Shown here: in pieces, positions 1-64,000 of the stretch
Layout: the number at the start of each line of letters is the position of its first letter
Numbering within the stretch: the stretch's first letter is position 1
Origin: a virus
Virus record (IMG/VR): IMGVR_UViG_3300017963_000188
Location: 62,001 to 126,000 of that record
Length of the DNA: 64,000 bases
Direction: 5' to 3' (one strand)
The notes under the pieces: model-generated
Database searches by the model: none
What the model saw: only the letters and a program-made list of their open reading frames with translations
Told to the model about the DNA's origin: nothing
Translations under genes and position numbers: made by a program

Positions 1-9
1 TTGGTTCTG

Positions 10-318
10 TCATAACACACAGTCTCCACAGTTGCCTTTACGTTCACAGCTTTCGCAGATCATCCGTCTCACAACCGGAATCTCATGAAGAACCCCTGAT
101 AAAAGCTCTCTACCACGTTCCAAGTTACGAAACTCCAAAGCATACTTTGTGACCATGCTCATTGCTAGATCAAAAGCTTTTTTCAGCTCTTCATTTTCTT
201 CATTGACTCGATCTACCTCTCGAAATGCAATGGCCATTTCGTTATGAGTATAAACTCGTTGCACCTTTTGCTTGCAAGCTTTTATGTGGGCTCTCTTGAG
301 AGTTTCATACTGGTTCAT
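10..318 (-). CDS. Small protein with C-terminal cysteine cluster, unknown function
   Basis: A 102-residue protein I do not recognise. It is mostly charged helix and ends in a CESC-x5-CGDC cluster that could bind one zinc ion. An in-frame TTG lies six bases upstream, but ATG at 318 sits behind an AAGGAT ribosome site and is preferred. It lies three bases past the neighbouring 417-residue gene on the same strand, so the two are probably co-transcribed. Confidence 0.7.
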   Translation of the reverse strand: MNQYETLKRAHIKACKQKVQRVYTHNEMAIAFREVDRVNEENEELKKAFDLAMSMVTKYALEFRNLERGRELLSGVLHEIPVVRRMICESCERKGNCGDCVL

Positions 319-327
319 TATCAATCC

Positions 328-1581
328 TTACTTGAGTACATGTTTCTTTGTTGAGAACACACCGTCTTCTGGACCTTTCCAATAGGGCTGTATCCACTTC
401 CATTTACGAAGAGAAGATTGAGGTCCATAAGCAACCCTTCTCCAGTGACCAGCTACTTTTACTCGTACCATCAAGCTGTTCCCAACACCCGATTCGTCTC
501 TTTGTTCATCTTCACTACGGTCTACAACAATTCTTTCTCCAAGCAAAAATCTCTTACGGAGATCCATGCCTCGGAGTCTATTTTGAAGGTTCTTACGTTT
601 CTTGTTGTTCCTGCCTTTTATCTTGTCAATACGCTTCATGAGATTAGCCGCTTCACGATTCATTATGATTTCACGACCTTTTTCTACATTGGTAGCGTAC
701 AGTATAGCATTCATAGCCCAACGGAATGGGACAGTCCAATACTCAGCCATTTCCCCAAAAGCATTGAAGTTCTTGTTGTCAAGTTTCATCTCAGAATTCA
801 AAGTCTCAATGATGTCATCAAGACTTTGGCCTGGTACAAGAGAGAGCCTGAAGAATGATAAGGCATCATCTTCTACTTCACCATCACCAATTTTTATTGC
901 TCCTTTTTTTGAACCTACAAGCATGAACCTCCAGGTACGGCAAGTAGGTAAATCAGGTTCATCAAGACGTTCTATAGGATCATTGTGTCGAAGCGTGTAA
1001 TGATATTTTGGGTCTTCTACAATATAGAACCCTTCAAGGTCATGCCAACCAGATTCTTGATTCCATACCTTGAGGTCTGCATTTTTTGGTACTTCTATAT
1101 ATACAGCAGGGTATGGGAGATGGAGGTCATCTGAAGTAAGACCTCTCAGCTCGGTATCTTTAAGGGACTGAGCTAGACCAGGGCTGACTTGGTAGACACG
1201 TTTACCTGCCATGCCATGGCAGGCAAGGTGGTAAATGAGATTGCTTCTAAAATAAGTCTCCAGCATGGGTGTCTCTGGAATCCCAATAGTTGCAGTGAAG
1301 AGTCTGATGTAAGTCTCTACCCCAGCTTTTTTGGCAGCATCTGAAAAGCAGAATGGGTTAGGCTCCATCATTTCTTTTGCTACCAATGTACCCATGTAAT
1401 GTAAGGTTTTGTTGAAGATACCCAAATCATAAGGCTTTACTTCAAGCATAGCAGCCGCAGCAGCTTGGCTAGAAGCATACTCTCGACCCTCAAACTCTTT
1501 TTTCCATTTCTTGTAGGAGTTCAAGAGACGGCTCTTAACAGAGCTTGGGATAGAGCCCATGATTTTTTCGGGGTGGATCAT
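328..1581 (-). CDS. Conserved phage/mobile-element protein of unknown function
   Basis: A 417-residue soluble protein. The C-terminus carries GHWRRVAYGP, then RKWKWIQPYWKGPED. From memory this resembles a tail seen in many uncharacterised phage and plasmid proteins (HWR-GP-RK-WI-P-W-GP). Residues 300-345 are very basic and may contact nucleic acid. The start at 1581 follows an AGGAGGT site, and a promoter-like TCGGTATAGAAT lies directly upstream (1596-1607). I cannot name a function. Confidence 0.8.
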   Translation of the reverse strand: MIHPEKIMGSIPSSVKSRLLNSYKKWKKEFEGREYASSQAAAAAMLEVKPYDLGIFNKTLHYMGTLVAKEMMEPNPFCFSDAAKKAGVETYIRLFTATIGIPETPMLETYFRSNLIYHLACHGMAGKRVYQVSPGLAQSLKDTELRGLTSDDLHLPYPAVYIEVPKNADLKVWNQESGWHDLEGFYIVEDPKYHYTLRHNDPIERLDEPDLPTCRTWRFMLVGSKKGAIKIGDGEVEDDALSFFRLSLVPGQSLDDIIETLNSEMKLDNKNFNAFGEMAEYWTVPFRWAMNAILYATNVEKGREIIMNREAANLMKRIDKIKGRNNKKRKNLQNRLRGMDLRKRFLLGERIVVDRSEDEQRDESGVGNSLMVRVKVAGHWRRVAYGPQSSLRKWKWIQPYWKGPEDGVFSTKKHVLK

Positions 1582-1595
1582 TCGTACCTCCTACA

Positions 1596-1607
1596 ATTCT
1601 ATACCGA
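1596..1607 (-). promoter_or_regulatory. Promoter-like element TCGGTATAGAAT
   Basis: Read on the minus strand this is TCGGTATAGAAT, followed within about five bases by the AGGAGGT ribosome site of the 417-residue gene. The same C(G/A)GTATA core recurs before many genes here. If TATAGAAT is the -10 box, transcription would start at or next to the ribosome site. Confidence 0.5.
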
Positions 1608-1666
1608 GAAATTTGATTTTTTTGTAGAAAAAATATATAAATCTGTAATGTCAGTAGGAGGTGACT

Positions 1667-1912
1667 ATGTGGGGCAAGCCAGTAGTGAAACAAATAAAGA
1701 CTGAAGGTTGTGAAATTTCAGTCACTTTCATGATCCAACCACATGACCATGACATTGTGATACCAAAAGGTACTGAGCTACAATCCACCCAATATGACAT
1801 GGCCTATGTACTACCTGAAGATATCGTGATACGATGTGAGCCAGAAACTTTACCTTGGTACAAACGTATTTGGTATCACCTCAAAAAGATATGGAGCTGG
1901 ATATGGGACTAG
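1667..1912 (+). CDS. Small protein with aromatic C-terminal helix, unknown
   Basis: An 81-residue protein. The first in-frame start is GTG at 1661, but that overlaps the AGGAGG site; ATG at 1667 is correctly spaced and is chosen. The last 20 residues form a Trp-rich stretch (WYKRIWYHLKKIW) that could lie on a membrane surface. The 3' end overlaps the next gene by 10 bases, so the pair is probably translationally coupled. Confidence 0.75.
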   Translation: MWGKPVVKQIKTEGCEISVTFMIQPHDHDIVIPKGTELQSTQYDMAYVLPEDIVIRCEPETLPWYKRIWYHLKKIWSWIWD

Positions 1913-2274
1913 AGCCTGGTAAAGAACTCAACATAATGATCGCAAAAGAAGTGCTAAAACAAACTCCATGTGATCAATGGTATGTCCAGCATCATTACCC
2001 AGCCGTGTATATGTCAGACTGTGGTCATAACGGTACTTGTTACCCAGCCAAATATGGCCCTCCAGAATATTCTACCAATCACAATGCTGCTTTCTATATC
2101 TTGGAGCACCTGAATAAACAGGGTATCTTTGTCAACATTAGGCAAGAATTTGAAGATGGTTCTTTTAAGGAATGGGTCATCACCAGACTTGGAGAACCAA
2201 AGATCGACATCACAGTGACAGCATCTTCTCTTCCATATGCAATTTGTCTTTTTGCTCTAGAGATGTGCCTGTAA
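1903..2274 (+). CDS. Phage ABA-sandwich domain protein (BC1872-like)
   Basis: A 123-residue protein. It shows the pattern of the phage ABA sandwich family: an early PAVYMSD segment, YSTNHNAAFYILEHLNKQGI, a strand pair with W, and a C-terminal SLPYAICLFALEM helix that corresponds to the PLAICRAAL-type end of the family. The family is common in phages and has no known activity. The start at 1903 lies inside the upstream gene, behind GGAG; the longer reading from 1855 lacks a ribosome site. Confidence 0.65.
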   Translation: MGLEPGKELNIMIAKEVLKQTPCDQWYVQHHYPAVYMSDCGHNGTCYPAKYGPPEYSTNHNAAFYILEHLNKQGIFVNIRQEFEDGSFKEWVITRLGEPKIDITVTASSLPYAICLFALEMCL

Positions 2275-2324
2275 TCTATTTATATTCCATCTAGATTAGT
2301 GAACTTTAATTCTGAGGTGGAATC

Positions 2325-3200
2325 ATGCCTAGTCCTGAAATAGCAGAACAAAATAAAGAAATAGCAGAACTTTCAAAACTCACTGGTATCAAACATAATA
2401 CAGGTACTGGTCAGGGAAATGAAGTTCTCTATGTTGATTTTGAAAAACCAGAAAGGATCGGATTCATTGAATTTGGTTTTGATCTCAAAACAGGAGCTTT
2501 TGGTGGTGCCGTGATCTACTACTCAGAAGACAAAGCCTTAGTGATTGAAGACATGCCAGAAGGTGCTTCAACTAAAGAAAAGGCTAGGTGGATTAAGGAT
2601 AAAGTCAACGAATGGACTAGTCAATATTTCGAAGGTTTAAAGTCTTCTTCACAGCTCAGGAAACTGGCTAGAAGCATTATTGGATATCGTATCAAAGACC
2701 TCCCTGACAATGCTTTTGAAGGTCATTACATTGGTTACAAGGGTGAAGATTTCATCAATTTTGATGACACATACCAGTTAGGTCTTGGTCATCCAGCTTT
2801 TGGTGGAGAGCATGAAGAGGATTGGACTGTCAGTGAAGAACTTGAAGAGATTGGAGCTGACACCACTAAACTAAATGCTATCTGGGAAAAACATCTCGGT
2901 AAACTCCATGATGCTTTTATTAAAGATTCTCTATACGATGGGACTACATATCAGGTTGTTCCAAATTTTGATGTATCAGGTTTTGACTATGCTTCACAGG
3001 ATGGTGGGTATTGGGTAGCAAACATTTCTGTTGATTTTGATGCAAAACCAAATCTTGAATCTACTGACATTGACCAAATCACACATCATCTAGATGATGT
3101 GGGATCAAGACTTGTGAGCAGAATGAAAGATTTGGCTACGGAACTTAATAGAGAATTTGACAGGCTTGGTGTGGAATTCAGATCTGAGGTTTGGTCTTAA
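2325..3200 (+). CDS. Two-part unknown protein with an internal leader-like motif
   Basis: A 291-residue acidic protein with no recognised domain, behind GAGGTGG. Residues 1-108 form one unit. Residues 110-120 read SSQLRKLARSI, closely like the N-termini of other proteins in the window (SEHLRKLAAKI at 8.7 kb, SAQLRRLAKEI at 35.7 kb). Residues 120-291 form a second unit. The stop shares a base with the start of the next gene (TAATG). The internal motif suggests fusion of two leader-type proteins, or a processing site. Confidence 0.7.
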   Translation: MPSPEIAEQNKEIAELSKLTGIKHNTGTGQGNEVLYVDFEKPERIGFIEFGFDLKTGAFGGAVIYYSEDKALVIEDMPEGASTKEKARWIKDKVNEWTSQYFEGLKSSSQLRKLARSIIGYRIKDLPDNAFEGHYIGYKGEDFINFDDTYQLGLGHPAFGGEHEEDWTVSEELEEIGADTTKLNAIWEKHLGKLHDAFIKDSLYDGTTYQVVPNFDVSGFDYASQDGGYWVANISVDFDAKPNLESTDIDQITHHLDDVGSRLVSRMKDLATELNREFDRLGVEFRSEVWS

Positions 3201-3607
3201 TGTATCGTTACGCTGATGAACATGACGATTTCGAGAAGATTTGGGGAGATTGGGATCGTGAACTAAAATCAAGAGGTTTTAGTCTAGCTAAACCCTGGAG
3301 TGGCGAGTGGGAGGTCGAAGGTAGACCTTGGGTGAAGGAACGTGGGAACATCCAGATTTGGGTCTATGTTGTGCCTCAGTGGGATCAGCAAGAAGTCATG
3401 GGTCGTGTGAAGAAACATCATTCAATCTATGGTCACATACAACTAAGACGAGTTCTAGATAGATTTGAACTCAAACCTAGATCACTTAGCAGTCTTCGTA
3501 ATATGAAAAGTAAGGGTCTTGAAAAGGTAGATTACTATCTAGAACAAATGGAAACAGGACTCCCCGATCTTAAAAAGTCCTCTCAGTCTTTTTCTTGGTA
3601 TTTCTGA
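3200..3607 (+). CDS. MYRY-leader small protein, unknown
   Basis: A 135-residue protein starting at the ATG in a TAATG overlap with the gene before it, so probably translated by coupling. It starts MYRYADEHDD; the MYRY tetrapeptide also starts proteins at 35.2 kb, 40.1 kb and (through a frameshift) 43.9 kb. The rest is rich in Trp, Lys and Arg and is unrecognised. Its 3' end overlaps the convergent gene by 25 bases. Confidence 0.7.
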   Translation: MYRYADEHDDFEKIWGDWDRELKSRGFSLAKPWSGEWEVEGRPWVKERGNIQIWVYVVPQWDQQEVMGRVKKHHSIYGHIQLRRVLDRFELKPRSLSSLRNMKSKGLEKVDYYLEQMETGLPDLKKSSQSFSWYF

Positions 3608-3780
3608 AACACTGTTCTAATATCATTCCCTATAGCTTCCCAGTCACTATGCAGAGCCTCAGCATCTTTCTCCCACCACGGTCTGTTATCTATATTATGG
3701 GAACTGAGGGTGCTACCAAGATCAAGAGTGTGTGCCATTCCTTGCAGAAAGCTTTTCAACATGTTCTTTATATAACGCAT
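3583..3780 (-). CDS. Small unknown protein
   Basis: At most 65 residues. It overlaps the upstream gene by up to 59 bases. No start has a good ribosome site: internal ATGs at 3762 and 3738 are alternatives that shorten the overlap. The C-terminal half (WWEKDAEALHSDWEAIGNDI) looks like real acidic helix. No function can be assigned. Confidence 0.45.
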   Translation of the reverse strand: MRYIKNMLKSFLQGMAHTLDLGSTLSSHNIDNRPWWEKDAEALHSDWEAIGNDIRTVFQKYQEKD

Positions 3781-4057
3781 CTAATCTCTCATTTGCTTTT
3801 CGCATCATTTGGTCTCGTTCATGAGTAGCATCTTCTCTGTAATAGTTTACATCCCATCCACGACTAGTGCAAATCCAGAACTTACCTCCAAATCCAAGTA
3901 GTCCCTGAAATCTCCATTCTGAAACCCCACCCCACAGACAATCATCTTTGATATGATGACTTACAAACATGTCTCTCCACATGTCAGAATCATTTGCACC
4001 ACATTCCTCCACCAACACATCATAAACCTTGTTGGCCATTTCCTTGGTCATTGTCAT
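3722..4057 (-). CDS. Small unknown protein
   Basis: A 111-residue soluble protein. The start at 4057 lies seven bases after AGGA. It overlaps the upstream gene by four bases, so it belongs to the same minus-strand operon (about 3.6-5.98 kb). The middle contains a Trp/Phe-rich strand region (WRFQGLLGFGGKFWIC). I do not recognise it. Confidence 0.65.
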   Translation of the reverse strand: MTMTKEMANKVYDVLVEECGANDSDMWRDMFVSHHIKDDCLWGGVSEWRFQGLLGFGGKFWICTSRGWDVNYYREDATHERDQMMRKANERLDALYKEHVEKLSARNGTHS

Positions 4058-4353
4058 GTCACATTCCTTAGTATTTTAACAGGAGTCTTAGAACATATTG
4101 TCCAACCTGGAAGACCTGATTCTACGATCTCTTTTATCGTAGCAAATCTATTATTGGTGTCTACAGGCCAAGGGATGATACCTTCTCTATTTGAATTCTC
4201 ATCCCAAGAGTCTAGATATTCTACTGCTTCTTTCTCTGAAGGGAATGTGCAAGCAGCCGGTTGGCCTACAGAATCAAGTAGTGACCAAAACCCCAATCCC
4301 AAAGCCCCTCCAAGATATACTCCCATCTCTTTATGGTAGAGTACATATCTCAT
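4054..4353 (-). CDS. Small unknown protein
   Basis: A 99-residue protein that begins in an ATGA overlap with the DUF262-like gene upstream. Its opening (RYVLYHKEMGVYLGGALG) followed by a segment like FPSEKEAVEYLDSWDE resembles small phage proteins that carry a one-sheet display-type fold, but I cannot name the family. Confidence 0.65.
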   Translation of the reverse strand: MRYVLYHKEMGVYLGGALGLGFWSLLDSVGQPAACTFPSEKEAVEYLDSWDENSNREGIIPWPVDTNNRFATIKEIVESGLPGWTICSKTPVKILRNVT

Positions 4354-4790
4354 GATTCGAGTTCGTTCCTATCCAGTTTGGACATCACTTTGAGGGATGA
4401 TATTATGAAGTTTGTTTCCTCATCTTCTGTTTCTGGCTCAATGATATGACATACTGCTTTTGTATTCTTGATTCTGGTTTGGATGTGTTTTGGAAGTTCT
4501 TTCCATTTCTGACCTTCAAGAGTTGTGAGAAGTTTCAATCCAGTAAGTGGGTATTCTCCTGCAACAAAATCCTTTACGGCACACAAACGTTCAGTCCCCA
4601 TAAGCATTACCATGGGTTCACTCTGACTCATCCTTCTGGCATAAAATGGTGGGAGGGGAATTCTGAGTAAAATGCATTCGATGACTCTGGATCGAATTTG
4701 ATCCAACATGGGAGTCTCATCTGGCAATTTGACATTCTTAATCACAGACCAAACTGTGGTATCTTTACTGGGCATCTTTATATATGGCAT
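4350..4790 (-). CDS. DUF262-like (ParB/GmrSD N-terminal type) mini-protein
   Basis: A 146-residue protein. Residues 28-115 follow the layout of the DUF262 domain of GmrSD-type systems: a helix with ECILLRIPLPPFYA, a central GTERLCAVKDF, then GLKLLTTLEGQKWKELP and an NTKAVCHIIEP strand. The family usually has DGQQR at the central site, which uses NTP; here it is MGTERL, so the catalytic Asp and Gln are lost. It also lacks any C-terminal nuclease. It may be a non-catalytic relative or decoy (inference). Confidence 0.55.
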   Translation of the reverse strand: MPYIKMPSKDTTVWSVIKNVKLPDETPMLDQIRSRVIECILLRIPLPPFYARRMSQSEPMVMLMGTERLCAVKDFVAGEYPLTGLKLLTTLEGQKWKELPKHIQTRIKNTKAVCHIIEPETEDEETNFIISSLKVMSKLDRNELES

Positions 4791-4800
4791 ACATAACTCC

Positions 4801-5073
4801 TTACTTTAGTTTCTTCTTGATCTTACCAAGGTGAGAAACTTTTATGACACTCAACACATAAATTCCATGAGCAAGAACTACTGCTAACCCCTCAAGCTCT
4901 TGGATATCAACCCCTTTCTCTTCTGCTTTCTTCACTGATTTCTTTCCGACATGGTATACAACTTTACCCCCTCGTTGTCGATATGCTTTTCCCCAATCCA
5001 TTGCAAGGAAGATACTCTTAGGATCAACCCCTCGTTGCTGGCACCTCCTTAACGCATGATTTGTCCAAATCAT
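4801..5073 (-). CDS. DUF4258-like small protein
   Basis: A 90-residue protein with the hallmarks of DUF4258: an N-terminal NHALRRCQQRGVDPKSI (the H-A-R--QRGI motif), a Gly/Tyr beta segment, and a C-terminal VVLAHGIYVLSVIKV strand. The family has a RelE/BrnT-like fold and is sometimes toxin-related; activity here is unproved. Its 5' part overlaps the end of the upstream gene by 50 bases. Confidence 0.6.
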   Translation of the reverse strand: MIWTNHALRRCQQRGVDPKSIFLAMDWGKAYRQRGGKVVYHVGKKSVKKAEEKGVDIQELEGLAVVLAHGIYVLSVIKVSHLGKIKKKLK

Positions 5074-5515
5074 TTTTCACCTCCAGGTTCATTTTTAGAC
5101 TTCTCCTCCAAAGTTTACGATCATGTTGGGTCTTGAATATCACGAAATGATTTTCAATATCCCACCATCCAATTATCTCACCATCCCATTCATGTTGAGG
5201 ATGGTAAGAAGACCTAATTTCAGTTCTGTCCTTTGTATGACATTCTTGTGTGTTACCACTATAATGAGATTTAAAGAGATGCTCTGCCACAGAAAACATC
5301 TTTTCAGGACCAAAGAAATAAGCCTTGGCTCCATCATCAGTTGTGATAGGAAGGCTAATTCCTTCTAGATTTTTCATTGCTTTCAGAGCTTTGGGTAGTG
5401 CTCCCCATTCAAATTCAGCACTGCCCATATAATCAAATTCAAAGTATTGATCTACACCCTTTTTACCCTTCTTTGATGACCTTTTTTTGATTCGTTGGAC
5501 AAGAAATGATTTCAT
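5024..5515 (-). CDS. Phage protein with MGSAEFEWGAL motif, unknown
   Basis: A 163-residue protein. Residues 25-45 contain DYMGSAEFEWGALPKALKAM, a signature I recall from a widespread uncharacterised phage family. ATG at 5515 is chosen because GAGGG precedes it by five bases and it clears the end of the upstream gene; the open frame runs back to 5539. The N-terminus is basic (KKRSSKKGKKG). It sits mid-operon. Confidence 0.65.
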   Translation of the reverse strand: MKSFLVQRIKKRSSKKGKKGVDQYFEFDYMGSAEFEWGALPKALKAMKNLEGISLPITTDDGAKAYFFGPEKMFSVAEHLFKSHYSGNTQECHTKDRTEIRSSYHPQHEWDGEIIGWWDIENHFVIFKTQHDRKLWRRSLKMNLEVKNDLDKSCVKEVPATRG

Positions 5516-5522
5516 TTGACCC

Positions 5523-5981
5523 TCAATTCTGAACATCAATTACTTCTGGTTCAACATCAAAAACATCCCTGACGTACTGGATACCTTTTCCTTTCTGCAC
5601 CTCAAATTTCATAGTCATAGGATCTTCAGAAACCGAGGGAGGGAATGGACATGGGCAAGTAGTGTGGATAAAGACTGTATCAGTACCATGACTAATGAGA
5701 ACTGAAATCTTCCTGACTCCAATCAGAAGTTTGAAGCCACGTTTCTCTTTCACCTTCTCATAGACCTTATCCTGAATGTCATGAGGCCACAGATTCTCAG
5801 GCCAACCTGCATCTTCAGGGAAGTCAACAGTGCTGCTATGCATGAAGGTTTCGATGTTGTGCTTACAGATATAGTCAGCCATACCCTCAACATCATTGGC
5901 ATGGAAGGTTGTAGTAGCATCACCATTTTTGAAGAGAAAGACAGGTTCACCATCTTGTAGGTCTATGGTCATAAAGTACAT
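5523..5981 (-). CDS. Unknown protein, first gene of operon
   Basis: A 152-residue protein behind GGAGGATTC. Nothing is recognised. The first 60 residues mix strands and helices, and there is a proline-rich turn at CPCPFPPS near residue 110. A promoter-like CTCGGTATAAG lies at 6018-6029, so this probably opens the minus-strand operon that runs down to 3.6 kb. Confidence 0.7.
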   Translation of the reverse strand: MYFMTIDLQDGEPVFLFKNGDATTTFHANDVEGMADYICKHNIETFMHSSTVDFPEDAGWPENLWPHDIQDKVYEKVKEKRGFKLLIGVRKISVLISHGTDTVFIHTTCPCPFPPSVSEDPMTMKFEVQKGKGIQYVRDVFDVEPEVIDVQN

Positions 5982-6017
5982 GAATCCTCCTCAACCTTCA
6001 CAAAAAGGTTCTATTTA

Positions 6018-6029
6018 CTTATACCGAGA
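6018..6029 (-). promoter_or_regulatory. Promoter-like element CTCGGTATAAG
   Basis: On the minus strand this reads CTCGGTATAAG, preceded by an AT-rich tract. It matches the CGGTATA core found before other genes here. It lies about 36 bases before the start of the 152-residue gene, farther than usual for this motif. Confidence 0.45.
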
Positions 6030-6057
6030 GAATCTGTGTTTTTAAAGTAAAGATTTT

Positions 6058-6231
6058 TTAAAATGGGTGAGGACCATTTCTAGTTTTTTTCCATCTATAT
6101 CCCGACATAGATTTCCCATATTTAGCATAATAGGTTCGGTCTATTAGATACAGAATGGTATAGGCTTCCTGATCGGAAATGGAGTGTGGTGAAAAGTAAT
6201 GTATAAGGTCAAGGATGGTTTTGATAGATAG
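6058..6231 (-). pseudogene. Panacea/SocA-like domain fragment, in frame after the HU stop codon
   Basis: Directly after the TGA of HU the same frame stays open for 57 codons to a TAA at 6058-6060. The product contains YLIDRTYYAKYG followed by MSGYRWKKTRNGPHPF. This matches the start of Panacea (DUF4065/SocA-type antitoxin) domains, whose usual form is LLYFID-Y-KYG-S-TG---GP-P. There is no ATG, GTG or TTG start for the fragment. It is either a remnant of a longer antitoxin gene or a C-terminal extension made by reading through UGA-CUA, a context known to favour readthrough in other systems. A normal Panacea domain is more than twice as long. Confidence 0.5.
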
Positions 6232-6510
6232 TCAGCTCAACTTGTCCTTCAAAGTATTGCTGGCCTTGAATGCGATACTCTTACTGGCTTTCACCTTGAT
6301 AGTTTCACCAGTCTTGGGGTTACGAGCCTTACGAGCATTACGTTGTCGAAGTCTGAATGTTCCGAACCCACTTACAGTGAACTTACCATCTTTCACTGTC
6401 TGCTCTGTCAGCAGCTCAAAAGTCTTGTTGAAGATTTCCTCCATGTCTTTCTTGGTCACTTCCAGCCCGGTCTTCTCCAGTAGCTGCTCGACGAATTCCT
6501 TTTTGGTCAT
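6232..6510 (-). CDS. HU/IHF-family DNA-binding protein
   Basis: A 92-residue histone-like protein that bends and compacts DNA as a dimer. It has the full HU pattern: MTKKEFVEQLLEKTG helix pair, FTVSGFGTFRLRQRNARKARNPKTGE (beta arm with the RNP-type hallmark) and a final SIAFKASNTLKDKL. ATG at 6510 follows AAAGGAGGAAAGAA and gives the normal family length; the open frame upstream adds nine unneeded residues. Its stop is followed in frame by a Panacea-like reading frame. Confidence 0.95.
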   Translation of the reverse strand: MTKKEFVEQLLEKTGLEVTKKDMEEIFNKTFELLTEQTVKDGKFTVSGFGTFRLRQRNARKARNPKTGETIKVKASKSIAFKASNTLKDKLS

Positions 6511-6621
6511 TTCTTTCCTCCTTTGTGGTTTCGTCACATCACATAGCTACAACACATAACCATACTACTCTACAAAATGTTTAGAAAAAGTAAAGATATT
6601 TTTTTAATACTGTGAGTAGAT

Positions 6622-6807
6622 ATGAAAGTTCTAGAACACATAGCTATGCTACCCCATCAATGTGATACCTGTGAAGACTCAATCAAAATATTTTCTAAAT
6701 ACTATAAAGTTATCAGTGAGATACGTAATGGTGTGTTCTTTATCTTATGCCCTAAATGTTGGGAAAAGGCTTTAGAAAGTCTATATAAACGTCATCAGAA
6801 GTCTTAA
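6622..6807 (+). CDS. Small two-CxxC zinc-binding protein
   Basis: A 61-residue protein. Two pairs, CDTC (residues 14-17) and CPKC (43-46), could hold one zinc. The middle is a beta-rich FSKYYKVISEIRNGVFFIL. The ribosome site is weak (GTGAG). It meets the convergent zinc-ribbon gene with a four-base overlap. Confidence 0.6.
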   Translation: MKVLEHIAMLPHQCDTCEDSIKIFSKYYKVISEIRNGVFFILCPKCWEKALESLYKRHQKS

Positions 6808-7040
6808 CTTTTTGCCCATGTTTCTGCAAAATGTTGAGCATGGTCATGCAACCCATTCCTCAGATATTCAGAGATTTGACGAGCATCTTTCAATCTCCAT
6901 CGGTTCACTTTTTGATAGCTGATGATCTCTACAGGTTGATCACTGCACTTTGGGCATTTGATTTTATGCCCCCACCATTTGGACAGGAAATAGTGATTGC
7001 AAGAAGAGCAATAGAGTACATGACGTGTATTATCACTCAT
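6804..7040 (-). CDS. Zinc-ribbon small protein
   Basis: A 78-residue protein with CSSC (11-14) and CPKC (29-32), a zinc ribbon, followed by a helical tail (DARQISEYLRNGLHDHAQHF). Its start lies inside the end of the small membrane gene upstream (eight-base overlap), so the two are coupled. Confidence 0.65.
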   Translation of the reverse strand: MSDNTRHVLYCSSCNHYFLSKWWGHKIKCPKCSDQPVEIISYQKVNRWRLKDARQISEYLRNGLHDHAQHFAETWAKS

Positions 7041-7161
7041 ACCCTCTCCATCGTCTATATTTTATCACTAGCCATTGTAATCCCAAACAAACAGCTAACC
7101 AGATAATCATAATCCAAAAAGGGACTATGATGTAATTGAATAACCATTTTAATGTTTCCAT
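7033..7161 (-). CDS. Small single-pass membrane protein
   Basis: A 42-residue frame with ATG at 7161 in a TGATG overlap with the gene upstream and a stop overlapping the gene downstream. Residues 5-32 form one long hydrophobic helix (FNYIIVPFWIMIIWLAVCLG) ending in a basic IKYRRWRG tail, so N-out/C-in insertion is likely. Small phage membrane proteins of this kind include lysis accessory and superinfection-exclusion factors, but nothing here decides. Confidence 0.6.
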   Translation of the reverse strand: METLKWLFNYIIVPFWIMIIWLAVCLGLQWLVIKYRRWRGYE

Positions 7162-7385
7162 CACTTCTCCAATCGTTCAAACATCTTTTTATATTCTTCC
7201 CTTACCTCCTTTGTGTAAGGCCAACAAGGACCATCTTCTGGGTGGTCTTTTTCCCAGGCACGAGCACATACGGGACATGGTATTTCCCAGTACCCATAAT
7301 CATCAAGCTCACCTCTACCAAAGGTAAGACTATCATCCATAGCTGAAGAGATTCTGCAATCATGATGTCCGCATTTGCTCATCAT
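7161..7385 (-). CDS. Cysteine-containing small protein
   Basis: A 74-residue protein with an N-terminal CGHHDC and a later CPVC that could together bind zinc. The start at 7385 follows AAGGAG. It heads a three-gene coupled set with the small membrane protein and the zinc ribbon. Function unknown. Confidence 0.6.
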   Translation of the reverse strand: MMSKCGHHDCRISSAMDDSLTFGRGELDDYGYWEIPCPVCARAWEKDHPEDGPCWPYTKEVREEYKKMFERLEK

Positions 7386-7440
7386 ATATCTCCTTACACT
7401 TGGGACAGCAATGACTCAAATGATCGTGGGCAACGATACA

Positions 7441-7740
7441 TTATTCCTCCCACTCTAGAAGAACCCAAACCGCACCATCTACAACTCGACTGGAATAGTC
7501 AAAAAACTGCTCTGAACCTCTTTCTCTGATTATCCAGTCATGCATCCGATCTTCCATGAACGCATTGCGAAGATGCATGGGATTATATGGGAGTATTGGT
7601 GGTGTATCTGGATCAGTCTCTGTATAAAGTGTCCATATCCGAAGAGGCCATGTCTCAAATGGGTAAGGCACTAGTGGAACTTTGTTCACCATCCCACCTT
7701 GATCTTCACCAGGGGGCATCCACATCAGTTCTTGTCGCAT
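7441..7740 (-). CDS. Small unknown protein
   Basis: A 99-residue protein rich in Pro and Trp. ATG at 7740 is chosen because GGAGGAGG ends five bases before it; an earlier in-frame ATG at 7755 lies upstream of that site. A promoter-like ATCGGTATAGAT is at 7757-7768. Between this gene and the next one down (7386-7440) a short frame with CCPKC exists but has no good start. Confidence 0.65.
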   Translation of the reverse strand: MRQELMWMPPGEDQGGMVNKVPLVPYPFETWPLRIWTLYTETDPDTPPILPYNPMHLRNAFMEDRMHDWIIRERGSEQFFDYSSRVVDGAVWVLLEWEE

Positions 7741-7756
7741 CACAACCTCCTCCATG

Positions 7757-7768
7757 ATCTATACCGAT
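7757..7768 (-). promoter_or_regulatory. Promoter-like element ATCGGTATAGAT
   Basis: Minus-strand ATCGGTATAGAT directly precedes the GGAGGAGG ribosome site of the 99-residue gene, with the spacing seen at other copies of this motif. Confidence 0.5.
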
Positions 7769-7826
7769 GATTTCCAATTTTTTAAACAAGATTATTTCCT
7801 GGTACAATTTAAAGAGGAGGTTAGTC

Positions 7827-8213
7827 ATGAGAGGATTAGAATTTTGCAAAGAAGGTGGGAGTTACCAAGTCTATCTTGATGGGGACCTATTTTATGAAGC
7901 TGATGAAATAGCCATAGCTGTTGATTTTGACCCAGAGTACAAGACAAGTGTAGCTCATAAGCATGGGTCTGAAAAAGACGTTTCCCAATGGATCAGCAAG
8001 ACCAGAGAAGCATTTAGGTCAAAAGGATTCAATGATTATGCAGATCGTCTCATCATGATCAGTAGTGACAATTGGGATCTGGAAACATTGAATAGAATAT
8101 GGAATTGTACCGGATCTATCAACCAGTTCTTGAAGGAAAGTGGGATTACAACCGAGGACCTAAACCATTGTGGAGAGGCTGTGCCTGGATTTCAGGGTGT
8201 TCCTCTAATTTAG
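7827..8213 (+). CDS. Small acidic unknown protein
   Basis: A 128-residue protein. ATG at 7827 sits six bases after AGAGGAGG; an upstream in-frame ATG at 7767 lacks a site and would run through the promoter region. There is no recognised domain; the composition is acidic with several Trp. Its 3' end overlaps the convergent gene by 68 bases. Confidence 0.6.
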   Translation: MRGLEFCKEGGSYQVYLDGDLFYEADEIAIAVDFDPEYKTSVAHKHGSEKDVSQWISKTREAFRSKGFNDYADRLIMISSDNWDLETLNRIWNCTGSINQFLKESGITTEDLNHCGEAVPGFQGVPLI

Positions 8214-8376
8214 TATAGATCCTATCAGCAGCACTTTGAATCTGGTCGAATGGACCAGCATAGCCTTTCCTCACCAGCTCTTGCATCAAGAACTGGCTAT
8301 CAACCAGAAAGTCCTGCCGACGTTCAGCCATCCCAATGAACATTCTATATATTTCCGTCTCTATGTCTTTAACCAT
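8146..8376 (-). CDS. Small helical unknown protein
   Basis: A 76-residue, mostly helical protein behind GGAGGTTTGCC. TATA-rich sequence (GTATAGTG, GAGTATAGAAC) lies upstream at 8395-8420 and probably holds its promoter. The C-terminal third overlaps the convergent gene on the other strand. Confidence 0.55.
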   Translation of the reverse strand: MVKDIETEIYRMFIGMAERRQDFLVDSQFLMQELVRKGYAGPFDQIQSAADRIYTKLEEHPEIQAQPLHNGLGPRL

Positions 8377-8477
8377 GGCAAACCTCCATAGTTCTATACT
8401 CTAAGTATACACTATACTTATCATCTAATCTAGAACTTTGGTTAAGATTTGCAATAATTTTTTTTAATTAGCTGAGA

Positions 8478-8765
8478 TTATTCAGAAATCTGTACCCAAC
8501 TTTCCCCCTTTTCAAGCCTCCATTTCTCACCATCTTTCTCCAAAGTGACGGTATCAGGACTCAAAAGGTTAGGTGGTTCAAGACCATTACAGAATTCTAG
8601 AAATACTCCTGGGACAATTTCTTGAGTTCCTTCTGGACAGGTGACAAGTTCTCCCAGCATCTTTTCTGCTGTTTCCATTGCCTCTTCCACCCCAAGGGAC
8701 TCTTTGATCTTCACCGACTCTGTTATCTTAGCAGCCAGTTTCCTTAAATGCTCTGATGGTTTCAT
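8478..8765 (-). CDS. Leader-bearing small protein (LRKLA type)
   Basis: A 95-residue protein. The N-terminus SEHLRKLAAKITES is an amphipathic helix like SAQLRRLAKEI (35.7 kb), SKELKKIAKNI (10.4 kb) and the internal SSQLRKLARSI at 2.65 kb. The rest (PGVFLEFCNG, then a C-terminal beta segment) is unrecognised. The shared N-terminus on otherwise unrelated proteins suggests a targeting or processing signal. For scale, T4 internal proteins carry a roughly ten-residue capsid-targeting N-terminus that is cleaved off; that comparison is inference. Confidence 0.65.
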   Translation of the reverse strand: MKPSEHLRKLAAKITESVKIKESLGVEEAMETAEKMLGELVTCPEGTQEIVPGVFLEFCNGLEPPNLLSPDTVTLEKDGEKWRLEKGESWVQISE

Positions 8766-8814
8766 TAGTCACCTCTCATTTCTATTATACTCAAGATACA
8801 AAATTTTTATCTAC

Positions 8815-8840
8815 AAATTTCTGGTTTTGTCCGGTATATA
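8815..8840 (+). promoter_or_regulatory. Bipartite promoter-like element before the ATPase-zincin gene
   Basis: AAATTTCTG is followed seven bases later by CCGGTATATA, then GAGGAGGTG. This matches the two-part arrangement seen at 39.6, 40.25, 41.67 and 42.39 kb (AAAAATCTG, spacer, C-GTATA, ribosome site). Confidence 0.5.
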
Positions 8841-8859
8841 TGGTTTGAGGAGGTGTGAC

Positions 8860-10293
8860 ATGTGGTTTGACGTAGATAAAGATGGGCTGTCAAAGTTGCT
8901 TGCCAAACGGGGTAAAGAGTTCGTCCTGTTTGAACTGATCCAAAATGCCTGGGATACTGACACCAAAGAAGTATACATTTATCTCAAGAAGCTTACAGGT
9001 AGACCTCTAGCAGAACTTGAGGTTGAAGATGAAGACCCTGAAGGTTTTGCAGACTTGGCTCACAGCTACACCTTATTTGCTGAGAGTCTGAAGAAAGGAG
9101 ACCCTTCTAAAAGAGGTCGATTCAATCTGGGTGAGAAGCTCGTTTTGGCTCTCTGCAAATCAGCAGAAGTGTCAAGCACCAAAGGGACAGTCATCTTTCT
9201 AGAAGACGGAACTCGGAAACGATCTCGTCGTAAGTTGGAAGCTGGTAGTATTTTCAAAGCCCAAATCAAAATGACTCAAGAGGAGTATGAGAAGGTCTGT
9301 GAAGAGGTCCAGAAGCTCATCCCTCCCCCAGGTATCAAGACTCATTTTAATGGTCATATGTTGGAACGTCGTAAGCCTGTGACCACTTTCCAAGCCCCTC
9401 TACAGACCGTGAAATCAGATGATGAAGGGAACCTGACCAGGACGGTCAGGAAATGTGATGTATCTGTCTATGAACCAAAGGAAGGTGAGGTAGCCCATAT
9501 ATACGAAATGGGCATTCCTGTAGTTGAAACGGGAGACTTCTATCATATCGATGTTGGACAGAAAGTCCCATTAAACATGGACCGTGATAATGTGCCCCCT
9601 TCATTCCGTAAAACCCTCAGAACTTTGGTGCTGAATGAGACCTACAATCTTGTTCCTGAAGAAGAGGCTTCCAAGCCTTGGGTCAATGAAGCTTTAGAAC
9701 ATGAACAAGTGAGTAAGGAAGCTGTAAACACCACTCTCACCAAACGGTTTGGAGAGAAACGAGCCATTTACGACATGAAAGACAAGGAGGCTAATAACCG
9801 TCTCACTTCTGAAGGTTACCAGGTTATGTATGGTGGTTCCTTCTCTAAACCAGCATGGGAAAATATCAAGAAGCATGAAGCTGCTCTTCCATCTGGTGTG
9901 ATTCGGCCCACTCCCAAACCTTACGGTGATGGTCCCGATACAGTAGAGATTATCCCAGAGCACAAATGGACTCCAGGGATGAAACGAGTTGTGAAGCTGG
10001 CAAAAGAACTAGCCATGTCTCTAATGGAAGTTGAGCTAACAGTCAGGATCGTTAGAGCTAAGAATAGTTTTGGAGCCTGTTACGGTGATGACCGTCTTGA
10101 TCTAAATCTTGATGCTCTGGGGCATCGTTGGTTTAACAGCTATAATCTAGAGGAAATTCTAGATTTATTGATCCATGAATTTGGGCATCATTACGAAAGT
10201 AATCATCTGAGTGATAGATATTACAATGCCTTATCCAGCCTTGCTGCTCAGCTAGCCGTCCTGGCTCTAGAATGCCCAGATCTCTTTGATTGA
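8860..10293 (+). CDS. GHKL-type ATPase fused to a zinc metallopeptidase-like domain
   Basis: A 477-residue protein. The N-terminal half has a GHKL (HSP90/gyrase/MutL-type) ATP site: FELIQNAWDTDTKEV (N-box, residues 21-35), an EDEDP-G segment, and KRGRFNLGEKLVLALC near residue 90. T4 rIIA belongs to the same broad group. The C-terminal part (about 380-470) has LLIHEFGHHYESNH. The His, His and His at positions 1, 5 and 11 of HEFGHHYESNH match the spacing of metzincin zinc ligands, with the usual Gly replaced. ATG at 8860 follows GAGGAGGTGTGAC. The pairing suggests an ATP-gated protease or a conflict-type protein (inference). Confidence 0.75.
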   Translation: MWFDVDKDGLSKLLAKRGKEFVLFELIQNAWDTDTKEVYIYLKKLTGRPLAELEVEDEDPEGFADLAHSYTLFAESLKKGDPSKRGRFNLGEKLVLALCKSAEVSSTKGTVIFLEDGTRKRSRRKLEAGSIFKAQIKMTQEEYEKVCEEVQKLIPPPGIKTHFNGHMLERRKPVTTFQAPLQTVKSDDEGNLTRTVRKCDVSVYEPKEGEVAHIYEMGIPVVETGDFYHIDVGQKVPLNMDRDNVPPSFRKTLRTLVLNETYNLVPEEEASKPWVNEALEHEQVSKEAVNTTLTKRFGEKRAIYDMKDKEANNRLTSEGYQVMYGGSFSKPAWENIKKHEAALPSGVIRPTPKPYGDGPDTVEIIPEHKWTPGMKRVVKLAKELAMSLMEVELTVRIVRAKNSFGACYGDDRLDLNLDALGHRWFNSYNLEEILDLLIHEFGHHYESNHLSDRYYNALSSLAAQLAVLALECPDLFD

Positions 10294-10352
10294 TTTTTTA
10301 TTTATATAGAACTAAAGTAGCATTGAAACCAAGCTCTTTGTAGGAGATAGGA

Positions 10353-10766
10353 ATGTTAAGTAAAGAACTGAAAAAGATTGCAAAGAACATTAATAACCCC
10401 CCGAAGACTTCTGCCTTCATGGAGCCTGAAATCATCTTGGATGATTGGGTTTCTGTCGATGGTCCTATGGGTGGGGAGTCTACCCCTGCTGAATATATAG
10501 ATCTTGATGAAGTAGCTGAACTTCAGAAAGAGATTGATGAAAAGGGTGAAGTCTCTCTGGAAGGAACTTCATTGAATGACTACTTCGAGAACCGTTCAGC
10601 CTATGAGATTGAAGTCTCCAAGGGATATGGTGCTCGTCTTTCAGCTCCTGGATATATGGATGCCACAGGTTGGTCTGTTTTTGACACTGAGGCAGAGGCC
10701 CGAGAATATCTGATGGAGACATATGACCTAGATGAAAATCTTGAAGAGATTGAAGAAGATTGGTAG
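10353..10766 (+). CDS. Leader-bearing acidic protein (LKKIA type)
   Basis: A 137-residue acidic protein that starts MLSKELKKIAKNI, one of the LRKLA-like leaders in this window. The remainder ends in a run of acidic residues (DLDENLEEIEEDW). No known domain. It lies 60 bases after the ATPase-zincin gene and meets a convergent gene end to end. Confidence 0.65.
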   Translation: MLSKELKKIAKNINNPPKTSAFMEPEIILDDWVSVDGPMGGESTPAEYIDLDEVAELQKEIDEKGEVSLEGTSLNDYFENRSAYEIEVSKGYGARLSAPGYMDATGWSVFDTEAEAREYLMETYDLDENLEEIEEDW

Positions 10767-11027
10767 TTAATCTATAGTCGCACCACTCGTAGCATGTGTT
10801 GACCAATAGATACCCCCATCTACAACTATTGTTCTACAATTGCATTGCTTGATTTCTGGACTCCAGATGGTTTTACATCTAGGACATTCCCATCCCTGAT
10901 TTATTTGCACAGATTCAAATGTGACCTTAATCTTGTTTGGATTGTTGGGACAGTTCCAAGCATGATTACCTGCCGTATCCATTTCACAACATGGACACCC
11001 ACCTGGTCTGTTTGCATAATCATCCAT
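10767..11027 (-). CDS. Double zinc-ribbon small protein
   Basis: An 86-residue protein with CPCC and C (residues 11-14, 26), then CPRC (49-52) and CNC, enough ligands for two zinc sites. The start follows GGAGGTGTAAA. Divergent from the acidic gene at 11.08 kb. No specific function. Confidence 0.6.
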   Translation of the reverse strand: MDDYANRPGGCPCCEMDTAGNHAWNCPNNPNKIKVTFESVQINQGWECPRCKTIWSPEIKQCNCRTIVVDGGIYWSTHATSGATID

Positions 11028-11082
11028 TTTACACCTCCAAAATAATTATTCTCTGGTAATATATTAAAAGGAGGTGATTATT

Positions 11083-11268
11083 ATGTCCACAATTTTAATT
11101 GAATACGATGAAGAAATAGTGGTTGAGGATCGGGATGCTAAACTCTTTGTGATCCAAGGTGAAGAGATGTGGGTTCCAGAGTCTTTGATTGACCATCAAG
11201 ATGAAGATGACCAAACTATAGAAATTCCTCGATGGAAAGCAAAAGACCTGGGACTCATAGAAGATTGA
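11083..11268 (+). CDS. Small acidic protein
   Basis: A 61-residue protein, strongly acidic (many D and E). ATG at 11083 follows AAGGAGGTGATTATT. It shares its direction and spacing with the next gene, the 225-residue acidic protein. Both could mimic DNA charge, but nothing shows it. Confidence 0.6.
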   Translation: MSTILIEYDEEIVVEDRDAKLFVIQGEEMWVPESLIDHQDEDDQTIEIPRWKAKDLGLIED

Positions 11269-11326
11269 TATCCTTTTTATATTCTCTAGAAATGAGTTAG
11301 ATTTCTACTTTCAAGGAGATATAAAA

Positions 11327-12004
11327 ATGAAAACAGCAACCATGGAAGAACTTGTTGAAGAATATAGTCTTGATGATTCCCAATCCAAAATCATCAATGA
11401 ATTCCTCGAAGAGCTAGACTTTGAACCTGATGATGTAGATGCTATCGAGGAAGGAGAAGGATATACCAGAGCCGGTATGAGAGTGGAGATTGGGAGTCAA
11501 GAATTCCTGATCTTTGAAGACTATGATGATGCTGAAGAAGAGGCCAAACAAGATGTCCTCAATCTGATTGAAGAGATTGGTCTTGGGGACATGAACTACT
11601 GGCAGCAATTTGTTGATGAAGACAAAGCAGAAAGTTTCTTCCGTGACGTATATATGGAATGGAATTATGGCTATGCTAATGACATCGAGAGTGAGTCTGC
11701 TAGTGATAGTGACTATGACAACCGTCTCGAAGAGGAAATGGCTGAACGTGGTGCCGATGACATGGATGAGTTTGTCGAGATGATGACTGATGAACAAATC
11801 GATGAAGGTGATGGTGGATTTGAATATTACAAAAACAATTTTGGTGAAGAAGAAGCTCAAAAACTTCTCATTGACCAAAACTTGGTTGATATCGATGCCT
11901 ATGCAGAATACTGTGTCAACACCGATGGTGTAGCTCACTTCCTGGGTCGTTACGATGGTAATGAATACGGTGGGTACAGTTGGTATGCTTATCGGCAGAA
12001 CTAG
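11327..12004 (+). CDS. Very acidic protein with AHFLGRYDGNE tail motif
   Basis: A 225-residue protein with long runs of Asp and Glu and very few basic residues. The C-terminus reads DGVAHFLGRYDGNEYGG and then WYAYRQ, a pattern I recall from uncharacterised jumbo-phage proteins. The charge suggests a DNA mimic, such as an anti-restriction factor, but this is inference. It ends four bases into the convergent gene. Confidence 0.65.
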   Translation: MKTATMEELVEEYSLDDSQSKIINEFLEELDFEPDDVDAIEEGEGYTRAGMRVEIGSQEFLIFEDYDDAEEEAKQDVLNLIEEIGLGDMNYWQQFVDEDKAESFFRDVYMEWNYGYANDIESESASDSDYDNRLEEEMAERGADDMDEFVEMMTDEQIDEGDGGFEYYKNNFGEEEAQKLLIDQNLVDIDAYAEYCVNTDGVAHFLGRYDGNEYGGYSWYAYRQN

Positions 12005-12228
12005 AGAACCCCAGCTTTAACATCCTCACGTCTCTTTTTGGTACGTTTCAATAATTCATTAGGTTCCCAAGTACGTCCCGTTTTAAATGTGCTGCATGGG
12101 AAAGGTCTATCATACACAAGGTTGTAGTCTACAGATAACTGCCCTGTATGCCTAGCCTCTTGGTCATAAGGAAAGCATGGGAAATGTTTGCAGGTAATGC
12201 AAATTATTTCTTCTTTTCTGAATTCCAT
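12001..12228 (-). CDS. Small cysteine-containing protein
   Basis: A 75-residue protein with CITC-x5-C near the N-terminus (residues 10-19) and a basic C-terminus (LLKRTKKRREDV). It starts three bases after the stop of the phosphoesterase gene upstream, so it is in the same operon. Function unknown. Confidence 0.6.
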   Translation of the reverse strand: MEFRKEEIICITCKHFPCFPYDQEARHTGQLSVDYNLVYDRPFPCSTFKTGRTWEPNELLKRTKKRREDVKAGVL

Positions 12229-12231
12229 AAT

Positions 12232-12954
12232 TCATATAGTGACTATTAATTGATCATTGAAACCTTGGTTCTCATCCATCTTGACATATCCAAACGGATT
12301 ACAAATAACCCTGGTTTCATCTATCATGTAATCCTTTGAATCGTGCATATGACCATGAATCCAAATTTTTGGTTTTTGTTTCATAATCATCTTCTCTACA
12401 TCACATACAAAAAATGGATTCAATGTGGATGCTTTATATTCATCTCCCACACTTTGATAACTAGGGGCATGATGAGTGATCACTACATCTCCTGGTCTCA
12501 TATTGTTACGTAGAAATTCAAGACCTTTGCTATTTTTACGATACACATGTTTCCTGAAATCTTTAATTTGATTGAAATCATTAAGGTTATGTTCATACCC
12601 CACGGCTCGATAATCAAATGGAAACCACATGGTAGTGCCAAGAAATCTCTGACCTCCACACACCACCAGACCAGGGTTGAGCACCTTGAATTTATCAGTG
12701 GAACATGATTCTAATATAGCATCAACAACTTCAAATGATGTGGTGTAATACTCATGGTTACCTGGTACATACAAGATGTCCACAGGATATTTATCACATA
12801 ACAGTTCTATGACCTTGACCAAACGACCTCCCACAGAGAGATCCCCAGCAATGATCAGCAAGTCAACTCCTTCAGGATTCAGTGAATCAATGAAAGACCG
12901 TCCTTGATCCTGATGGAATTCAAGATGTAGATCTGACAAAATTTGTATATTCAT
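12232..12954 (-). CDS. Calcineurin-like metallophosphoesterase
   Basis: A 240-residue enzyme of the two-metal phosphoesterase fold. All motifs are present in order: SDLHLEF (7-13), IAGDLS (35-40), VPGNHEYY (63-70), ITHHAPS (159-165) and HGHMHDS (200-206). Members split phosphomonoesters, diesters or nucleotides; the substrate is not visible. The family includes phage 2',3'-phosphatases involved in RNA ends, which would fit the RNA-repair genes elsewhere here, but that is inference. The start follows AGGAGAGGGAT. Confidence 0.9.
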   Translation of the reverse strand: MNIQILSDLHLEFHQDQGRSFIDSLNPEGVDLLIIAGDLSVGGRLVKVIELLCDKYPVDILYVPGNHEYYTTSFEVVDAILESCSTDKFKVLNPGLVVCGGQRFLGTTMWFPFDYRAVGYEHNLNDFNQIKDFRKHVYRKNSKGLEFLRNNMRPGDVVITHHAPSYQSVGDEYKASTLNPFFVCDVEKMIMKQKPKIWIHGHMHDSKDYMIDETRVICNPFGYVKMDENQGFNDQLIVTI

Positions 12955-13018
12955 ATCCCTCTCCTACACAGAGCCTCAAATATAGAATACCAATGATGTT
13001 TGATTTTACAGCAGATGC

Positions 13019-13585
13019 TTATTTGATCAAAGACCAAAATTCTTCTGGGTCTTTAAGGGATTTAGATTCTAGAATCATCACTGATTTTAGTAGATTAACA
13101 GCTTTCTTTTTACCATCCCATTTAAGTGTGATGAGATTAGTATCTGTGAATTCATAATCTATCGGGTCATCTACATCTAGATTTATAGTGTCTAGGGCAT
13201 CATCAAACCGTAGTTCTAGATCAGTCAGTAACTTCTCCAACTGTTTTCGTGGTACTCCCCAGACAGGATCAGAACCCCAATTTTGTTCTGTAGAAGAAGC
13301 CGATTCAAGCTCTTCCATTGCAGTGTTGAGGTCATCTTTCTTGAGAGCCTTGATTGCAGCATCACCATATTTGGATGCTGATTTAGCATCTTCCTGAACT
13401 CTTCTTGAATACAGCTCAGCTTCTTCTTGCACTTCTTGTGGCATCTCTTCAGTGGCACTTCCTGACCCCTCAAGAAAATATGTCTCTCCATCATGGTCTT
13501 GAAAAGCATTAGCCCAATCCCAATCGGTCCAATCATTTTGTGCTTTTTCTATAGCTGAAATTATTCTATCTACTTCTGGTAGCAT
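13019..13585 (-). CDS. Acidic helical protein with leader-like N-terminus
   Basis: A 188-residue protein. Residues 4-15 (EVDRIISAIEKAQ) resemble the SRVIERSKKAQ leader of the protein at 46.7 kb. The rest is helical and rich in Glu, Ser and Ala, with a possible coiled coil at 55-100. A Trp-rich WTDWDW follows the leader. No known domain. Confidence 0.6.
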   Translation of the reverse strand: MLPEVDRIISAIEKAQNDWTDWDWANAFQDHDGETYFLEGSGSATEEMPQEVQEEAELYSRRVQEDAKSASKYGDAAIKALKKDDLNTAMEELESASSTEQNWGSDPVWGVPRKQLEKLLTDLELRFDDALDTINLDVDDPIDYEFTDTNLITLKWDGKKKAVNLLKSVMILESKSLKDPEEFWSLIK

Positions 13586-13669
13586 GGCTCACTCCTTTAT
13601 AGATAATACCAATATAAATAGATTTATAATCCTTCTTTATGATTCAATATATAGAACTGGAGGTACAAT

Positions 13670-14680
13670 ATGGGTAATGAAAAATACCAGGATGGAAGCA
13701 GCATCTGTGTTGTGGCAAAAGTACCTGAACATATCGCTTGTCAATTCCCAAAAGATGCTGATGAAGATGCTGATGATCCACATATCACAGTGCTTTATAT
13801 TGGTGATATGCCTAGAGAGAAGACAGGCACATTAATCAATACCTGCAAAAACATTTTTGGTCAGATACCATTTTTACGAGCAAGGTTAGATTCGAAGGTC
13901 TCATACTTTGACCCCTCAGATAGCTCAGAGGGTCGTAGAGTAGCTAAACTAGATGTTAAATGCCCTGACCTTCATTATTTCCACAAGCGTCTCTGGGACG
14001 AATTAGAAGGTGCTGGTGTGGATGTAGCTCATTCATTCCCTGAATACCATCCTCATGTCACTTTGGATTACATAGAACCAGACACTGAATATGAAGGTCC
14101 AGTACCTAATGGTGAATGGGATATTGATGGTATTGAGATTTGGGGGTGGGAAGATCATATCAGAATCCCGTTTATCAGCATTGAAATCATAGCTGATAAT
14201 GTTGTAGCTAGGGTCTTAGCAAACCGTGTAGTTTCTAGAGTTATGCAAGCACAATGGTCACGTCTAAAAAATCACTTCAATGTCAGAAACCCTCTGTTCC
14301 ATGCCACTACTGGACCCCGTGCTATGAAAGTCATTGAAGAAGGATTCAAATCAGATAGTGGATATTCTGATTACGGGATGGGAAATGTTTTGGGAGTCTC
14401 TTTCTCAAGAAGCCTCGAATATCTATTAGGAGGTCACTTCGGGAATGCTATCTTTGTGGTAGATAAAGATGAACTTGGGAGCAAGTTCAAAGTAGATCAT
14501 GTAGAGTCTTATCCAGAAGAACGAGAAGAGAGGGTAGTCACCAAACACCTTCCACCCAAATACATCAAGGGATTAATCTTCAATGGTAAGCTATTGAAAG
14601 GAGACTTCCCATACTTTTCATCACTACCTTTTCCAGTTGTGCATCGACCAAAAAGTGACTGGGTATTGATTGGAGAATGA
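13670..14680 (+). CDS. 2H phosphoesterase fused to an ADP-ribosyltransferase-like domain
   Basis: A 336-residue two-domain protein behind GGAGGTACAAT. Residues 1-175 carry the paired HxT motifs of 2H phosphoesterases: H38-I-T40 and H129-V-T131. Such enzymes open 2',3' or 1'',2'' cyclic phosphates. Residues 179-197 (ARVLANRVVSRVMQ) resemble the SRVI leaders used by other proteins here. Residues 205-336 look like an ART fold: FHATT (210-214), GVSFSRSL (242-249) and an acidic EEREERV (283-289) that could supply the catalytic Glu. The ART call is weaker than the 2H call. The two activities could act on tRNA ends and ADP-ribosylated by-products. Confidence 0.75.
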   Translation: MGNEKYQDGSSICVVAKVPEHIACQFPKDADEDADDPHITVLYIGDMPREKTGTLINTCKNIFGQIPFLRARLDSKVSYFDPSDSSEGRRVAKLDVKCPDLHYFHKRLWDELEGAGVDVAHSFPEYHPHVTLDYIEPDTEYEGPVPNGEWDIDGIEIWGWEDHIRIPFISIEIIADNVVARVLANRVVSRVMQAQWSRLKNHFNVRNPLFHATTGPRAMKVIEEGFKSDSGYSDYGMGNVLGVSFSRSLEYLLGGHFGNAIFVVDKDELGSKFKVDHVESYPEEREERVVTKHLPPKYIKGLIFNGKLLKGDFPYFSSLPFPVVHRPKSDWVLIGE

Positions 14681-14681
14681 C

Positions 14682-15164
14682 ATGAAATATGTATTACACA
14701 TCTGGGGTACTATCATTTGGTTACCAATTTCACTTCTCTTCTATCTGTTCTATATTGGCCCCTGCCTTATATTCAAGCAACTATATTGGGATGGCTGGGC
14801 AGATTTCTTAATACCCAAGTTTGTGGTTAAAGAAGATACAGCAGCAGCCTGGTTTCTTTCTCTATGGGGTGGTTGGTGGGGTCATGCATTACCAACATTT
14901 ATTGTGACAAGACATGATACAGATGATGAAAGACAGAAAAAAACTTTAGTCCATGAATGCCGTCATGTTTGGCAACTCTTTGTATTCTGGATCTTCCAAC
15001 CAATTATCTATGCTTGCCATACCCTATACCTATACATCTTCACAAAACGACATGCTTACTACGATAATTGGTTTGAACGGGATGCTCGTAGAGCTGCGGG
15101 TCAACTTGTAGACATCCCCCCTGAGATGTGGCGTGATCCTAACGATAGGTGGCCTTGGTGGTAG
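14682..15164 (+). CDS. Membrane protein with HExxH zincin motif
   Basis: A 160-residue protein with a hydrophobic N-terminal helix (about 5-30), a second near 60-75 and a third near 95-120. The segment TLVHECRHVWQ has HExxH; an Asp/Glu-rich WFERDARRAAG about 35 residues later could give the third zinc ligand. The pattern resembles DUF4157-type zincins. ATG at 14682 lies two bases past the previous stop, behind GGAG; TTG at 14670 is an alternative. Probably coupled to the 2H/ART gene. Confidence 0.6.
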   Translation: MKYVLHIWGTIIWLPISLLFYLFYIGPCLIFKQLYWDGWADFLIPKFVVKEDTAAAWFLSLWGGWWGHALPTFIVTRHDTDDERQKKTLVHECRHVWQLFVFWIFQPIIYACHTLYLYIFTKRHAYYDNWFERDARRAAGQLVDIPPEMWRDPNDRWPWW

Positions 15165-15461
15165 GTGAAGCGTAGCCCACTCAAATATGGCATACTCGTC
15201 AAGATCAAACAAGCCAAACCATGGTTCTGGAAAACGTGTGATAAATGTGGGGATCAGTACAAGAAAGAACAGATTTGGAAACTAATAATTGAATGGGAGG
15301 GGCCGATAGTTCCTCTACCTAACCCACATACCACATATCTTTGTTCACATTGCTGCCCTTCAAAAGATGTTGTGATATCTTTTCTAAAAACACAAATTCA
15401 AATACTGTATCGTTGGACAGAAGAGCGTTGGGGGAAAGAACCGAAGCTGATTATTCTCTAG
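15165..15461 (+). CDS. Small zinc-binding protein with GTG start
   Basis: A 98-residue protein that begins at GTG directly after the TAG of the membrane gene, behind GGTGG. It contains CDKC (25-28) and CSHCC (68-72), a likely zinc site. The rest is aromatic and basic. Unknown function. Confidence 0.55.
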   Translation: MKRSPLKYGILVKIKQAKPWFWKTCDKCGDQYKKEQIWKLIIEWEGPIVPLPNPHTTYLCSHCCPSKDVVISFLKTQIQILYRWTEERWGKEPKLIIL

Positions 15462-15701
15462 TTATTTCCCTTGAAATATAGGTTTTGAATCTGTAAATTC
15501 TTGGTCATAGAGAGCTAGTTCAGGTACATAATCTTTTCGTTCTCTAGTTAAATCTGCTACTCGATGGAACCTATCGATATGGAATTTGAGATGCTCTTTG
15601 CACAACGTAAATCCAAAAGCTGAATTGAAGGTTCCTAGCTTGCCACATTTAATCTTTGTTCCATTCTCCTTATAACCAATCGTTTGGTCACATCTTGTCA
15701 T
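15462..15701 (-). CDS. Small zinc-binding protein
   Basis: A 79-residue protein with C4, C19 and CKEH (34-37), a plausible CCCH zinc site. It starts inside the end of the phosphatase gene (14-base overlap) and so is co-translated with it. Function unknown. Confidence 0.55.
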   Translation of the reverse strand: MTRCDQTIGYKENGTKIKCGKLGTFNSAFGFTLCKEHLKFHIDRFHRVADLTRERKDYVPELALYDQEFTDSKPIFQGK

Positions 15702-16209
15702 CCTCAGATCCTTTAGCTATATCTTCGTAACCCCAATAGTTACTGACCTCTCTTAAAGATCTGAGTACAAAAGAGTTAGGGCGTATCTGTGGGTTGTCCC
15801 TTTTAAACCTTGAATAGTCTAGGTTTAATATATCGTTTATGAATGTGGCAACCGCTCCAGACCTAGCAATTCCAGCCATACAATGAACAACTAGCACTTC
15901 TCTAGAATCTCGTTTTTGTAGAGTATTGACAAACTCAATAATTTGTTTTGCCTGTTCTTTATTGAATAAAAAATCCTTAGATATAGAGCTGTCTTTTGAA
16001 ATTTCTTCAGGAGTGAGATCTCCAAATTGAAGTTGCAAAATATCTTTGCAACCGAGCATTGTTTTGAGACGTAGCTTTTCACTATTGGTGAGAGATTCTT
16101 CTATAGTGGTGGTGATGGAAATGAGATTCCAAGAATAGAAAGGTTCAATGCTCTTCGAAATCCAATGATAGATTTCTTGAATCGGGTATACTTTGATTTT
16201 CTGAATCAT
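15688..16209 (-). CDS. Dual-specificity protein phosphatase-like enzyme
   Basis: A 173-residue protein with the cysteine phosphatase loop HCMAGIARSG (C-x5-R) at about residues 109-118, preceded by a VLVVHC strand. A general-acid Asp could lie in the LQFGDLTPEEI segment. Such enzymes dephosphorylate Tyr/Ser/Thr residues or RNA 5' ends. It overlaps the upstream gene by 65 bases; the ATG at 16209 follows AGAAAGAAG, a weak site. Confidence 0.8.
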   Translation of the reverse strand: MIQKIKVYPIQEIYHWISKSIEPFYSWNLISITTTIEESLTNSEKLRLKTMLGCKDILQLQFGDLTPEEISKDSSISKDFLFNKEQAKQIIEFVNTLQKRDSREVLVVHCMAGIARSGAVATFINDILNLDYSRFKRDNPQIRPNSFVLRSLREVSNYWGYEDIAKGSEDDKM

Positions 16210-16468
16210 CTTCTTTCTCTATTACAAAATCAGGATTATATCCTTCGTTGTAGTCATGTTGAGATGTACCTTCAACTTCCCAACATAATTCACTGTCATC
16301 AATATCAGATCTATCAACATCTAATTGACCTCTAGATTCTCGAAGTTCATTCCTTACTTTTTCATAAGCTATCTTACGAGCTTCTTTCACATCCATATCA
16401 CCTTCAATCTTCACTACAGCATCGTAAAATACCCTAGCACTGCATTCAATCCCAATGTAATGTGTCAT
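16145..16468 (-). CDS. Small acidic unknown protein
   Basis: A 107-residue protein. Residues 15-45 form a charged helix (MDVKEARKIAYEKVRNELRE). The C-terminal third, very acidic, is encoded in the region that also encodes the phosphatase N-terminus. It follows the methyltransferase gene with no gap. No known domain. Confidence 0.55.
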   Translation of the reverse strand: MTHYIGIECSARVFYDAVVKIEGDMDVKEARKIAYEKVRNELRESRGQLDVDRSDIDDSELCWEVEGTSQHDYNEGYNPDFVIEKEDDSENQSIPDSRNLSLDFEEH

Positions 16469-17128
16469 CTACCATCTCCAAGAATAGCGTTTATGGTCAC
16501 GATCTTCTTTTTTCTTTTTACTACGAAGCATGTTCTCTACCCAAGCCCCCCTCCATGAATCGTAGTTATCTCGATTTAAGCACCGAGCAAATTTCCTATT
16601 GAGCTTTGAGATGCTCTTTAGATTATCGGTACACATATTGTACCAGATGTCAAAATAAATGGTGTCATATTTCACACCTTTATCAGGTTTCCATTCAAAG
16701 ATATCAGCCTGGACTATCTTCAACTTGTGGGGGTCCCACATAGCATTTCTGAGATGTGGTTCCACCAACTCAATGACTTCAGATGATTTTTCAATCACAG
16801 TGATAGAACTCACTTCTTCTTTCTCGGCAATGGGGAGTATGATCATTCCAATACCAAGACCTGCAATTAGAACATTACCATTAGATTTCCACACTACATC
16901 AAGATTGGATCTGCGTTCATGACCAGTATCAGACATGATAATGTCCCAACCATTATTGAGCTGGCAATATTTACCAGGAGATACGAAGGAATTACCACCT
17001 CGAAGTGCTGTGAACATACTGTCTTCTTCTGAAACAGTAATGTGTTCGATTTTATAATTCCCCACCTTCCCTTCGGGAATTACATGTATCATCTGGTAAT
17101 AGGTCCTGTCGTGCTTGGGAATCTCCAT
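16469..17128 (-). CDS. Class I methyltransferase-like protein (spermidine-synthase-like fold)
   Basis: A 219-residue protein. The Rossmann core is clear: VLIAGLGIGMIILPIA (motif I), SITVIEKSSEVIELVEPHL (acidic end of strand 2), KIVQADIFEW and DTIYFDIWYN (motif IV). The layout matches spermidine synthase-like methyltransferases, but the polyamine-binding residues cannot be confirmed. The tail is basic (SKKKKEDRDHKRY). ATG at 17128 follows GAGGAGACAG; 17092 is an alternative. The 5' end overlaps the next gene up. Confidence 0.7.
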   Translation of the reverse strand: MEIPKHDRTYYQMIHVIPEGKVGNYKIEHITVSEEDSMFTALRGGNSFVSPGKYCQLNNGWDIIMSDTGHERRSNLDVVWKSNGNVLIAGLGIGMIILPIAEKEEVSSITVIEKSSEVIELVEPHLRNAMWDPHKLKIVQADIFEWKPDKGVKYDTIYFDIWYNMCTDNLKSISKLNRKFARCLNRDNYDSWRGAWVENMLRSKKKKEDRDHKRYSWRW

Positions 17129-17243
17129 CTGTCTCCTCATCTTCCTCAGACATAGCTACAGTTTTGCCTGTTTTCAAATTTACATAATGAGAACCTATTA
17201 CGGACCATCCATCATCATCTATTTTATATTCTCCTTCAAGCAT
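17052..17243 (-). CDS. Small acidic unknown protein
   Basis: A 63-residue frame between the CCA-adding enzyme and the methyltransferase. ATG at 17243 lies inside the end of the former, behind GGAAAG. The N-terminal 45 residues look like a real small domain (DDDGWSVIGSHYVNLKTGK). The rest overlaps the methyltransferase start in another frame, so its true 3' extent is uncertain. Confidence 0.45.
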   Translation of the reverse strand: MLEGEYKIDDDGWSVIGSHYVNLKTGKTVAMSEEDEETDGDSQARQDLLPDDTCNSRREGGEL

Positions 17244-18594
17244 CTTGTTCTTTCCGATGTTGAAACACAATCTGCATCAGAGCTTCCATGTTGTTGTCTT
17301 CTGGCACATCCAGGACATGCTCCATCAAAGCATTCAACACTACACCCACTTGAGGACCAGGCTTGACACCCAGAGCCTGCATCACATCATGCCCATCCAC
17401 AGCCAAGTTACGTGGACTATTGGGGGTGAAGTCTTTTTGCTCATCACATCGTTTCTTGAAGGTCACGAAATCTTCGTGGTCCTTCTCAGACATCCCAGCA
17501 GAACGACTCCCAGCTTTGTCTGCAAAGCTCAAGATGAAAAAGTCTTTCAGACGTTCTTTCCCAATCTTGTTGATAAACCTTCTCACACCAGGATCTTTCA
17601 TCCTCCTGTTGCTTTGATCTGCCATATGGTGAAACACCAAATGCTTTACGAATTCTCGTTCTTCATTGGAGAACTTCATTCGACGCATGAAGTCTTCAGT
17701 GATACGAGCTGATTCTTTTTGATGATCTATGAATGCAAATTCACCTCGACGTTCGTCAAATTCCCTGACCACAGGCTTTCCAATATCATGTAGGAAAGCA
17801 GCCAGACGGATCAAGGGCCTATCAGCAGGGACATTCTTGATCACTGCTACGGTATGTCCCCACACATCAAAGTCATGGTAATGGTTCTGCTTGCAATCAA
17901 ACATAGCCTCTGCTTCTGGGCAGAAGTGTTCAAACAGACCACAGATTCTCAACTGTCTTAGGCCAGTTTCCACATGTTCTGAAGACAGAATCTTCATGAA
18001 CTCATCCCTGATTCGTTCTGGTGATACCTTAGTCAAGACCTTTGAACAGTCCTTCATTGCTTGCAAAGTAAATGGTTCGATCTGAAATCCTAACCGAGAT
18101 GCAAATCTGATTGCTCTCATCACTCTCAGACCGTCTTCCAAAAACCGATCCTTAGCTTTCCCTACTGCTTGGATCAACCCTGCCTTCAGGTCTTTCTCTC
18201 CACCAAAAGGATCTACCAAGACATCATCAATAGGATCAAAAGCCATTGCATTGATAGTGAAGTCACGACGGCTCAGGTCCTCATTAATGTCACTGATAAA
18301 ATCCACAGAATCAGGACGACGACCATCACTGTAGTTTCCATCACCCCTTAGGGTAGTGGCTTCAAAACCCTCACCATCAATCATGACTGTAACGGTACCA
18401 TACTCGATTCCCGTGGGTACAACTTTGGGGAACATGGCTACTACTTGATCTGGAAGAGCAGAAGTACAGATGTCCCAGTCTTTTGGATCTAGACCTAGAA
18501 TTGCATCTCGAACAGACCCACCTACGATGTGGGCAGAGAAGCCTTTTTCCTTCAGGCTCTTGATGATTTCTACAACTGGCTCTGGAACTCTCAT
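17236..18594 (-). CDS. cca: CCA-adding tRNA nucleotidyltransferase with HD domain
   Basis: A 452-residue class II tRNA nucleotidyltransferase that adds or repairs the 3' CCA of tRNA without a template. The head has IVGGSVRDAILG and DPKDWDICT (metal-binding DxD), then SRRDFTINAMAFD and RVMRAIRFASRLGF (the ERxxxE/DxxR nucleotide-choice region is in this stretch). Residues 235-330 hold an HD hydrolase domain with FLHDIGKP, as in the E. coli type. A promoter-like TCGGTATAGAAT lies upstream. All 28 tRNA genes here already encode CCA, so its job is probably repair of damaged ends. Confidence 0.95.
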   Translation of the reverse strand: MRVPEPVVEIIKSLKEKGFSAHIVGGSVRDAILGLDPKDWDICTSALPDQVVAMFPKVVPTGIEYGTVTVMIDGEGFEATTLRGDGNYSDGRRPDSVDFISDINEDLSRRDFTINAMAFDPIDDVLVDPFGGEKDLKAGLIQAVGKAKDRFLEDGLRVMRAIRFASRLGFQIEPFTLQAMKDCSKVLTKVSPERIRDEFMKILSSEHVETGLRQLRICGLFEHFCPEAEAMFDCKQNHYHDFDVWGHTVAVIKNVPADRPLIRLAAFLHDIGKPVVREFDERRGEFAFIDHQKESARITEDFMRRMKFSNEEREFVKHLVFHHMADQSNRRMKDPGVRRFINKIGKERLKDFFILSFADKAGSRSAGMSEKDHEDFVTFKKRCDEQKDFTPNSPRNLAVDGHDVMQALGVKPGPQVGVVLNALMEHVLDVPEDNNMEALMQIVFQHRKEQDA

Positions 18595-18608
18595 ACCATA
18601 CCTCCTAT

Positions 18609-18620
18609 ATTCTATACCGA
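18609..18620 (-). promoter_or_regulatory. Promoter-like element TCGGTATAGAAT
   Basis: Minus-strand TCGGTATAGAAT, followed by TATAGGAGGTATGGT and the start of the CCA-adding enzyme. It is identical in core to the copy at 1596-1607. Confidence 0.55.
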
Positions 18621-18727
18621 CCTGAACTCTTTTTTTAAAGAGAATTCTAGACCTAAAATAAATAGAAAAACAATTGGTATAATAATCTGTTTTTGTTAGT
18701 CTAATTCAAACTAGGGTGGAGACAAGT

Positions 18728-19078
18728 ATGGACACACAAAGATTTTTCGATGTAGCTTTACCCACAATGATCCTAAAACAGTGGGATCTTTTCAGAACTT
18801 TGAAAGGTTCTATCTCAGTTCAAATAGATGGGGTTGGTTCTTGGACCGTACAACTGGGTAACATACAAGAGCCCATAGGACCTCCTAAGGAAGGTTCTGA
18901 CCTGAGGCTATGGTTTACCCCTAATGCCTTCCAAGAATTCATTGACGGGCAGCTAGACGTTGTTTCAGCGGCACGTTTGGGTTCTGTCAAAGGTGATGGG
19001 AATTTTGGCCTGTTGGAGAGGCTGGCAGGTCTTTTACAACCCCCAACTTCAGCGTTGGGGCTAATGCTAACACGATAG
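18728..19078 (+). CDS. SCP2-like (sterol carrier type) small protein
   Basis: A 116-residue protein. Residues 12-95 follow the SCP2 pattern: an N-terminal helix, LKGSISVQIDGVGSWTVQL, an acidic DLRLWFTPNAFQEFIDGQLD, then SAARLGSVKGDGNFGLLERLAGLL. SCP2 domains bind lipids or hydrophobic ligands; one in a phage is unusual. ATG at 18728 follows GGTGGAGA; GTG at 18716 overlaps that site. A GGTATAATAATCTG box lies upstream. It is followed nine bases later by the EF-hand gene. Confidence 0.6.
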   Translation: MDTQRFFDVALPTMILKQWDLFRTLKGSISVQIDGVGSWTVQLGNIQEPIGPPKEGSDLRLWFTPNAFQEFIDGQLDVVSAARLGSVKGDGNFGLLERLAGLLQPPTSALGLMLTR

Positions 19079-19087
19079 GAGAAAGAC

Positions 19088-19507
19088 ATGGCACGAGTCG
19101 CAAAGGGAGATGTTCACCGAGTATTGGAAAACATGGGCCAGACGTTGATCGATGCAGGTGGTAAAGATGGTAGAGTTAGCAGAGCTGATGTTGATGAGAA
19201 GGTGAAGGGCCTGAAAGGAGCAGAGAAAGGTCTAGCAGCAACCTTCTTCAGTTTTGTAGATCATCGTGATCATGCTCCAGGAGCTACAGTCACAGCAAAG
19301 GATATCAACAAGGCTGTGGAATATGCAAAGACTCACCTGGTAGATAAGTATGATCTCAATCAGAATGGGCTGTCTCAGGATGAGATTTCTAAGATGAGCA
19401 AAATTGGTAAGCTGGCAGTGCATCTTGCAAAGGAACTCAAGGCAGCTACTTTTGAGAGTGTTGAATCAGCTTCTCAGATGGTGCAGTCAGCTCAGCAATC
19501 AGAATAA
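19088..19507 (+). CDS. EF-hand-like calcium-binding protein
   Basis: A 139-residue protein behind AGGAGAAAGAC. It contains DLNQNGLSQDEI (about residues 94-105), an exact EF-hand loop with acidic or polar ligands at 1, 3, 5, 9 and 12. An earlier GKDGRVSRADVDE (about 26-38) resembles a second, degenerate loop. Helices flank both. EF-hands are rare in phages. It may form a pair with the SCP2-like protein; no role is known. Confidence 0.65.
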   Translation: MARVAKGDVHRVLENMGQTLIDAGGKDGRVSRADVDEKVKGLKGAEKGLAATFFSFVDHRDHAPGATVTAKDINKAVEYAKTHLVDKYDLNQNGLSQDEISKMSKIGKLAVHLAKELKAATFESVESASQMVQSAQQSE

Positions 19508-20212
19508 TCATTTCACTCTAAGATTCTTCAAATCATTGTACCGCTTCATTATGTTTTCAGCATAATTGTTGGCTGTGACTGGATCTTTCTTTTTGATGAT
19601 GTCCCAATCAACCATACCAGGACCTCTATTATAGACAGCTAAAGCAAGTTCAAGGTCAGGATAAAGGTCTTGATAGGCTTTAAGTATTTGGATTCCATAT
19701 CTGATACTCACGTCAGGATCAAACAATGAACCTTTGATATTCCAAATCTTAGCCCAATGGTCCATAATCTGCATAAGTCCCTTAGCTCCCACTTTTGACT
19801 CAGCTTTTGGATCAAACCCTGATTCTACAGATATCATGGCTAGGATAAGATCAGAATCCATTCTATATTCTTTACTGTACCGATACACCTTGACAGCTAT
19901 ATCACGAGCCAGTTCACGATTCACCTCAGGTTTTAGATAAATAATTTTGAGAAAGATAACATTTTCATGGTGACTGGACATTATTGTGGTACGGAGTTTT
20001 ACCAGCTCTTCGTCTACAGATTTGGATTTATGGTCAAGAACTTTATTCTGTTCTGAAATGGTTTCTAATTCAAACCGAGATGTTATCATCTCCATAATAT
20101 TGAAACCACATACTGCTATATTTAGGATGCAAATGGCGATAGTTAAATAATGCATCTTTGTTGGTTTCTGTGGTGGTGGTGCAGGAGGTAATGGTGTTTG
20201 TATATCAGTCAC
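19508..20212 (-). CDS. Membrane-anchored lytic transglycosylase (SLT family)
   Basis: A 234-residue protein. A short proline-rich cytoplasmic part (PLPPAPPPQKP) precedes one membrane helix (about 21-42), a coiled-coil spacer, and a goose-lysozyme-like SLT domain from about residue 110. The domain has MISVESGFDPKAES (catalytic Glu), VGAKGLMQIM and LALAVYNRGPG, the three family motifs. It cuts peptidoglycan between MurNAc and GlcNAc. The N-terminal anchor places the domain in the periplasm, so it probably acts in lysis or wall modification. Confidence 0.9.
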   Translation of the reverse strand: MTDIQTPLPPAPPPQKPTKMHYLTIAICILNIAVCGFNIMEMITSRFELETISEQNKVLDHKSKSVDEELVKLRTTIMSSHHENVIFLKIIYLKPEVNRELARDIAVKVYRYSKEYRMDSDLILAMISVESGFDPKAESKVGAKGLMQIMDHWAKIWNIKGSLFDPDVSIRYGIQILKAYQDLYPDLELALAVYNRGPGMVDWDIIKKKDPVTANNYAENIMKRYNDLKNLRVK

Positions 20213-20224
20213 GGTTAAAACCTT

Positions 20225-21127
20225 TCACTTCCAGATTCTGTTCCAAATAAATTTCAACCTTTGACCAATTCTTTTGAGCAATGATGCTCTTTTCAGGAAT
20301 GGTAAATCACCATATATCTGAAATCCTGCTGCCCCTTTGTGACCTCCACCATCATAACGTATTGCTATGGCACTCACATCAACATCTTCCTTGGTGCTAT
20401 ACAACGAGACTTTCCAGAAACCTTTTTTTGACCAATGGAAAACAATCATCAAATCATAGATTTCAGGGTCCCATTTAGAGTCAAAAATTTTTGAACTGGC
20501 AAAGCCCTTATTGAGAGCTATAGCTTTCTTACCATCAATTTCGGTTTCAAAGCTGTACCCTCTGCAATATTTTGTCTCTTGTACCTTTTCATACTCAATA
20601 ATGAATTCCCCATCCTTCAAGGTTTTGTTAAGGAATTCTTTGTCATCACTAAGCATCTTTTCCCAGATATCAGATTGAGGGAATGTGTTAGGATAGATTC
20701 TCATACCATATTGAAACACCAAAGTATCAGGATCTTCATGATCCCATACATCATATCGTCCCAATAGATACACAGCTCTTGGCATCTCAACGTCAGGATA
20801 GATATACTCCCAAGTCAACTCACACCCAGCAGTACCATTTCTACTATTACCTTCAGCAGAGAAATCATTTTTCTCAGCATTATCTAGAGCCGATTTATGA
20901 TGATCAATCCAGATCAGGTTACAAGATTCTTTGAGACGAATCATATCACTGAACGGTTGCAGAGAGAAATCTACCATGTAAACGGTATCATCCTTTCCAA
21001 TCTCATCCCATGGGAATGGGTCTCCATAATTAATCCCATGTAGTTTGCAATCTGGGTGTTTCCGATGCACGATTGCGCCAGAGCAATGACCATCAAGGTC
21101 TACGGAATGAAAGAAACAGTGAATCAT
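20225..21127 (-). CDS. DHH-family phosphoesterase
   Basis: A 300-residue protein with DHH/DHHA1 motifs in order: DLDGHCSGA (10-18), VDFS (54-57), WIDHHKSA (74-81), a GRYDVWDHED segment (122-131) and GGGHKGAAGFQ near residue 262. The family includes oligoribonucleases (NrnA) and c-di-NMP hydrolases that use two manganese ions. The substrate cannot be told. It could recycle nucleotides or remove host cyclic dinucleotide signals. Confidence 0.85.
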   Translation of the reverse strand: MIHCFFHSVDLDGHCSGAIVHRKHPDCKLHGINYGDPFPWDEIGKDDTVYMVDFSLQPFSDMIRLKESCNLIWIDHHKSALDNAEKNDFSAEGNSRNGTAGCELTWEYIYPDVEMPRAVYLLGRYDVWDHEDPDTLVFQYGMRIYPNTFPQSDIWEKMLSDDKEFLNKTLKDGEFIIEYEKVQETKYCRGYSFETEIDGKKAIALNKGFASSKIFDSKWDPEIYDLMIVFHWSKKGFWKVSLYSTKEDVDVSAIAIRYDGGGHKGAAGFQIYGDLPFLKRASLLKRIGQRLKFIWNRIWK

Positions 21128-21129
21128 AT

Positions 21130-21369
21130 CTACTCCTCAGTATCTATTTTCTTGATTAGTTCATCAATCTGAATGCAGAGTTTCATCTGATCAGTATCTA
21201 AAGCTTTTATTTCAGGTCCACCAAGTTTAGGACGACCAAGCAAATTTTTCTGAGAACCCATCCTTTTCACGTCTTGAGCTGAGACGTTTGGATCTCCAGT
21301 TTGAATGATATTGGATCTCATTTGAAGTCCATAAATGATGAGATTTCGTTCTTCTCTAGTCAATTCCAT
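21130..21369 (-). CDS. Small unknown protein
   Basis: A 79-residue helical protein with a central Gly/Pro-rich segment (LLGRPKLGGPEIKAL). It is two to three bases from its neighbours in a tightly packed minus-strand operon (20.2-23.0 kb). No known domain. Confidence 0.6.
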   Translation of the reverse strand: MELTREERNLIIYGLQMRSNIIQTGDPNVSAQDVKRMGSQKNLLGRPKLGGPEIKALDTDQMKLCIQIDELIKKIDTEE

Positions 21370-21372
21370 GTT

Positions 21373-21720
21373 TTACTCAAAAATGTCTTGGACAAGTTCT
21401 TCTACCACAATATCTAGATATTCAGGACTCTTGTCATCAAGAACTCCATTGAGTCCTGCTTTCAATTTCTCTGTCAGCCATTCCCTAGACATAATTTCAA
21501 TGGGAGCTTCTTTGAAATCTCGATCATTGAATTTTAGGTCTGGGACAACATCAACACAAAACATCTCCTGGTCTTCAGTGTTGAGTTGTGAAATCACTAC
21601 TCCTTTGGGGACTTCTTCACAATATCGGCACCCATTGATTACTTCGAGGGTATAGACAGTATCACCAGGACCTTCAAATTTATACTGGGGTACAAAATCC
21701 CCACATCCACAAGCACCCAT
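21373..21720 (-). CDS. Small cysteine-rich N-terminus protein
   Basis: A 115-residue protein that opens MGACGCGDF and has CRYC at residues 31-34, a possible zinc site. The C-terminal half is helical and acidic. It lies in the same operon as the DHH phosphoesterase. Unknown function. Confidence 0.6.
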   Translation of the reverse strand: MGACGCGDFVPQYKFEGPGDTVYTLEVINGCRYCEEVPKGVVISQLNTEDQEMFCVDVVPDLKFNDRDFKEAPIEIMSREWLTEKLKAGLNGVLDDKSPEYLDIVVEELVQDIFE

Positions 21721-21722
21721 AT

Positions 21723-21971
21723 CTACTCCTCATATTCAATTATTGGGAATTGTTTACCTGATATGGTTTCTTCTCTCCCACATTCTTCACATCTATGGGG
21801 GTATTTTATTGGGTAGGTAGGGTAATACGTGTCCATTGGTACCATCTCTCCACCACAGTCACAAAACAGTTTAGTCTCGAAAACTTTAACTTCTCTTTTG
21901 ACTTTTTTCATGGCTCCATCCGAATGACAAGATTTGAGGTAATACTCATCAATATTTCTATCATACCTCAT
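21723..21971 (-). CDS. Zinc-ribbon small protein
   Basis: At most 82 residues. CDCG (37-40) and CEECGRE (61-67) make a zinc ribbon, with PMDTYYPTYPIKYPH between them. The start at 21971 overlaps the upstream gene by 11 bases. An internal ATG at 21911 also follows GGAG, so the short form is possible. Confidence 0.6.
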   Translation of the reverse strand: MRYDRNIDEYYLKSCHSDGAMKKVKREVKVFETKLFCDCGGEMVPMDTYYPTYPIKYPHRCEECGREETISGKQFPIIEYEE

Positions 21972-23049
21972 CCCACTTAATGGCCTGAATCACTACGTCA
22001 GGATAAAGTTCTCGACTCATGATTTCAATGCACATCTCATTGATTCGTTTTCTATTTGGCTCACGAGGCAATGAGGTTGTCTTCTTCAACTCCAAGAATA
22101 GACGTTCTTTTTCAAGAGCCCATTCTTCTAGCTGTTCAAATGACCAGGCCCCTTGACCAATAGTCATGAGTTCTTTTGCGTCAGGACGACGTACAATGAC
22201 CCCTTTACCAGTAAGGATTTCTTCACCCATCCTGATGAGCCTTACTAGATTTGTAGCGTGTTTACAATCATATCCAAACTTAGCTTCTAGTTCAGCTCGT
22301 TTTGGGTTCCTATTTTTCTTCCAGTTCTGGTAGCTATTCCACTCATTAATAGCATTCTGATATTGACGTTCCCTGGACATGGCCTCAATGAAGTTGTCAG
22401 AACAACCTGTTAGCTTCTGAATCTCAGCCCAGTTTTGTTCGTCCCCAGGATCAAAACTCTGCAAAAGACCAACTGTATTTACTTCTCGAAGTTCCTCCAG
22501 AGTCTCATCACTGAGTCTAGCTTCCTCAATAGATCCTTTCAGAATGTGGTTCAGCACATAGAAGAAAGCTCCCATATGGTCACGGCTCACAAGCTTGTGA
22601 GTCTCAGGAAGACCATAGGTTCCACGTTCTGGCTTTGTCTTTGGTGGGTTCAAAAGCCAGTTTCGGTGCCTTCTGATACGTTTAAGCTGTGAGAAGGCAT
22701 AGCCCAAATAGCTGCTACCCATCTTTGAGGAAAGGAACAAATCCCTGTGGTCTCTGATCAGCTTTCCTGTGTCTGTCATGGTCACGACATCAGAGTCTTC
22801 ACAGTACAGAATCTCAAAGCTAGAGGGGTTAGCTGCAAGAGCCATGTTACAGAATTTCTTCAGATCCCACAACACTCGGTCAGGTTCCTTGATTTCTTTC
22901 TGCTCAAATCTCTGGAGACATCCAAGATAATATTGAATTGGAGCCAGAGCAATACCCCTGAAATCCTCATCAGAGTCTGGTCTGCTGGTCCCATAAGCAT
23001 GGGACCCAAACCATGTTTCGTATATAATTTTCAAGTCTTTTAGATCCAT
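21961..23049 (-). CDS. Nucleotidyltransferase-superfamily protein (COG3541/YcgL-like)
   Basis: A 362-residue protein. The N-terminal GSHAYGTSRPDSDEDFRGI is the Pol-beta-type nucleotidyltransferase loop (GS--YG----SD-D--G) with the metal-binding acidic residues. A helical region with FCNMALAANPSSFEILYC follows. Homologues are common in phages and act on unknown substrates. Next to a CCA-adding enzyme and RNA ligases an RNA-end role is possible but unproved. It is the first gene of its operon. Confidence 0.8.
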   Translation of the reverse strand: MDLKDLKIIYETWFGSHAYGTSRPDSDEDFRGIALAPIQYYLGCLQRFEQKEIKEPDRVLWDLKKFCNMALAANPSSFEILYCEDSDVVTMTDTGKLIRDHRDLFLSSKMGSSYLGYAFSQLKRIRRHRNWLLNPPKTKPERGTYGLPETHKLVSRDHMGAFFYVLNHILKGSIEEARLSDETLEELREVNTVGLLQSFDPGDEQNWAEIQKLTGCSDNFIEAMSRERQYQNAINEWNSYQNWKKNRNPKRAELEAKFGYDCKHATNLVRLIRMGEEILTGKGVIVRRPDAKELMTIGQGAWSFEQLEEWALEKERLFLELKKTTSLPREPNRKRINEMCIEIMSRELYPDVVIQAIKWDEV

Positions 23050-23142
23050 TTTTCAATTCCTCCATATAGAGTACACATAAATAATTTTTTTGTACTCTCT
23101 AGCTATATACTGATCTTCAGTAGAAATTTAAAGGAGAAATCC

Positions 23143-23628
23143 ATGGCTGAAAATGCACGAGACGAAATCCAAAGATACATTGGAGACCTAGAGGACAGAA
23201 CCTCAAACATCAAGAAATTGATTGATAAGTTCACAGAACATCAATCTGATATAGAACATTATTCTAGCAGTGTTGATGAATTGATCTCAGGTGAATTCTC
23301 CTCTTCTCTAGAAGTACCTCCTGTGGTTGACAAGCAACTTCAAGATCTCATCAATGAACATGGAGATCTTCTCTTGGCTATTGATACAGAATCAGATTCT
23401 GAGCATTCAGAAATGACCTGGGGTGTTTTGGATGCTGTCAATGATTATCTCTCACATTATGACGACATCGAAGCTGACCTAGAGACTCTCAATGCTGGGC
23501 TGAAAGAAGTGGTATCCAACATAGAAGACGTATTACATGCTTGGAACAGGAAAGATGTTCAGAAACTAGACAAGCTAAGTGACCAACTTACTGATGCAAT
23601 CACTGGTTTGAAAAGACTCCTTAAGTAA
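23143..23628 (+). CDS. Coiled-coil protein, unknown
   Basis: A 161-residue protein, almost wholly helical, acidic, with heptad-like spacing at 10-50 and 110-155. The start follows AAAGGAGAAATCC. It ends 54 bases into the convergent thymidylate kinase gene. No known domain. Confidence 0.65.
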   Translation: MAENARDEIQRYIGDLEDRTSNIKKLIDKFTEHQSDIEHYSSSVDELISGEFSSSLEVPPVVDKQLQDLINEHGDLLLAIDTESDSEHSEMTWGVLDAVNDYLSHYDDIEADLETLNAGLKEVVSNIEDVLHAWNRKDVQKLDKLSDQLTDAITGLKRLLK

Positions 23629-24213
23629 CTCTATACAATCTTCAAAAACCTTTTCTTTACTTTGTTCTCCATTTACAAATTTGACATTTGGGAGACGTTT
23701 ATAGAGTAGATTGTATTCTTGGGCTATTTTATCCAGGAAGTCATTGTTTTCAAACCTATCAGCATATTGACCAGTCTCAGCCCACCTCTTTTCCAATCTA
23801 TTAAGAGCTGTATTTGTAGCTATCTTAATGACGATAGTGAGGTCAGGGGTTTTTGCTTTTTGATTGACACTCTGAGTGAAATCCATGCCGCATGTGATAC
23901 TCTGATAGACTAGGGAAGAACCTAACCCACGATCTCCTATTACCCATTTCCCAGACCTCAGCCAACCATTAACTTCTCGATCATGCACTAAACGGTCTGC
24001 TGCAAATAATAAAGCATGTACCTCTTCTATTGGATCTGATTCCTTCAGATATTTGCGAGCTATCTTTCCTATCTCACCGTCTGTTGGTTCTTTAGTAGAT
24101 ACAATATCAATATCATGGTTGTTAAAAGAACTCTCAATTAATTCACATTGAGTAGTAGAACCACATCCATCAATACCTTCTAGAACTACATATTTTGGTT
24201 CATCAATAACCAT
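23575..24213 (-). CDS. tmk: Thymidylate kinase
   Basis: A 212-residue dTMP kinase that makes dTDP for DNA synthesis. It has VVLEGIDGCGSTTQ (P-loop), the DR-(Y/G) region WVIGDRGLGSSLVYQS, and a LID-like segment RLEKRWAETGQYADRF. The P-loop Lys of the usual GSGKTTQ is Ser here; I recall related substitutions in some Tmk proteins, so the enzyme may still be active. It works with ThyX (44.6 kb) and the deoxynucleoside kinase (43.9 kb) in dTTP supply. Confidence 0.85.
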   Translation of the reverse strand: MVIDEPKYVVLEGIDGCGSTTQCELIESSFNNHDIDIVSTKEPTDGEIGKIARKYLKESDPIEEVHALLFAADRLVHDREVNGWLRSGKWVIGDRGLGSSLVYQSITCGMDFTQSVNQKAKTPDLTIVIKIATNTALNRLEKRWAETGQYADRFENNDFLDKIAQEYNLLYKRLPNVKFVNGEQSKEKVFEDCIELLKESFQTSDCISKLVT

Positions 24214-24430
24214 ATTTCAACCTTCTACTTTCAAAATAGGCTCGTGCTCTATCTGGTTTAGGTAAGCACTTAGCACAAGCTGTTTCAATTATTGTAAGAT
24301 CACCGTTAGATTTTCTGATAGGTCCTAGAGTCATCTGCCAACACCATTGTAACCGAATCGATGTTTGACATTCCATACACCATTCAGTCTTTATGATAGG
24401 GAAAATCTTTTTTATTGTAAACATTACCAT
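24203..24430 (-). CDS. Zinc-binding small protein
   Basis: At most 75 residues. CMEC (18-21) and CAKC (53-56) form a likely zinc ribbon; the tail is basic (DRARAYFESRRLKYG). It overlaps the upstream gene by 47 bases and has no clear ribosome site, so the start (24430 or 24424) is uncertain. Confidence 0.55.
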   Translation of the reverse strand: MVMFTIKKIFPIIKTEWCMECQTSIRLQWCWQMTLGPIRKSNGDLTIIETACAKCLPKPDRARAYFESRRLKYGY

Positions 24431-24584
24431 TGCAAGCCAATAGTTCCGTAAGAGTGACCCATTTTTTGCAGTATGGACACATATCTTTTGGTAACCTTAC
24501 CTTATAACTGAAATGCTTACCACAATCGCAAAGAACTATGAATAAAGCACCTCTTGATGTTTCTCTTGTCTCTTTAATTTCCAT
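24384..24584 (-). CDS. Zinc-ribbon small protein
   Basis: A 66-residue protein with CDCGKHF (19-25) and CPYCKKW (36-42), a classic zinc ribbon. It follows a structured leader (24592-24654) that contains a 14-codon frame. It lacks an AGGAGG of its own, so translation may be coupled to that leader. Confidence 0.65.
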   Translation of the reverse strand: MEIKETRETSRGALFIVLCDCGKHFSYKVRLPKDMCPYCKKWVTLTELLACNGNVYNKKDFPYHKD

Positions 24585-24591
24585 ATTTATT

Positions 24592-24654
24592 GAGGGGGGT
24601 CATATCCATGAGTGAATCAGGAGGTGACATACCCAAACAGACATGACCCCCCTC
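24592..24654 (-). promoter_or_regulatory. Long-range hairpin leader with a 14-codon frame
   Basis: GAGGGGGGTCAT (24592-24603) is perfectly complementary to ATGACCCCCCTC (24643-24654). On the minus strand the first arm read holds a GAGGAGG ribosome site and ATG (24644) for the peptide MSVWVCHLLIHSWI; its stop lies in the second arm (24600-24602). The hairpin would hide both. This looks like a leader that controls the zinc-ribbon gene downstream. GGTATAAT at about 24693-24700 may be its promoter. Confidence 0.5.
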
Positions 24655-24734
24655 CTCAAGCAGGTTATGGCTAACCAACAACCCGCATAATCATTATACC
24701 AATTATGTGGATTATTAAAAGATCAACATATATC

Positions 24735-25229
24735 TTAGGATTTTCCAGTAAATAATGATTTATATACATCAAGGATTGATATTCTATAAGTTTTATTTTC
24801 TAACATGTCTCTAAACACATCATCTAACCAGATACCTAAAGGACACAATAAAGCCCACACAGGTAGATAAATTAATGTGATCTGACCCATAATGTTGAGA
24901 GGCCATGTGCTGTAATCCCACAGATGAAGACCTAACCAGACATTAAAGAAGAGTCCTGTCACAAACTCTATACTGAATACGGTAAGAGTCCCCAATATAA
25001 CCTGAGACCATATAGGTAGTTTCTTCTTTTCATTTAGGTATCCAATAATAAAGATACAACTCCCTCCAATCGGGAACATCCATATTGAAGTCCATCCAGC
25101 AAATGAAGGATAAGTTAACCCATGTATCCCTACCATTTCTCCTCGAAACATCCGCATAAACACTTCCAGGACAATATAGATACATCCGAACATTATAAAT
25201 AAGATTATGTTTTTCTTCACTCTGCTCAT
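24735..25229 (-). CDS. Membrane protein of the CmpB-like putative transporter family
   Basis: A 164-residue protein with about four membrane helices. It shares the pattern of the family called ABC_trans_CmpB: a G-W-S-I-W-MFP-GG segment, helices ending in IEFVTGLFFNVWLGLHLWDYS, and PLNIMGQI. No ATPase partner is adjacent, and the family's transport role is itself unproved. ATG at 25229 follows GGAGGTTGGT. Confidence 0.65.
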   Translation of the reverse strand: MSRVKKNIILFIMFGCIYIVLEVFMRMFRGEMVGIHGLTYPSFAGWTSIWMFPIGGSCIFIIGYLNEKKKLPIWSQVILGTLTVFSIEFVTGLFFNVWLGLHLWDYSTWPLNIMGQITLIYLPVWALLCPLGIWLDDVFRDMLENKTYRISILDVYKSLFTGKS

Positions 25230-25318
25230 ACCAACCTCCAAGCATTTCAATATATGTAACCTATTAAAGGATTGTAATTTTTTTATATATTTCTATATTG
25301 AATATTTTGGAGATCAAA

Positions 25319-25588
25319 ATGCCTAATTGCATGGGTATTATGTACGACAATGATGTGCCTGATGGTGATTCATGCTGGGTAGTTGTTCAAGGCATTGCTG
25401 AAGTTCTATTGCAAGATTGGGCTAAGGTATCGGACACACAAAATGGTAGAGCCGATATCACGAATCTATTACCTCCAGGGGGTACTATTGTAGCTTTAGA
25501 AGATCATCTATCTGAGATAGGGCATTGTCTTGAATCAAAAACGGCAGGGGTCGATGTTTTGGCTAAATGTATGATTCACTTCCTCTAG
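25319..25588 (+). CDS. Small unknown protein
   Basis: An 89-residue protein. ATG at 25319 follows TTTGGAGATC; an upstream ATG at 25298 lacks a site. The sequence is neutral with several Cys and Met, and no motif is seen. Its end overlaps the convergent VWA gene by four bases. Confidence 0.55.
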   Translation: MPNCMGIMYDNDVPDGDSCWVVVQGIAEVLLQDWAKVSDTQNGRADITNLLPPGGTIVALEDHLSEIGHCLESKTAGVDVLAKCMIHFL

Positions 25589-27780
25589 AGATTGACAGTT
25601 TCTTCACCTAGATCGAATGTGAATGATATACCATCAACTTCTAGAGTAGTTTCATCTCTGGACTCAAATTCATCAAACCATTTTTTGCCCAAGATAACAG
25701 CAAACTTTGTCTCCTGGATCTGTGACCTGATCCCCAACATGGTCTTCTGTAGACCCTTAATGGTTTCATCAAACCATTTAGTCTTAGTTTCAGTGGAGCT
25801 GAGCTTGCTCTTTGAAGCATCGTACAGATTGATACCCTCTTCAACTAGGTACTCTACTGGAGTTCGGCTCTTCCCTACTGCAATCTTGTCCATCACCTTT
25901 TTCACAGTGGGGAGGCTCGACATCTTGGCAATCTTGATCTTGAATGCCTTGGCAATATATTGGTCAGATGCTTCAGCAGTCTCCATAGGAGGTTGATACA
26001 ATCCACCCTTCTTGAGATTGATACCATTTGCTTCCAGAAAAGCAATCTGGTCATCATTGTACTCTGTAGTTTCAACCTTCTGTTCTCCGATCTCTTCATT
26101 CTTAAGCCATTTCAGAGCCTTGATCTGACCTTTCAATTTCTGCTCTTCCATAGACAACTTGCAAAGATCTGTTGCTGAGGTTCGACCAGTAGCAATCTTT
26201 CTGTTAATTGCTGGGAGACCAGAGACATCAATAGCGTAAACTCCAGAGTTCTTGAAATCATCATCAGTTACGATACCTTTGTTCTTTAGCTCTAGATAGG
26301 TCTTCTCAGAAGTCTTTACATAGAACTTCTTGATGTGAACCCTCCCATCTTTGATGAAGGTGTAATTTCTGAACACAAAAGTATTGAAGTATTCTGGAAG
26401 TTCAAGATCAGAACCTGTCTTTCCCTCTACTTCTTTGAGATGTACCACACCCTTGATACGTGTCTGGACATTGAGATTCAATCGACTTGAATGCCATACC
26501 AATTGGTTGAATGGACATTGAATATCCTTGTCAGCCATGAACTTGGGATAATCACCCTTGGTCTTAGTAGGAACTCCAATCTTCTCATAATGGAAATTCT
26601 CATGGTATGGATAGAATGAAGCCTCATCATCATTGACTAGGATACCAAGAAGATCAAAAGCACAAAAAGCATCATCAGGGGGTAGATAATTGGCATCTCG
26701 ACCTTCAATGAATCTTTCACTGATATCCTGAAGTCCTTTATTGATGACATCTTCAGCTTGACCATACTCTTCAATTGTGAAAGCATTGGTCAAAGAATCT
26801 ACTACCTTCTTATCTCCAACCTTACCAATAAACTCAAGAGCAAGGTCAGTCTTTGCTTGTTGAGTCAGAACGAGAGCAGCAGCATAAAGTCCTTTACCAT
26901 ACTTGTTGCCAGTATCTGCAAAGTCGATATCATCAATGTTGACACGCTTCCAGCTCTTCTTGTTGGGCTTCTCATTTGACACATAAAATACAGAAGTGCC
27001 TCGACCTTTTTGTGGACTAATATACAACTTACCATCATCATCTAGTCCATAGAGCATCACACCTTGATCTGAAACAGTGAATACTGCCAGTGGATTTTCT
27101 ACCAAAGATTCCACTTCCTGTTTCGGTTCCTGTATTTCAGAGAGCTTCACAAGTCGTGTAATACTATCTGAGTATTCATTGACCATTGTGCTATGGATAA
27201 GAAGAGCACCAAGTTTCTCAGCCATTTGAGCCATGAGTTCCTTGTTGTAGTAGTACCCATAACCGATGAACATAGCACTGTGAATCTTGCCCTTGATCTT
27301 ATTGATAGCTTCAAAGATACTCTCAATCTCTCTTCTATAATTCCTGACAACTGGATATCCATCTGTAAAAAAATGAAGAGAAAAAGTATCAGACATGATT
27401 GAGAGATCTTCAATGACAGTGCTACTATTGTGAAGAATCTCTGAAAAACAGGTTGTATTCCTAACTGAACTATTCTTTCTGATAGCCCGTTCCAAGGTAT
27501 CGTAATCAGCTTCATCACTGATTTTGAATCCCTTGATGATGAAATTGAAATCCCCCTCCCCACTAAACCACCCAAGACTGAGAGTATCCCCCTTTGGCAG
27601 TTTCTTGGAAAGAATCATAAGTTGTTCACATAGGCCAGAAAGAGTGTAATACATGGAACCTGACCTGTCATAGATCCAAATATGATTGACAGGCTCTCTC
27701 TTTTCAACTGTTGTGACCTTGGACTTTACTTCTTGATGGACTAAACACATCTCGTCTGTGATTGGTACATAACTCGGCAT
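25585..27780 (-). CDS. Large VWA-domain protein
   Basis: A 731-residue protein. Residues 30-230 form a von Willebrand factor A domain: WIYDRSGSM is the metal-binding DxSxS motif, and the fold continues to SLHFFTDG (T and D of the adhesion site) and SAMFIGYGYY. The remaining 500 residues are mixed helix and strand without a recognised domain. It is the largest gene here and follows the Acb2-like gene in one operon. Its partner (often a MoxR-type ATPase) is not present. It could be a virion, scaffolding or takeover protein. Confidence 0.8.
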   Translation of the reverse strand: MPSYVPITDEMCLVHQEVKSKVTTVEKREPVNHIWIYDRSGSMYYTLSGLCEQLMILSKKLPKGDTLSLGWFSGEGDFNFIIKGFKISDEADYDTLERAIRKNSSVRNTTCFSEILHNSSTVIEDLSIMSDTFSLHFFTDGYPVVRNYRREIESIFEAINKIKGKIHSAMFIGYGYYYNKELMAQMAEKLGALLIHSTMVNEYSDSITRLVKLSEIQEPKQEVESLVENPLAVFTVSDQGVMLYGLDDDGKLYISPQKGRGTSVFYVSNEKPNKKSWKRVNIDDIDFADTGNKYGKGLYAAALVLTQQAKTDLALEFIGKVGDKKVVDSLTNAFTIEEYGQAEDVINKGLQDISERFIEGRDANYLPPDDAFCAFDLLGILVNDDEASFYPYHENFHYEKIGVPTKTKGDYPKFMADKDIQCPFNQLVWHSSRLNLNVQTRIKGVVHLKEVEGKTGSDLELPEYFNTFVFRNYTFIKDGRVHIKKFYVKTSEKTYLELKNKGIVTDDDFKNSGVYAIDVSGLPAINRKIATGRTSATDLCKLSMEEQKLKGQIKALKWLKNEEIGEQKVETTEYNDDQIAFLEANGINLKKGGLYQPPMETAEASDQYIAKAFKIKIAKMSSLPTVKKVMDKIAVGKSRTPVEYLVEEGINLYDASKSKLSSTETKTKWFDETIKGLQKTMLGIRSQIQETKFAVILGKKWFDEFESRDETTLEVDGISFTFDLGEETVNL

Positions 27781-27801
27781 TGGTTTCTCCTTTAGCTACA
27801 T

Positions 27802-28011
27802 TTATGCTTGACAAGCAATGGCTGCATTTGCAGTCATCACCGCTTCTCGAATCTTGCGGATCGCTACATCCTGATCCTCACCTGGAGGGGTGAGCCGATG
27901 AACAGTTAGGGCAAATGTCTTGGCTGCTTCTCTCAGTTCGTTGTATTTTGGGATTTGGTCTTTGCTCGGTGGGTGATAGGTGAATAGATGTTCTACAGTC
28001 TTCTCGTCCAT
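27802..28011 (-). CDS. acb2: Acb2-like cyclic-nucleotide sponge (anti-CBASS)
   Basis: A 69-residue protein that matches the Acb2/T4 Vs.4 family from end to end: LFTYHPPSKDQIPKY at residues 8-22, then REAAKTFALTV, and EDQDVAIRKIREAVMTANAAIA at the C-terminus. The family forms hexamers that bind cyclic di- and trinucleotides and so blind CBASS and related defences. ATG at 28011 follows AAGGAGAAACAC. The pocket residues cannot be verified here, but length and motif order agree. Confidence 0.85.
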   Translation of the reverse strand: MDEKTVEHLFTYHPPSKDQIPKYNELREAAKTFALTVHRLTPPGEDQDVAIRKIREAVMTANAAIACQA

Positions 28012-28129
28012 GTGTTTCTCCTTGTTCCCAATCTTGTATCCATTTATCAAAGAATCTATCTTCTGGAAAGATATGATTCAAAAAATATGGTTCTTGTTCC
28101 CTCAGTTCTCGTTCATTATGTGTAGTCAT
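27878..28129 (-). CDS. Small frame upstream of, and overlapping, the Acb2-like gene
   Basis: An 83-codon frame. It has its own promoter-like CTGGTATAG (28149-28160) and a GGAGGG ribosome site, so translation probably starts at 28129. The first 42 residues (EPYFLNHIFPEDRFFDKWIQ) look like real protein. The second half overlaps the Acb2-like gene in another frame and looks like noise. It may be a gene truncated by an old frameshift, or a leader for acb2. Confidence 0.4.
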   Translation of the reverse strand: MTTHNERELREQEPYFLNHIFPEDRFFDKWIQDWEQGETHGREDCRTSIHLSPTEQRPNPKIQRTERSSQDICPNCSSAHPSR

Positions 28130-28148
28130 ATGTGATCCCTCCAGGCAG

Positions 28149-28160
28149 ACTATACCAGTT
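28149..28160 (-). promoter_or_regulatory. Promoter-like element before the Acb2-like/VWA operon
   Basis: Minus-strand AACTGGTATAGTC lies after a T/A-rich tract and just before GGAGGG. It matches the GGTATAG core of the recurring motif and probably drives the 28.1-25.6 kb operon. Confidence 0.45.
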
Positions 28161-28206
28161 TTAATTTTTTTACCAAAAATCTTGACTTGAGTATAGAAAT
28201 ATAGTT

Positions 28207-28881
28207 ATGATTCTGAACATGGAATTGTCAAAAGAACATATGCTAGCTACATTTGGTCGAAATGATTCAAAGCTATTTTTTGAATCTGGTCAGAAATCTC
28301 TAGATCAAATCAAATCACTAGTTAAAGATAAAGAGATAAAGGATGTTCTAGATTGGGGCTGTGGCTTGGGGAGAGTTCTGAAATTTTGGGGTCCTGAAGT
28401 ACATAGACATGGTTGTGATATAAACAAAGAGTATCTGAAACTGGCTCGTAAGAATTGTGATAACAGAGGTGATTTCTACGCTTGCAATTCCATGCCCCCC
28501 ACGAAGTACGATGATAAATCGTTTGACCTTATTTATGGATGCTCTGTGCTGACACATCTCGACTTTGAATCTCAGAAAATTTGGTCTAAAGAACTCAAGA
28601 GAATATTGAAGCCAGATGGTATGGCTATACTCACGTTTGATTCAAGGAATTTTAATCGTGCTATGTTCCGTGGAAAAGAAGACCTGATCAAAGACAGATA
28701 CCAGACAGTACACTTATTTGAAGATGACTTTTTCTTATCCCATAAACGAGATGGTATATTATGGGTGATCCAGTCCCCAGGTACTATTGTATTAAACTTC
28801 CCACAATTTAAAATTGAATTCCATCATGGTTTGAAGATTTTCCACGGTCAGCAAACAGCAGTATTCACACTACCTAAATGA
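28207..28881 (+). CDS. Class I SAM-dependent methyltransferase
   Basis: A 224-residue protein of the Methyltransf_11/25 type. VLDWGCGLGRVLKFWG (motif I), GCDINKEYLKLARKN (motif II), FDLIYGCSVLTHL (motif IV) and LKRILKPDGMAILTFD are all seen. The target (small molecule, protein or nucleic acid) is unknown. GAGTATAGAAATATAG lies right before the ATG with no ribosome site, so the message may be leaderless, or start at ATG 28222. Confidence 0.8.
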   Translation: MILNMELSKEHMLATFGRNDSKLFFESGQKSLDQIKSLVKDKEIKDVLDWGCGLGRVLKFWGPEVHRHGCDINKEYLKLARKNCDNRGDFYACNSMPPTKYDDKSFDLIYGCSVLTHLDFESQKIWSKELKRILKPDGMAILTFDSRNFNRAMFRGKEDLIKDRYQTVHLFEDDFFLSHKRDGILWVIQSPGTIVLNFPQFKIEFHHGLKIFHGQQTAVFTLPK

Positions 28882-29083
28882 TGTCTAAGCCTATAGCTTC
28901 TAGAACTTTCTGATCTGCATCAACAGGCTTAGCTATTAATTCTCCAGGCTCCAACCCATCAGCTTTGGAGATCATCTCAATCCTTTCATAGGCCACTTTT
29001 TCTTCTAGATAAGCAGCCATTCCTTTTCCAGTTCCTATGCTATATCTAGAACCATTACGATACACAATCACATATACTTTCAT
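28874..29083 (-). CDS. Small unknown protein
   Basis: A 69-residue protein that starts in an ATGA overlap with the ATPase gene, so translated with it. It has a strand-rich start (KVYVIVYRNGSRYSIGTG) and a helical middle. No known domain. Confidence 0.6.
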   Translation of the reverse strand: MKVYVIVYRNGSRYSIGTGKGMAAYLEEKVAYERIEMISKADGLEPGELIAKPVDADQKVLEAIGLDII

Positions 29084-29793
29084 TTCTTGACAGCTTTCTT
29101 AGCAGCAGGCTTTGCCCGTGCCCTTTTTTTACGTTTCGTTTTTGGTTCTTGCTTTCTATTTTCATCTAGGGATGACATTGGACCTGGTTGTCTCATTTCT
29201 TCTATGAATGCATTAGCTTCTACATATTCTTTCTTTTTGAGATCATACACTGTACCAATCTCCTGCATGATGAAAGGATGATGGACAGAGGCTATGATCT
29301 GGATATTTTTCTCAAAAGGATACAGCAAGAAAAGTCTTGATAAAGCCATTGCAACTCGTATAGAAGCTGCCTGATCAGGTTCGTCGAGAAGATACACATC
29401 ATACTCTTTTGACATGATTGCATCGATAGCATAGATAGCTGATTCACCATGAGACATCCACATAGAGTGCATATGGTGGCCAACATCCATGTCTTTGTCA
29501 TCCCAATCAAAATAGTTCAGTGTTCTTTTGTTATCTTTTTCAAAATCATAATGCTTGATTTTACAACCTTCATCCATATCAATATTGATGATATCTTTGG
29601 CTTTTTTATGATCATGGCTTTTCCAGACATTGGTAGAAGTGTAATCTCCAATTAACTGTAGGAGTGTCGATTTACCAGATCCATTGAGACCAACTATGAG
29701 ATTTGTGCGACCTCGAAACTCGATAACATCACCAGATTTAAAGCATCTGTGGTCTTGTTTGAAAGTAACTTTTCTGAATTTTGGTTCAAACAT
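29080..29793 (-). CDS. ABC/SMC-type ATPase with a lysine-rich tail
   Basis: A 237-residue soluble ATPase. Walker A IVGLNGSGKSTLL, signature WMSHGESAIYAID, Walker B YDVYLLDEPDQAA and the H-loop IIASVHHPF are all present. No membrane domain exists, so this is an AAA_21/SMC-like protein, not a transporter. The last 20 residues are mostly Lys and Arg with Ala and Pro, a likely nucleic-acid-binding tail. ATG at 29793 is chosen because it follows the upstream stop by two bases; 29865 is an alternative that overlaps the upstream gene. Confidence 0.8.
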   Translation of the reverse strand: MFEPKFRKVTFKQDHRCFKSGDVIEFRGRTNLIVGLNGSGKSTLLQLIGDYTSTNVWKSHDHKKAKDIINIDMDEGCKIKHYDFEKDNKRTLNYFDWDDKDMDVGHHMHSMWMSHGESAIYAIDAIMSKEYDVYLLDEPDQAASIRVAMALSRLFLLYPFEKNIQIIASVHHPFIMQEIGTVYDLKKKEYVEANAFIEEMRQPGPMSSLDENRKQEPKTKRKKRARAKPAAKKAVKK

Positions 29794-29795
29794 TT

Positions 29796-30224
29796 TCAGT
29801 GTCCAATATAACTCAGTCGGGGTATCTGAGAGTATTTCTTCCTCCAATCTTTGGTGTATTTCCATTGGAGGTCATCAAGTTGTGGGAAGAACCCTTCATC
29901 ATCCATACTGTCTGGAGAGAAAGCATCTTCAGCATCATGAACCCATGCCATGACTATCTTCTTGTTCTTATCACTAGGATCTACCAACTCTATGAATCTA
30001 TTTTCTTGTGGTGGGCATGTGGGAAGAATTCCTAGCATGAATCTGATGACACCCCCCATACCAAGAGCAAGGTGAGGTTTGTCATCACAGGAACCAGCAC
30101 TTGTATCATATGTGATGCCATTCTCATACATAGCATCTACACATTCTCGTATCGAGAGCTTTCCTTTAGCATAGAGCCGACGCATAAAGAATTCACATAT
30201 TGGTCTGAGATGTGCCACTCCCAT
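29796..30224 (-). CDS. Unknown protein
   Basis: A 142-residue protein behind AAAGGAGCTATT. It starts just downstream of the tRNA-Leu gene and just upstream of the ATPase gene, so it may share both transcripts. The sequence is neutral, with CPPQE and a Trp-rich end (WKYTKDWRKKY). Not recognised. Confidence 0.65.
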   Translation of the reverse strand: MGVAHLRPICEFFMRRLYAKGKLSIRECVDAMYENGITYDTSAGSCDDKPHLALGMGGVIRFMLGILPTCPPQENRFIELVDPSDKNKKIVMAWVHDAEDAFSPDSMDDEGFFPQLDDLQWKYTKDWRKKYSQIPRLSYIGH

Positions 30225-30240
30225 AATAGCTCCTTTATGT

Positions 30241-30326
30241 TGGTGGGTGAGGAGGGACTCGAACCCTCAAGCCCGAAGGCACAGGAACCTAAATCCTGCG
30301 TGTCTACCAAGTTCCACCACTCACCC
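30241..30326 (-). tRNA. tRNA-Leu(TAG)
   Basis: An 86-base class II tRNA. Acceptor GGGTGAG pairs with CTCACCC, the anticodon loop is TTTAGGT, the variable arm is long, the T loop is TTCGAGT, and CCA is encoded. It decodes CTA and possibly other CTN codons. Its 5' end merges with a tandem repeat. Confidence 0.95.
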
Positions 30327-30369
30327 AGCTTGCATCTCACCCAGCTTGCATCTCATCCAGCTTGCATCT
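30322..30369. repeat. Three tandem 16-base copies at the tRNA-Leu 5' end
   Basis: CACCCAGCTTGCATCT at 30322-30337 and 30338-30353, then CATCCAGCTTGCATCT at 30354-30369. Each unit contains the complement of GGGTG, the first bases of the tRNA. The repeat therefore spans the tRNA start and the end of the zinc-finger gene, and supplies that gene's last codons and stop. Confidence 0.9.
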
Positions 30370-30531
30370 CACCACATCTGCCCGTTTCTTTGCAGCCTCT
30401 CTTTTTGCTTTTTCCTCTGCTTCTTTTTTCCTAACCATCTCCTTATGAGCATCACTTTCAAGATGGTCCTTAAGAGCTGATTCTCTCTTGAAACGTCTCA
30501 TACAAAGACTGCAAACAAACTTTGGAGGCAT
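30337..30531 (-). CDS. C2H2-type zinc-finger protein
   Basis: A 64-residue protein with one finger, CSLCMRRFKRESALKDHLES then DAH: C-x2-C-x12-H-x5-H, as in U1/Matrin-type fingers. A Lys/Arg/Ala-rich helix (about 33-55) follows. It probably binds RNA or DNA. Its last residues (CKLDEMQAG) are encoded by the tandem repeat next to the tRNA. Confidence 0.75.
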   Translation of the reverse strand: MPPKFVCSLCMRRFKRESALKDHLESDAHKEMVRKKEAEEKAKREAAKKRADVVRCKLDEMQAG

Positions 30532-30605
30532 CTTATCTCCTTCCTATGTTCTAAGGTTGTATACTGGACAGATTTGAATTTTTGAAGGGATTTTTTGAAA
30601 GGTCA

Positions 30606-31433
30606 TTAGTCGATCCAGCTAACACCTTCCATTCGACCTTGATTGGATTCAGTGTTAGCAATGACTTTACGCCATTGTCTGATCTTAAGGGTTTTATGGT
30701 CCACATGCCTGATATTGCCCCTGACAAACACTTCTGGACGCTGACGCATGGGAAAGCCGTGACTCAAGGGGGTCCCTCCAAGCACTACCAGTTCCTCAGC
30801 AATGTGAGGGTTTCCACCAGCACGACCCGCATGGGCTCCAATGCTTTCCTTACGTTTCATCAGACCCATTTCCACAGCCTTTTCGATTTCTTTCTTCTCA
30901 GTATCTGTGGTGTTGAGGAAGAACCACTCCCCTTGCCTGAAGGTCCTCCCTTTTTGCTTCCCTTCTGCTGTCCATACAGTGGGGGCTTTGAGGCAGTTGT
31001 GTGCATCCCTGACCGTACTCACAGCTTTGGGGAGCTGAGCAATGAAGAGCTGTCGTTCATCCACTCCCATCAAGAAATGACGTTTGTTTTCTGGGGTGTA
31101 TTCCCGAACAACCCAATGCTTTTTGGTTTCCCGGATCGTATTCTTGGGTCTATCAGGGATACGAGACTTGTAGATCAGAGTCTCAAAGGGCCTACGTTTT
31201 TCATGGACCATCAACACAAGTTGACCCTTCTCTGCATCAGTACCCTGGACCAAGACCCGATTGGAATCATGGCCAGGATAAATCCTGAAGATTTCGGTAC
31301 GACGATTGCCCTTGATACGACGGTCAATATCCATACCGAAAACATCCTCTCCACCCGTACCACGAGTGAAAGGAGTGTTGGTAACTTCCACTTTGAGTCC
31401 TGCTCTCTCGAAACCTTTGACCAAATTTTCCAT
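30606..31433 (-). CDS. Conserved phage protein with RQGEWFF motif, unknown
   Basis: A 275-residue protein behind GGAGATGGTACC. It contains FRQGEWFFLNT, GNPHIAEELV and VRGNIRHVDHKTL. I recall this order from a widespread family of uncharacterised phage and bacterial proteins. A long frame on the opposite strand is a shadow. Two TCTAGA-centred direct repeats (CTAGAA) lie just upstream at 31448-31470. Confidence 0.7.
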   Translation of the reverse strand: MENLVKGFERAGLKVEVTNTPFTRGTGGEDVFGMDIDRRIKGNRRTEIFRIYPGHDSNRVLVQGTDAEKGQLVLMVHEKRRPFETLIYKSRIPDRPKNTIRETKKHWVVREYTPENKRHFLMGVDERQLFIAQLPKAVSTVRDAHNCLKAPTVWTAEGKQKGRTFRQGEWFFLNTTDTEKKEIEKAVEMGLMKRKESIGAHAGRAGGNPHIAEELVVLGGTPLSHGFPMRQRPEVFVRGNIRHVDHKTLKIRQWRKVIANTESNQGRMEGVSWID

Positions 31434-31494
31434 GGTACCATCTCCATTCTAGAAGTAACCACTCTAGAATTATACCAAGGGGTTATTTTTTTGG

Positions 31495-33450
31495 TTATTG
31501 ATCTAGAACAGACCTGATCTTTTTTGAGATTTCACTGAGACTGAAAGGCTTTTGAATAAATCCATCACAACCTTTTTCCAACACATATGAAGCTTTCCCA
31601 TTGATGTTGTATCCACTCATCAAGACAACTTTCACTTTTGGGTTTATCTTCTTCAGAGTGTCATATATCTCTGGACCCCCAATTCCTGGCAGCACCATAT
31701 CTAACAATATCAAGTCGATACTGTCTTGATGGTTCTTATAGAAATCAATAGCTTTTAAACCATCTTTTTCAGGATAAACCGTATATCCTATAGTACTGAG
31801 AAGTCTAGTAGCTGTTTTTATGATAATATCTTCATCATCTATCAACAATATACATTCTGATCCTATCTCTAACTGATCATCCTCTATTTTATTTTCAAAT
31901 AAGATCTCTTCAGCTCTGGGGAGATACACATTTACGGTAGTCCCTTCTCCTTCAACACTATGTAGAGAAATATCCCCCTCATGATTTTTGATGATACCAT
32001 ATGCTGAAGATAAGCCAAGACCAGAACCACGTCCTACTTCTTTGGTTGTGTAGAACGGATCAAAGGCTCGTTCTATTGTTTTATTACTCATCCCACACCC
32101 AGTATCTGTCACAGATAACTTGATATAATCACCAGGTTTTAAATGAAGAGATCCTATTTCAGATACTGATATATTTGAAGTAGTAATATAAAGATCACCT
32201 CCTGTTGGCATAGCTTGACTAGCATTGACAAACAGGTTCATAAGAACTTGTTCTATCTGGCCGGGATCTGCACTGACACTCCAAATATCACTCTTCAGAC
32301 TTTTATGCACAACAATATCTTTCCTAGTTCTGCTAAATATACCAATGCTATTGTTGACTAATACATTTATGTTTGAGGTTATGATATTTGAGGTGTCTAT
32401 GCCACGACGGGCAAAGCTAAGAAGTTGTGCAGTCAGATCAGCAGCTCTCTTACCACAAATCTCTATATCTATAAGTTCTTGGCTAGTCTTCCCTTCTTTC
32501 AAACGAAGTAAAGTAGCATTTGATAGTATACCCATCAAAAGGTTGTTGAAATCATGTGCTATTCCACCAGCCAAGGTTCCAATAGCTTCCATTTTCTGAG
32601 CATGGTAAAATTGAGTTTCAAGAGCTTTTCGATCTGTGATGTCCTCTCCATAACCAATACTATATTTTATATTACCCTCGTGATCATACAACACTGAATT
32701 GTGCCAAGCTATGAGTCTTTCTTCTCCAGTCTTTGTCAGTACAGGATTTTCATAGTATTCAGATAATTGTATTTCACCATTTATCAGATTATTAAAGACT
32801 TGTTTTACTTGAGGCACATATCTTTTTGGTAAGAAGTTTTCAAACCAGTTTTTACCAATTATATGCCTACAATCATCAGAATTATAACCTAATATCTGAC
32901 ATCCTTTCTTGTTTATAAGAGCAACATTTTGATTAGAATCAATTGTTACAAAAATCACATTAGCTACATTAAGGAACTCTTTCACTGTATTTTTTTCCAT
33001 CTTTAATTCTTTTTCTACTTCATATTGTTTAGTCACATCTACGATCTGTATTATTAGACCACCTTTAAAAAATGATGTGTGAAAAGAAGCTACTTTCTCA
33101 GCACCATCTTTACACGTTATTCTGAATACAGTGCAATCCTGTCCCTCACCCTTAAGAGCTTGTGTCACATTTTTCCAAACAAAATCTCTATATTCTCCAT
33201 CAGGATATAACCTTTCTACCCATTCTCCTACATTTTTGATTTCATCAGTAGTGTACCCAATGAATTTCTCTAGAGCTTTATTGAAAAGTACAATAGAACC
33301 ATCCGACCGTCCTATAGCCGTTGGTATTGGACTTTGAAGCACAATTAACGGAAAGCATAATTCAGAGTCTAGGATATCAACATCATATTCTGGAGATCCC
33401 CTAATATCTGCTAGAGCTTTCGCTTCTTTGTCCGACATTCCTTTGATCAT
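31495..33450 (-). CDS. Hybrid sensor histidine kinase (PAS-PAS-HisKA-HATPase-receiver)
   Basis: A 651-residue complete hybrid kinase. Two PAS domains occupy about 35-140 and 155-275. HisKA follows with MEAIGTLAGGIAHDFNNLL (phosphorylated His). The ATPase has NLFVNASQAMP (N), DTGCGM (G1) and GRGSGLGLSSAYGI (G2). The receiver (about 530-650) has LLIDDED, LILLDMVLPG (phosphorylated Asp), LMSGY and IQKPF. There is no membrane helix, so it senses a soluble signal. Such an intact kinase is rare in phages and was probably taken from a host; the style recalls Desulfobacterota. It lies directly downstream of the leucine tRNA array. Confidence 0.93.
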   Translation of the reverse strand: MIKGMSDKEAKALADIRGSPEYDVDILDSELCFPLIVLQSPIPTAIGRSDGSIVLFNKALEKFIGYTTDEIKNVGEWVERLYPDGEYRDFVWKNVTQALKGEGQDCTVFRITCKDGAEKVASFHTSFFKGGLIIQIVDVTKQYEVEKELKMEKNTVKEFLNVANVIFVTIDSNQNVALINKKGCQILGYNSDDCRHIIGKNWFENFLPKRYVPQVKQVFNNLINGEIQLSEYYENPVLTKTGEERLIAWHNSVLYDHEGNIKYSIGYGEDITDRKALETQFYHAQKMEAIGTLAGGIAHDFNNLLMGILSNATLLRLKEGKTSQELIDIEICGKRAADLTAQLLSFARRGIDTSNIITSNINVLVNNSIGIFSRTRKDIVVHKSLKSDIWSVSADPGQIEQVLMNLFVNASQAMPTGGDLYITTSNISVSEIGSLHLKPGDYIKLSVTDTGCGMSNKTIERAFDPFYTTKEVGRGSGLGLSSAYGIIKNHEGDISLHSVEGEGTTVNVYLPRAEEILFENKIEDDQLEIGSECILLIDDEDIIIKTATRLLSTIGYTVYPEKDGLKAIDFYKNHQDSIDLILLDMVLPGIGGPEIYDTLKKINPKVKVVLMSGYNINGKASYVLEKGCDGFIQKPFSLSEISKKIRSVLDQ

Positions 33451-33514
33451 AAGAGCCCCTGATCTTTTTCGTACTATACAACTTATTTTTAGATTATATA
33501 ATAAAATAATTGAT

Positions 33515-33602
33515 TGGTGCCGGGGGAGGGAATCGAACCCTCACGAGATTTCTCTCATCGGATTTTGAATCCGACGTGTCTACCTAGTTCCACCACCCCG
33601 GC
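33515..33602 (-). tRNA. tRNA-Leu(CAA)
   Basis: An 88-base class II tRNA. Acceptor GCCGGGG pairs with CCCCGGC, anticodon loop TTCAAAA, long variable arm, encoded CCA. It decodes TTG. Last in transcription of six adjacent leucine tRNAs. Confidence 0.95.
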
Positions 33603-33606
33603 TATA

Positions 33607-33692
33607 TGGTGCTGGAGGAGGGATTTGAACCCTCAATCCCTTACGGGCATAGCGTCCTGAACGCTACGTGTATACCGTTCCACCACTCCAGC
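33607..33692 (-). tRNA. tRNA-Leu(CAG)
   Basis: An 86-base class II tRNA. Acceptor GCTGGAG pairs with CTCCAGC, anticodon loop TTCAGGA, encoded CCA. It decodes CTG. Confidence 0.95.
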
Positions 33693-33700
33693 AAATTGTT

Positions 33701-33788
33701 TGGTGCCGGAAGAGGGAATCGAACCCCCACGGGACAAGTCCCACTAGGACCTAAACCTAGCGTGTCTGCCTAGTTCCACCATTCCGGC
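33701..33788 (-). tRNA. tRNA-Leu(TAG)
   Basis: An 88-base class II tRNA. Acceptor GCCGGAA pairs with TTCCGGC, anticodon loop TTTAGGT, encoded CCA. It is a second Leu(TAG), with a different body from the copy at 30.2 kb. Confidence 0.95.
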
Positions 33789-33789
33789 C

Positions 33790-33875
33790 TGGTGTCTGGG
33801 GAGGGGATCGAACCCTCAAGCCTTTCGGCACAGCGACCTCAACGCTGCGTGTCTACCTAATTTCACCACCCAGAC
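33790..33875 (-). tRNA. tRNA-Leu(GAG)
   Basis: An 86-base class II tRNA. Acceptor GTCTGGG pairs with CCCAGAC, anticodon loop TTGAGGT, encoded CCA. It decodes CTC and CTT. Only one base separates it from the next gene. Confidence 0.95.
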
Positions 33876-33877
33876 TT

Positions 33878-33962
33878 TGGTGCTCAGGGAGGGATTCGAA
33901 CCCTCAAGCCTTTCGGCACAGGATTCTTAGTCCTGCGTGTATACCAGTTCCACCACCCGAGC
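33878..33962 (-). tRNA. tRNA-Leu(AAG), unusual A34
   Basis: An 85-base class II tRNA. Acceptor GCTCGGG pairs with CCTGAGC (one G-T pair). The anticodon stem CAGGA/TCCTG encloses CTAAGAA, giving anticodon AAG with A37. A34 is rare in bacterial tRNAs outside Arg(ACG) and needs deamination to inosine to read widely. CTN-reading leucine tRNAs normally have G37, as the three CTN-reading neighbours do. Confidence 0.85.
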
Positions 33963-33969
33963 ATATTTT

Positions 33970-34056
33970 TGGTGCTGGGGGAGGGAATCGAACCCTCACG
34001 ACACAAGGCCAGGGGATTTTAAGTCCCCAGTGTCTACCTAATTCCACCACCCCAGC
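33970..34056 (-). tRNA. tRNA-Leu(TAA)
   Basis: An 87-base class II tRNA. Acceptor GCTGGGG pairs with CCCCAGC, anticodon loop CTTAAAA, encoded CCA. It decodes TTA. First of the leucine array in the direction of transcription. Confidence 0.95.
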
Positions 34057-34096
34057 ACAACACCTAAAATTTCAAAGATCAAACCTATCCCCTGCA

Positions 34097-34126
34097 CACA
34101 GTACAGTAGTCTAGATCTGTACTGTG
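34097..34126. promoter_or_regulatory. Perfect 10-base inverted repeat upstream of the leucine tRNA array
   Basis: CACAGTACAG (34097-34106) and CTGTACTGTG (34117-34126) flank a 10-base loop. A second short hairpin (ACCGTG-TCGATT-CACGGT) lies at about 34226-34243. The 241-base gap 34057-34297 holds no gene. It is the leader of the tRNA array, so the repeats could be an operator, an attenuator or a processing site. Confidence 0.5.
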
Positions 34127-34297
34127 AGGATTATTAAATTACAAGAGTAACAGGGAAAGGGATAGATCGGTGGAAACGATTTCGGTTTTGGCAACGATGT
34201 CAATTCCCGTTTTCATCTCTCACCTCACCGTGTCGATTCACGGTACACTTAATATACAGTAGAGAAATCTTTTTGGCTAGTCTTTTTTTGATCTAGG

Positions 34298-35224
34298 CTA
34301 AAAAATACTTCCGTCTTCATTAAATTCATATTCATTGACCATGATATTTTCATCTACATTCTCATCAGCCATCAACCAATCATATTCTTTTTCAAGAGCT
34401 TGGTAGTAATCTTGAGCATAGTATCGAGCTTGTTCAAGACCCCATTCATTGAGTTCTTCTACTTCTCTTTCAAGAGCCTCATCAAACTTGTCTACTTCAT
34501 CTTCTGACCAGTCATCAGCATCTTCATAATTATCTACAGATGGAGCACGGATGTCGTCACCGTGCATTGTATTTGAATGATAGTAATGCCCAGAATGAGT
34601 GATGTTGAGGTGATAATCCTCATAGTCTTCACCACCCATTTCTTCCATGAGCTTTACAAAAGAAGGGAATTGCTTTTCAGCACCTTCACTATGAATGAGC
34701 TTGAGAAGGTCTACAGAACCTTCCCAGCTTGCACCGTCACCCTGACTAGCAAAACCAGAAAAGTACATCTTGTCAATGTCAAAACCCTTTTTCTCACCAT
34801 CTTCCTTGAACTGCTCTTCAAGAAAATCCCACCACTCGTAATCAAGGGCTCCATCACGCCACCATTCACGAGCCTTATCTTTAGCTTGATCGTCAAGTTC
34901 GTCAAACTTGTAGACCTCTTTTTCAACGGTTCTTGGGAGAGCTACTTTTCTTTGTGACTGATATCTATACATGTTCGACCTCTTTGCTGCCTTGTTGAAA
35001 TACTTTACTGCCTCATCTTCTTTCTTGAAGTAATGACCCCAATAGAAACCATTGCCTTTAGACCATCTCCAGACACCCCAAGGTGATGCTGAAGAGTCAG
35101 AAAAACCTAAGGCATACCATTCCTGACCATCCTTACGTTTCACATTCCTGATATCGTATGCTCCAGCACTGGTTTCCATTCCTGGGGGTAACTGCACTCC
35201 TGCTGCTTTTTTATATCTATACAT
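34298..35224 (-). CDS. MYRY-leader acidic protein with an internal second MYRY
   Basis: A 308-residue protein. It starts MYRYKKAAGVQLPPGME; residue 85 starts again as MYRYQSQRKVALPR. The first unit (20-84) is beta-rich with Trp. The second (100-308) is acidic and holds DKMYFSGFASQGDGASWEG, a motif I recall from uncharacterised phage proteins (SGF-SQGDGA). The repeated leader with its own Met suggests two leader-type proteins fused, perhaps cleaved apart later. Confidence 0.75.
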   Translation of the reverse strand: MYRYKKAAGVQLPPGMETSAGAYDIRNVKRKDGQEWYALGFSDSSASPWGVWRWSKGNGFYWGHYFKKEDEAVKYFNKAAKRSNMYRYQSQRKVALPRTVEKEVYKFDELDDQAKDKAREWWRDGALDYEWWDFLEEQFKEDGEKKGFDIDKMYFSGFASQGDGASWEGSVDLLKLIHSEGAEKQFPSFVKLMEEMGGEDYEDYHLNITHSGHYYHSNTMHGDDIRAPSVDNYEDADDWSEDEVDKFDEALEREVEELNEWGLEQARYYAQDYYQALEKEYDWLMADENVDENIMVNEYEFNEDGSIF

Positions 35225-35233
35225 TTCAATCTC

Positions 35234-35569
35234 CTAGAAAGCACCTGGTTGAAACCAATTTCCAAAATCATGCTTATCAGTGACTTTAAGATGATCTCCC
35301 TCACTTACCTTAGGGAGCTTTTTACGAAGCCTGATACTCTTCATCTCTGACCTTTTACGAGCATTCTGCATCACAATATCAGCTTCTTCTTGATTATCCA
35401 CAGCAATAGCTATATAGCTTCGACCAGGAGCTTTACCCCACCCACTCATAAAGCTGTCGATCATGATGACGTAATTCCAAGGTTGGGTCTTTTTCTTACG
35501 AACATCTTCAATTTCCTGTCCTCTGATTGATCTCCAGGCAACATTCTCTGCTATTTTACTGAAATCCAT
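35234..35569 (-). CDS. Small basic protein with leader-like N-terminus
   Basis: A 111-residue protein. ATG at 35569 follows AGGAGACATATC; the open frame runs further up without a site. It begins MDFSKIAENVAWRSI, possibly a leader variant. A strand-helix unit (NYVIMIDSFMSGWGKAPGRSYIAIAV then NQEEADIVMQNARKR) follows. It looks like a small alpha/beta fold; not recognised. Confidence 0.65.
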   Translation of the reverse strand: MDFSKIAENVAWRSIRGQEIEDVRKKKTQPWNYVIMIDSFMSGWGKAPGRSYIAIAVDNQEEADIVMQNARKRSEMKSIRLRKKLPKVSEGDHLKVTDKHDFGNWFQPGAF

Positions 35570-35650
35570 GATATGTCTCCTATGTACCAAACAATCTACT
35601 CTAGATAGATTATAAATGATTTATAATTATATCAAATAAGGAGATATGTC

Positions 35651-35941
35651 ATGCAAATCAGTGCTCAATTAAGAAGACTAGCCAAAGAAATATATCAAGT
35701 GCGGTTAAGCCAAGATCTGATAGATCGTTTAGAAGATTGGGTTTTTGGAACCACAGGTTATGTATCTATAATTTTCAATAATTCTAGAAATTACAAAGAC
35801 GTACCTCTGCAATTAGTTCTAGATACAATATCTGAACTTGAGGGGCCTCTTTATCTAAAGAGCCCCACCCTATCTCTATACGAAAAAGATGAGATAAAAG
35901 ATTTGATCCGTCGATTGAAGAGCTATGTACCTATGCAGTAG
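35651..35941 (+). CDS. Leader-bearing small protein (LRRLA type)
   Basis: A 96-residue protein that starts MQISAQLRRLAKEIYQ, closely like the LRKLA leaders at 8.7 kb and 10.4 kb. The rest has two helices around a GYVSIIFNNSR strand. The start follows AAGGAGATATGTC. Unknown function. Confidence 0.65.
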   Translation: MQISAQLRRLAKEIYQVRLSQDLIDRLEDWVFGTTGYVSIIFNNSRNYKDVPLQLVLDTISELEGPLYLKSPTLSLYEKDEIKDLIRRLKSYVPMQ

Positions 35942-36113
35942 GTTGTGATTTCCTTTTATCCACCACAATCTCTTCTTGACCTTCTTTGACATCCCAGTTA
36001 GCTTGCTTAGCCAAGTTCATCAAAGTTTCTTTTGAGATCCGAATCCCATTACCAAGCTGACCTTCTTTCCAGGTAGTTTGAGATTCTCTTCTTTTCTTTT
36101 TGTCCTTACCCAT
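35931..36113 (-). CDS. Small basic protein
   Basis: A 60-residue protein, basic at the start (GKDKKKRRESQ), with ISKETLMNLAKQANWDV in the middle. That segment could be a helix-turn-helix-like hairpin, but it is too short to assign. It is adjacent to the next gene with no gap. Confidence 0.5.
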   Translation of the reverse strand: MGKDKKKRRESQTTWKEGQLGNGIRISKETLMNLAKQANWDVKEGQEEIVVDKRKSQPTA

Positions 36114-36353
36114 CTATATCTCCTTAATAGCTTTAACTCCTGGGAAAAGTCGGACATTGCTAGACCCAAGAATCCTTGCAGAACCGAGAAGGACCCATTC
36201 CCTTCTCAAATCGTGGCATTTCTTAATCAACGGTCTGAATCGATAGAATTTGGGGGATCGATAATAACACATTTCATGGGACAATTCTTGAACCAGATAT
36301 TCATATTGTTCCACGAGAGTCTCAAGGGAAGTGATGCACTCAGCATCTTTCAT
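36114..36353 (-). CDS. Small unknown protein
   Basis: A 79-residue protein, helical at first and basic later (YRFRPLIKKCHDLRREW). It shares a base with the stop of the MazG-like gene, so it is coupled to it. Not recognised. Confidence 0.55.
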   Translation of the reverse strand: MKDAECITSLETLVEQYEYLVQELSHEMCYYRSPKFYRFRPLIKKCHDLRREWVLLGSARILGSSNVRLFPGVKAIKEI

Positions 36354-36931
36354 TAGATACTTTTCCCACCGTGACGATATGACCGACCTTTGTTGTATTC
36401 TTTTTTAGCTTCGAGAGCTTCTGCGATACGTAAACCTTTGGCAAGAGCCATATCCATCATTCTAATGATAGTATCGGCAAACTCTACTTCCTGGTAACTA
36501 AATTTTGGAAGTTGATCATTGGGAGGGTCACCCTTCCTAAGACCTTCAAGAGCTTCTGACAATTCACTATGCATCAGAGCAATCATCTCAGCATCATTCC
36601 TAGTTGTAGCTACATTCCAGAGTGTGTGGATGATTTCTTTCTGGTTGTCAATGGTATGACCACATTTTCTGCATTTGAGTTGTAAAAAATCTTCAAGGTA
36701 AGTCCCATCTGGATTTTGTTCTAGAACATATTCATGTGGTTTTCCATCTTTTTCACACCTACCAAACCGAATAGTCTTTTCCCACCAGCCTTTTTCCACT
36801 GCGGTATCATGTACTTCTTTAGCCGTTTCATTCCATGCATCTACAAAACTCATATCTATTCCTTTCTCTAGGGTTGATTTTTTAAGTCCATGTGGATTGT
36901 AAAAAGCAATCCCTATCTCAGGATGTGCCAT
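36353..36931 (-). CDS. MazG-like nucleotide pyrophosphohydrolase with zinc insert
   Basis: A 192-residue protein. The MazG helices are seen: WNETAKEVHDTAVEKGWW (about 33-50), then MIALMHSELSEALEGLRKGDP (acidic metal site ExxE) and EVEFADTIIRMMDMALAKGL, ending KEYNKGRSYRHGGK. A roughly 55-residue insert with C-K-CGH between the first and second helices is not part of the usual fold. MazG proteins split NTPs or ppGpp, and phage versions may adjust host starvation signals. Start 36931 overlaps the upstream gene; 36853, behind AAAGGAATAG, is an alternative. Confidence 0.8.
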   Translation of the reverse strand: MAHPEIGIAFYNPHGLKKSTLEKGIDMSFVDAWNETAKEVHDTAVEKGWWEKTIRFGRCEKDGKPHEYVLEQNPDGTYLEDFLQLKCRKCGHTIDNQKEIIHTLWNVATTRNDAEMIALMHSELSEALEGLRKGDPPNDQLPKFSYQEVEFADTIIRMMDMALAKGLRIAEALEAKKEYNKGRSYRHGGKSI

Positions 36932-37277
36932 ATTTCTTATCCAGGAATTTGTTGATATTTTCAGCAGAATACCCTAACAATAGACCCATCAAGGCATCAC
37001 CTTCTAAATCCCCTATTGCCACAGTCTCTTCAAATAGATTTTTCACCCATGGGTATCTAGCCACATAAACTCCTGCTGCGGTACCAAAATCATCAGTTAT
37101 GAATTTGTCACGGAATATTTGGACCTCATGTGTGGATTCAAGATTATTTTTGGATTGCTCTATTTGAGCCCATCCTTCAGGACTTACTTCACTTGGATTT
37201 GATAGTAGGGATACACCTCTAGAGACTCGGTAACAGGCTTCTTCTAACCACCACATCCATTCATCTTCGTAACTCAT
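36918..37277 (-). CDS. Unknown protein
   Basis: A 119-residue acidic protein with many Trp and Tyr near its start (EDEWMWWLEEACYRV). It begins in a four-base overlap with the gene upstream and ends inside the MazG-like gene. No known domain. Confidence 0.6.
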   Translation of the reverse strand: MSYEDEWMWWLEEACYRVSRGVSLLSNPSEVSPEGWAQIEQSKNNLESTHEVQIFRDKFITDDFGTAAGVYVARYPWVKNLFEETVAIGDLEGDALMGLLLGYSAENINKFLDKKYGTS

Positions 37278-37552
37278 ATGTCTACTGCCTCAAACTCGAT
37301 ATGGTACGTCTCACTAACCTTGAAATGAGGACATCGTTTACACCCTATATGATATTCTTGTCTGTGCCCATCTGGACCTATCCCACCCCATCGTTGTCTC
37401 ACCATATCATGCCCAATGAAAAAACATCTGACCCTTCTGAAGAAATCTCCTAGTCTTCTTTTCAATGGGAATTTCCCATGCTGGATCGCATACATAAGTG
37501 TTTCAACATCTTCAGACATGGATCGTTTTGCAAAATATGTTTTTGCTTTCAT
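37274..37552 (-). CDS. Zinc-binding small protein
   Basis: A 92-residue protein. HIGCKRCPHF with an earlier CFIGHD suggests one zinc site (C-H, C-C-H). The first half is basic helix. It starts the 37.5-35.9 kb minus-strand operon, 16 bases after the gene before it. Confidence 0.55.
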   Translation of the reverse strand: MKAKTYFAKRSMSEDVETLMYAIQHGKFPLKRRLGDFFRRVRCFFIGHDMVRQRWGGIGPDGHRQEYHIGCKRCPHFKVSETYHIEFEAVDI

Positions 37553-37568
37553 ATCTTCATGTCTCCCA

Positions 37569-37805
37569 TCAAATATTTACATCTTCTCGACGATGAACCT
37601 CAACAAGTTCAGCTTCGAGTTTACCACCATAAAATGACATGTTAGATCCTACAGAGGAATTCTTATTGGCTTCAGCTACGTTACCCCATTCTTTCATAGC
37701 TTTTTTCCATGCAGCTTTGGGTGATTTCGCCTCGAATTCTTGACCATTCCAAATGGTCTTGATGCTTTCCCCACCACTCGTAAACTTGATTCGATACATA
37801 CCCAT
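37569..37805 (-). CDS. Small unknown protein
   Basis: A 78-residue protein, strand-rich (MYRIKFTSGGESIKTIWNG) then helical (SPKAAWKKAMKEW), like small phage proteins with a beta-alpha unit. The start follows GGAGGACTCCA; a second ATG lies six bases later. Unknown function. Confidence 0.6.
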   Translation of the reverse strand: MGMYRIKFTSGGESIKTIWNGQEFEAKSPKAAWKKAMKEWGNVAEANKNSSVGSNMSFYGGKLEAELVEVHRREDVNI

Positions 37806-37815
37806 TGGAGTCCTC

Positions 37816-38538
37816 CTAAAATAGTTCCAGTTGCACTGGTATTCTAGGTTCCTTTCCTTTGATATATAATCTCTTATATCGACCAGAAGGAACCATCACA
37901 ATGTTGTCGATCACAATACCCTCTTGGATATATTTTGACAAACATAGACGTGCCGTACTGGTCGTTCTATAATGATGCTTGATATTATCTATAGCCTCTT
38001 TGAGATGGCAGCCTGGATGTAGGCTTACAAATCTAACAAGGTCTGAAACAGTTAATTGGAAGGGAGTAAAATACTTGTTCTGGTCATTACCTGCTTCTGC
38101 CCATGTCTTATGTTCTTCTCGTAAATTTTTCTTGAGCAACCAATGGACCTTTCTACGAAACTTTGGTTCCATAGATTCTATAACTTGATTATTTTTTCTA
38201 ACGTTTATTTCTATAAGTCCAATTCCAAAATGTTTACATAACGATGCTTCAAAGTCTCTTCGACCTGAGCTGTAAGACCTCCATTGGCCTTTTTTCTTTG
38301 GGACTGCTATTGAAACTCTATGGGCATATCTTGTCCAGAACATGGCTTGCTCAAGCACTTTGAGACTGAAACTGGTCTTCACCTCAATGACCCATAATAC
38401 AGGGTTCATCTTGGCTACAATGTCAGCTCTTGAACTGGTTCTGCTAGGATCAATCTCTACTTCTTGGTAAACTTCCCAATGGTGGTCCTGAAGCCAGTCC
38501 ACAACTGACTTTGCAATGTCAGATTCTTTTATTTTCAT
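37816..38538 (-). CDS. PD-(D/E)XK-like nuclease with C-terminal winged-helix region
   Basis: A 240-residue protein. Residues 1-105 look like a restriction-type nuclease core: a helix with VVDWLQDHHWEVYQEVE, then SRADIVAKMN and LWVIEVKTSFS (D...E-x-K). Residues 140-220 hold a helical segment with FVSLHPGCHLKEAIDNIKHHY and TARLCLSKYIQEGIV, typical of a winged helix. It may cut host DNA or act in repair. Its start overlaps the stop of the HNH/ligase gene. Confidence 0.7.
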   Translation of the reverse strand: MKIKESDIAKSVVDWLQDHHWEVYQEVEIDPSRTSSRADIVAKMNPVLWVIEVKTSFSLKVLEQAMFWTRYAHRVSIAVPKKKGQWRSYSSGRRDFEASLCKHFGIGLIEINVRKNNQVIESMEPKFRRKVHWLLKKNLREEHKTWAEAGNDQNKYFTPFQLTVSDLVRFVSLHPGCHLKEAIDNIKHHYRTTSTARLCLSKYIQEGIVIDNIVMVPSGRYKRLYIKGKEPRIPVQLELF

Positions 38539-39551
38539 TACTTGAGTTTGTTAGGAACGATCTGGGAATGCATCCAATGAGTAGAGGTTTGCACATGACC
38601 TTTTCTTACATATTTGGCAGTTGATTTTCTGAAATCCCGGTATCGAAATTCATCAACCACTCTGATTACATATCCTTCACATTCATCGTTGTCATAAGTT
38701 TCCTGGTACAAATTCTTAATGGTCTCTTCATCCCATATCCCTCTATAAAGAACCGGTACTGTTTCAAGACCTAAGAGTTGACACCATTCTACTGTGTCAT
38801 CCCAGGATAGGCAACGATTATTTTCATCCCAGATCGAGAATGTCATGAAATAACTGGGAAGATTCTCGTAGCTTATGGAATGAGCTGCATATAAATTCTC
38901 TCCACAAATTCTCCAATCTCTGGGGATCTCATAAGCCACTGAAGCATGGAGTGACTTCACCCAATGCCTCGATTCATGGTCCTTCGAGGTGATAGAACGA
39001 GCATGGATGTGACCTTGGTACATGGTAGTATTCTCACCATCCATCTTAATGGTCACTACAACTTCTTTACCTTCAAATTGGGAAGTATCCTGAAGGATCT
39101 TATCATCATCAGAAGCTCCAGGACTCCATGGTAAATGATAGGTCCTTGGATATTTATAGAACCCTATGAACGTGATCAGAGGATTTGCAGATCGAATCAT
39201 TTTCTCAGATTCAGAATATAATTCACCATGAAACCTGACCTTATGAGTCTTATCAGTACAGGGATTACCCCACTTGTCATACTCACCTTTTTTAAGATGA
39301 GGGGGTAGTAAGATAGTCTCGATACCAGCAGCTTCCCTAACCTCATTGGTGCTGACCGAAGTATCCTCAGCTTTGATGTGACAATCAGAACAAAGGGCAG
39401 CACCATTATCTAGATAGTATCCACCATCATCCCAAAGTTTACGTTCCATGATGTGGTGAGCATCTGAGGCAGGAGCCTGACAGATCACGCACTTGTGACC
39501 ATCTCGGTCCATTACGTTCTGTCTGAACTGGTCTCTAGTAAGCAGCATCAC
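38538..39551 (-). CDS. HNH domain fused to an RNA ligase
   Basis: A 337-residue protein. Residues 1-65 form an HNH finger: CVICQAP, DAHHIMERKLW, DNGAALCSDCH. Residues 150-330 are a nucleotidyltransferase ligase of the RNA_ligase (Rnl2-like) type: VVTIKMDGENTTM (motif I, Lys adenylated), the GENLYAAHS region (motif III), CEGYVIRVVD (motif IV) and KYVRKGH (motif V). It joins RNA or nicked ends. The finger could direct it to nucleic acid or cut it. A promoter-like CAGTATATAGG precedes it. Confidence 0.85.
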   Translation of the reverse strand: MMLLTRDQFRQNVMDRDGHKCVICQAPASDAHHIMERKLWDDGGYYLDNGAALCSDCHIKAEDTSVSTNEVREAAGIETILLPPHLKKGEYDKWGNPCTDKTHKVRFHGELYSESEKMIRSANPLITFIGFYKYPRTYHLPWSPGASDDDKILQDTSQFEGKEVVVTIKMDGENTTMYQGHIHARSITSKDHESRHWVKSLHASVAYEIPRDWRICGENLYAAHSISYENLPSYFMTFSIWDENNRCLSWDDTVEWCQLLGLETVPVLYRGIWDEETIKNLYQETYDNDECEGYVIRVVDEFRYRDFRKSTAKYVRKGHVQTSTHWMHSQIVPNKLK

Positions 39552-39563
39552 ATCCTCCTGTAC

Positions 39564-39574
39564 CTATATACTGA
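39564..39574 (-). promoter_or_regulatory. Promoter-like element CAGTATATAGG
   Basis: Minus-strand TTTTTCAGTATATAGGTACAGGAGG leads into the HNH/ligase gene. Core and spacing to the ribosome site match the other copies. The facing gene at 39.65 kb has its own copy, so this is a divergent promoter pair. Confidence 0.5.
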
Positions 39575-39602
39575 AAAAGTTTGATTCTCTAAAGTATATA
39601 TT

Positions 39603-39628
39603 TAAAAATCTGTTTTGTTTCGGTATAT
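39603..39628 (+). promoter_or_regulatory. Bipartite promoter-like element
   Basis: TAAAAATCTG, then TTTTGTTT, then CGGTATATGA, then TAGTAGGAGGTG. It drives the 54-residue gene at 39.65 kb. One of four nearly identical bipartite copies between 39.6 and 42.4 kb. Confidence 0.6.
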
Positions 39629-39646
39629 GATAGTAGGAGGTGAGAT

Positions 39647-39811
39647 ATGAAAGCATGGGGAATTGAACATCTAGAAGAATTGAAGCAGGCCCAACAGGTC
39701 CAACCACAGCAACTCCAATTGGAACTTGATGTGCCTACCTATCCTGAGTACGATAATTCTGAAGAGAAATTTGATTCAGAAGTGAGTTTTGAGGTTGATT
39801 TCTCGATCTAA
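39647..39811 (+). CDS. Small glutamine-rich acidic protein
   Basis: A 54-residue protein in a well-formed context: bipartite promoter motif, AGTAGGAGGTG, then ATG. It has a Gln-rich middle (LKQAQQVQPQQLQLELD) and an acidic end. Its stop overlaps the stop of the convergent gene by four bases. Unknown function. Confidence 0.6.
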   Translation: MKAWGIEHLEELKQAQQVQPQQLQLELDVPTYPEYDNSEEKFDSEVSFEVDFSI

Positions 39812-40143
39812 CGTCTACGAGTCCTACGAACCCTATTTTGCCTAGCCTTACGAGCCTTACGTTTTTTAGCACCCATGATAGCTCTTTGAGCTTCTTGGAC
39901 AGCTTTAGATAGATCTTCAACCTTTCTCAGTTCCTGATCGCTAAGGTCTTGAATCTTGACATCACCCCAACCTTTGAATAGCTCTTCTAGATCTTCACCA
40001 AGATCCTTGAACATTTCAACGTCTTGAGCTTTCTTATTTCTAGCAGTCCTAACTACTTCTGTTGGGATCACCCATTCATTGTCGTGGGACTTGTGAATTT
40101 TACGAGCCCTACGGGGGCTTCGATTATCATTGTAACGGTACAT
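39808..40143 (-). CDS. MYRY-leader protein with very basic tail
   Basis: A 111-residue protein that starts MYRYNDNRSPRRARKI. An acidic helix (about 42-75) is followed by a tail of Arg and Lys from residue 90 (KKRKARKARQNRVRRTRRR), which must bind nucleic acid or acidic protein. The MYRY leader plus a basic tail would suit a protein packaged with DNA (inference). Confidence 0.65.
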   Translation of the reverse strand: MYRYNDNRSPRRARKIHKSHDNEWVIPTEVVRTARNKKAQDVEMFKDLGEDLEELFKGWGDVKIQDLSDQELRKVEDLSKAVQEAQRAIMGAKKRKARKARQNRVRRTRRR

Positions 40144-40247
40144 TTGTATCTCCTTATTCAGGTTTGGTCCTCTCTAGACAAAAGTTAAAAAAAGATAACA
40201 AATCTAGATCTTCTATGAAAAAGTCACTTTTCTAGATTTTTTAATTC

Positions 40248-40275
40248 AAAAATCTGGATCATTTCAGTATAGAAC
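40248..40275 (+). promoter_or_regulatory. Bipartite promoter-like element
   Basis: CAAAAATCTG, then GATCATTT, then CAGTATAGAAC, then TATAGGAGGTGACGAG and ATG. Close copy of the elements at 39.6, 41.7 and 42.4 kb. Confidence 0.6.
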
Positions 40276-40291
40276 TATAGGAGGTGACGAG

Positions 40292-40816
40292 ATGTCATAC
40301 CAAGATTCCAAAGCATGTGAGATGGTCGCAACCCACTGCTGCTGCTGCTCCCGTCCATTGGTCGATGCCAAGTCGGTTGAGATCGGTATTGGCCCTATCT
40401 GTCGTAGCAAGTACGGCTTCGATATCGATGTGGATGAAGAGAGTCGTGAGAAAGCTAACAAGCTGGTCTACAAGGTTGCCTGTGATCCTTCTCATCCCGA
40501 AGCTGTTGACCATTGCAAGGAACTCCATGACCTGGGATTCCATGTTCTGGCCAGCAAGGTCATGTCTGCTGTGGCTGCCATCCAGATTACCATGACCGAT
40601 GCAGAGCATCCTCACGGTCCTGGTCGTCTCTCGGTCAAGACCCCCTACAGCCCCGATGTGGTCGAAGCGATGCGTTGCATCCGTGGTCGTAGGTGGGACA
40701 AGGAAGGGAAGGTCAACACTTTCCCGATCAGCTCCAAGGCTGACCTGTGGAAGATGATGCAGACTTTTTACAAGGGTCGTGTTGTTGTGGGTCCGAAAGG
40801 CCCCTTCACTATCTGA
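40292..40816 (+). CDS. Zinc-finger (DUF6011-like) protein with HARP-like C-terminus
   Basis: A 174-residue protein. The N-terminus has HCCCCSRPLVDAKSVEIGIG then PICRSKYG, a DUF6011-type zinc site. The C-terminus (110-172) has SVKTPYSPDVVEAMRCIRGR then WDKEGKVNTFPISSKADLW, like the HARP domain of annealing helicases (Y-P----IPGR-WD---K-W-FP). HARP domains bind forked DNA. The gene is GC-richer than its surroundings, as is the ParB gene after it. Confidence 0.65.
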   Translation: MSYQDSKACEMVATHCCCCSRPLVDAKSVEIGIGPICRSKYGFDIDVDEESREKANKLVYKVACDPSHPEAVDHCKELHDLGFHVLASKVMSAVAAIQITMTDAEHPHGPGRLSVKTPYSPDVVEAMRCIRGRRWDKEGKVNTFPISSKADLWKMMQTFYKGRVVVGPKGPFTI

Positions 40817-40858
40817 GTAGTATAACTGTAGGAGTGGTAACAACCATAGGAGAACGTT

Positions 40859-41665
40859 ATGGCTACCAATCACGAGGCAATCGTCAAGCGGACCAACCTG
40901 TACTACATTGATCCCCAACAGATCAAGGTGATTGAGGGGTGGAACAAGCGAAAGGACTTTGGAGATCTGGAGGCTCTCTGTCAGTCCATCATCAATCACC
41001 CTGGGGTCAAGGTCCCTCTCCGAGTCAAGAAGGATTCCGAGGGGAACATCACCCTGATCGATGGTGAGCGTAGGCTCAAAGCCACCATGATGGCTATTGA
41101 GCGTGGTCACGATATCAAGGCTGTTCCTGCCATCATTGAGGATCGGAAGATGTCTCAGGTCGAGATGATGTACCTCCAGATCCTGGCCAATGACGGTAAG
41201 AATTTCGATCCGGTGGAAGAGGCTCATGCCTTCAATCAGCTCCTTCAGTGGGGCTCCACCATCGACGAGATTGCCACGAAGCTGGGCAAATCTTCGGTCC
41301 ATGTCAGGGAACGTCTGGTCCTGATCAATGCTGTCCCTGAGGTTCAGAAGGCTGTTGCTGATCAGACCATTCCCATCGGTGAGGGTAAGCGAATCGTGAA
41401 GGAATCCGATGGTGATGTGGAGAAGCAGCGTCAGGCTCTCAAGGCTGAGGTGAGCAAGCGAGCTACCAAGAAGGCCAACAAGGAAGCTGGGGTGAAGACG
41501 GAAAAGACCCCAGACTTGGAGCGTGTCCTGAAGGTCTTGAAGATTGAGATGAAGAAGGGCACTCCCAAGGAAGATCAGATGGTCTTTGCCTCTGAGATTC
41601 GTGGTATCGTTTCCATGGTCATGGAAAACATCGAGACTATGGGAAATCTCAAGCCCACCAAGTAG
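40859..41665 (+). CDS. ParB-family protein
   Basis: A 268-residue protein. The N-terminal ParB/Srx domain has LIDGERRLKATMMA (the GERR motif that binds CTP in ParB). A helix-turn-helix follows (STIDEIATKLGKSSVHVRERLVL, about 135-160), then IPIGEGKRIV and a Lys/Ala-rich linker. It could bind specific DNA sites for genome handling or regulate genes; no ParA gene is in the window. GC-rich third positions set it apart from neighbours. It follows AGGAGAACGTT. Confidence 0.85.
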   Translation: MATNHEAIVKRTNLYYIDPQQIKVIEGWNKRKDFGDLEALCQSIINHPGVKVPLRVKKDSEGNITLIDGERRLKATMMAIERGHDIKAVPAIIEDRKMSQVEMMYLQILANDGKNFDPVEEAHAFNQLLQWGSTIDEIATKLGKSSVHVRERLVLINAVPEVQKAVADQTIPIGEGKRIVKESDGDVEKQRQALKAEVSKRATKKANKEAGVKTEKTPDLERVLKVLKIEMKKGTPKEDQMVFASEIRGIVSMVMENIETMGNLKPTK

Positions 41666-41671
41666 TTCTTC

Positions 41672-41697
41672 AAAAATCTGAAAACCCTCAGTATATA
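41672..41697 (+). promoter_or_regulatory. Bipartite promoter-like element
   Basis: AAAAATCTG, then AAAACCCT, then CAGTATATAATC, then TTAGGAGGTG. It lies between the ParB gene and the next gene, so the latter has its own promoter though only 49 bases separate them. Confidence 0.6.
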
Positions 41698-41714
41698 ATC
41701 TTAGGAGGTGCTCC

Positions 41715-42017
41715 ATGAAAGTCACCACTGAGAAAGGTCATCCAGCTCTTATCGATGGAGCTGTCAGAATCACTTTCAAAGACCATACCGGCAAGACCAT
41801 GACCTGGCTTGCCAAAAAGATTGGTACATGCACCTGGAAGAGACTTGATCTAGAAGGTGGTTGGTGGCAAAAAAGCACCACCGAGAATGGCACTGAAATT
41901 GTAAAGGAAGAGGTGCTTGTAGCCAATCCTGACGAATTTCTCAAACACATCTTGATGCGAATGAATCTTCATTATGGTAAATATGAACCCATCACAGGCG
42001 AAGAAAAGGAGCGTTAA
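41715..42017 (+). CDS. Small unknown protein
   Basis: A 100-residue protein with a strand-rich N-terminal half (AVRITFKDHTGKTMTWLAKKIG) and a helical C-terminus. It follows AGGAGGTGCTCC. Not recognised. A strong hairpin follows its stop. Confidence 0.6.
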   Translation: MKVTTEKGHPALIDGAVRITFKDHTGKTMTWLAKKIGTCTWKRLDLEGGWWQKSTTENGTEIVKEEVLVANPDEFLKHILMRMNLHYGKYEPITGEEKER

Positions 42018-42022
42018 ATGTG

Positions 42023-42066
42023 GCAAAGAATCCGGCAAAGAATCCGGCAACCATTGCCGGATTCTG
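42023..42066 (+). terminator. Direct repeat and strong hairpin after the gene
   Basis: GGCAAAGAATCC occurs twice in tandem (42023-42034, 42035-42046). AGAATCCGGCAA (42040-42051) then pairs perfectly with TTGCCGGATTCT (42055-42066) across a three-base loop. There is no T run, so it could be a processing or stability hairpin instead of a true terminator. A third ATCCGGCAA lies at about 42092-42100. Confidence 0.6.
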
Positions 42067-42109
42067 GGGATAAGTAAAATATTGAAATGTATCCGGCAAG
42101 GAGATTAAG

Positions 42110-42349
42110 ATGAAATGTAAATTTTGTGGTGGCACTGCTGGGTCATTGATTGATGGGGCTCATGCTTTGTGTGCGGCTCGTAAGGAACGTAACCTTCCAA
42201 CACCATGTCTAGGATATCGATGTCAGACCTGTAATGGGCATGGTCGAATCCCCAAGACCAAATATGGACCAATAAATCCAAACCAAGCAGCTATTGATGC
42301 CTGGGCTCCACCATGTCCTGATTGTGATGGGAAGGGACATACTTTCTGA
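42110..42349 (+). CDS. DnaJ-type zinc-finger small protein
   Basis: A 79-residue protein with repeated C-x-x-C-x-G-x-G: CKFCGGTAG (3-11), CQTCNGHGR and CPDCDGKGH. This is the cysteine-rich DnaJ/Hsp40 zinc-finger pattern without a J domain. Such fingers bind unfolded protein or nucleic acid. It follows AAGGAGATTAAG. Confidence 0.7.
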   Translation: MKCKFCGGTAGSLIDGAHALCAARKERNLPTPCLGYRCQTCNGHGRIPKTKYGPINPNQAAIDAWAPPCPDCDGKGHTF

Positions 42350-42388
42350 ACCTTTAAATATTTCCTGCATTTTTTCATTTTTTAATTT

Positions 42389-42416
42389 AAAAATCTGAAA
42401 AGTATCAGTATAGAAT
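42389..42416 (+). promoter_or_regulatory. Bipartite promoter-like element
   Basis: AAAAATCTG, then AAAAGTAT, then CAGTATAGAAT, then AGTAGGAGGTGACGAT and the recombinase ATG. Best match to the consensus of this motif. Confidence 0.6.
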
Positions 42417-42432
42417 AGTAGGAGGTGACGAT

Positions 42433-43005
42433 ATGATGAAAGGCTGCCGACCACTCAATGAGCAAGAAGTAGAAAAAATCATCAGTTTCTTCAGCAAGAA
42501 CCGCTATGGGCTTCGTGACATTGCCTTGGTTCTGTTGGGACTTTACACTGGTCGTCGTATCAGCCAACTTCTGTCCGTCAAGGTTGAGGATGTCTACAAC
42601 TCCAAGACCGATAAGGTAAACGACCGTCTCTGGTTTGCTCGTCAACATGTCAAGGGTAAACGTGAAGGTGAGGTCGTGATACTTCATCCCAAAGTCAAGA
42701 CTGCCATCAAGACTTGGGTGGAGGCTATGCCTACTTCTGACTTCTTGTTCTGTTCCCAGAAAGGTGGGGCTATCTCTCGGATGCAAGCTCATCGAATCCT
42801 CAAAGAGGCTGTAGAAGTCTTAAACCTAGAAGGCAAGGTTGCCACTCATAGCATGAGGAAAACCTTTGCCAAGAAGATGTACGGTGCCCTGGACAATGAT
42901 ATCTATCGTCTCCAAAGGGCTATGGGTCACACTGATATCAAGACCACTGTGAAGTACCTGAGCTTCCAGCAGGAAGATATCGATGATGCTATCCTGGGGA
43001 TGTAA
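42433..43005 (+). CDS. Tyrosine recombinase, catalytic domain only
   Basis: A 190-residue integrase-like protein. It shows GLYTGRRISQLLSVKVEDV (first Arg), HSMRKTFAKKMY (His-x-x-Arg), a GHTDIKTTVKYLS box (second His and catalytic Tyr). It lacks the N-terminal core-binding and arm-binding domains of phage integrases. It may resolve genome dimers or recombine the tRNA region; no attachment site is evident nearby. Two ATGs (42433 and 42436) are possible starts. Confidence 0.9.
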   Translation: MMKGCRPLNEQEVEKIISFFSKNRYGLRDIALVLLGLYTGRRISQLLSVKVEDVYNSKTDKVNDRLWFARQHVKGKREGEVVILHPKVKTAIKTWVEAMPTSDFLFCSQKGGAISRMQAHRILKEAVEVLNLEGKVATHSMRKTFAKKMYGALDNDIYRLQRAMGHTDIKTTVKYLSFQQEDIDDAILGM

Positions 43006-43006
43006 G

Positions 43007-43381
43007 ATGAAGATTGGAATACAGCAAGCCTCAAAGCTCCAACAGAACATGTCAGCTACACACCATCTTGATCGTTGTATTCACTGCGGTAAGCCAGAAG
43101 GTGATATACGATATCACCAAGATGGAGAATGTGGTAGTTACCAAAGAATATTTATAAAAACCGGAACCACTTTTGAAAACGCTACCTCTCTACAGAGATT
43201 GAAAGAGATAGAACATACTATCCCTTACATGGAGCATGAACTAACCTATGGGTGGGGCTCTCAAGAAGAGCTTGATGAGGCTCGTAAAGAAGCTGCTGAG
43301 TTGAGAAAAAAATTAGGTTTGGGATGGTATGGCTATGAACCTATTGATCAATCCGAGCCAGAATCCGATCCACAACATTAG
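43007..43381 (+). CDS. Zinc-binding protein with helical tail
   Basis: A 124-residue protein. ATG at 43007 follows the recombinase stop by one base. CIHCGK (24-29) and a later C (43) may bind zinc; a charged helix follows (EARKEAAELRKKLG). It overlaps the convergent gene by 41 bases. Unknown function. Confidence 0.55.
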   Translation: MKIGIQQASKLQQNMSATHHLDRCIHCGKPEGDIRYHQDGECGSYQRIFIKTGTTFENATSLQRLKEIEHTIPYMEHELTYGWGSQEELDEARKEAAELRKKLGLGWYGYEPIDQSEPESDPQH

Positions 43382-43604
43382 CCTCTCTGAATAATTCTAC
43401 CCCAGCTCGTTCCTTCAAAGCATCTCCCAACATTATCATTGTTGAGGTAGCTTCTGAAAGATGATCTGAAACATCCTGAAGAGCATCATCAATATCGATG
43501 CGTTTAAATTCTCGTGGTAGAGGTACAGAGTCTATAAACTCTTTGGTCTTACGTAACTCTTCAAAGACCTCTTCCAACTTATCATAGACTTCTGAAGGTC
43601 TCAT
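43341..43604 (-). CDS. Small coiled-coil protein
   Basis: An 87-residue helical protein. ATG at 43604 makes an ATGA overlap with the upstream gene and is preferred over 43622. Heptad-like Leu/Val spacing suggests pairing, perhaps with the coiled-coil product of the next gene up. Confidence 0.6.
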   Translation of the reverse strand: MRPSEVYDKLEEVFEELRKTKEFIDSVPLPREFKRIDIDDALQDVSDHLSEATSTMIMLGDALKERAGVELFREANVVDRILARIDQ

Positions 43605-43887
43605 TTCCACCAGTAGTTCCATCTATTTTTGGTTGTGCCCATACCATCGACAACCTGAGTGAGTTTACTTGTCCATGAGAAAAACTCATTCAGTGTATCT
43701 TCAATCTCACCTTCTAGTCCCTGACGACCAGCTTCAGAAAGTTCTTCTAAAAGTTCCTCAAGTGTGTCTTGAGATTCTTCTAGCTGCCCAATTCCTTCTC
43801 TAGCTTTAGTGATAGCATCATTGAGTTTATTGACATATCCAGACATCTCTGGAAGAGCAGCAGATTTTTTGTTCGATACCGGTACAT
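43601..43887 (-). CDS. Coiled-coil protein, probably made by -1 frameshift with an MYRY leader
   Basis: The main frame (43601-43846, 81 residues from MSGYVNKL) is an acidic coiled coil, but no ribosome site precedes its ATG. The only good site, AAAGGAGGCTTACC, leads to ATG at 43887 and MYRYRTK in another frame. At ACA-AAA-AAT (run of six A, 43865-43870) a -1 shift joins the two: MYRYRTKKSAALPEMSGY. The result matches the other MYRY leaders, including the LP pair (VQLPPG, VALPRT). Either A-AAA-AAT is a slippery site, as in dnaX, or the A run has an indel. Confidence 0.6.
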
Positions 43888-43930
43888 GGTAAGCCTCCTT
43901 TATATCTATAAAAGCAAACTTATAAAATGA

Positions 43931-44584
43931 TTATGATTTCAATTCACAGTGATGTTGGATCATCTCGATGATTTTTTGGGGGTCTTGATTGTCGATGTTC
44001 CATGGGATATCTATGATGTGCATACCTCTTGACCAAGGATGCATTCCTGATCTCATTTCCACCAGTAGGTCTAAATATCCCTTTTGAAGGTCCTTTAGAT
44101 AATCAAGAGTGATGTCTTTTTCCGCTTCACGTCCACGCTTCCCTATTCGTTCTAGAGCAACTTTTGGATCTGTATCAAGCCAAATCATTAGTGAAGGTGG
44201 AATAAGGCTACAAGCCATAATCTCGTAACACTGAGAGTATGTTTCCCACTCTAGCTGAGCTATGTTTTCATACAGCATATGGAGATGGCAGAATACTCTA
44301 TCTCCTGGCATTGAACGGTCAATTACAGCTCCAGACCAAGCACTATCAGGACTCACAACATCATAGGCAGCAGCTTTTTGCATAGCATACCTTCTATATA
44401 GAAGATCAATCTGCATGGGAAAAGCCCAACGCTTTGGCTCCTGATAAAATAGTTCAAGATAAGGATTTGACTTCACAGGTTCCTGAAGGACCCGGAATCC
44501 AAGAACCTCACCAATTTTCTTAGCTAGGGTGCTCTTGCCACATCCAATGATACCTTCAAGAACAACCAATGGTTTTTTCTTCAT
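43931..44584 (-). CDS. Deoxynucleoside kinase
   Basis: A 217-residue kinase of the dCK/dGK/TK2 family. LEGIIGCGKSTLAKKI is the P-loop, LQEPVKSNPYLELFY follows (Glu of the nucleoside site), VIDRSMPGDRVF is the DRS motif, and KRGREAEKDIT is the LID with Arg. It phosphorylates deoxynucleosides for DNA synthesis. It starts in an ATGA overlap with ThyX, so both are made together. Confidence 0.88.
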   Translation of the reverse strand: MKKKPLVVLEGIIGCGKSTLAKKIGEVLGFRVLQEPVKSNPYLELFYQEPKRWAFPMQIDLLYRRYAMQKAAAYDVVSPDSAWSGAVIDRSMPGDRVFCHLHMLYENIAQLEWETYSQCYEIMACSLIPPSLMIWLDTDPKVALERIGKRGREAEKDITLDYLKDLQKGYLDLLVEMRSGMHPWSRGMHIIDIPWNIDNQDPQKIIEMIQHHCELKS

Positions 44585-45504
44585 GACTCCTCCTTCTTTT
44601 TCTTGGGTGGTTTACTATTTGGGTTGTTGTTCCAATACTCCAAACCTCTAAATTCTCCCCTGTATTCAAAATCATCAAATACAGCAGGCCAACGCTGGAT
44701 ACATTCTTTCAGTAGATTCACCATGGTACGACGGATCTCCCAGTGTGCAGGCCAATCACATCGCATCTTGAAGACATGTCTCCACTCCCTGAAATTAGCT
44801 GACATGACTATTTTTGAAGTTATACCAATTGGGAGGAACTGTCTAGCATTCTCAGGTTTGTGTTTATTTTTTCTGAGATTTCGATAGACTTGTTCATTCA
44901 AAGCTATCCAATCTTCTATAGATATTTGAATCTTGTTTCTATCTAACAAAGGTTCTAAAGATTTTGTGATGTCAGATAGTAAACCCAATTGAATACCGAG
45001 CTGACCGGATATAAAATTATCATCTATCTGAATATTTGAGAGTTTATAAGATACAGATTCAATTGATTTCTTCAACGTCAACAAATCACTGTGAACCAAT
45101 GATATTACCTGGTTAGTTGCAGCTTTACCCATCTTCTTTTGATACTCGTTAATATCCAGTTCTAAGACGATTTCCATACGATCCATTGTAGGTGGAAGTA
45201 CAAATTGAAAATCGGATTCATCTACATATCGAGTTGATTCTTGACCAAATGCGGCAAGTCTATGTCTAACCAACTCATGGGTGAAACCTCTAGAATGATC
45301 ATTAAATTCCACTGTCATGAAACTATGTTCAATCATAGCTTCATGCCCACGTCTACGAAGCATTCTCACAAATGTATCTGCTGATTCTTCTGTGATTTTC
45401 TCTTCAGATCTATAACAAGTTCTTCCCGCATCTTCAATAGTTCTAAGAGGTGTGTCATAGACCGCTATGATTCGATAATTACCAGCGTCTTGAAAGATTT
45501 CCAT
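44581..45504 (-). CDS. thyX: Flavin-dependent thymidylate synthase
   Basis: A 307-residue ThyX that makes dTMP from dUMP with FAD and methylene-tetrahydrofolate. GHEAMIEHSFMTVEF and ELVRHRLAAFGQESTRYVD are seen; the latter is the ThyX motif RHR-x7-S with the signature spacing. NARQFLPIGITSKIVMSANFREW is the C-terminal substrate region. Length is somewhat above the usual 220-260 because of an insert at about 110-205. It works with the kinases at 43.9 and 23.6 kb. Confidence 0.93.
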   Translation of the reverse strand: MEIFQDAGNYRIIAVYDTPLRTIEDAGRTCYRSEEKITEESADTFVRMLRRRGHEAMIEHSFMTVEFNDHSRGFTHELVRHRLAAFGQESTRYVDESDFQFVLPPTMDRMEIVLELDINEYQKKMGKAATNQVISLVHSDLLTLKKSIESVSYKLSNIQIDDNFISGQLGIQLGLLSDITKSLEPLLDRNKIQISIEDWIALNEQVYRNLRKNKHKPENARQFLPIGITSKIVMSANFREWRHVFKMRCDWPAHWEIRRTMVNLLKECIQRWPAVFDDFEYRGEFRGLEYWNNNPNSKPPKKKKEES

Positions 45505-45552
45505 GATGTGTCCTTTGTTAGGGGGTCCAGATTTTTGATATTATACTAGCAG

Positions 45553-45597
45553 AAAAAATTAATGGGAGAGCATCGAAGGGGGGATGCTCTCCCATTA
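45553..45597 (-). terminator. Rho-independent terminator
   Basis: TAATGGGAGAGCATC (45560-45574) pairs perfectly with GATGCTCTCCCATTA (45583-45597) across an eight-base loop. On the minus strand the stem is followed by ATTTTTTC. It ends the transcript that comes from the nuclease gene or from the small RNA, and insulates ThyX. Confidence 0.8.
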
Positions 45598-45672
45598 GAG
45601 AGTTTTGCAAAGAGCCTCCTCTAAAGGGAGTTCCCAGGATTGGGACTAGAGGTGAAGACCCCTTGCGGTCTA
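45553..45672 (-). ncRNA. Candidate structured small RNA
   Basis: In the 189-base gap between ThyX and the nuclease gene, the minus strand shows: a promoter-like CTATAGTATAGTAG; a hairpin AGACC-GCAAGG-GGTCT; a two-part stem CCTCTA/TAGAGG enclosing GTCCC/GGGAAC; and a 15-base terminator hairpin followed by ATTTTTT. No frame fits inside. The order promoter, stems, terminator suggests an independent RNA of about 110 bases, not just a leader. Confidence 0.5.
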
Positions 45673-45693
45673 CTACTATACTATAGAACTATA

Positions 45694-46071
45694 TTAATAG
45701 GTTTTGCGTACAGCAAGACCTTCATTTACAAGGATGTCATTGAGGCAGAACAGGTTTCCTTCGGCATCTATTTTGTAGATCTCTGCTAAGTATCTGCCGT
45801 ATTTTCCTGTTTTATCTTCTATGGTTTTGATCCAAAGGTCAGCATTATAGATATATTCTGAAACTCTAGCAGCAGCTTTCTTCCCTGCTTCATATTCTTC
45901 TGAGCCCTTTTTGACTCCATATGTTTCAGGGGTATCTATCCCATAGAGACGAACTCTTTGTCTAGAAAAAATATTGAGCCCAAGGTCTATCTCTAGATCT
46001 AAGGTGTCTCCATCAACGACACGTACACAGGTAGCTTTGTACCAATAGAGTTTATCTTCATGATTTTCCAT
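45694..46071 (-). CDS. Thermonuclease-like (SNase) nuclease
   Basis: A 125-residue protein of the staphylococcal nuclease fold: VRVVDGDTLDLEID (calcium-binding Asp), RVRLYGIDTPETYG (Arg and Asp of the site) and KTGKYGRYLAEIY (Glu/Arg region). It cuts DNA or RNA using calcium. There is no signal peptide, so it acts in the cytoplasm, perhaps on host nucleic acid. ATG at 46071 follows GGAAGAG; ATG at 46077, overlapping the upstream stop (TAATG), is an alternative. Confidence 0.88.
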   Translation of the reverse strand: MENHEDKLYWYKATCVRVVDGDTLDLEIDLGLNIFSRQRVRLYGIDTPETYGVKKGSEEYEAGKKAAARVSEYIYNADLWIKTIEDKTGKYGRYLAEIYKIDAEGNLFCLNDILVNEGLAVRKTY

Positions 46072-46076
46072 AATCA

Positions 46077-46709
46077 TTACTCTTCCATGTATTCTACCCA
46101 CTTCTCTACATCACGCTCCATATCATTGATCTCATGGAGTTCAGCATACTCAAAGACTTGAGCAGCCCTATCTTCAAGATAGGCTTCTTCCCATGCCTGA
46201 TCATAGAATGGGGAGTCATACTGACCAAGCCAGGCAGCCCAGTTCCATTCCTTAGCATCTTCATGCATAGGTGAGTCTGAGAATTGGTAGAAAAGACCTG
46301 AAGGCTCATAGTCTTCAGATTCATCCCCAAGAGATACTGTGACTGTCATTCCCACATAGCCAAGACCAGAATTTACATCCCAAGTCACTTGTACTTCAAC
46401 ATCAGGATGAATGTCTTTAAGGGCATTGAGAACTTCTTCTTTCACTGCTTCAGCAGTCTGGTCAAACTTTTCACTGGTATCCAATTCATAGAAAGTTTCC
46501 ATGCTGCGAGCAAGTTCTTTTTGAACTTCAGGCTTTATGGTGACGAAATCAACCTCATCCTCATCGGTTCTGGTGACTTCAACATCATCCCAAAGGTTGT
46601 ATTCATCCAAGAAAGAGCTATATTCTTCAGTGTCAATCTCTTCACCAAAATCAGGCAAATAGGACTGTGCCTTCTTTGATCGTTCAATAACTCGTGATAT
46701 GAGATCCAT
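46077..46709 (-). CDS. Leader-bearing acidic protein (SRVIxR type)
   Basis: A 210-residue very acidic protein. The leader MDLISRVIERSKKAQSYL closely matches MDIVSRVIQRYLRASRYD of the LigD-like protein at 60.7 kb, although the bodies are unrelated. ATG at 46709 is chosen because AGGAGGT ends seven bases before it; ATG at 46715 is too close. The rest has a strand pair (VTWDVNSGLGYVGMTVTVSLG) and a Trp-rich part (EWNWAAWLGQYDSPFYDQAW). Unknown function. Confidence 0.7.
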   Translation of the reverse strand: MDLISRVIERSKKAQSYLPDFGEEIDTEEYSSFLDEYNLWDDVEVTRTDEDEVDFVTIKPEVQKELARSMETFYELDTSEKFDQTAEAVKEEVLNALKDIHPDVEVQVTWDVNSGLGYVGMTVTVSLGDESEDYEPSGLFYQFSDSPMHEDAKEWNWAAWLGQYDSPFYDQAWEEAYLEDRAAQVFEYAELHEINDMERDVEKWVEYMEE

Positions 46710-46776
46710 TTCCATACCTCCTCAAGGTTTATCTATAGAGGTATAGAAATTAAAGAACTATTATAGAATGTGACTT

Positions 46777-47328
46777 TTAATCATCTAGATCAGGAGGGTC
46801 TTGCAGACCGGTTCTACCTTGATTAAGGTCTAGGCTGTAGAAATATTTGAAGATACTATCCAAATCCTCTACCTTGGCATACCCAGCCAACTTATCCTTA
46901 CGTACCCAGATAGTCCCATAATTCTTGGAGTGATCCGGCTTTGGTGTTACTTCTTTGAAGATGTTAGCCTTGGGTTTGATAGCTCCTTCAGCCCAGGTGT
47001 TGATCTTTCTCTGAACCTCCCAAGCTCGTCCAGCCGCTGTCTCACGTCCAACTTCTTTCTTAGGGTTGTCCATAATGATATTACAACGACCAATACCCCA
47101 ATAGGCCATAGTTTCATTTAGGAAAACTACCAGGGTCTTTACAGGCTCACCCTTTCGTGGGGGGAACTTATCTTTCAGGCTGGTAGCACCTATCTCTTGG
47201 AGCTTATCTTCATCAAGACCCAATTCTTGGAGCTTCTCAACCATCTGATTCAGCTCTTCTCCAAGACTATGGAGTTGTACTTCAGCTTCTGGGATTTTTG
47301 CTCGTGCATACCTGATAATCGTCTTCAT
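46777..47328 (-). CDS. Unknown protein with basic N-terminal helix
   Basis: A 183-residue protein. ATG at 47328 follows AAAGGAGAATGCC. It starts MKTIIRYARAKIPEAE, a possible leader variant. A coiled-coil-like segment (14-45) precedes an alpha/beta part with VKTLVVFLNETMAYWGIGRCNII. Not recognised. Confidence 0.65.
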   Translation of the reverse strand: MKTIIRYARAKIPEAEVQLHSLGEELNQMVEKLQELGLDEDKLQEIGATSLKDKFPPRKGEPVKTLVVFLNETMAYWGIGRCNIIMDNPKKEVGRETAAGRAWEVQRKINTWAEGAIKPKANIFKEVTPKPDHSKNYGTIWVRKDKLAGYAKVEDLDSIFKYFYSLDLNQGRTGLQDPPDLDD

Positions 47329-47373
47329 GGCATTCTCCTTTACCAATGTGCCATGTTAGGATACAAGACATCT

Positions 47374-48003
47374 TTATGAATTTATATTTATAGAACTTTC
47401 ACTGACACTGAAACCAAAGCTACAATCAGGGCATAGATAGGTGAAATATTCCTCATCATATTCGTACCGAGATTCACCTGTCTTAGCAGCATGTGGATGC
47501 CGATACATTAAGGCATGACGTATTAATTTCTCTACTTCATCCTGATGTCTATTGTAACCTTCACTATTATACCCATCATTTTGGGAAATTTTTAGTTTTT
47601 CACTAGCAACCGTTAGCCAAGAGTAGTAGTCTCGAACATCTGAATGGGTACATACCTTTCTAGATTCTTTAACTATCCCCATTCCCTTGTTTACATATTT
47701 TATTTGATCAGGACATTGACCCACAAATCCATCTAGATCTATAAGACCTGAAGGATGGACACTGGCTAAAAGACTTCCATCAGGAGTATAAGCCCATACC
47801 GTGACATCATCCAAAAGATGAGGTCGGTCAATTTTCACTGTGATAGTTCTCATGAGGTCAGGATGTTGGGCTACAACCACACCACTGAGACTATTCAAAT
47901 CAGACCACACACCACCGAGTTGAGCAAAGATAACTTTTGTGCCTACAGGGAATTGCTCTTTCCCCTCAGCAGCCGATTCTTTGAGTTCTTGAAGTGTGAT
48001 CAT
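47374..48003 (-). CDS. Unknown protein with strand-rich core and C-terminal CxxC
   Basis: A 209-residue protein. Residues 18-85 look like a small beta barrel (PVGTKVIFAQLGGVW, SGVVVAQHP, ITVKIDRPHLLDDVTVWAY), perhaps SH3-like. A helical part and a CPDC (near 192) follow. It begins in a four-base overlap with the gene upstream. Function unknown. Confidence 0.6.
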   Translation of the reverse strand: MITLQELKESAAEGKEQFPVGTKVIFAQLGGVWSDLNSLSGVVVAQHPDLMRTITVKIDRPHLLDDVTVWAYTPDGSLLASVHPSGLIDLDGFVGQCPDQIKYVNKGMGIVKESRKVCTHSDVRDYYSWLTVASEKLKISQNDGYNSEGYNRHQDEVEKLIRHALMYRHPHAAKTGESRYEYDEEYFTYLCPDCSFGFSVSESSININS

Positions 48004-48224
48004 AATTGAATCAGGAAGTCTTGTTGTTGTTTTAAGATACCTCTGAGTTCATCATCGGTACGATGTTGTTGGCTGCTGAGGATTTGTTTGAGTAAGATCC
48101 ATATTCCTTCTTTTTGAATTTCAGACATTCGCATCCCCTGGTCATCATAACCCCATTGGACCTTTACATCTACAGTACCATCTTCTTCCCAAACCATTGA
48201 GATACGTCTCTTTGATTTAGACAT
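48000..48224 (-). CDS. Small unknown protein
   Basis: A 74-residue protein. ATG at 48224 follows GAGAGAGGTT. A basic start (SKSKRRIS) and strand (VDVKVQWGYDDQG) are followed by a Gln-rich helix. Not recognised. Confidence 0.55.
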   Translation of the reverse strand: MSKSKRRISMVWEEDGTVDVKVQWGYDDQGMRMSEIQKEGIWILLKQILSSQQHRTDDELRGILKQQQDFLIQL

Positions 48225-48492
48225 AACCTCTCTCCCTGACTCTGTTGGCAATGGTGTCTATACGCTCAATATCAGATCGATAAGCTGCAATTCTAAGAGA
48301 TATTACAATAGCCATAGGTAAAAGAACACCTATGATAGATGAGATAACAGATTCTTGATGTGGGTAAGCCAGAGCTGTAATAGCACTACAAACGATGAGT
48401 ACAAAAAAGATCGTACCAAAACATTGACGATACGCTTTCTTTTTTGATTCTCTAATGATAGATTCAAACTTCTCCACTTCTATACGATGCAT
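48217..48492 (-). CDS. Small two-helix membrane protein
   Basis: A 91-residue protein with two hydrophobic helices (about 25-43 and 49-68) and a short turn (YPHQES), charged at both ends, so both termini lie on the same side. It sits in a chain of overlapping small genes. Holin-like topology is possible, but nothing else supports that role. Confidence 0.6.
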   Translation of the reverse strand: MHRIEVEKFESIIRESKKKAYRQCFGTIFFVLIVCSAITALAYPHQESVISSIIGVLLPMAIVISLRIAAYRSDIERIDTIANRVRERGYV

Positions 48493-48658
48493 CTGTTTTC
48501 CAATGTCCTGGGTCTTCTAGTTTATGTTCCTTCAACCATTTAAGAGAAACCTCTGTATACCCCATACCTACTGGAGCGTTGCAAGGATATTCTCCTTGCC
48601 AGCACTTTGCTTTGAAACAGGATGCACAAACTTTGACCATAATTTTACTTTCGTCCAT
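48464..48658 (-). CDS. Small cysteine-rich protein
   Basis: A 64-residue protein with CASCFKAKCWQGEYPC (11-26), four cysteines that could bind zinc, then a helix and a WKTDASYR tail. It overlaps the next gene by 29 bases. Unknown function. Confidence 0.6.
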   Translation of the reverse strand: MDESKIMVKVCASCFKAKCWQGEYPCNAPVGMGYTEVSLKWLKEHKLEDPGHWKTDASYRSGEV

Positions 48659-48710
48659 ATCCTAGCTCCTATGAAAAGTTCATAGGGAACAGGTATAAAA
48701 GAAACATTGG

Positions 48711-48974
48711 TCATATATCACTTGCTTCCCTTTGATGTTTGTAGTCTTGGGAACGTTCTCTTACCTCATCCTCAAGAACTCTTCTAGATCCTACCTGATC
48801 TACTTTCCACCCATTATCCCACACTCCATCATTTTTTAGTTTCAAAACTTTGCCTTGTTTAGCAAACTTTTCAGGAAGCCATGATGTAGTTGTGACGCTC
48901 TGTTTCTTCAAAACACATTGTCGATAATATATCTGTTTCTTCATTATCTCATCTTCTGGATAGTAAAGTGTCAT
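48711..48974 (-). CDS. Small basic unknown protein
   Basis: An 87-residue protein, basic in the middle, with VWDNGWKVDQVGSRRVLEDEVRERSQDY near the end. It lies just after tRNA-Ser(CGA) and may be on the same transcript. Not recognised. Confidence 0.55.
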   Translation of the reverse strand: MTLYYPEDEIMKKQIYYRQCVLKKQSVTTTSWLPEKFAKQGKVLKLKNDGVWDNGWKVDQVGSRRVLEDEVRERSQDYKHQREASDI

Positions 48975-48979
48975 TGTTT

Positions 48980-49067
48980 TGGCAGAGGGTGAGGGAGTCG
49001 AACCCCCGCTAGTGTTACCTAGACCTTGGCTTTCGAAACCAGTGCCTTACCACTCGGCCAACCCTCT
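48980..49067 (-). tRNA. tRNA-Ser(CGA)
   Basis: An 88-base class II tRNA. Acceptor AGAGGGT pairs with ACCCTCT, anticodon loop TTCGAAA, long variable arm, T loop TTCGACT, encoded CCA. The first anticodon-stem pair is a C-A mismatch. It decodes TCG. The 3' end of the upstream coding region runs into it. Confidence 0.9.
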
Positions 49068-49306
49068 AGTTCCTTCCCACATTGTTCACATGTATCAACC
49101 ACTTCATGTTGAGGTAGTTTACATCTTGAACACAACATCAAGATGGGCCTAATTTCAGTGGTGATCAGTTCATCCTTTTCATCCTTTACCATAGCTATAT
49201 CTTTAAATCCTATTACAGGATGTTTTTTCAAAGTCTCTGCTATACTTTTTGGTTCAGTGCCATACATATATGCAAAGGCAACTATTGACCAATTTTCCCT
49301 ACCCAT
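49019..49306 (-). CDS. Zinc-ribbon protein whose end overlaps a tRNA
   Basis: A 95-residue protein. CSRC (about 59-62) and CEQCGKE (74-80) form a zinc ribbon. The last 16 codons (GWPSGKALVSKAKV) lie inside tRNA-Ser(CGA), so the natural end was probably lost or replaced when the tRNA was placed there. It overlaps the gene upstream by eight bases. Confidence 0.6.
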   Translation of the reverse strand: MGRENWSIVAFAYMYGTEPKSIAETLKKHPVIGFKDIAMVKDEKDELITTEIRPILMLCSRCKLPQHEVVDTCEQCGKELEGWPSGKALVSKAKV

Positions 49307-49532
49307 CTAAATTACCTTCAATTTCATTAGCATGTTTAATGAGCATCATACCCAGGTCTTTTGCTTCCTTTGGTGGGAGCCCAAGCCATGCTACTGGAGT
49401 ACCAAAATCCAAAATCACATTACCATCCTTATGACCAATAGCTAATTGAAGCTCTCCTTCGTCATGAGCATTCAGTTTACCACGAGGATATTTTCCCGTT
49501 TTCCCAGTCTTTGGTTTGATCTTGGTAACCAT
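49299..49532 (-). CDS. Small unknown protein
   Basis: A 77-residue protein. A basic N-terminus (KIKPKTGKTGKYPRGK) is followed by strands (LQLAIGHKDGNVILDFG) and a helix (PPKEAKDLGMMLIKHANEIE). The last helix recalls small phage proteins of the type seen in regulators, but no family is clear. It overlaps the gene upstream by 56 bases. Confidence 0.6.
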   Translation of the reverse strand: MVTKIKPKTGKTGKYPRGKLNAHDEGELQLAIGHKDGNVILDFGTPVAWLGLPPKEAKDLGMMLIKHANEIEGNLDG

Positions 49533-49710
49533 GTTGTGCCTTTCTATATTCTATATATTCAGGTCTTTCTAGGTGACCTTCTTTACATTTGCAGTCTGTT
49601 ATATGCAAACCACATCTATAACAACAACGATGCTTCTCACAGTATCCATGTGTTACGGTCATAACACCATGAAAGGTAACAGCATCTTTGTCACATTTTT
49701 CACATTTCAT
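49477..49710 (-). CDS. Small multi-cysteine protein
   Basis: A 77-residue protein with CEKC (3-6), CEKHRCCYRC (24-33) and CKC, enough for two zinc sites. The basic, aromatic C-terminal third overlaps the next gene. It begins in a four-base overlap with the RNA ligase gene. Confidence 0.6.
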   Translation of the reverse strand: MKCEKCDKDAVTFHGVMTVTHGYCEKHRCCYRCGLHITDCKCKEGHLERPEYIEYRKAQHGYQDQTKDWENGKISSW

Positions 49711-50318
49711 TTCAAAGCCTCGAACATTTTCTGATCATCTCCACAATGCTCTTTGAGCCGTTGCATCCAAGCATCAGTCTTGATTTTGAACATATGGGGA
49801 GGATAACCTTTCTTTAGAGGGGCTCCTTTACATACCACTCCTTCAGCACTTATTCCTTCGAGAGTCCCATCTCTTACCATTTGTATGAAGATGTCATTGA
49901 TGTTACCTCGATACAGCAACGGTGCTATCTCTACTCCTTCTGTAAGGTCAAGAAAATCTCGTGGTCCAAGAATACCTTTGCGATGCACATTGATGTCAAA
50001 CAAAAGAACATCATGACATTCTTCTTGGTGGAAACCAGCAAAAGAATTAGGACCAAAGAATTCAAAAAAACAAATGACACGTTCTAACCGTTTCTTCTTG
50101 AACCGATCTGTAATGGGACCTTCATATTTGGATTTCACAAGATCTTCAGCCTCAGCTAAAACTCCTTGATCAGTTCCGAGGAGTCGTTTACGAGAACCAA
50201 ATTTATAGAAACCACGCTTACGATTCCATTCAGCTCTGATATTAGACCCATCAATCTTATTGAAGGCATAATAAGAACCATTAAGAATGTCTCGTGATAT
50301 GGTAGGATACTGTTTCAT
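49707..50318 (-). CDS. RNA ligase (Rnl family)
   Basis: A 203-residue ligase. AFNKIDGSNIRAEW is motif I (adenylated Lys), FGSRKRLLG the region of the conserved Arg, CFFEFFGPNSFAG motif III, EGVVCKGAP motif IV and MFKIKTDAWM motif V. It lacks N- or C-terminal extras, so it is a minimal nucleotidyltransferase core of the RNA_ligase/T4 Rnl2 type. It is a second, different ligase from the HNH fusion at 38.5 kb. Confidence 0.88.
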   Translation of the reverse strand: MKQYPTISRDILNGSYYAFNKIDGSNIRAEWNRKRGFYKFGSRKRLLGTDQGVLAEAEDLVKSKYEGPITDRFKKKRLERVICFFEFFGPNSFAGFHQEECHDVLLFDINVHRKGILGPRDFLDLTEGVEIAPLLYRGNINDIFIQMVRDGTLEGISAEGVVCKGAPLKKGYPPHMFKIKTDAWMQRLKEHCGDDQKMFEALK

Positions 50319-50557
50319 TGTTTTTCTTTCAAATGACCTTGAAGTAAATGTTTTTCTTGACCTGTAACTCTTTTACAGGGTGGTTCTTTGTTTCTACCTA
50401 TTAATCTACCTCCAGAATCAATATCCATTTCTCCAGGCATCATATATTCAATATCATCTATCTCATAGATAACTTTGAGAACACCACAGATACAACACCA
50501 TTCGTAAGTCATATCTGAAGGGGGTCCTCCTGGGAATGTTTGCCAGTTATGTTTCAT
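50315..50557 (-). CDS. Small cysteine-containing protein
   Basis: An 80-residue protein. WCCICGVLKVIYEID (about 20-34) holds a C-C-x-C that could bind metal with C61. ATG at 50557 overlaps the upstream gene by 11 bases. The next ligase gene starts in a four-base overlap with its stop. Unknown function. Confidence 0.55.
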   Translation of the reverse strand: MKHNWQTFPGGPPSDMTYEWCCICGVLKVIYEIDDIEYMMPGEMDIDSGGRLIGRNKEPPCKRVTGQEKHLLQGHLKEKQ

Positions 50558-50867
50558 CGTAATATCCAAAAAGAGTTTCCCTCAACCCCCTTCCAATTAG
50601 AAGAGGGCCTCCTTCCCAACTACCTTTAAATTCATTATTCCATTTCACTCTTTGTTCTTCTCTATCATATTCAACAACTCCGATTATCACAAGGTCACTG
50701 AGTAACATGTCGTAGAGTTTTCTCCCAACTAAATTCTCAGAAGCAAAGATATGTTTAGCATCTGTAGCAAAACTGGTTTCTGTATTCATTAGACCTAGAC
50801 ACTGTGCTAATTTAAAAGCAGCGAAATCAATATCTACCCAGTCTTGCAACTCATCTTTAAGGGTCAT
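50547..50867 (-). CDS. Unknown protein
   Basis: A 106-residue protein, helical at first, then strand-rich (LVIIGVVEYDREEQRVKWN). It begins in an ATGA overlap with the gene before it. No known domain. Confidence 0.6.
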   Translation of the reverse strand: MTLKDELQDWVDIDFAAFKLAQCLGLMNTETSFATDAKHIFASENLVGRKLYDMLLSDLVIIGVVEYDREEQRVKWNNEFKGSWEGGPLLIGRGLRETLFGYYDET

Positions 50868-51064
50868 TTCTTTACACCTATATATGTCAACTCTACCCCA
50901 GTTTTTTCTTTAATGTATTTTATGAAATAGTCCACACTTTCACCATAAGGACTGTTTTTAAGAGCTGAAACAATGTAAGCTGCTGCTACTTGTTCTGCAA
51001 ATTTGATAGCAGCAGCTTCTCCATCCCTAGCCTCAATAAAGGCTATCCGATCTTCTTCCTTCAT
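50864..51064 (-). CDS. Small helical protein
   Basis: A 66-residue protein: one Ala-rich helix (EARDGEAAAIKFAEQVAAAYIVSALK) and a second helix with ESVDYFIKYIKEKTG. It begins in a four-base overlap with the zinc-ribbon gene. Unknown function. Confidence 0.6.
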   Translation of the reverse strand: MKEEDRIAFIEARDGEAAAIKFAEQVAAAYIVSALKNSPYGESVDYFIKYIKEKTGVELTYIGVKK

Positions 51065-51261
51065 TTCTCGGCCTTATTTTTCTGGACGCACTTTGGACAC
51101 ATATACCCACAATGTTCCCCACTTTTGGAATCTTTGAGTTGTATCCAGCCTTCATTTCTCACTGAGATTGCAGCAACCATTGGTGAAGTCCCAAGAGGAA
51201 ATGTGTATTCAATTTCTTTTTCACATGTACGGCATTTCATCTTGAGTTTATGTGTGTCCAT
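51061..51261 (-). CDS. Zinc-ribbon small protein
   Basis: A 66-residue protein. CRTCEKE (10-16) and CGYMCPKC (50-57) make a ribbon. ATG at 51261 follows GAAGGTTAAG and starts two bases before the upstream gene ends at 51263, so the longer frame from 51300 is not needed. Unknown function. Confidence 0.6.
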   Translation of the reverse strand: MDTHKLKMKCRTCEKEIEYTFPLGTSPMVAAISVRNEGWIQLKDSKSGEHCGYMCPKCVQKNKAEK

Positions 51262-51262
51262 C

Positions 51263-51523
51263 TTAACCTTCTTTGGATTGGAATATTTTTTGTGGTCCAA
51301 ATTCTTTTATTGCCCCTTCTTCTGCCACGAACTTTTTAAATTTTTCTGGTCTATTTTCAGATAACCAAAGAGCATATTGAGCAGCCATTCCCAAACAGAT
51401 GTTACCCTTCAGCTCATCGATAGTGAGATCACCATCTAACACATCTTCAAACATGTCAATGGCATCTCGAAGAGCTTCTTCTGCAATCTGTTTCCTTTTC
51501 TCAAGGTCTTCAATATCATCCAT
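51263..51523 (-). CDS. Small acidic helical protein
   Basis: An 86-residue acidic protein, helical throughout (EDLEKRKQIAEEALRDAIDM). It lies 17 bases past tRNA-Ser(GGA) in transcript order. Not recognised. Confidence 0.6.
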   Translation of the reverse strand: MDDIEDLEKRKQIAEEALRDAIDMFEDVLDGDLTIDELKGNICLGMAAQYALWLSENRPEKFKKFVAEEGAIKEFGPQKIFQSKEG

Positions 51524-51540
51524 AAGGTTCTCTTTGAATT

Positions 51541-51625
51541 TGGCAGAGGGGAGGGGACTCGAACCCCTAAGGCTTTTACACCCACGACGTTCCAGGCCGT
51601 TGCCTTACCATTAGGCTACCCCTCT
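51541..51625 (-). tRNA. tRNA-Ser(GGA)
   Basis: An 85-base class II tRNA. Acceptor AGAGGGG pairs with CCCCTCT, anticodon stem ACGGC/GTCGT around loop CTGGAAC, long variable arm, encoded CCA. It decodes TCC and TCT. The upstream coding region ends inside its first bases. Confidence 0.93.
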
Positions 51626-51933
51626 GTATAGTTTATATATTCCTCCCTGTTCCCATCACAGAAAAATACATCTGGATTATAATAGAACAAGTCTTTTCGT
51701 CTAAAACTTTTGGTTCCCTCATTGGCATATTCTACACTGTGGATACCATCCTCTTCAGAAGGCACAAACTCTAGAAGAGGGACTATGTTATTATGTTTCA
51801 TGTCATTTTCAGCACACCATATCACAAGATCAACAATCAGCTCTGATGCTGAACAGAATCCTTGTTCTCTGATTATTTCACGAGCTTTCTCTATGATCTT
51901 GTCTTCTGCATCCATGATCCTCTCCAAAGTCAT
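51616..51933 (-). CDS. Unknown protein ending in the tRNA 5' region
   Basis: A 105-residue protein that starts in an ATGA overlap. Its stop TAG is part of tRNA-Ser(GGA) (bases 8-10 of the tRNA), so the last residues (YTEG) are tRNA-encoded. A helical N-terminus is followed by a strand-rich part. Unknown function. Confidence 0.6.
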   Translation of the reverse strand: MTLERIMDAEDKIIEKAREIIREQGFCSASELIVDLVIWCAENDMKHNNIVPLLEFVPSEEDGIHSVEYANEGTKSFRRKDLFYYNPDVFFCDGNREEYINYTEG

Positions 51934-52220
51934 TTTTTTGACTTAGCCATCAAACCCATTATCTTCTGAGCTTCTTGTGTGATTTGGCACATTGTTTCTT
52001 CGCACACATCACAATCAAAGTTTTCATCAATATCTATCATGTCCTTTTTCAACTGGCACGTCTCAGGATCTCCATCCCATTCTCGTGTCATCTCATGGTA
52101 AAAGAAGCACATCTTTTCATATGCTTGGTCATAGAGAGCTGGTTCATTTGGGTCACGTTTCTTCAACTCATCTATAAGTTCTTTTACTGTCATATACTTG
52201 TCATACTCACCAATAGGCAT
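51930..52220 (-). CDS. Small acidic protein with C-terminal cysteines
   Basis: A 96-residue protein. ATG at 52220, in a TGATG overlap, follows CAGGAGATTTTG. CDVCEETMC near residue 70 could bind metal. The start VKELIDELKKRDPNEPALYDQ resembles small phage helix proteins. Unknown function. Confidence 0.6.
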   Translation of the reverse strand: MPIGEYDKYMTVKELIDELKKRDPNEPALYDQAYEKMCFFYHEMTREWDGDPETCQLKKDMIDIDENFDCDVCEETMCQITQEAQKIMGLMAKSKK

Positions 52221-52345
52221 CAAAATCTCCTGGTTCCTAGTTTGGCATAGACATCCTCATGGTACTCCTGTTCCCAATAAGGAATCTTTTCTAACCATAG
52301 ACTATACCGGAGAAATCTCTTTATTTTCCAAGTCAACTTTTTCAT
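52220..52345 (-). CDS. Very small basic protein
   Basis: A 41-residue protein with a good context: AGGAG seven bases before the ATG and a TGATG overlap with the gene after it. It is basic and aromatic (KKLTWKIKRFLRYSLWLEKI), so it may sit on a membrane or bind nucleic acid. Confidence 0.55.
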   Translation of the reverse strand: MKKLTWKIKRFLRYSLWLEKIPYWEQEYHEDVYAKLGTRRF

Positions 52346-52346
52346 T

Positions 52347-52841
52347 TTAAACTCCTAAAATTTCAATAGCTTTATCAGCTTGTTGTTCCGTCAGGCCAGT
52401 AGCCATCCCATTTTCTATATGCACTAGATGATTTTTCAAATGAGACATGTCGGAATCATCATCTAGAATCACAAATGATTCAATTTGATCTCCATGCAAA
52501 AAATGATACTGCTCTAACCATTTTTGTATTTCATCACCTCTGGTTTTTGCTAACCAGATACCATTTACACATTTATTGAGATCTGGGGTGACTCCAATAA
52601 CTTTTGCCTTCACTCCCTCTTTTTGTAAATGCTGAAATAGATCCTCATTGTCGATTCGAGACACAGATCTCCAAGAGCTAGAGATTACAATTTCAGCCCC
52701 TGTCTTAGTAGTGATTCTATTTAGGTTCTCTACAGCTTCAGGTTTGAATTTTTGAAACCTACTCTTCCTGATACGTACCCATGTCTTGGCCTGATCCCAA
52801 GTCATGAGCACACCATCTATGTCCAAAAAAACAACTTTCAT
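52347..52841 (-). CDS. HAD-superfamily phosphatase of the RNA-repair (SAK) type
   Basis: A 164-residue HAD protein: VVFLDIDGVLMTW (nucleophile DxD), EIVISSSWRS (motif II) and FVILDDDSDM (motif IV). The D-DGVL/SSSWR/LDDD set is that of the family called Swiss Army Knife RNA-repair HAD, the phosphatase partner of RNA ligases. It lies about 2 kb from the ligase at 49.7 kb, on the same strand. It probably removes phosphates from RNA or DNA ends. Confidence 0.82.
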   Translation of the reverse strand: MKVVFLDIDGVLMTWDQAKTWVRIRKSRFQKFKPEAVENLNRITTKTGAEIVISSSWRSVSRIDNEDLFQHLQKEGVKAKVIGVTPDLNKCVNGIWLAKTRGDEIQKWLEQYHFLHGDQIESFVILDDDSDMSHLKNHLVHIENGMATGLTEQQADKAIEILGV

Positions 52842-53464
52842 GTCCCACCATTAGGGGGATCAAACCCCACTCCTAGTATTTCAGCAACACGTCTGTCTTC
52901 AGCATCACCCAGATCCTTCAGAGCTTTTGCTTTAGCTTCATTGAGTTTATCAACAGGTAGATCTTTTCGTACAGGAATTTTTCCCACTTCTTCTGGTTCA
53001 TCCATAAAGAAAACAAGAGCATCATCCTTAGGTACAGGAATTTCTTGTATCGGAAACAGCAAATTCATCCGATGAGAACTGGGATGAGCTTTGTAACCAC
53101 ATTCACATTTATATGCAGAATCTACCATTGAATACTGTTCGAACTTCAATGTTTTTTTACATTCTGGGCAAGGACCACCATCACGAGATACTGCTGCTAC
53201 CTTAGGCTCCTGAAGGAGTTTTACAGTTTTCTCAATCAGATGTGCTTTCTGTGATATTGATAAAGATTTTTGAACATCTCTGATGTCTCGAATGATTTGT
53301 CTAGCTTCACAACAACCAGTAATTCCACCTTTGTTACAAGGGTTAATGGTTTTACAATCACAAACCTTACCATCTCCTTCTTCAGTACCATAACCACAAA
53401 GATGTACTTGAAGTTCACGAGCTGTATGTTCTATCCTGCTTAGAATTTCTCCTATATTTTTCAT
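52838..53464 (-). CDS. Cysteine-rich protein with zinc ribbon
   Basis: A 208-residue protein. The first part has many Cys (CGYG, CDCKTINPCNKGGITGCCE at about 33-52). A second part has CPECKKT and CECGYKAH (99-126), a proper zinc ribbon. A helical tail follows (LNEAKAKALKDLGDAEDRRV). It overlaps the HAD gene by four bases and so is in one unit with it. Confidence 0.65.
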   Translation of the reverse strand: MKNIGEILSRIEHTARELQVHLCGYGTEEGDGKVCDCKTINPCNKGGITGCCEARQIIRDIRDVQKSLSISQKAHLIEKTVKLLQEPKVAAVSRDGGPCPECKKTLKFEQYSMVDSAYKCECGYKAHPSSHRMNLLFPIQEIPVPKDDALVFFMDEPEEVGKIPVRKDLPVDKLNEAKAKALKDLGDAEDRRVAEILGVGFDPPNGGT

Positions 53465-53482
53465 GTAGGGTCTCCAAAGTTA

Positions 53483-53569
53483 TGGCAGAGGGGAGGGGAC
53501 TCGAACCCCTAAGGCTTTTACACCCACCCGATTAGCAGTCGGGCCTCTTACCAATTAGAGTACCCCTCT
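53483..53569 (-). tRNA. tRNA-Ser(GCT)
   Basis: An 87-base class II tRNA. Acceptor AGAGGGG, anticodon loop CTGCTAA in stem CCCGA/TCGGG, long variable arm, encoded CCA. It decodes AGC and AGT. Its 3' half is nearly identical to tRNA-Ser(GGA) at 51.5 kb. Confidence 0.95.
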
Positions 53570-53580
53570 GTAAAAATTAT

Positions 53581-53671
53581 TGGCAGAGGGGGTGGGATTC
53601 GAACCCACGGGGGCTTTGACACCCCACCGGTTTTCAAGACCGGCACCATAGACCAGCTCGGACACCCCTCT
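53581..53671 (-). tRNA. tRNA-Ser(TGA)
   Basis: A 91-base class II tRNA. Acceptor AGAGGGG, anticodon loop CTTGAAA in stem CCGGT/ACCGG, encoded CCA. It decodes TCA and others of the TCN box. Confidence 0.95.
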
Positions 53672-53691
53672 GTATTTAACAACCTCCTTAT

Positions 53692-53767
53692 TGGCAGGGG
53701 TGCTGGGATTCGAACCCAGAGTCCAGGTTTTGGAGACCTGTGGTTTAGCCATTAACCGACACCCCTG
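53692..53767 (-). tRNA. tRNA-Trp(CCA)
   Basis: A 76-base tRNA. Acceptor CAGGGGT pairs with ACCCCTG, anticodon loop CTCCAAA in stem CAGGT/ACCTG, G73, encoded CCA. Confidence 0.95.
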
Positions 53768-53772
53768 TATTT

Positions 53773-53848
53773 TGGTGGGTCCAGAGGGATTTGAACCCCC
53801 GACCTTCTGATTAAGAATCAGCAGCTCTACCAACTGAGCTATGGACCC
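53773..53848 (-). tRNA. tRNA-Lys(CTT)
   Basis: A 76-base tRNA. Acceptor GGGTCCA pairs with TGGACCC, anticodon loop TTCTTAA, A73, encoded CCA. One weak pair ends the anticodon stem. It decodes AAG. Confidence 0.9.
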
Positions 53849-53860
53849 TTCATTGCTCCT

Positions 53861-53937
53861 TGGTGGGATGGGAGGGACTTGAACCCCCGACGCTTGGAAC
53901 TTCAACCCAACGCTCTACCAATCTGAGCTACCATCCC
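53861..53937 (-). tRNA. tRNA-Phe(GAA)
   Basis: A 77-base tRNA. Acceptor GGGATGG pairs with CCATCCC, anticodon loop TTGAAGT in stem TTGGG/TCCAA, encoded CCA. First of two different tRNA-Phe genes. Confidence 0.92.
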
Positions 53938-53942
53938 ACAAA

Positions 53943-54029
53943 TGGTGGGCCGGGGAGGATTTGAACCTCCGTAGCCTTGCAGCGGCAGATTTACAGTCTG
54001 CTCCCTTTGACCAACTCGGGCACCGACCC
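53943..54029 (-). tRNA. tRNA-Tyr(GTA)
   Basis: An 87-base class II tRNA. Acceptor GGGTCGG pairs with CCGGCCC (one G-T), anticodon loop CTGTAAA, long variable arm, encoded CCA. Confidence 0.95.
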
Positions 54030-54037
54030 ATAATTTT

Positions 54038-54114
54038 TGGCGAGCCAGGTGGGACTCGAACCCACAACACTCGGATTAAAAGTCCGATACGCTACCAAAT
54101 TGCGTCACTGGCTC
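54038..54114 (-). tRNA. tRNA-Lys(TTT)
   Basis: A 77-base tRNA. Acceptor GAGCCAG pairs with CTGGCTC, anticodon loop CTTTTAA in stem TCGGA/TCCGA, G73, encoded CCA. Confidence 0.95.
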
Positions 54115-54146
54115 ACTATTTAATGCCTCCTATCGAGACTTATCAT

Positions 54147-54221
54147 TGGCGGGAACGGAGGGATTCGAACCCCCAACCTAGCGGTTAACAGCCGCTAGCT
54201 CTACCATTGAGCTACGTTCCC
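54147..54221 (-). tRNA. tRNA-Asn(GTT)
   Basis: A 75-base tRNA. Acceptor GGGAACG pairs with CGTTCCC, anticodon loop CTGTTAA in stem AGCGG/CCGCT, G73, encoded CCA. Confidence 0.95.
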
Positions 54222-54228
54222 AGTTATT

Positions 54229-54316
54229 TGGTGGGCAGGGAAGGATTCGAACCTCCGTACCCCCGAAGGGGATCGGGTCTACAGCCCGACGCCATTAACC
54301 ACTCGGCCACCTGCCC
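54229..54316 (-). tRNA. tRNA-Tyr(GTA), second gene
   Basis: An 88-base class II tRNA. Acceptor GGGCAGG pairs with CCTGCCC, anticodon loop CTGTAGA with G rather than A at 38-1, and a different body from the Tyr gene at 53.9 kb. Encoded CCA. The two have separate origins. Confidence 0.94.
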
Positions 54317-54317
54317 T

Positions 54318-54896
54318 TTATGTCCAGAGATGCCTCCATTGTCTAGACTCATCTCCAAAACATCTTCGTCCTTTCTCGTATTCTTCAACGACCTGCTTGA
54401 TAGTCAGGATTTCTCCTTCTCGAAAAGCAGGTTTCCCTTCTGCTAAAGCCTTCTCACATGCCTCACATCTATGATGTGTATTCCACACATCAGTTGGTAT
54501 TATCCCATGGACCACTACCACCCAATGATCTCGTGGGAGGTAGTAGCTACAGATGTGATCCATCCGTATCAGACTCACCCTGTGTTTTCTGATGCTGCCC
54601 TGGTAGTGACAACCACATGTGCCTTGACAGACACATTCGTCTGCTTTCCAGGTGGAGCAAAAGTGTTGTTCCCGTGGAAGTTCACCTTTCTCCTTCAGCA
54701 TCCTTCGGTTCCACTCCTTCTCTGTTACCTGTCGTGGTGACAGTTTATCATCCTCTACTTTCCATCCCAGTTCCCAAGCTCTCTTGCTGGGACAATCCTT
54801 TTTGAAAGGACAATTGGTGATGGGTTTCCCATCTTTTCGAGCACACCGTCCGTCCCAGAATTTCCACTTGGTCTTTGGATCGTCCCGGTATCCCAT
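54318..54896 (-). CDS. Cysteine-rich protein, unknown
   Basis: A 192-residue protein with many Cys: CARKDGKPITNCPFKKDCPSK at the start, CSTWKADECVCQGTCGC in the middle, and CEACEK near 148. Several zinc sites are likely. ATG at 54896 follows AAGGAG and overlaps the upstream stop (TGATG). It ends two bases before tRNA-Tyr. Not recognised. Confidence 0.65.
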   Translation of the reverse strand: MGYRDDPKTKWKFWDGRCARKDGKPITNCPFKKDCPSKRAWELGWKVEDDKLSPRQVTEKEWNRRMLKEKGELPREQHFCSTWKADECVCQGTCGCHYQGSIRKHRVSLIRMDHICSYYLPRDHWVVVVHGIIPTDVWNTHHRCEACEKALAEGKPAFREGEILTIKQVVEEYEKGRRCFGDESRQWRHLWT

Positions 54897-55063
54897 CACC
54901 AATTCTCCTTCTTCATCTCTTGCTTCTCGTTCCGTCGCTTCAAACGACGAGACAGGGCCTTCATGTTACGGGGATAGCAATGATAAGGGTTACAACATTG
55001 ACAACCCAAGCCACCCGGCCCCGTCTTCAGCTTCTTGTGCTTCTGATATTCCTTGCTTCCCAT
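54896..55063 (-). CDS. Small basic cysteine-containing protein
   Basis: A 55-residue protein. ATG at 55063 follows GGGAGGTGATGAG. CQCCNPYHCYP (26-36) is a compact Cys/His group; the tail is basic (SRRLKRRNEKQEMKKE). A promoter-like CTTCAGTATAGAAC lies upstream. Function unknown. Confidence 0.6.
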   Translation of the reverse strand: MGSKEYQKHKKLKTGPGGLGCQCCNPYHCYPRNMKALSRRLKRRNEKQEMKKENW

Positions 55064-55080
55064 CTCATCACCTCCCAAGG

Positions 55081-55092
55081 TTCTATACTGAA
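55081..55092 (-). promoter_or_regulatory. Promoter-like element TTCAGTATAGAA
   Basis: Minus-strand CTTCAGTATAGAACCTTGGGAGGTG. Core and distance to the ribosome site match the motif elsewhere. It would drive the 55-residue gene, the 192-residue gene and the tRNA cluster beyond. Confidence 0.5.
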
Positions 55093-55119
55093 GAGATCCG
55101 AGATTTTAAATTACTATTT

Positions 55120-55195
<76 letters not shown>

Positions 55196-55197
55196 TT

Positions 55198-55387
55198 TTA
55201 TTTTCTCCCTTCAAATGCACACACACAGAGATCTCTCCTAGACTCTCTTTCAGCACCAAGATGTAAAGGTACTGGTAGAGTCTTAGCTCTTACTAAACCA
55301 ATATGAGGATTTATTCTTGGGGGAGGAGGAAACCACACCAGTGCCTGGCTGAATCTCAGTGGCTACGATGGTAATTGTGTGGTCCAT
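55198..55387 (-). pseudogene. Small frameshifted or frameshift-expressed gene
   Basis: ATG at 55387 follows GGAGGACCGTT and opens MDHTITIVATEIQPGTGVV. That frame ends after 34 codons, but the +1 frame continues as WFPPPPRINPHIGLVRAKTL to a stop at 55198-55200, two bases before tRNA-Phe, and reads like real protein. The switch falls at a TCCTCCTCCCCC run (about 55319-55330). A GTG at 55338 could start the second part alone. It is either a broken gene or a +1 frameshift. The rest of the gap up to 55492 holds only the promoter of the next gene. Confidence 0.5.
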
Positions 55388-55492
55388 AACGGTCCTCCAT
55401 ATGATGACCTACACTTGACTATACACATAAGGATATTTTTTTGCAAGCAGAAAATAGATTATTTATATTTCTATAGTCTAGAGAGGTGATTC

Positions 55493-56356
55493 ATGATAAT
55501 AAGACCGAAAGATTGGGAAGCTACAAGTGATGAAGCTGTAGATTTCTTGAACTCTATACAAAGACCAAAACACTATTATAGAGGTATGACCGATCAAGAA
55601 TATAAAGCTACGGTCGGTAAAGGTGATCCAGTCCAATCCACAGGAGCTTTCTCTCACAGTTCTGAAGGGACAAATTTCTCAGAATATCCTGCTGATGCTG
55701 AGAGCTATGTAAACTTTGGTCGTGATGACCCAAGAAGAACTGGGAAATCAAATTGGCTTGTAGAAGTAGCAGAAACCCCAACCATGTATCGAGACACTGA
55801 TGGGTACTACAAAGATAAAGAACCTGTAGATACCGTGACAAGGATATGGGAATTTTACCCCGAAGATGGAGCTATCAAGACTAGGAAAGTGAAGGGTAGT
55901 GATATGAGACTAGTGAATCGAGTTGCTCTTAGACATTTGTTTGCTAGATATGCTGATGAAGTTAAAAAAGAGCTGAAATACGATGTCAAGAATATGAAAG
56001 GTGTAGAAACAGTCAAAGAGTACCACAAGGAATTCACCCCTGGGTCACAGAAGGGTGGAGCTTTCCCTGATATGGACTTAATAGAAATGGTATGGGTCGT
56101 TGGTGATGGAGAACAAGGGAACTACACAGTGATGTGTGAACTCTATGTAGAAAAGGGTGGGATCTTACTTCGAGATGAAGGGCCTCAAGAAACCTTTGCA
56201 GGTTCAGTTCGAGGTGAAGCTGCTCTTGGACCTAAGGGAGGGCTTCAATCTGTAAGACAGATCCAAGGTGAAAAGTTCACTGGTAAGCTGGATGAAGTGG
56301 TTGGTAAGTTCGACAAAGCCATTGGTAAAATGATTCAACAACTTGAAGCTATGTAA
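55493..56356 (+). CDS. ADP-ribosyltransferase-like protein with an internal leader motif
   Basis: A 287-residue protein behind AGAGGTG. Residues 25-95 resemble an R-S-E-type ART: HYYRGM (27-32, NAD-binding Arg), QSTGAFSHSS (48-57, the STS-like strand) and later acidic residues; no ExE is certain, so the call is tentative. At residue 138 a new unit begins with MRLVNRVALRHLFARYADEV, like the SRVI leaders and beginning with its own Met. Residues 155-287 form a second beta-rich domain. It looks like two leader-type proteins joined. Confidence 0.6.
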   Translation: MIIRPKDWEATSDEAVDFLNSIQRPKHYYRGMTDQEYKATVGKGDPVQSTGAFSHSSEGTNFSEYPADAESYVNFGRDDPRRTGKSNWLVEVAETPTMYRDTDGYYKDKEPVDTVTRIWEFYPEDGAIKTRKVKGSDMRLVNRVALRHLFARYADEVKKELKYDVKNMKGVETVKEYHKEFTPGSQKGGAFPDMDLIEMVWVVGDGEQGNYTVMCELYVEKGGILLRDEGPQETFAGSVRGEAALGPKGGLQSVRQIQGEKFTGKLDEVVGKFDKAIGKMIQQLEAM

Positions 56357-56601
56357 TCTTTAGCTTTACTTAATTCTTTTTCCACCACAGGAACCCTCTT
56401 TTTCAATTGATCTATGATTTTATCTTCAGCTTCTTCTATAGATCCCACTGTTTGATCAAAACAATGATGTATACTTGGAACTATTTGTCTTAGATTCCAT
56501 AACTTATGTCCCAGGTCATACTCTATACGGTAAGTCAAATCTAGAAGATTGAATTCATAGCATTGATGCTCTACCGAAACATTTTCCCAATCTAACTTCA
56601 T
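56335..56601 (-). CDS. Small unknown protein
   Basis: An 88-residue protein with a strand-rich first half (QCYEFNLLDLTYRIEYDLG) and a coiled-coil-like second half. It follows the next gene with no gap and overlaps the convergent gene by 22 bases. Not recognised. Confidence 0.6.
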   Translation of the reverse strand: MKLDWENVSVEHQCYEFNLLDLTYRIEYDLGHKLWNLRQIVPSIHHCFDQTVGSIEEAEDKIIDQLKKRVPVVEKELSKAKDYIASSC

Positions 56602-57450
56602 CTATTCCTCCAACATAATTGTCACATTCTTTGGTTTCACATAATATTTAGGGTTGTATTCTTCACAAGCACCATCATCACAGAATCTCAATGTGTTCAC
56701 TTCTTTGAAACCATCGTCTATGACTTTGTAATGCTCCTCTGAAGCCTTAATCCATTTGAAAGCCTCATCAGCAAATTCTTTGTTCTCTACAGCTTCCACA
56801 TCGTTATGGAAATTGGCTCGTCTCTTTAGCTCATCCATCCCAGCATGGTCATAAACACATCCCCGTCCGGTCTGATACATCCAGAACTTCCAAGCCATGA
56901 TATATTTCATGACCCATCCTTTGATACCACGGCTGTAATACTGTGTCTCTTCATCATAAAGACTATCTGCTAGAAGCATGAAGGCACATTTTACAAACTC
57001 TATAGCAGGTCGTAAGCATTGTTCTCTGATATTGGTATCAAATCCCCTTGAGATATTCCATTCCATAAGAGCTGCCTGGCTCATACGTTTAATTTCTCTC
57101 ATATACTCATGGGAAATGATGAACTTGGCTTCTCGTATCTTTTGTTCGTATTCTGGTGGGAGTGCTGGGACCCAAGGTATGGGTTGTTCAGGATGATATT
57201 GTTTTGCCCATGCTTCATGTTTCTCTTTGAGTTTAGCATCAAAGCCATCCCAATGAAGACGATAGGCAGTAACCTTTTTCCTTTTTATTAGTTCTGATTT
57301 GCTTTCAGGGTCTCCATCCATTTCAAAATCATAGACTACTGGTTCTTGGAGTTCTGGATCTTGAGCTTTTGGATACAGATGTTTCACCAAATATACATCT
57401 GATACTCTTAGGATTTGAGGGAAAAATAGAGACTTCTTGAGACTTAACAT
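56602..57450 (-). CDS. Unknown protein
   Basis: A 282-residue protein.  ATG at 57450 follows GGAGGAACGTC; the upstream frame is untranslated leader. It has a long helical middle with many Met, Trp and Tyr (KGWVMKYIMAWKFWMYQTGRG) and a C-terminal CDDGACEEYN. It is not hydrophobic enough for a membrane protein. No domain recognised. Confidence 0.65.
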   Translation of the reverse strand: MLSLKKSLFFPQILRVSDVYLVKHLYPKAQDPELQEPVVYDFEMDGDPESKSELIKRKKVTAYRLHWDGFDAKLKEKHEAWAKQYHPEQPIPWVPALPPEYEQKIREAKFIISHEYMREIKRMSQAALMEWNISRGFDTNIREQCLRPAIEFVKCAFMLLADSLYDEETQYYSRGIKGWVMKYIMAWKFWMYQTGRGCVYDHAGMDELKRRANFHNDVEAVENKEFADEAFKWIKASEEHYKVIDDGFKEVNTLRFCDDGACEEYNPKYYVKPKNVTIMLEE

Positions 57451-57511
57451 GACGTTCCTCCGTCGTTTAATTGTTATGCCATGACCCTTCATGGCTTTCC
57501 AATCTCAGATA

Positions 57512-57778
57512 CTAAAGAGGTGTGTCAGTTTTGTCAATATTTTCTTTAAGGTGCTTGATTTCTTTACGTTGCTTATCAATTATGGAAATAAGTTCCATGA
57601 GAATATCTCTCATGTATACTCCACCACGACCTGTTACTAGATATATCTTTGCAACATCCCAGCTACTGGCAAATTCACGTAGCTCTTCGATTCGTTTATT
57701 CCTCTTCCCACTCTTCTTGGGCTTTGCTGAGTAGTTCAACGATCCAGAAGAACCTGTCTCTTCTTTCTTTGCAACCAT
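57512..57778 (-). CDS. Small basic protein
   Basis: An 88-residue protein with a basic start (SAKPKKSGKRNKRIEEL) and a helical end (DKQRKEIKHLKENIDK). The first 28 residues overlap the endolysin C-terminus in another frame (83 bases), which is long, but GGGG precedes the ATG. It could be a lysis partner by position only. Confidence 0.5.
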   Translation of the reverse strand: MVAKKEETGSSGSLNYSAKPKKSGKRNKRIEELREFASSWDVAKIYLVTGRGGVYMRDILMELISIIDKQRKEIKHLKENIDKTDTPL

Positions 57779-58352
57779 GCATTTTCCCCAGTGCTACTTG
57801 ACGTTGCTTTTGACTCTGATCATACCCTTCACGCCACGGACCAGCGTTAATTATATAGCTGATTTTATCAAAAGCTAAGTAATCAGCATGGCCATTGAGA
57901 TCATGGTCATCCCAATATAGAAGACTAGCAAAGAACCCATGCTCAGGTTGTTCTAGAAGTTCTGGATTCTTTACATAAGCATCAGGGCTATCTACAATCC
58001 CAGCCTCATATGCAGCTTCACTAGCTCTGGTATAATTCTTCAAGCCAGTTGTTTGGATCGGACCCCTACCACAATATTTAGCCCCCATACCACGGGCATT
58101 GTGGCCAAGATCTCCTCTGAAATCGTATTCTTGATAATTGTCATTTCCTGAGTCCCATTCCTTCCACCACCTCAAATCACCAGATTCAAGAGCAAGCTGA
58201 GCCAGAAGACAAGCCATGCGATTGACTGTATTGACTTCAATCCTGAGCATCCCCTCATGAAGATATTTATGATATTCATAGAGTTTATCATCAGGAAGTT
58301 TAGGCATCATTTTTTTAAGTAATTCACTACTGAAATAGGGTGTTAGTTCCAT
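57696..58352 (-). CDS. GH19-family endolysin (chitinase/lysozyme-like)
   Basis: A 218-residue protein with the GH19 lysozyme layout. CLLAQLALESGDLRWWKEW holds the first catalytic Glu, ARGMGAKYCGRGPIQTTGLKNY is the G-RG--Q-TG--NY motif, and DKISYIINAG follows. Phage enzymes of this family cut peptidoglycan. There is no signal peptide, so it needs a holin to reach the wall; none is obvious, although small membrane proteins lie at 7.1 and 48.3 kb. Confidence 0.9.
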   Translation of the reverse strand: MELTPYFSSELLKKMMPKLPDDKLYEYHKYLHEGMLRIEVNTVNRMACLLAQLALESGDLRWWKEWDSGNDNYQEYDFRGDLGHNARGMGAKYCGRGPIQTTGLKNYTRASEAAYEAGIVDSPDAYVKNPELLEQPEHGFFASLLYWDDHDLNGHADYLAFDKISYIINAGPWREGYDQSQKQRQVALGKMHGCKERRDRFFWIVELLSKAQEEWEEE

Positions 58353-58390
58353 CTTGGACCTCCATTGGTTATTTGTCCTAGATGGATAGC

Positions 58391-58927
58391 TTACTGTGTA
58401 GTATATAATTTTGCAAGGTCAAATGTGGTTCGAGTCACACCATAAACTTCTATATCTGTCCCCATAACAGCAAAAGGTAGGTCTATAATTTCATTTGATC
58501 TATATATTTTCATAGATACTTTCTCTAGACTCAAAAGTTCTATGTTACCATCAAAAAATTCTTCCTGGAAATCATCAATGAAGTATCGGATCTGGTCTCC
58601 TTTATGAAGGGTACGAAGTCTCATCTTTTTTATCTGCACATCCATCTTCTTCCTGAATGGTTCATAATGATACGTATATGGACTCCAGGGTTCATCTAAC
58701 ATTTGACATTCAGAGACATGACAGAGAGGGAATTGATCCTTATTCTCATTTGGTTCTGTGAAGAGGTTAGGCCATTCGATACATTCAGGATCATCACATA
58801 GGAGGCATTGGGCACGGTCTGATTCTGGGGTTGGTTGTATCTCTGCTCTATACTTATTAGACTCCCCTACAAACCCGCTCATAGGTTTCAACCATACCTT
58901 ATCCCCAGGTTTACGTCTCTTGCTCAT
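58391..58927 (-). CDS. Unknown protein with N-terminal zinc-like region
   Basis: A 178-residue protein. ATG at 58927 is chosen because the frame above it runs through tRNA-Gly. It starts basic (SKRRKPGDKVWL). CLLCDDPEC (41-49) and C-x5-C further on suggest zinc. The C-terminal half is beta-rich (KGDQIRYFIDDFQEEFFDG). Not recognised. Confidence 0.6.
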   Translation of the reverse strand: MSKRRKPGDKVWLKPMSGFVGESNKYRAEIQPTPESDRAQCLLCDDPECIEWPNLFTEPNENKDQFPLCHVSECQMLDEPWSPYTYHYEPFRKKMDVQIKKMRLRTLHKGDQIRYFIDDFQEEFFDGNIELLSLEKVSMKIYRSNEIIDLPFAVMGTDIEVYGVTRTTFDLAKLYTTQ

Positions 58928-58949
58928 ATTGAATCCAAAATAGATGAGT

Positions 58950-59025
58950 TGGAGCGGGGTAGGGGACTCGAACCCCCAACCTGATGCATGGCAAGCACCT
59001 GCTCTACCAATTGAGCTAACCCCGC
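58950..59025 (-). tRNA. tRNA-Gly(GCC)
   Basis: A 76-base tRNA. Acceptor GCGGGGT pairs with ACCCCGC, anticodon loop TTGCCAT in stem GGTGC/GCATC, T73, encoded CCA. The upstream coding region uses the TAG inside it as stop. Confidence 0.95.
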
Positions 59026-59234
59026 TGAAAACATTCCTCACATTTGTAGATATGAGGATGTGCAAATTTATGGTTCACCACAGATTTATATTTCATACAC
59101 CAATGACGACCTTTTCTTTTCAATGTGTCCTGCTCATGTTCTGTGGGTGACAAATGATGACAATTTGGAGGACACAGTTTTTTCAAGATATCTGGGTCCA
59201 TCTTTTCAAGTTCTGTGATTGGTATTGAATACAT
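59016..59234 (-). CDS. Cysteine-containing small protein ending in tRNA-Gly
   Basis: A 72-residue protein. ATG at 59234 follows GAGGTGG. CPPNC, C46 and CEEC may bind zinc. Its last residues (FQRG) and TAG stop lie inside the first ten bases of tRNA-Gly(GCC). Unknown function. Confidence 0.6.
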   Translation of the reverse strand: MYSIPITELEKMDPDILKKLCPPNCHHLSPTEHEQDTLKRKGRHWCMKYKSVVNHKFAHPHIYKCEECFQRG

Positions 59235-59246
59235 CAGCACCACCTC

Positions 59247-59504
59247 TCATGTCTTTTTCCTGAACATAACAAGGTTCCCTATCTCATCTTTAGGGACTCC
59301 TTCATAGTACCCTTCTACAAATTCTTCTAGATCATGTCCCATCATTTCTGCAACTAAAAGTTGTAGAGAAGCTACTTTTTGTAACAAAAATCCAACAGCA
59401 ATAGAATCTCTATTGGTTGGTCCTACTTGTCTCCACACAGCTTCACAATGGTCATCGAGTTCTTTCACCAAGTTTTCAGATTGTTGTCGTATCAAATCTA
59501 TCAT
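59247..59504 (-). CDS. Small helical protein
   Basis: An 85-residue acidic helical protein (SLQLLVAEMMGHDLEEFVEGYYEG). It lies between two glycine tRNA genes. No known domain. Confidence 0.6.
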   Translation of the reverse strand: MIDLIRQQSENLVKELDDHCEAVWRQVGPTNRDSIAVGFLLQKVASLQLLVAEMMGHDLEEFVEGYYEGVPKDEIGNLVMFRKKT

Positions 59505-59522
59505 CTCAACACCTTATGTATT

Positions 59523-59598
59523 TGGAGCGGGTGACGGGACTCGAACCCGTAACAACTAGCTTGGAAGGCTAGCGTCCTACCAATTGGACGACACCCGC
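59523..59598 (-). tRNA. tRNA-Gly(TCC)
   Basis: A 76-base tRNA. Acceptor GCGGGTG pairs with CACCCGC, anticodon loop CTTCCAA in stem CTAGC/GCTAG, T73, encoded CCA. Confidence 0.95.
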
Positions 59599-59625
59599 TT
59601 ATTTATATATACAAAAACCCAATAC

Positions 59626-59763
59626 TTATGGTTTATCTTCCTTCACTTTTTTATATACCGTTGGCTTCCCACACTTCTCACATCTAAGCAGTTTTCCATA
59701 TTCTACTTCAGTGGTATATCTATGAGTACACCACGGACAAGTGACAGAAACCTTGGTTTTCAT
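59626..59763 (-). CDS. Very small zinc-ribbon protein
   Basis: A 45-residue protein starting at ATG 59763, directly after the macro-domain stop. CPWC (9-12) and CEKC (28-31) make a minimal zinc ribbon; the ends are Lys-rich. It is typical of the many mini-ribbon proteins in this window. Confidence 0.65.
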   Translation of the reverse strand: MKTKVSVTCPWCTHRYTTEVEYGKLLRCEKCGKPTVYKKVKEDKP

Positions 59764-60219
59764 TCATCTTCCCTTAATATACTCTTCGAACACAATCAAA
59801 TCAATATCAGTTTTTGATCCTATTCCATCTAGAACTTCTTTCACTTTATCCCAATCCAAACCTCCAAGTCCAGCACCTATTCTTGGAAGACCAATAGTCT
59901 TGAGATTTATTTGCTCAGAAGCTCCTACCATCCGTCTCACAGATGCTCTAATTGCATCAAGACGAGCCTTTGTTCTCCACGATACCTGTGTGCCCAAGTT
60001 GAATATGATCGTCCCTTCAGGACTCCTCCAGGCAAATACAGAGCCTAGTTTAAACTCCCTTGCTTTACATCTTCTCCGATACTCCTGATACATCTCAGGA
60101 TATCGTGATCTGAATTCAAGAGCTATGCCTTTCCCCATAGCACCTTCACAATTACATCCATGAGCAATAGCATCTAGGGAGTGATGGAAAAGATCACCAG
60201 AAATGTATTTGACTGACAT
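59764..60219 (-). CDS. Macro-domain protein (ADP-ribose type)
   Basis: A 151-residue protein close to the small macro domains of the OARD1/Poa1 type: KYISGDLF, AHGCNCEGAMGKGIALEFRSRYP (ADP-ribose loop) and LPRIGAGLGGLDWDKV (second loop). Such proteins hydrolyse ADP-ribose-1''-phosphate or remove ADP-ribose from proteins. ATG at 60219 is chosen because the frame above runs through tRNA-Thr. It would act on products of the ADP-ribosyltransferase-like and 2H domains elsewhere (inference). Confidence 0.9.
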   Translation of the reverse strand: MSVKYISGDLFHHSLDAIAHGCNCEGAMGKGIALEFRSRYPEMYQEYRRRCKAREFKLGSVFAWRSPEGTIIFNLGTQVSWRTKARLDAIRASVRRMVGASEQINLKTIGLPRIGAGLGGLDWDKVKEVLDGIGSKTDIDLIVFEEYIKGR

Positions 60220-60231
60220 CTGCAATCCATT

Positions 60232-60306
60232 TGGAGCCGGTGAGTGGAATTGAACCACCAACCTACTGTTTACGAGACAGTTGCTCTACCGTTGAGCTAC
60301 ACCGGC
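60232..60306 (-). tRNA. tRNA-Thr(CGT)
   Basis: A 75-base tRNA. Acceptor GCCGGTG pairs with CACCGGC, anticodon loop CTCGTAA in stem ACTGT/ACAGT, T73, encoded CCA. Its first base is also the last base of the upstream stop codon TAG. Confidence 0.95.
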
Positions 60307-60599
60307 TATCGATTCTTTTTACGAGACTTCTTAGCTATCTTGTTTTTAGCCCTTCGTTTACGAATCGAGTTTTGATATTGAAGTTCCTTCTGATCTAATC
60401 TAGAAAGCTTCCTGGCAGGTTTTGCCATAGTATCTAGACCTTCTTGGGCTCTTTTGATTTGATTCTCCAACTCTTTTCTAGCCGTCTCAAATTTGGCTTT
60501 TGCAGTCGGATCTTCCAGCTTCTCAATTTCAGCATCCAAATTTTCAATGGCTGCCATGAGTTCTTTCTTCTTCTTTTCTGCAAATTCTCTTCTGTCCAT
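60306..60599 (-). CDS. Coiled-coil protein with very basic tail
   Basis: A 97-residue protein: a charged coiled coil (5-60), then a tail of Lys and Arg (SIRKRRAKNKIAKKSRKK). It follows AGGAGGTAGCAC. The tail would bind nucleic acid. Its stop TAG shares its G with the first base of tRNA-Thr(CGT). Confidence 0.65.
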   Translation of the reverse strand: MDRREFAEKKKKELMAAIENLDAEIEKLEDPTAKAKFETARKELENQIKRAQEGLDTMAKPARKLSRLDQKELQYQNSIRKRRAKNKIAKKSRKKNR

Positions 60600-60666
60600 G
60601 TGCTACCTCCTAACCTATAGTACCCCAGTTATGTTTTTATATACATCATTTTTGTAAGGAGATCCC

Positions 60667-61194
60667 ATGGATATTGTCAGTAGAGTAATCCAACGCTATC
60701 TCAGAGCGTCTAGATACGATACAGATAGTCTTGAGCCTGGTTACATTGGAAAGTACGTGATACATGACCACAGGGCTCAGAACAGGCATTTTGATTTACG
60801 TTTAGAGTTCCCTACCAGCAAGGGAAAAGTTTTCCGTTCCTGGACCATTCCCAAACACACTATTCCCAAAAGTGTAGGTGATAAAGTCCTTGCCACAGAG
60901 ACAGAAGACCACCCAATGAGTTGGGGTGATGTTGTAGATTTTGATGAGACACATGAAATCCCTGAAGGTGAGTATGGTGCTGGTACTGTCAAACTCTATG
61001 ACAAAGGTAAATTTGCTCTCATAGATATGGACTATGATAGTAAGTATGTCTTCAAAATGATTGGTGAGAAACTTGATGGAGTCTGGTCTTTAGTCAAAAC
61101 TGATGGTAAGAACTTCCTTTTGGTACGTTCAAGTGCTGATCAACCAGAACTTGAAGAACCTGAAGTACAAAAAGCGATCAAAAAGTTGGAATAG
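60667..61194 (+). CDS. Stand-alone LigD-type 3'-phosphoesterase with SRVI leader
   Basis: A 175-residue protein. The leader MDIVSRVIQRYLRASRYD matches the one at 46.7 kb. The rest is the 3'-phosphoesterase domain of bacterial ligase LigD: YVIHDHRAQNRHFDLRLEF (metal-binding His and Asp), SWTIPK, ATETEDHPMSWGDV, IPEGEYGAGTVKLYDKG and EKLDGVWSLVKT. In LigD it trims 3' ribonucleotides and phosphates during end joining. Here neither the ligase nor the polymerase domain is attached. It probably heals DNA or RNA 3' ends. It follows AAGGAGATCCC. Confidence 0.9.
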   Translation: MDIVSRVIQRYLRASRYDTDSLEPGYIGKYVIHDHRAQNRHFDLRLEFPTSKGKVFRSWTIPKHTIPKSVGDKVLATETEDHPMSWGDVVDFDETHEIPEGEYGAGTVKLYDKGKFALIDMDYDSKYVFKMIGEKLDGVWSLVKTDGKNFLLVRSSADQPELEEPEVQKAIKKLE

Positions 61195-61196
61195 TC

Positions 61197-61221
61197 CCAT
61201 AATCTACATTATAGATTATGG
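61197..61221. terminator. Hairpin between convergent genes
   Basis: CCATAATCTA (61197-61206) pairs perfectly with TAGATTATGG (61212-61221) across five bases. It lies between the end of the LigD-like gene and the 3' end of tRNA-Thr(GGT); its second arm includes the complement of the tRNA CCA. No T run, so it may be a 3'-end or processing signal. Confidence 0.45.
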
Positions 61222-61294
61222 AGCTGGCACCCGGATTCGAACCGGGGACCTCATCCTTACCAAGGATGTGCTCTACCTACTGAGCTATGCCAGC
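61219..61294 (-). tRNA. tRNA-Thr(GGT)
   Basis: A 76-base tRNA. Acceptor GCTGGCA pairs with TGCCAGC, anticodon loop TTGGTAA in stem CATCC/GGATG, T73, encoded CCA. Confidence 0.95.
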
Positions 61295-61297
61295 TAA

Positions 61298-61374
61298 TGG
61301 AGCCGGTGAAGGGACTTGAACCCCCAACAACCTGATTACAAATCAGGTGCTCTACCAAATTGAGCTACACCGGC
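61298..61374 (-). tRNA. tRNA-Thr(TGT)
   Basis: A 77-base tRNA. Acceptor GCCGGTG pairs with CACCGGC, anticodon loop TTTGTAA in stem CCTGA/TCAGG, T73, encoded CCA. Its first base is shared with the stop codon of the gene upstream. Confidence 0.95.
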
Positions 61375-61613
61375 TAATACTCTATATTATAGAGTTCCAT
61401 GAACTCTTTGAATTGCAATCGTCTCCAACCTTCATCAACTATGTCTGGCATCCATCGAGCATTAGCAAACATAGGTCCACAATAGATATTGTCTTCACCA
61501 CCATTAAAAAATGGTTTGTGACATCCTATGAAGATGTTATCACCAGCAGGATCAAATACAGCTAGGAATGGTTTGAGCTTCAAATATATCTCACTAGCTT
61601 TTTCATGATCCAT
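61374..61613 (-). CDS. Small unknown protein abutting a tRNA
   Basis: A 79-residue protein behind GGAGGTAAGCC. It has FLAVFDPAGDNIFIGCHKPFFNGGEDNI and a Trp-rich end; nothing is recognised. The G of its TAG stop is the first base of tRNA-Thr(TGT). Confidence 0.6.
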   Translation of the reverse strand: MDHEKASEIYLKLKPFLAVFDPAGDNIFIGCHKPFFNGGEDNIYCGPMFANARWMPDIVDEGWRRLQFKEFMELYNIEY

Positions 61614-61666
61614 GGCTTACCTCCAACATAACAATACCAAGATATAAACTTTATCTCAATATAGAA

Positions 61667-61741
61667 TGGCACCCCCAACCGGACTCGAACCGGTATTACT
61701 GGCGTGACAGGCCAGCGTCCTAACCATTGAACGATGAGGGT
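61667..61741 (-). tRNA. tRNA-Asp(GTC)
   Basis: A 75-base tRNA. Acceptor ACCCTCA pairs with TGGGGGT (one T-G pair), anticodon loop CTGTCAC in stem CTGGC/GCCAG, G73, encoded CCA. First base is A, unusual for Asp. Confidence 0.88.
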
Positions 61742-61744
61742 GTC

Positions 61745-61823
61745 TGGCAGTGGTGACGGGACTTGAACCCGCAACCTCCGACGTGACAGGCCGGTGCTCT
61801 AAACCAAATTGAGCTACACCACT
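61745..61823 (-). tRNA. tRNA-Asp(GTC), second gene
   Basis: A 79-base tRNA with a long D loop. Acceptor AGTGGTG pairs with CACCACT, anticodon loop CTGTCAC in stem CCGGC/GTCGG, G73, encoded CCA. Only three bases from the other Asp gene but with a different body. Confidence 0.88.
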
Positions 61824-61853
61824 GTACCTATATAGAATACCATAGAAATCAGA

Positions 61854-62147
61854 TTATTGGTTAAACTGATCTGGGAGTTCTTCTTCACTTTGAGTGAAAC
61901 CTCTATTTTCTGGGACGTGTTCCCAGTAAAAAGCGTCTTCTTTCAAACCACCATCTGTACGCATAGGTTCTGAAATGCCAGGCTTGATTCTTGGATGATA
62001 TGTTTTCATTTCACTACGATCCGTATCAATAGCAACCAAGACATTTCCTTCTACAACTCTGGTATCAATTTTTAGAATCCCATTTTGATCGAAATGAAAA
62101 TCAGGATCTTCTCTTAAAAGCACACCATCAAAAAAAAGTAACTTCAT
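61854..62147 (-). CDS. Small unknown protein
   Basis: A 97-residue protein, strand-rich (KLLFFDGVLLREDPDFHFDQNGILKI) with VLVAIDTDRSEMKTYHP. It starts in an ATGA overlap with the HD gene. Not recognised. Confidence 0.6.
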   Translation of the reverse strand: MKLLFFDGVLLREDPDFHFDQNGILKIDTRVVEGNVLVAIDTDRSEMKTYHPRIKPGISEPMRTDGGLKEDAFYWEHVPENRGFTQSEEELPDQFNQ

Positions 62148-62914
62148 GAATCTCTCCCTGTAAGTTCAGCAAATCGTCTCGTGAAAATCTTATATGCTTG
62201 GAGTGGTTCCCAACATACAATTTCTATATTATATGGGTCAAATCTTTTTTCTAGGTCCCATTCATAATAATGATCAAAGAGAACTTTTTTCTCTGTTATC
62301 AATAGCCGTACATCTGCAATTTTCACTTCATCTGGAAGTTCAGAGAGACCATACTTTTCTAGAATTACTTTCAAAATCTTATCTTCTAGAAGTTTGTAAC
62401 CTTGAAGTTCAGGGAGTTCTTTTGCAGGGGCTGGGATATCATTTATGTATGCCTCAGCAGCATCATGGAGAAGACCATATAAAGCATACTGTGGTGGCAC
62501 AAGTTGCGACACCAAAACACTATGTTGAGCTACTGAATAAAACTTGTTGGGATGCCCTGCGTATCGACACGTATTTGATAGGGCATGAGCAATATCAAAT
62601 ATTGAAACCTGATCTGGATGTGGTTCAGAAAATGAAAACTGTAGTCCAGTGAAGGTCTGTATCCAATCAAGTCCTGGAAGGATACTTTCTTTTACAGTGG
62701 GAGTAATCACCTCAATCACTTTTCGTAACATACCATCCATTGCTGGGTAATCACCAACCCCTGTTTTGAGATTCTTACCTCCACATTCTTTACAGATAGT
62801 CTCATTATCTCTCATCTGTTGAAGTTGAGCTTCAGTTTTACCTATCCCAGTTTTATACCCTGCCCATTGATATTTTGCACCACAGTCGGGACAGCTCGAA
62901 CAATATACTTCCAT
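62144..62914 (-). CDS. HD-domain phosphohydrolase (YfbR-like) with zinc ribbon
   Basis: A 256-residue protein. An N-terminal zinc ribbon (CSSCPDCGAKY, CKECGGKN) is joined to an HD domain. DIAHALSNTCRYAGH, FYSVAQHSVLV (first His), YGLLHDAAEAYINDIPAP (the HD pair) and IADVRLLITEKK are seen. YfbR-type enzymes dephosphorylate dNMPs. The enzyme may adjust nucleotide pools along with ThyX and the kinases. Confidence 0.85.
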   Translation of the reverse strand: MEVYCSSCPDCGAKYQWAGYKTGIGKTEAQLQQMRDNETICKECGGKNLKTGVGDYPAMDGMLRKVIEVITPTVKESILPGLDWIQTFTGLQFSFSEPHPDQVSIFDIAHALSNTCRYAGHPNKFYSVAQHSVLVSQLVPPQYALYGLLHDAAEAYINDIPAPAKELPELQGYKLLEDKILKVILEKYGLSELPDEVKIADVRLLITEKKVLFDHYYEWDLEKRFDPYNIEIVCWEPLQAYKIFTRRFAELTGRDS

Positions 62915-62929
62915 GCATCACCTTTAGAT

Positions 62930-63004
62930 TGGAGAGCCGGGTGGGAGTCGAACCCACGATCCTGGGGTTGCAGCCCAGAGCTTTAGCCACTTAGCTACCG
63001 GCTC
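62930..63004 (-). tRNA. tRNA-Cys(GCA)
   Basis: A 75-base tRNA. Acceptor GAGCCGG pairs with CCGGCTC, anticodon loop CTGCAAC in stem CTGGG/CCCAG, T73, encoded CCA. The upstream coding region ends inside it. Confidence 0.95.
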
Positions 63005-63497
63005 TTATTAACTCTTCTCTCCCAATAGGGGAGATACCTTTCTTTACCAATTTCATAGCAGCTTGGACAGCATAACATTCCTTACTGCTATGTGTAGTTT
63101 CATATAGACTCAAAAGATGTCCTGGTTCAACAACCTTAAATTCATCCAATTGAATCCAAGGAACTTCTTCAACAAAAATATCAAATAGAACTTTGACATG
63201 ATATGGCTTATCTATATCTTGTCTCACAGTTGTTAAACCATATCTATAGAAGTCTTTTGATAGACCGTCATATTTTGTCCAGTATTTTTCAAAACCTCGA
63301 TTCTTCAATGTTTTGATAACAACTGGAAACATTGAAGGAAACACAAACAGGTCTACATCTTTATGGTCATGTGTCAGTTTATGTTCTTCATGGGGTGGAG
63401 ACATGAGATGCCAAGCCAACCCACCACTGATGACCACATGATCTTTAATGGCTTCAACTTCCCTCAGTTGAGCTTTGACTTTCTCTTGCTTCCACAT
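62991..63497 (-). CDS. Nucleotidyltransferase-fold protein ending in a tRNA
   Basis: A 168-residue protein. VVISGGLAWHLMSPPHE then THDHKDVDLFVFPS matches the minimal nucleotidyltransferase pattern (GG, then H-DVDL with two acidic residues). A similar fold occurs at 22 kb. Its last residues (RAGS) and stop lie inside the first 14 bases of tRNA-Cys. Substrate unknown. Confidence 0.7.
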   Translation of the reverse strand: MWKQEKVKAQLREVEAIKDHVVISGGLAWHLMSPPHEEHKLTHDHKDVDLFVFPSMFPVVIKTLKNRGFEKYWTKYDGLSKDFYRYGLTTVRQDIDKPYHVKVLFDIFVEEVPWIQLDEFKVVEPGHLLSLYETTHSSKECYAVQAAMKLVKKGISPIGREELIRAGS

Positions 63498-63708
63498 TTT
63501 CTACTCTTTGTGGTTCAATTAGTTCAACTTCTTCTTCAGATGCTAAAGACCATTCATGACAACCAATTTCATAGATGAAATCTGTGTCATCTCTCCTATC
63601 TCTAATGCAAATATAGTCCTCTTTTCTATACATTACTGTAGCTTCATGACCTTGTTTGTTTGTTAACCTGTCTCCAGGAACAAGGTTTCTAAATTCTGGT
63701 ACATTCAT
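63454..63708 (-). CDS. Small acidic protein
   Basis: An 84-residue protein. The N-terminal half is strand-rich (LVPGDRLTNKQGHEATVMYRKEDYICI), a possible small barrel. The C-terminal third is acidic (EEEVELIEPQRVENVEA) and overlaps the next gene by 44 bases. ATG at 63708 follows AAAGGTAATGATT. Confidence 0.6.
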   Translation of the reverse strand: MNVPEFRNLVPGDRLTNKQGHEATVMYRKEDYICIRDRRDDTDFIYEIGCHEWSLASEEEVELIEPQRVENVEARESQSSTEGS

Positions 63709-63726
63709 AATCATTACCTTTCAAAT

Positions 63727-63801
63727 TGGTGGGCCTCCCCGGACTCGAACCGGGAACCATTCGGTTATGAGCCGAAAGCTCTACCATTGCGCTAGAGGCC
63801 C
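63727..63801 (-). tRNA. tRNA with CAT anticodon (Met, elongator type, or Ile2)
   Basis: A 75-base tRNA. Acceptor GGGCCTC pairs with GAGGCCC, anticodon loop CTCATAA in stem TTCGG/CCGAA, A73, encoded CCA. The first pair is G-C and the anticodon stem lacks three G-C pairs, so it is not an initiator. Whether C34 is made lysidine (Ile, ATA) cannot be seen. Confidence 0.9.
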
Positions 63802-63829
63802 ATTAAAGTATTGTACCAGAAATGATTTT

Positions 63830-64000
63830 TTATGGAACTATATTTACAGCACCGCAACAAATGGCAAGTTCCATTGTCTTACACCATAATTCTGAAGGTA
63901 CTTTAAAACGAAGTGGCTTTTTACCTGTAGGTACAAAAGCAAACTTTCCTTTATGATGAAGTAAACTGAGTTCTAGATCTTGTGCAATAAGATGATCCCA
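63830..64000 (-). CDS. Partial gene at the right edge
   Basis: The last 56 residues of a minus-strand gene that begins beyond the window. It reads WDHLIAQDLELSLLHHKGKF then a strand-helix unit with LRFKVPSELWCKTMELAICC, a plausible folded end. It stops at 63830-63832, 29 bases before the CAT tRNA in transcript order. Function unknown. Confidence 0.5.
   Translation of the reverse strand, partial: WDHLIAQDLELSLLHHKGKFAFVPTGKKPLRFKVPSELWCKTMELAICCGAVNIVP

Follow-up and report, generated by a model that had tools for sequence, protein, structure and literature searches.

A short basic peptide on unrelated proteins of huge phages as a probable signal for loading into the virus head

Two unrelated proteins of a huge phage start with a similar basic, amphipathic tag of 13–15 residues, which recurs, mostly at the N-terminus, on many unrelated proteins of related phages. 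On balance, we favour the view that the peptide is a capsid-targeting tag. Because dozens of copies are present on anti-defence and repair enzymes of related phages, and the tag is also found on one protein encoded in the apparent head-building gene block (the head-block protein), it probably serves to place helper proteins in the virus head, from which they would be injected. The stretch analysed, here termed the window, is 64 kb long and comprises bases 62001-126000 of G000, a virus record of 358,038 bp.

Results

The original prediction, that an acidic protein and a LigD-like enzyme share a leader on unrelated bodies, was borne out at both places (Table 1), with a Shine-Dalgarno sequence at the proper distance before each leader start (gaggaggt...ATG; aaggagatcccATG). 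The placement of the Shine-Dalgarno sequence makes MDLIS, rather than the upstream MEMDLIS, the likely true start. The body of the LigD-like protein is assigned by Pfam (PF13298, E 3.8e-21, 75.7 bits against a cut-off of 31.1), whereas the acidic protein belongs to no recognised family and has no relative in viral contigs, nor in 25 related records; a single-sequence structure model of it (mean pLDDT 41) was too poor to use. The five core residues common to both leaders (S, R, V, I, R) are encoded by different codons, so that the likeness lies in the peptide and not in copied DNA. By pairwise comparison the two leaders give a 13-mer score of 38, towards the upper end of the distribution for N-terminal pairs as a whole, but such a score is neither exceptional nor decisive: 39 N-terminal pairs score at least 36, compared with about 9 in shuffles and 17–18 in interior or C-terminal segments. 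The same leader was therefore sought in relatives of the phage.

Table 1. Positions of leaders, tags and tagged or control proteins; positions are those of the window unless prefixed G000.
Feature	Position	Strand	Remarks
Leader MDLISRVIERSKKA, residues 1–14 of the acidic protein	46668..46709	(-)	rank 2 of 522 with the independently trained matrix
Leader MDIVSRVIQRYLRA, residues 1–14 of the LigD-like protein	60667..60708	(+)	rank 1 of 522 with the same matrix
Acidic leader-bearing protein (cargo), 210 aa	46077..46709	(-)	no Pfam or PHROG family
LigD-type 3'-phosphoesterase (cargo), 175 aa	60667..61194	(+)	PF13298, residues 33–144
2H phosphoesterase domain (2'-5' RNA ligase), internal tag, possible ADP-ribosyltransferase-like domain	13670..14680	(+)	PF13563; second domain by eye only
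Internal tag DNVVARVLANRVVSRVMQAQ between the two domains	14195..14254	(+)	matrix score 16.9
287-aa protein with internal tag	55493..56356	(+)	N-terminal part possibly ADP-ribosyltransferase-like (by eye)
Internal tag RLVNRVALRHLFARYADE	55907..55960	(+)	matrix score 13.2
CCA-adding enzyme without leader (control)	17236..18594	(-)	Pfam head domain from residue 22
MYRY leaders, in the window	34298-35224; 39808-40143	(-); (-)	
MYRY leaders, outside the window	G000:27148, 27669, 41874, 43021, 43460		
LRKIA leaders, in the window	10353-10766; 35651-35941	(+); (+)	
LRKIA leaders, outside the window	G000:31369, 57797, 326853, 356976, 42680		

The major head protein of the phage (G000:214801-215676) matches PHROG 2522 (E 5e-51), as in phage G-like huge phages. 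To judge by this capsid protein, the phage is kin to LR745208 (79% identity), Tunturi_5 (46%) and Bacillus phage G (38%), and the same protein links it to at least 80 IMG/VR contigs. Four long relatives (G001, G008, G010 and G019) were examined over most or all of their length. The window also has 28 tRNA genes, all on the minus strand (30241-63801), including six Leu tRNAs in a row at 33515-34056 and a Ser/Trp/Lys/Phe/Tyr/Asn cluster at 53483-54316.

A matrix of 15 columns was trained only on these four long relatives, with the window's phage left out, and corresponds to the consensus [A/S]-x-R-V-[V/A]-x-R-[Y/F]-L-x-A. When applied to the 522 proteins of G000 it placed the LigD-like protein at the top (24.7), followed by the acidic protein (19.9); with the Met columns removed, the LigD-like protein remained first (21.6) and the acidic protein became third (16.8). 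In 200 shuffles there were 0.01 hits of at least 16 per genome, and none reached the scores of the two leaders. Since the training set consisted of the other four genomes only, this confirmation of the leaders is not circular. A genome-wide scan for the motif at N-termini had been set beforehand as the test on which the proposed leader could fall; its outcome, with the two leaders first and second and never matched by shuffles, favours the motif. A third N-terminal member, MYRKMADRVVARSQKTA, lies outside the window (G000:42128-42643, minus strand) and is better than the peptide at 13.6 kb, MLPEVDRIISAIEKAQ, which had been put forward as a weaker match and was discarded as a third member on its matrix score of only 3.1.

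In leave-one-genome-out scans the N-terminal hits numbered 20 in G001, 18 in G008, 24 in G010 and 10 in G019, the corresponding expectation, taken from interior blocks of these proteins, being 2.8, 1.9, 2.8 and 1.5, respectively. The tag is present on 6–25 N-termini per genome in the long relatives, compared with 0–0.3 expected, e.g. MPTASRVAERYVAA, MMIAVRVAARYLQA and METCNHRVVQRYLNS. Four records kept out of training (W01, G012, G021 and G016) together gave 14 N-terminal hits (about 0 in shuffles), 27 internal hits (about 3.4) and 7 C-terminal hits (about 0.6). Because genes were called as the longest open frames, some of the 'internal' copies near a Met are in fact N-terminal. The matrix scan of phage G and Tunturi_5, used as negative controls, gave no N-terminal hit and no excess, so that only a part of the clade has the tag.

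With respect to its properties, the tag has a helical moment of 0.46 compared with 0.32 in shuffles (z 6.9) and a net charge of about +1.7; the identities R0, V1, R4 and Y/F5 are fixed, whereas the small residue in Y/F-L-x-A is only moderately conserved. No description of the motif was found in the open-access literature searched, and a search upstream of tagged genes for a shared motif indicative of late expression gave nothing consistent. A DNA-pattern scan of viral contigs for RVAARYLxA gave 77 hits, most of them from one unrelated protein family; the remainder comprised a few true tags, additional copies of the head-block protein (L323 being one, met independently in this way) and a protein that has the tag and weakly matches PARP-like sequences. 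The letters RVAARYLTAATGLT also recur, in other contigs, within an unrelated conserved phage protein of about 430 aa (...NCIVLCNEESYHRVAARYL...; L303, L331 and many other loci), which is a coincidence and a pitfall for motif scans.

The tag is a separable module, because homologues of both the LigD-like and the CCA-adding enzymes exist without it. The unleadered LigD homologue (L021) starts at the residues that match A14-S15-R16-Y17 of the window protein, and the Pfam head domain of the CCA-adding enzyme begins at residue 22 in the window's protein but at residues 46 and 44 in the enzymes of G008 and G010, which bear the leader.

By Pfam, the tagged proteins include topoisomerase IB (G001, G008, G010), CCA-adding enzymes (G008, G010), zeta-type kinases (G008, G010 and, weakly, G019), a DUF5662 protein (G001), a protein with an LPD1 domain (G010) and, in G008, a leader-bearing Tad3 anti-Thoeris protein of 423 aa (L126:17560-18831, plus strand; PF25185, 2.3e-24). 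The cargo of the window recognised by Pfam comprises the LigD phosphoesterase and a 2H domain protein (PF13563, 6.4e-08) that also has a weak match to the anti-CBASS protein Acb1 (PF23474, 4.9e-04, below the curated cut-off); there was no convincing Pfam match for the C-terminal half of the latter. The 287-aa protein with an internal tag likewise had no Pfam match, and its single-sequence structure model (mean pLDDT 35) was unusable. Many further tagged proteins have no recognised family. In one protein (G010:142355-145222) topoisomerase IB follows a second module, with the tag at the domain junction; several relatives are similarly arranged. The cargo classes are of a kind to be expected of early or counter-defence proteins that are injected, and their functions would help at DNA entry, by analogy with the T4 internal proteins and Alt. 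The reading of the shared N-terminus on unrelated cargo as a sorting tag is thus well supported by its clade-wide recurrence, its separability and the classes of cargo; of the original interpretation overall, this part stood and the 13.6-kb example did not.

The gene for the head-block protein lies just upstream of that for the prohead protease, which is also present in the window's phage, and it is this gene position that suggests a role in head assembly. The protein opens with a conserved stretch that ends in D-x-S-x-N-Y-K-x-[IV]-G-G-S. Of 20 distinct orthologs, 14 have the tag directly after this stretch, where 0.16 would be expected, and a second copy often lies further along. This fixed copy is the best evidence tying the tag to head assembly. 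The G000 ortholog is short and does not carry the motif (score -5.7). The head-block protein had no PHROG match, and it showed no detectable homology to a Tunturi_5 protein annotated as 'DNA ejection protein'. The string 'LRRVASRI' in the prohead protease (G000:211503-213008) was considered as a further link to the head and dropped, since the protease orthologs of the relatives lack the motif. By eye, translations of the prohead protease genes of L199 (G003) and L200 (G007) appear to be interrupted by intein-like insertions, two in the case of G007.

Discussion

Chance resemblance of two amphipathic N-termini would be in keeping with the pairwise score, which is unexceptional among all N-terminal pairs, but is already refuted by the ranks given by the independent matrix, by the 200 shuffles, none of which scored as high, and by the scan of the untrained records. 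It is very improbable that the likeness is not a signal in the protein but a nucleic-acid feature, such as translation start context or copied DNA. Every N-terminal tag examined in G000 follows a start preceded by a Shine-Dalgarno sequence, and short pieces of coding sequence could be duplicated by recombination; the use of different codons for the shared residues of the two leaders, and the existence of internal and C-terminal copies, argue against a nucleic-acid feature. A signal in the protein could, alternatively, dock to another partner in the infected cell, either as an amphipathic membrane anchor or as a binder of a phage hub (polymerase, chaperonin or clamp). The basic, helix-like and amphipathic character of the tag is consistent with such a role, as is its occurrence at N-terminal, C-terminal and internal positions, which is typical of docking peptides; we nonetheless think it unlikely, in that the fixed R0, V1, R4 and Y/F5 exceed the needs of a generic membrane helix and the copy in the head-block protein points to head assembly.

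Entry into a phage compartment was one of two models originally offered for the shared leader, co-packaging being the other. We consider it distinctly improbable that the destination of the tagged proteins is not the virion but an intracellular replication compartment, whether an early vesicle or a phage nucleus. Topoisomerase IB and the LigD phosphoesterase act on nucleic acids and could work at replication sites, but the Tad3 and Acb1-like cargo act on cytoplasmic signals, and the motif is present in the head-block protein. Against a phage nucleus in particular, a sequence search of the window's phage and ten related records found no homologue of chimallin, the nuclear-shell protein of the nucleus-forming Chimalliviridae, while detecting the phiKZ positive control. 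Co-packaging is the better of the two models, given the constant place of the motif in the head-block protein and the negative outcome of the chimallin search.

We infer that, in capsid targeting, the tagged proteins are packaged, cleaved and injected. During head assembly the tag would dock the cargo to the procapsid interior, by way of the same partner, be it core, shell or portal, that the tagged head-block protein uses. The prohead protease would then probably clip many of the tags near the conserved small residue, and the cargo (DNA and RNA repair enzymes, anti-Thoeris and anti-CBASS-like proteins, kinases and topoisomerase) would stay in the head, enter the host alongside the DNA and act before phage gene expression. 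Of the two leader-bearing proteins of the window, the LigD phosphoesterase would shield or repair the ends of the entering DNA, and the acidic one may act as an inhibitor or a DNA mimic. A simple leader that is cleaved off would not account for the tags at C termini and domain junctions. It is conceivable, if doubtful, that each effector domain has its own tag, whether at its N terminus, C terminus or at a junction, as a universal module of clade-wide loading, such that fused polyproteins would be taken into the head and processed by the prohead protease to give separate effectors for injection, and a new counter-defence gene would need only to acquire a 13-residue tag for its product to become part of the virion.

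The closest precedents are in phages T4 and P1. The T4 internal proteins are diverse defence proteins that have only the capsid-targeting sequence in common (PMC3012670). As with the tag, the T4 sequence (IPI, IPII, IPIII and Alt) is a short, separable N-terminal peptide on unrelated, fast-evolving proteins, several of which are counter-defence or host-modifying (PMC3012670, PMC7411985). By contrast, the tag is apparently of a different sequence type, is also internal and C-terminal, and has many more clients per genome. With respect to the T4 type of function, a short N-terminal segment occurs on unrelated proteins of one phage, and homologues without the segment exist (LigD L021 and the CCA-adding enzyme of the window's phage); the position is, however, not strictly N-terminal, as the 27 internal and 7 C-terminal copies in the four untrained records show, and in part for this reason the tag is treated as a variant rather than assigned to the T4 family. 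In P1, the first 30 residues of the counter-defence protein DarB bring a reporter into the capsid, the N-terminal packaging signal being less than 30 residues long; the same study detected no consensus when the Dar N-termini were compared (PMC9024508), whereas that of the tag is clear over dozens of proteins. The best reading, by analogy, is that the tag is a variant functionally like the T4 and P1 capsid-targeting sequences, of an apparently new sequence type and also internal.

Two other systems may be compared. The encapsulation peptides of bacterial microcompartments are likewise short, helical, joined to cargo and used in loading a protein shell (PMC11157265, PMC12339742); the tag, by contrast, belongs to a phage system. 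The polyvalent proteins of phages and plasmids (Iyer et al. 2017; PMC5512222) are multidomain proteins, co-injected with DNA, that have ADP-ribosyltransferase, peptidase and other domains, and one tagged protein here shares with them an LPD1 domain; the portions of that account considered note no common targeting peptide, whereas here the tag precedes the domains.

Should the tag prove to be a packaging signal, scanning sequences for it would be a simple way to list the proteins that these uncultured huge phages inject, which cannot at present be read from their genomes, and would name candidate counter-defence proteins of unknown type. Capsid targeting would, in addition, reach beyond T4 and P1 to a large clade of environmental phages.

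G000 has two further types of leader on small unrelated proteins (Table 1). One, MYRY followed by basic residues, is reflected in 11 N-termini that match a YRY/YKY pattern, compared with 1.2 expected from shuffles; a pattern scan of viral contigs found it in no further contig. The other is (M)LSxxLRKIAKxI. Neither type is clearly enriched in the relatives, and our guess is that they may be the lineage's own versions of the tag. The core of the second, L-[RK]-[RK]-[IVL]-A, occurs at 10 N-termini (0.9 expected), and an identical LRKIA leader is present in one other contig, IMGVR_UViG_3300017971_000194 (L381).

Follow-up and report, generated by a model that had tools for sequence, protein, structure and literature searches.

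Leader-like motifs at domain joints of two giant-phage proteins and their possible origin by gene fusion

Two proteins of a large or giant phage genome carry, at the joint between two domains, a short segment that resembles the N-terminus of other proteins of the same genome. Why should a peptide that opens some proteins stand inside others? Both genes, at 13.7 and 55.5 kb, lie in the window, the 64,000-base stretch analysed here (bases 62,001-126,000 of a 358,038-base virus record). Tentatively, and with rather less than even confidence, we favor the reading that the joint motifs are N-terminal leaders of downstream genes that were fused in frame behind other genes. The statistics cover the window and five 20-kb stretches, 164 kb of the 358 kb with 264 predicted proteins. 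The window also holds 28 minus-strand tRNA genes (30241-63801), with six tRNA-Leu genes clustered at 33515-34056, and a phage-encoded hybrid histidine kinase with PAS, HATPase and response-regulator domains (31495-33450).

An N-terminus of the SRVI type opens three proteins without detectable mutual similarity:

60667..61194, plus strand: 175-aa LigD 3'-phosphoesterase-domain protein (Pfam E 4e-21), N-terminal leader MDIVSRVIQRYLRAS (start MDIVSRVIQRYL)
46077..46715, minus strand: SRVI-leader protein, N-terminal leader MDLISRVIERSKKAQS (start MDLISRVIERSK); the better SD is at the second Met of the ORF
Outside the window: 387-aa protein, N-terminal SRVI leader MSFESIVSRVVHRSS (start MSFESIVSRVVHRS)

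The pattern [SANDTG]R[VI][IVAL]x[RK], written after the sequences had been viewed, occurs five times in the first 25 residues of the 264 proteins (6,600 residues in total) and five times in the other 41,290 residues (p 0.007). The full leader, written as a degenerate DNA pattern, gave no match in the viral contigs, and a LigD-like relative (L012) has no leader. Leader-like N-termini are seen in a 363-kb phage record (MGSVIHRVAARFAFKYEPKETK, L049 6695-6955; MDRLARTVAARWGLKVA, L027 9081-9590), another giant phage, which also has a solo ART-like module. The leader may be a short basic amphipathic helix and act as an address tag; possibly it directs to the capsid those proteins that are injected along with the DNA.

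Two further peptides, MYRY and LRRIAK-like, are stronger N-terminal tags than SRVI. Counted with patterns that were also written after the sequences had been viewed, MYRY occurs eight times in the first 25 residues and twice internally (p 4e-6; 264 predicted proteins), and the LRRIAK-like tag five times and once. Seven predicted proteins start with MYRY (window 3200, 34298 and 39808; L013 5148 and 5669; L014 1021 and 1460) and mostly continue with basic residues; a second, internal MYRY is found in those at L013 5148 and window 34298. The tag L[RK][RK][IL]A[RKE] is found in small proteins (window 10353 and 35651; L013 9369; L014 680 and 15797), and its internal copy is at residue 111 of the protein at window 2325. 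The protein at L014 1460-2950 (496 aa) has, after its MYRY start, a piece of phrog_871 (260-291) and phrog_1915 (373-495), with short S/K/A-rich linkers. An AT-rich WTTTATA box, often TATTTATAT, lies upstream of the genes at window 55493, 10353, 2325, 35651, 13670 and others. Nine of the 20 tagged genes, the 55.5-kb gene included, have it in the 100 upstream bases, against 10 of the 181 others (p 7e-6, a post hoc comparison), which gives a lead to a shared, perhaps late, promoter of the tagged genes.

The 55.5-kb locus has the following features:

55493..56356, plus strand: 287-aa ORF with N-terminal module, motif and second domain; SD energy -7.3
55493..55891, plus strand: N-terminal ART-like module, residues 1-133, delimited from relatives, alignments and AF2
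55904..55963, plus strand: leader-like motif MRLVNRVALRHLFARYADEV, residues 138-157, from its Met in register with the N-terminal leaders
55904..55906, plus strand: in-frame ATG, a possible second start or relic of the start of a fused gene; upstream GAAGGG, SD energy -4.7
55964..56353, plus strand: second domain, residues 158-287; relatives not found; pLDDT mostly <60

The motif begins at residue 138 of the 287-aa ORF, exactly where the first-pass annotation had seen it. Every 12-residue segment of the 264 predicted proteins (44,986 segments) was scored against the three SRVI leaders, with shuffled proteomes as the expectation. The 55.5-kb copy ranks 16th with a score of 14.0, and 7.6 equal segments are expected by chance; on sequence alone it does not exceed chance. 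From Met138 onward it aligns without offset to true gene starts (MRLVNRVALRHL / MDIVSRVIQRYL / MDLISRVIERSK), and MRLVNRVALR pairs from residue 1 with MDIVSRVIQR and MDLISRVIER. When the Met and the register are counted, 0.005 internal matches are expected in shuffled proteomes, for a pattern written with this case in view, and only then is the copy unusual. The SD energy at ATG 55904 is moderate: the median is -7.3 for predicted starts and -2.75 for internal Mets, 73% of predicted gene starts are as strong or stronger, and 19% of internal Mets are equally good. The triplets TAG TGA stand in another frame immediately ahead of this ATG, and the frame of the 287-aa ORF itself is open and in phase across both domains. 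Near this gene, the product of window 59764-60261 resembles, by eye only, a Macro (ADP-ribose binding) domain protein.

Relatives of the N-terminal module were gathered stepwise with a degenerate DNA pattern of its most conserved stretch, an alignment search, a genome scan and a last pattern. They share 34-50% identity over residues 1-132, and R30 G31 M32 T33, S49, S54 and E58 G59 T60 are invariant in the nine module sequences. Two relatives are solo. One, on the 7.8-kb contig L018, has a GTG start and a leader-like N-terminus MNLLRIAARVAAG directly before the module; the other, in the 363-kb phage record (L020/L027), has no clear leader. Both terminate at the equivalent of about residue 133, five residues short of the motif, and mainly for this reason the motif is placed outside the N-terminal domain. 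Other relatives are multidomain proteins, among them giant polyvalent proteins of ~1,600 to 3,500 aa. L026 combines an acetyltransferase, the module and Phage_Mu_F (Pfam E 1e-7; phrog_324 'head morphogenesis' E 2e-53), L028 combines the module, Pfam ART-PolyVal and phrog_324 (E 5.5e-43), and the module is also within long proteins of L025, L029, L030/L031, L032, L052 and L054. Judged from these matches, the N-terminal module is a member of a family that phages build into head proteins. Among viral structures it comes closest to a head-morphogenesis protein (probability 0.96, E 5e-3), probably by the same module. No head or MuF domain was matched in the 55.5-kb protein itself by Pfam or PHROG. 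The whole protein as query found no relatives in viral contigs or phages, and a search of two phage records with the second domain (158-287) gave, up to E 10, no match but the domain itself.

In the AF2 model of the 287-aa protein (nine sequences), block means of pLDDT for the N-terminal module are mostly 74-91, with one block at 53. Residues 136-146 are below 50, and a single helix, 135-167, takes the motif into the poorly predicted second half. The expectation that the motif is a free linker is answered in part: the model places it outside the N-terminal fold, but the helix may either be free or open the second domain. A fold search with the full-length model was uninformative owing to its poor second half, and a second model was made of the ART-like module alone.

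The first-pass annotation had called both this module and the C-terminal domain of the 13.7-kb protein ART-like. Neither is confirmed as an ART. The 55.5-kb N-terminal domain has no ART match in Pfam, PHROG, NCBIfam or PDB profiles, its module model (pLDDT 77, from nine sequences) has no PDB fold match, and ART profile searches with the 13.7-kb C-terminal domain gave no match. The hhalign comparisons of the module with the 13.7-kb C-terminus and with a Pfam ART-PolyVal domain gave nothing. R30-G, S49, S54 and EGT-x-FS of the module are, presumably, as expected for an ART of the R-S-E type; these motifs are suggestive only. Even if the leaders are not tags, the module would still be a family of phage domains that occurs as a part of head proteins and that Pfam, PHROG and NCBIfam profiles failed to recognise here.

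The second protein with a joint motif is arranged as follows:

13670..14680, plus strand: 336-aa ORF with 2H phosphoesterase domain, motif and ART-like C-terminal domain
13766..14143, plus strand: 2H / 2'-5' RNA ligase-like domain, residues 33-158 (PF13563 E 6.4e-8)
14207..14248, plus strand: leader-like motif ARVLANRVVSRVMQ, residues 180-193, with no in-frame ATG, GTG or TTG just ahead
14249..14677, plus strand: C-terminal domain, ART-like according to the first-pass annotation, residues 194-336; no profile or sequence relative found

Only the 2H half of this protein is firm. Its PF13563 score of 33.2 bits, against a curated cut-off of 27, places it in the 2H phosphoesterase superfamily; TIGR02258 also matches (E 1.9e-7, below cut-off), as does Rctr197k over residues 9-164. 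The whole protein as query matched viral contigs and phages in the 2H domain only. A pattern for the C-terminal domain picked up only noise and a phage protein family unrelated to it, and a Rhizobium phage match at E 9 was discarded. The motif is present as claimed, but it starts at residue 180 and not at 179. With a score of 20.3 it ranks first among the non-leader segments, and the shuffled expectation is 0.1. The claim that both joint copies match the SRVI leader holds beyond chance for the 13.7-kb copy but, by sequence alone, not for the 55.5-kb copy. The placement of the motifs between domains stands for both proteins: the solo module relatives end at ~133 in one, and the 2H match ends at 158 in the other.

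A third case is independent of the SRVI motif:

34298..35224, minus strand: 308-aa protein with the leader MYRY at residue 1 and at residue 85; phrog_5162 domain at 98-306

Residues 98-306 match the phrog_5162 profile from position 3 to 196 of 201 (E 6e-33), and in the listed phage relatives the alignment does not begin before residue 83-98. This near-full match and the start of the relatives indicate a whole standalone protein, with its front tag, fused behind another tagged segment. The SD energy at the internal Met of residue 85 is -6.5, intermediate between predicted starts (-7.3) and internal Mets (-2.75).

Under the fusion reading, the peptide at ATG 55904, about five residues past the end point of the solo relatives, would be the start of a fused downstream gene. 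MYRY at residue 85 of the 308-aa protein, directly ahead of a domain known elsewhere as a complete phage protein of its own, would likewise be the leader of the fused gene, and in the 13.7-kb protein the motif would head a separate C-terminal domain whose start codon is no longer present. A standalone relative of the 55.5-kb second domain, which would prove the fusion, was not found in phages or viral contigs. If the leader is an address tag of this kind, the 55.5-kb locus would yield an effector for injection that is coupled to another tagged protein, or else two products, of 287 aa and 150 aa. A possible but doubtful alternative is a chance resemblance to leaders: the segments at the joints would then be plain amphipathic helical linkers, or would form the opening helix of the domain that follows. 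The low rank of the 55.5-kb copy and the AF2 helix that runs from the motif into the second domain are what this alternative would predict, but the first rank of the 13.7-kb copy, the Met with its register in the 55.5-kb copy and the independent MYRY case argue against it.

It is unlikely, though worth keeping in view, that 55904 is a working internal start, or that an indel or an error of assembly has produced the apparent fusion, so that an upstream module and a 150-aa leader-bearing protein meet at a gene boundary. The SD energy of -4.7 is within the range of predicted gene starts, the other-frame stops lie right ahead of the ATG, and the solo relatives stop there; against this, the frame is open and in phase across both domains, and the explanation is inapplicable to the 13.7-kb protein. 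Very improbable, in our view, is the suggestion of the first-pass annotation that the internal copies are cleavage points of a polyprotein in head maturation. Tripeptides of the form [AS]xE do follow some leaders (ADE-157 in the 55.5-kb protein, SLE-23 in the LigD protein), although they are common by chance and carry little weight. No shared residue pattern was seen at the joints, and PF03420 (T4-type S77 prohead protease) gave no match in G000 or G001, with a weak control that matched one genome only, below the cut-off. Because the start Met is kept at the joint in two cases, gene fusion or internal starts fit better than cleavage.

Packaging of the leader-bearing proteins into the head is plausible because module relatives are parts of head proteins, because the L018 solo relative has a leader-like N-terminus, and because of the parallel with T4 Alt. 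The T4 portal has no profile match in this genome, with a weak control. It seems improbable that a portable tag set of the SRVI, LRRIAK and MYRY types loads many unrelated enzymes into the head, and that internal tags give each cargo domain its own address.

Several known systems resemble parts of this arrangement. In RNA repair, a 2H phosphoesterase is found with a KptA-type ART (PMC9503650); here the 2H domain of the 13.7-kb protein adjoins a domain called ART-like, but this C-terminal domain has no confirmed KptA or ART identity. Polyvalent and MuF proteins contain effector domains (Iyer et al. 2017, PMC5512222). Similarly, module relatives here are fused to MuF or head-morphogenesis domains in long multidomain proteins, whereas the 55.5-kb protein is small, has no head-domain fusion and has a leader-like motif at the joint instead. 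The propeptides of phiKZ and SPN3US ejection proteins are mostly >100 residues and are cut at AxE/SxE (PMC5694885). Those, too, are giant phages in which N-terminal peptides have been proposed as guides of proteins into the head, but the leader here has ~12 residues.

The closest parallel is T4, in which Alt and the internal proteins IPI-III bear capsid targeting sequences and Alt is an ART with a short N-terminal propeptide (PMC9026906). Unlike in T4, internal copies exist here as well, two ART-like proteins carry the peptide internally, and a gp21-type protease was not found by profile. As in Alt and IPI-III, a short N-terminal peptide is common to otherwise unrelated proteins, three in this genome, for which packaging and injection are proposed. 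Should the leaders prove to be address tags, they would tell, for the hundreds of unknown proteins of giant phages, which ones are carried in the virion; the copies inside proteins would additionally capture gene fusions under way, and the capsid-targeting principle of T4 would extend to another phage lineage through unrelated sequence.
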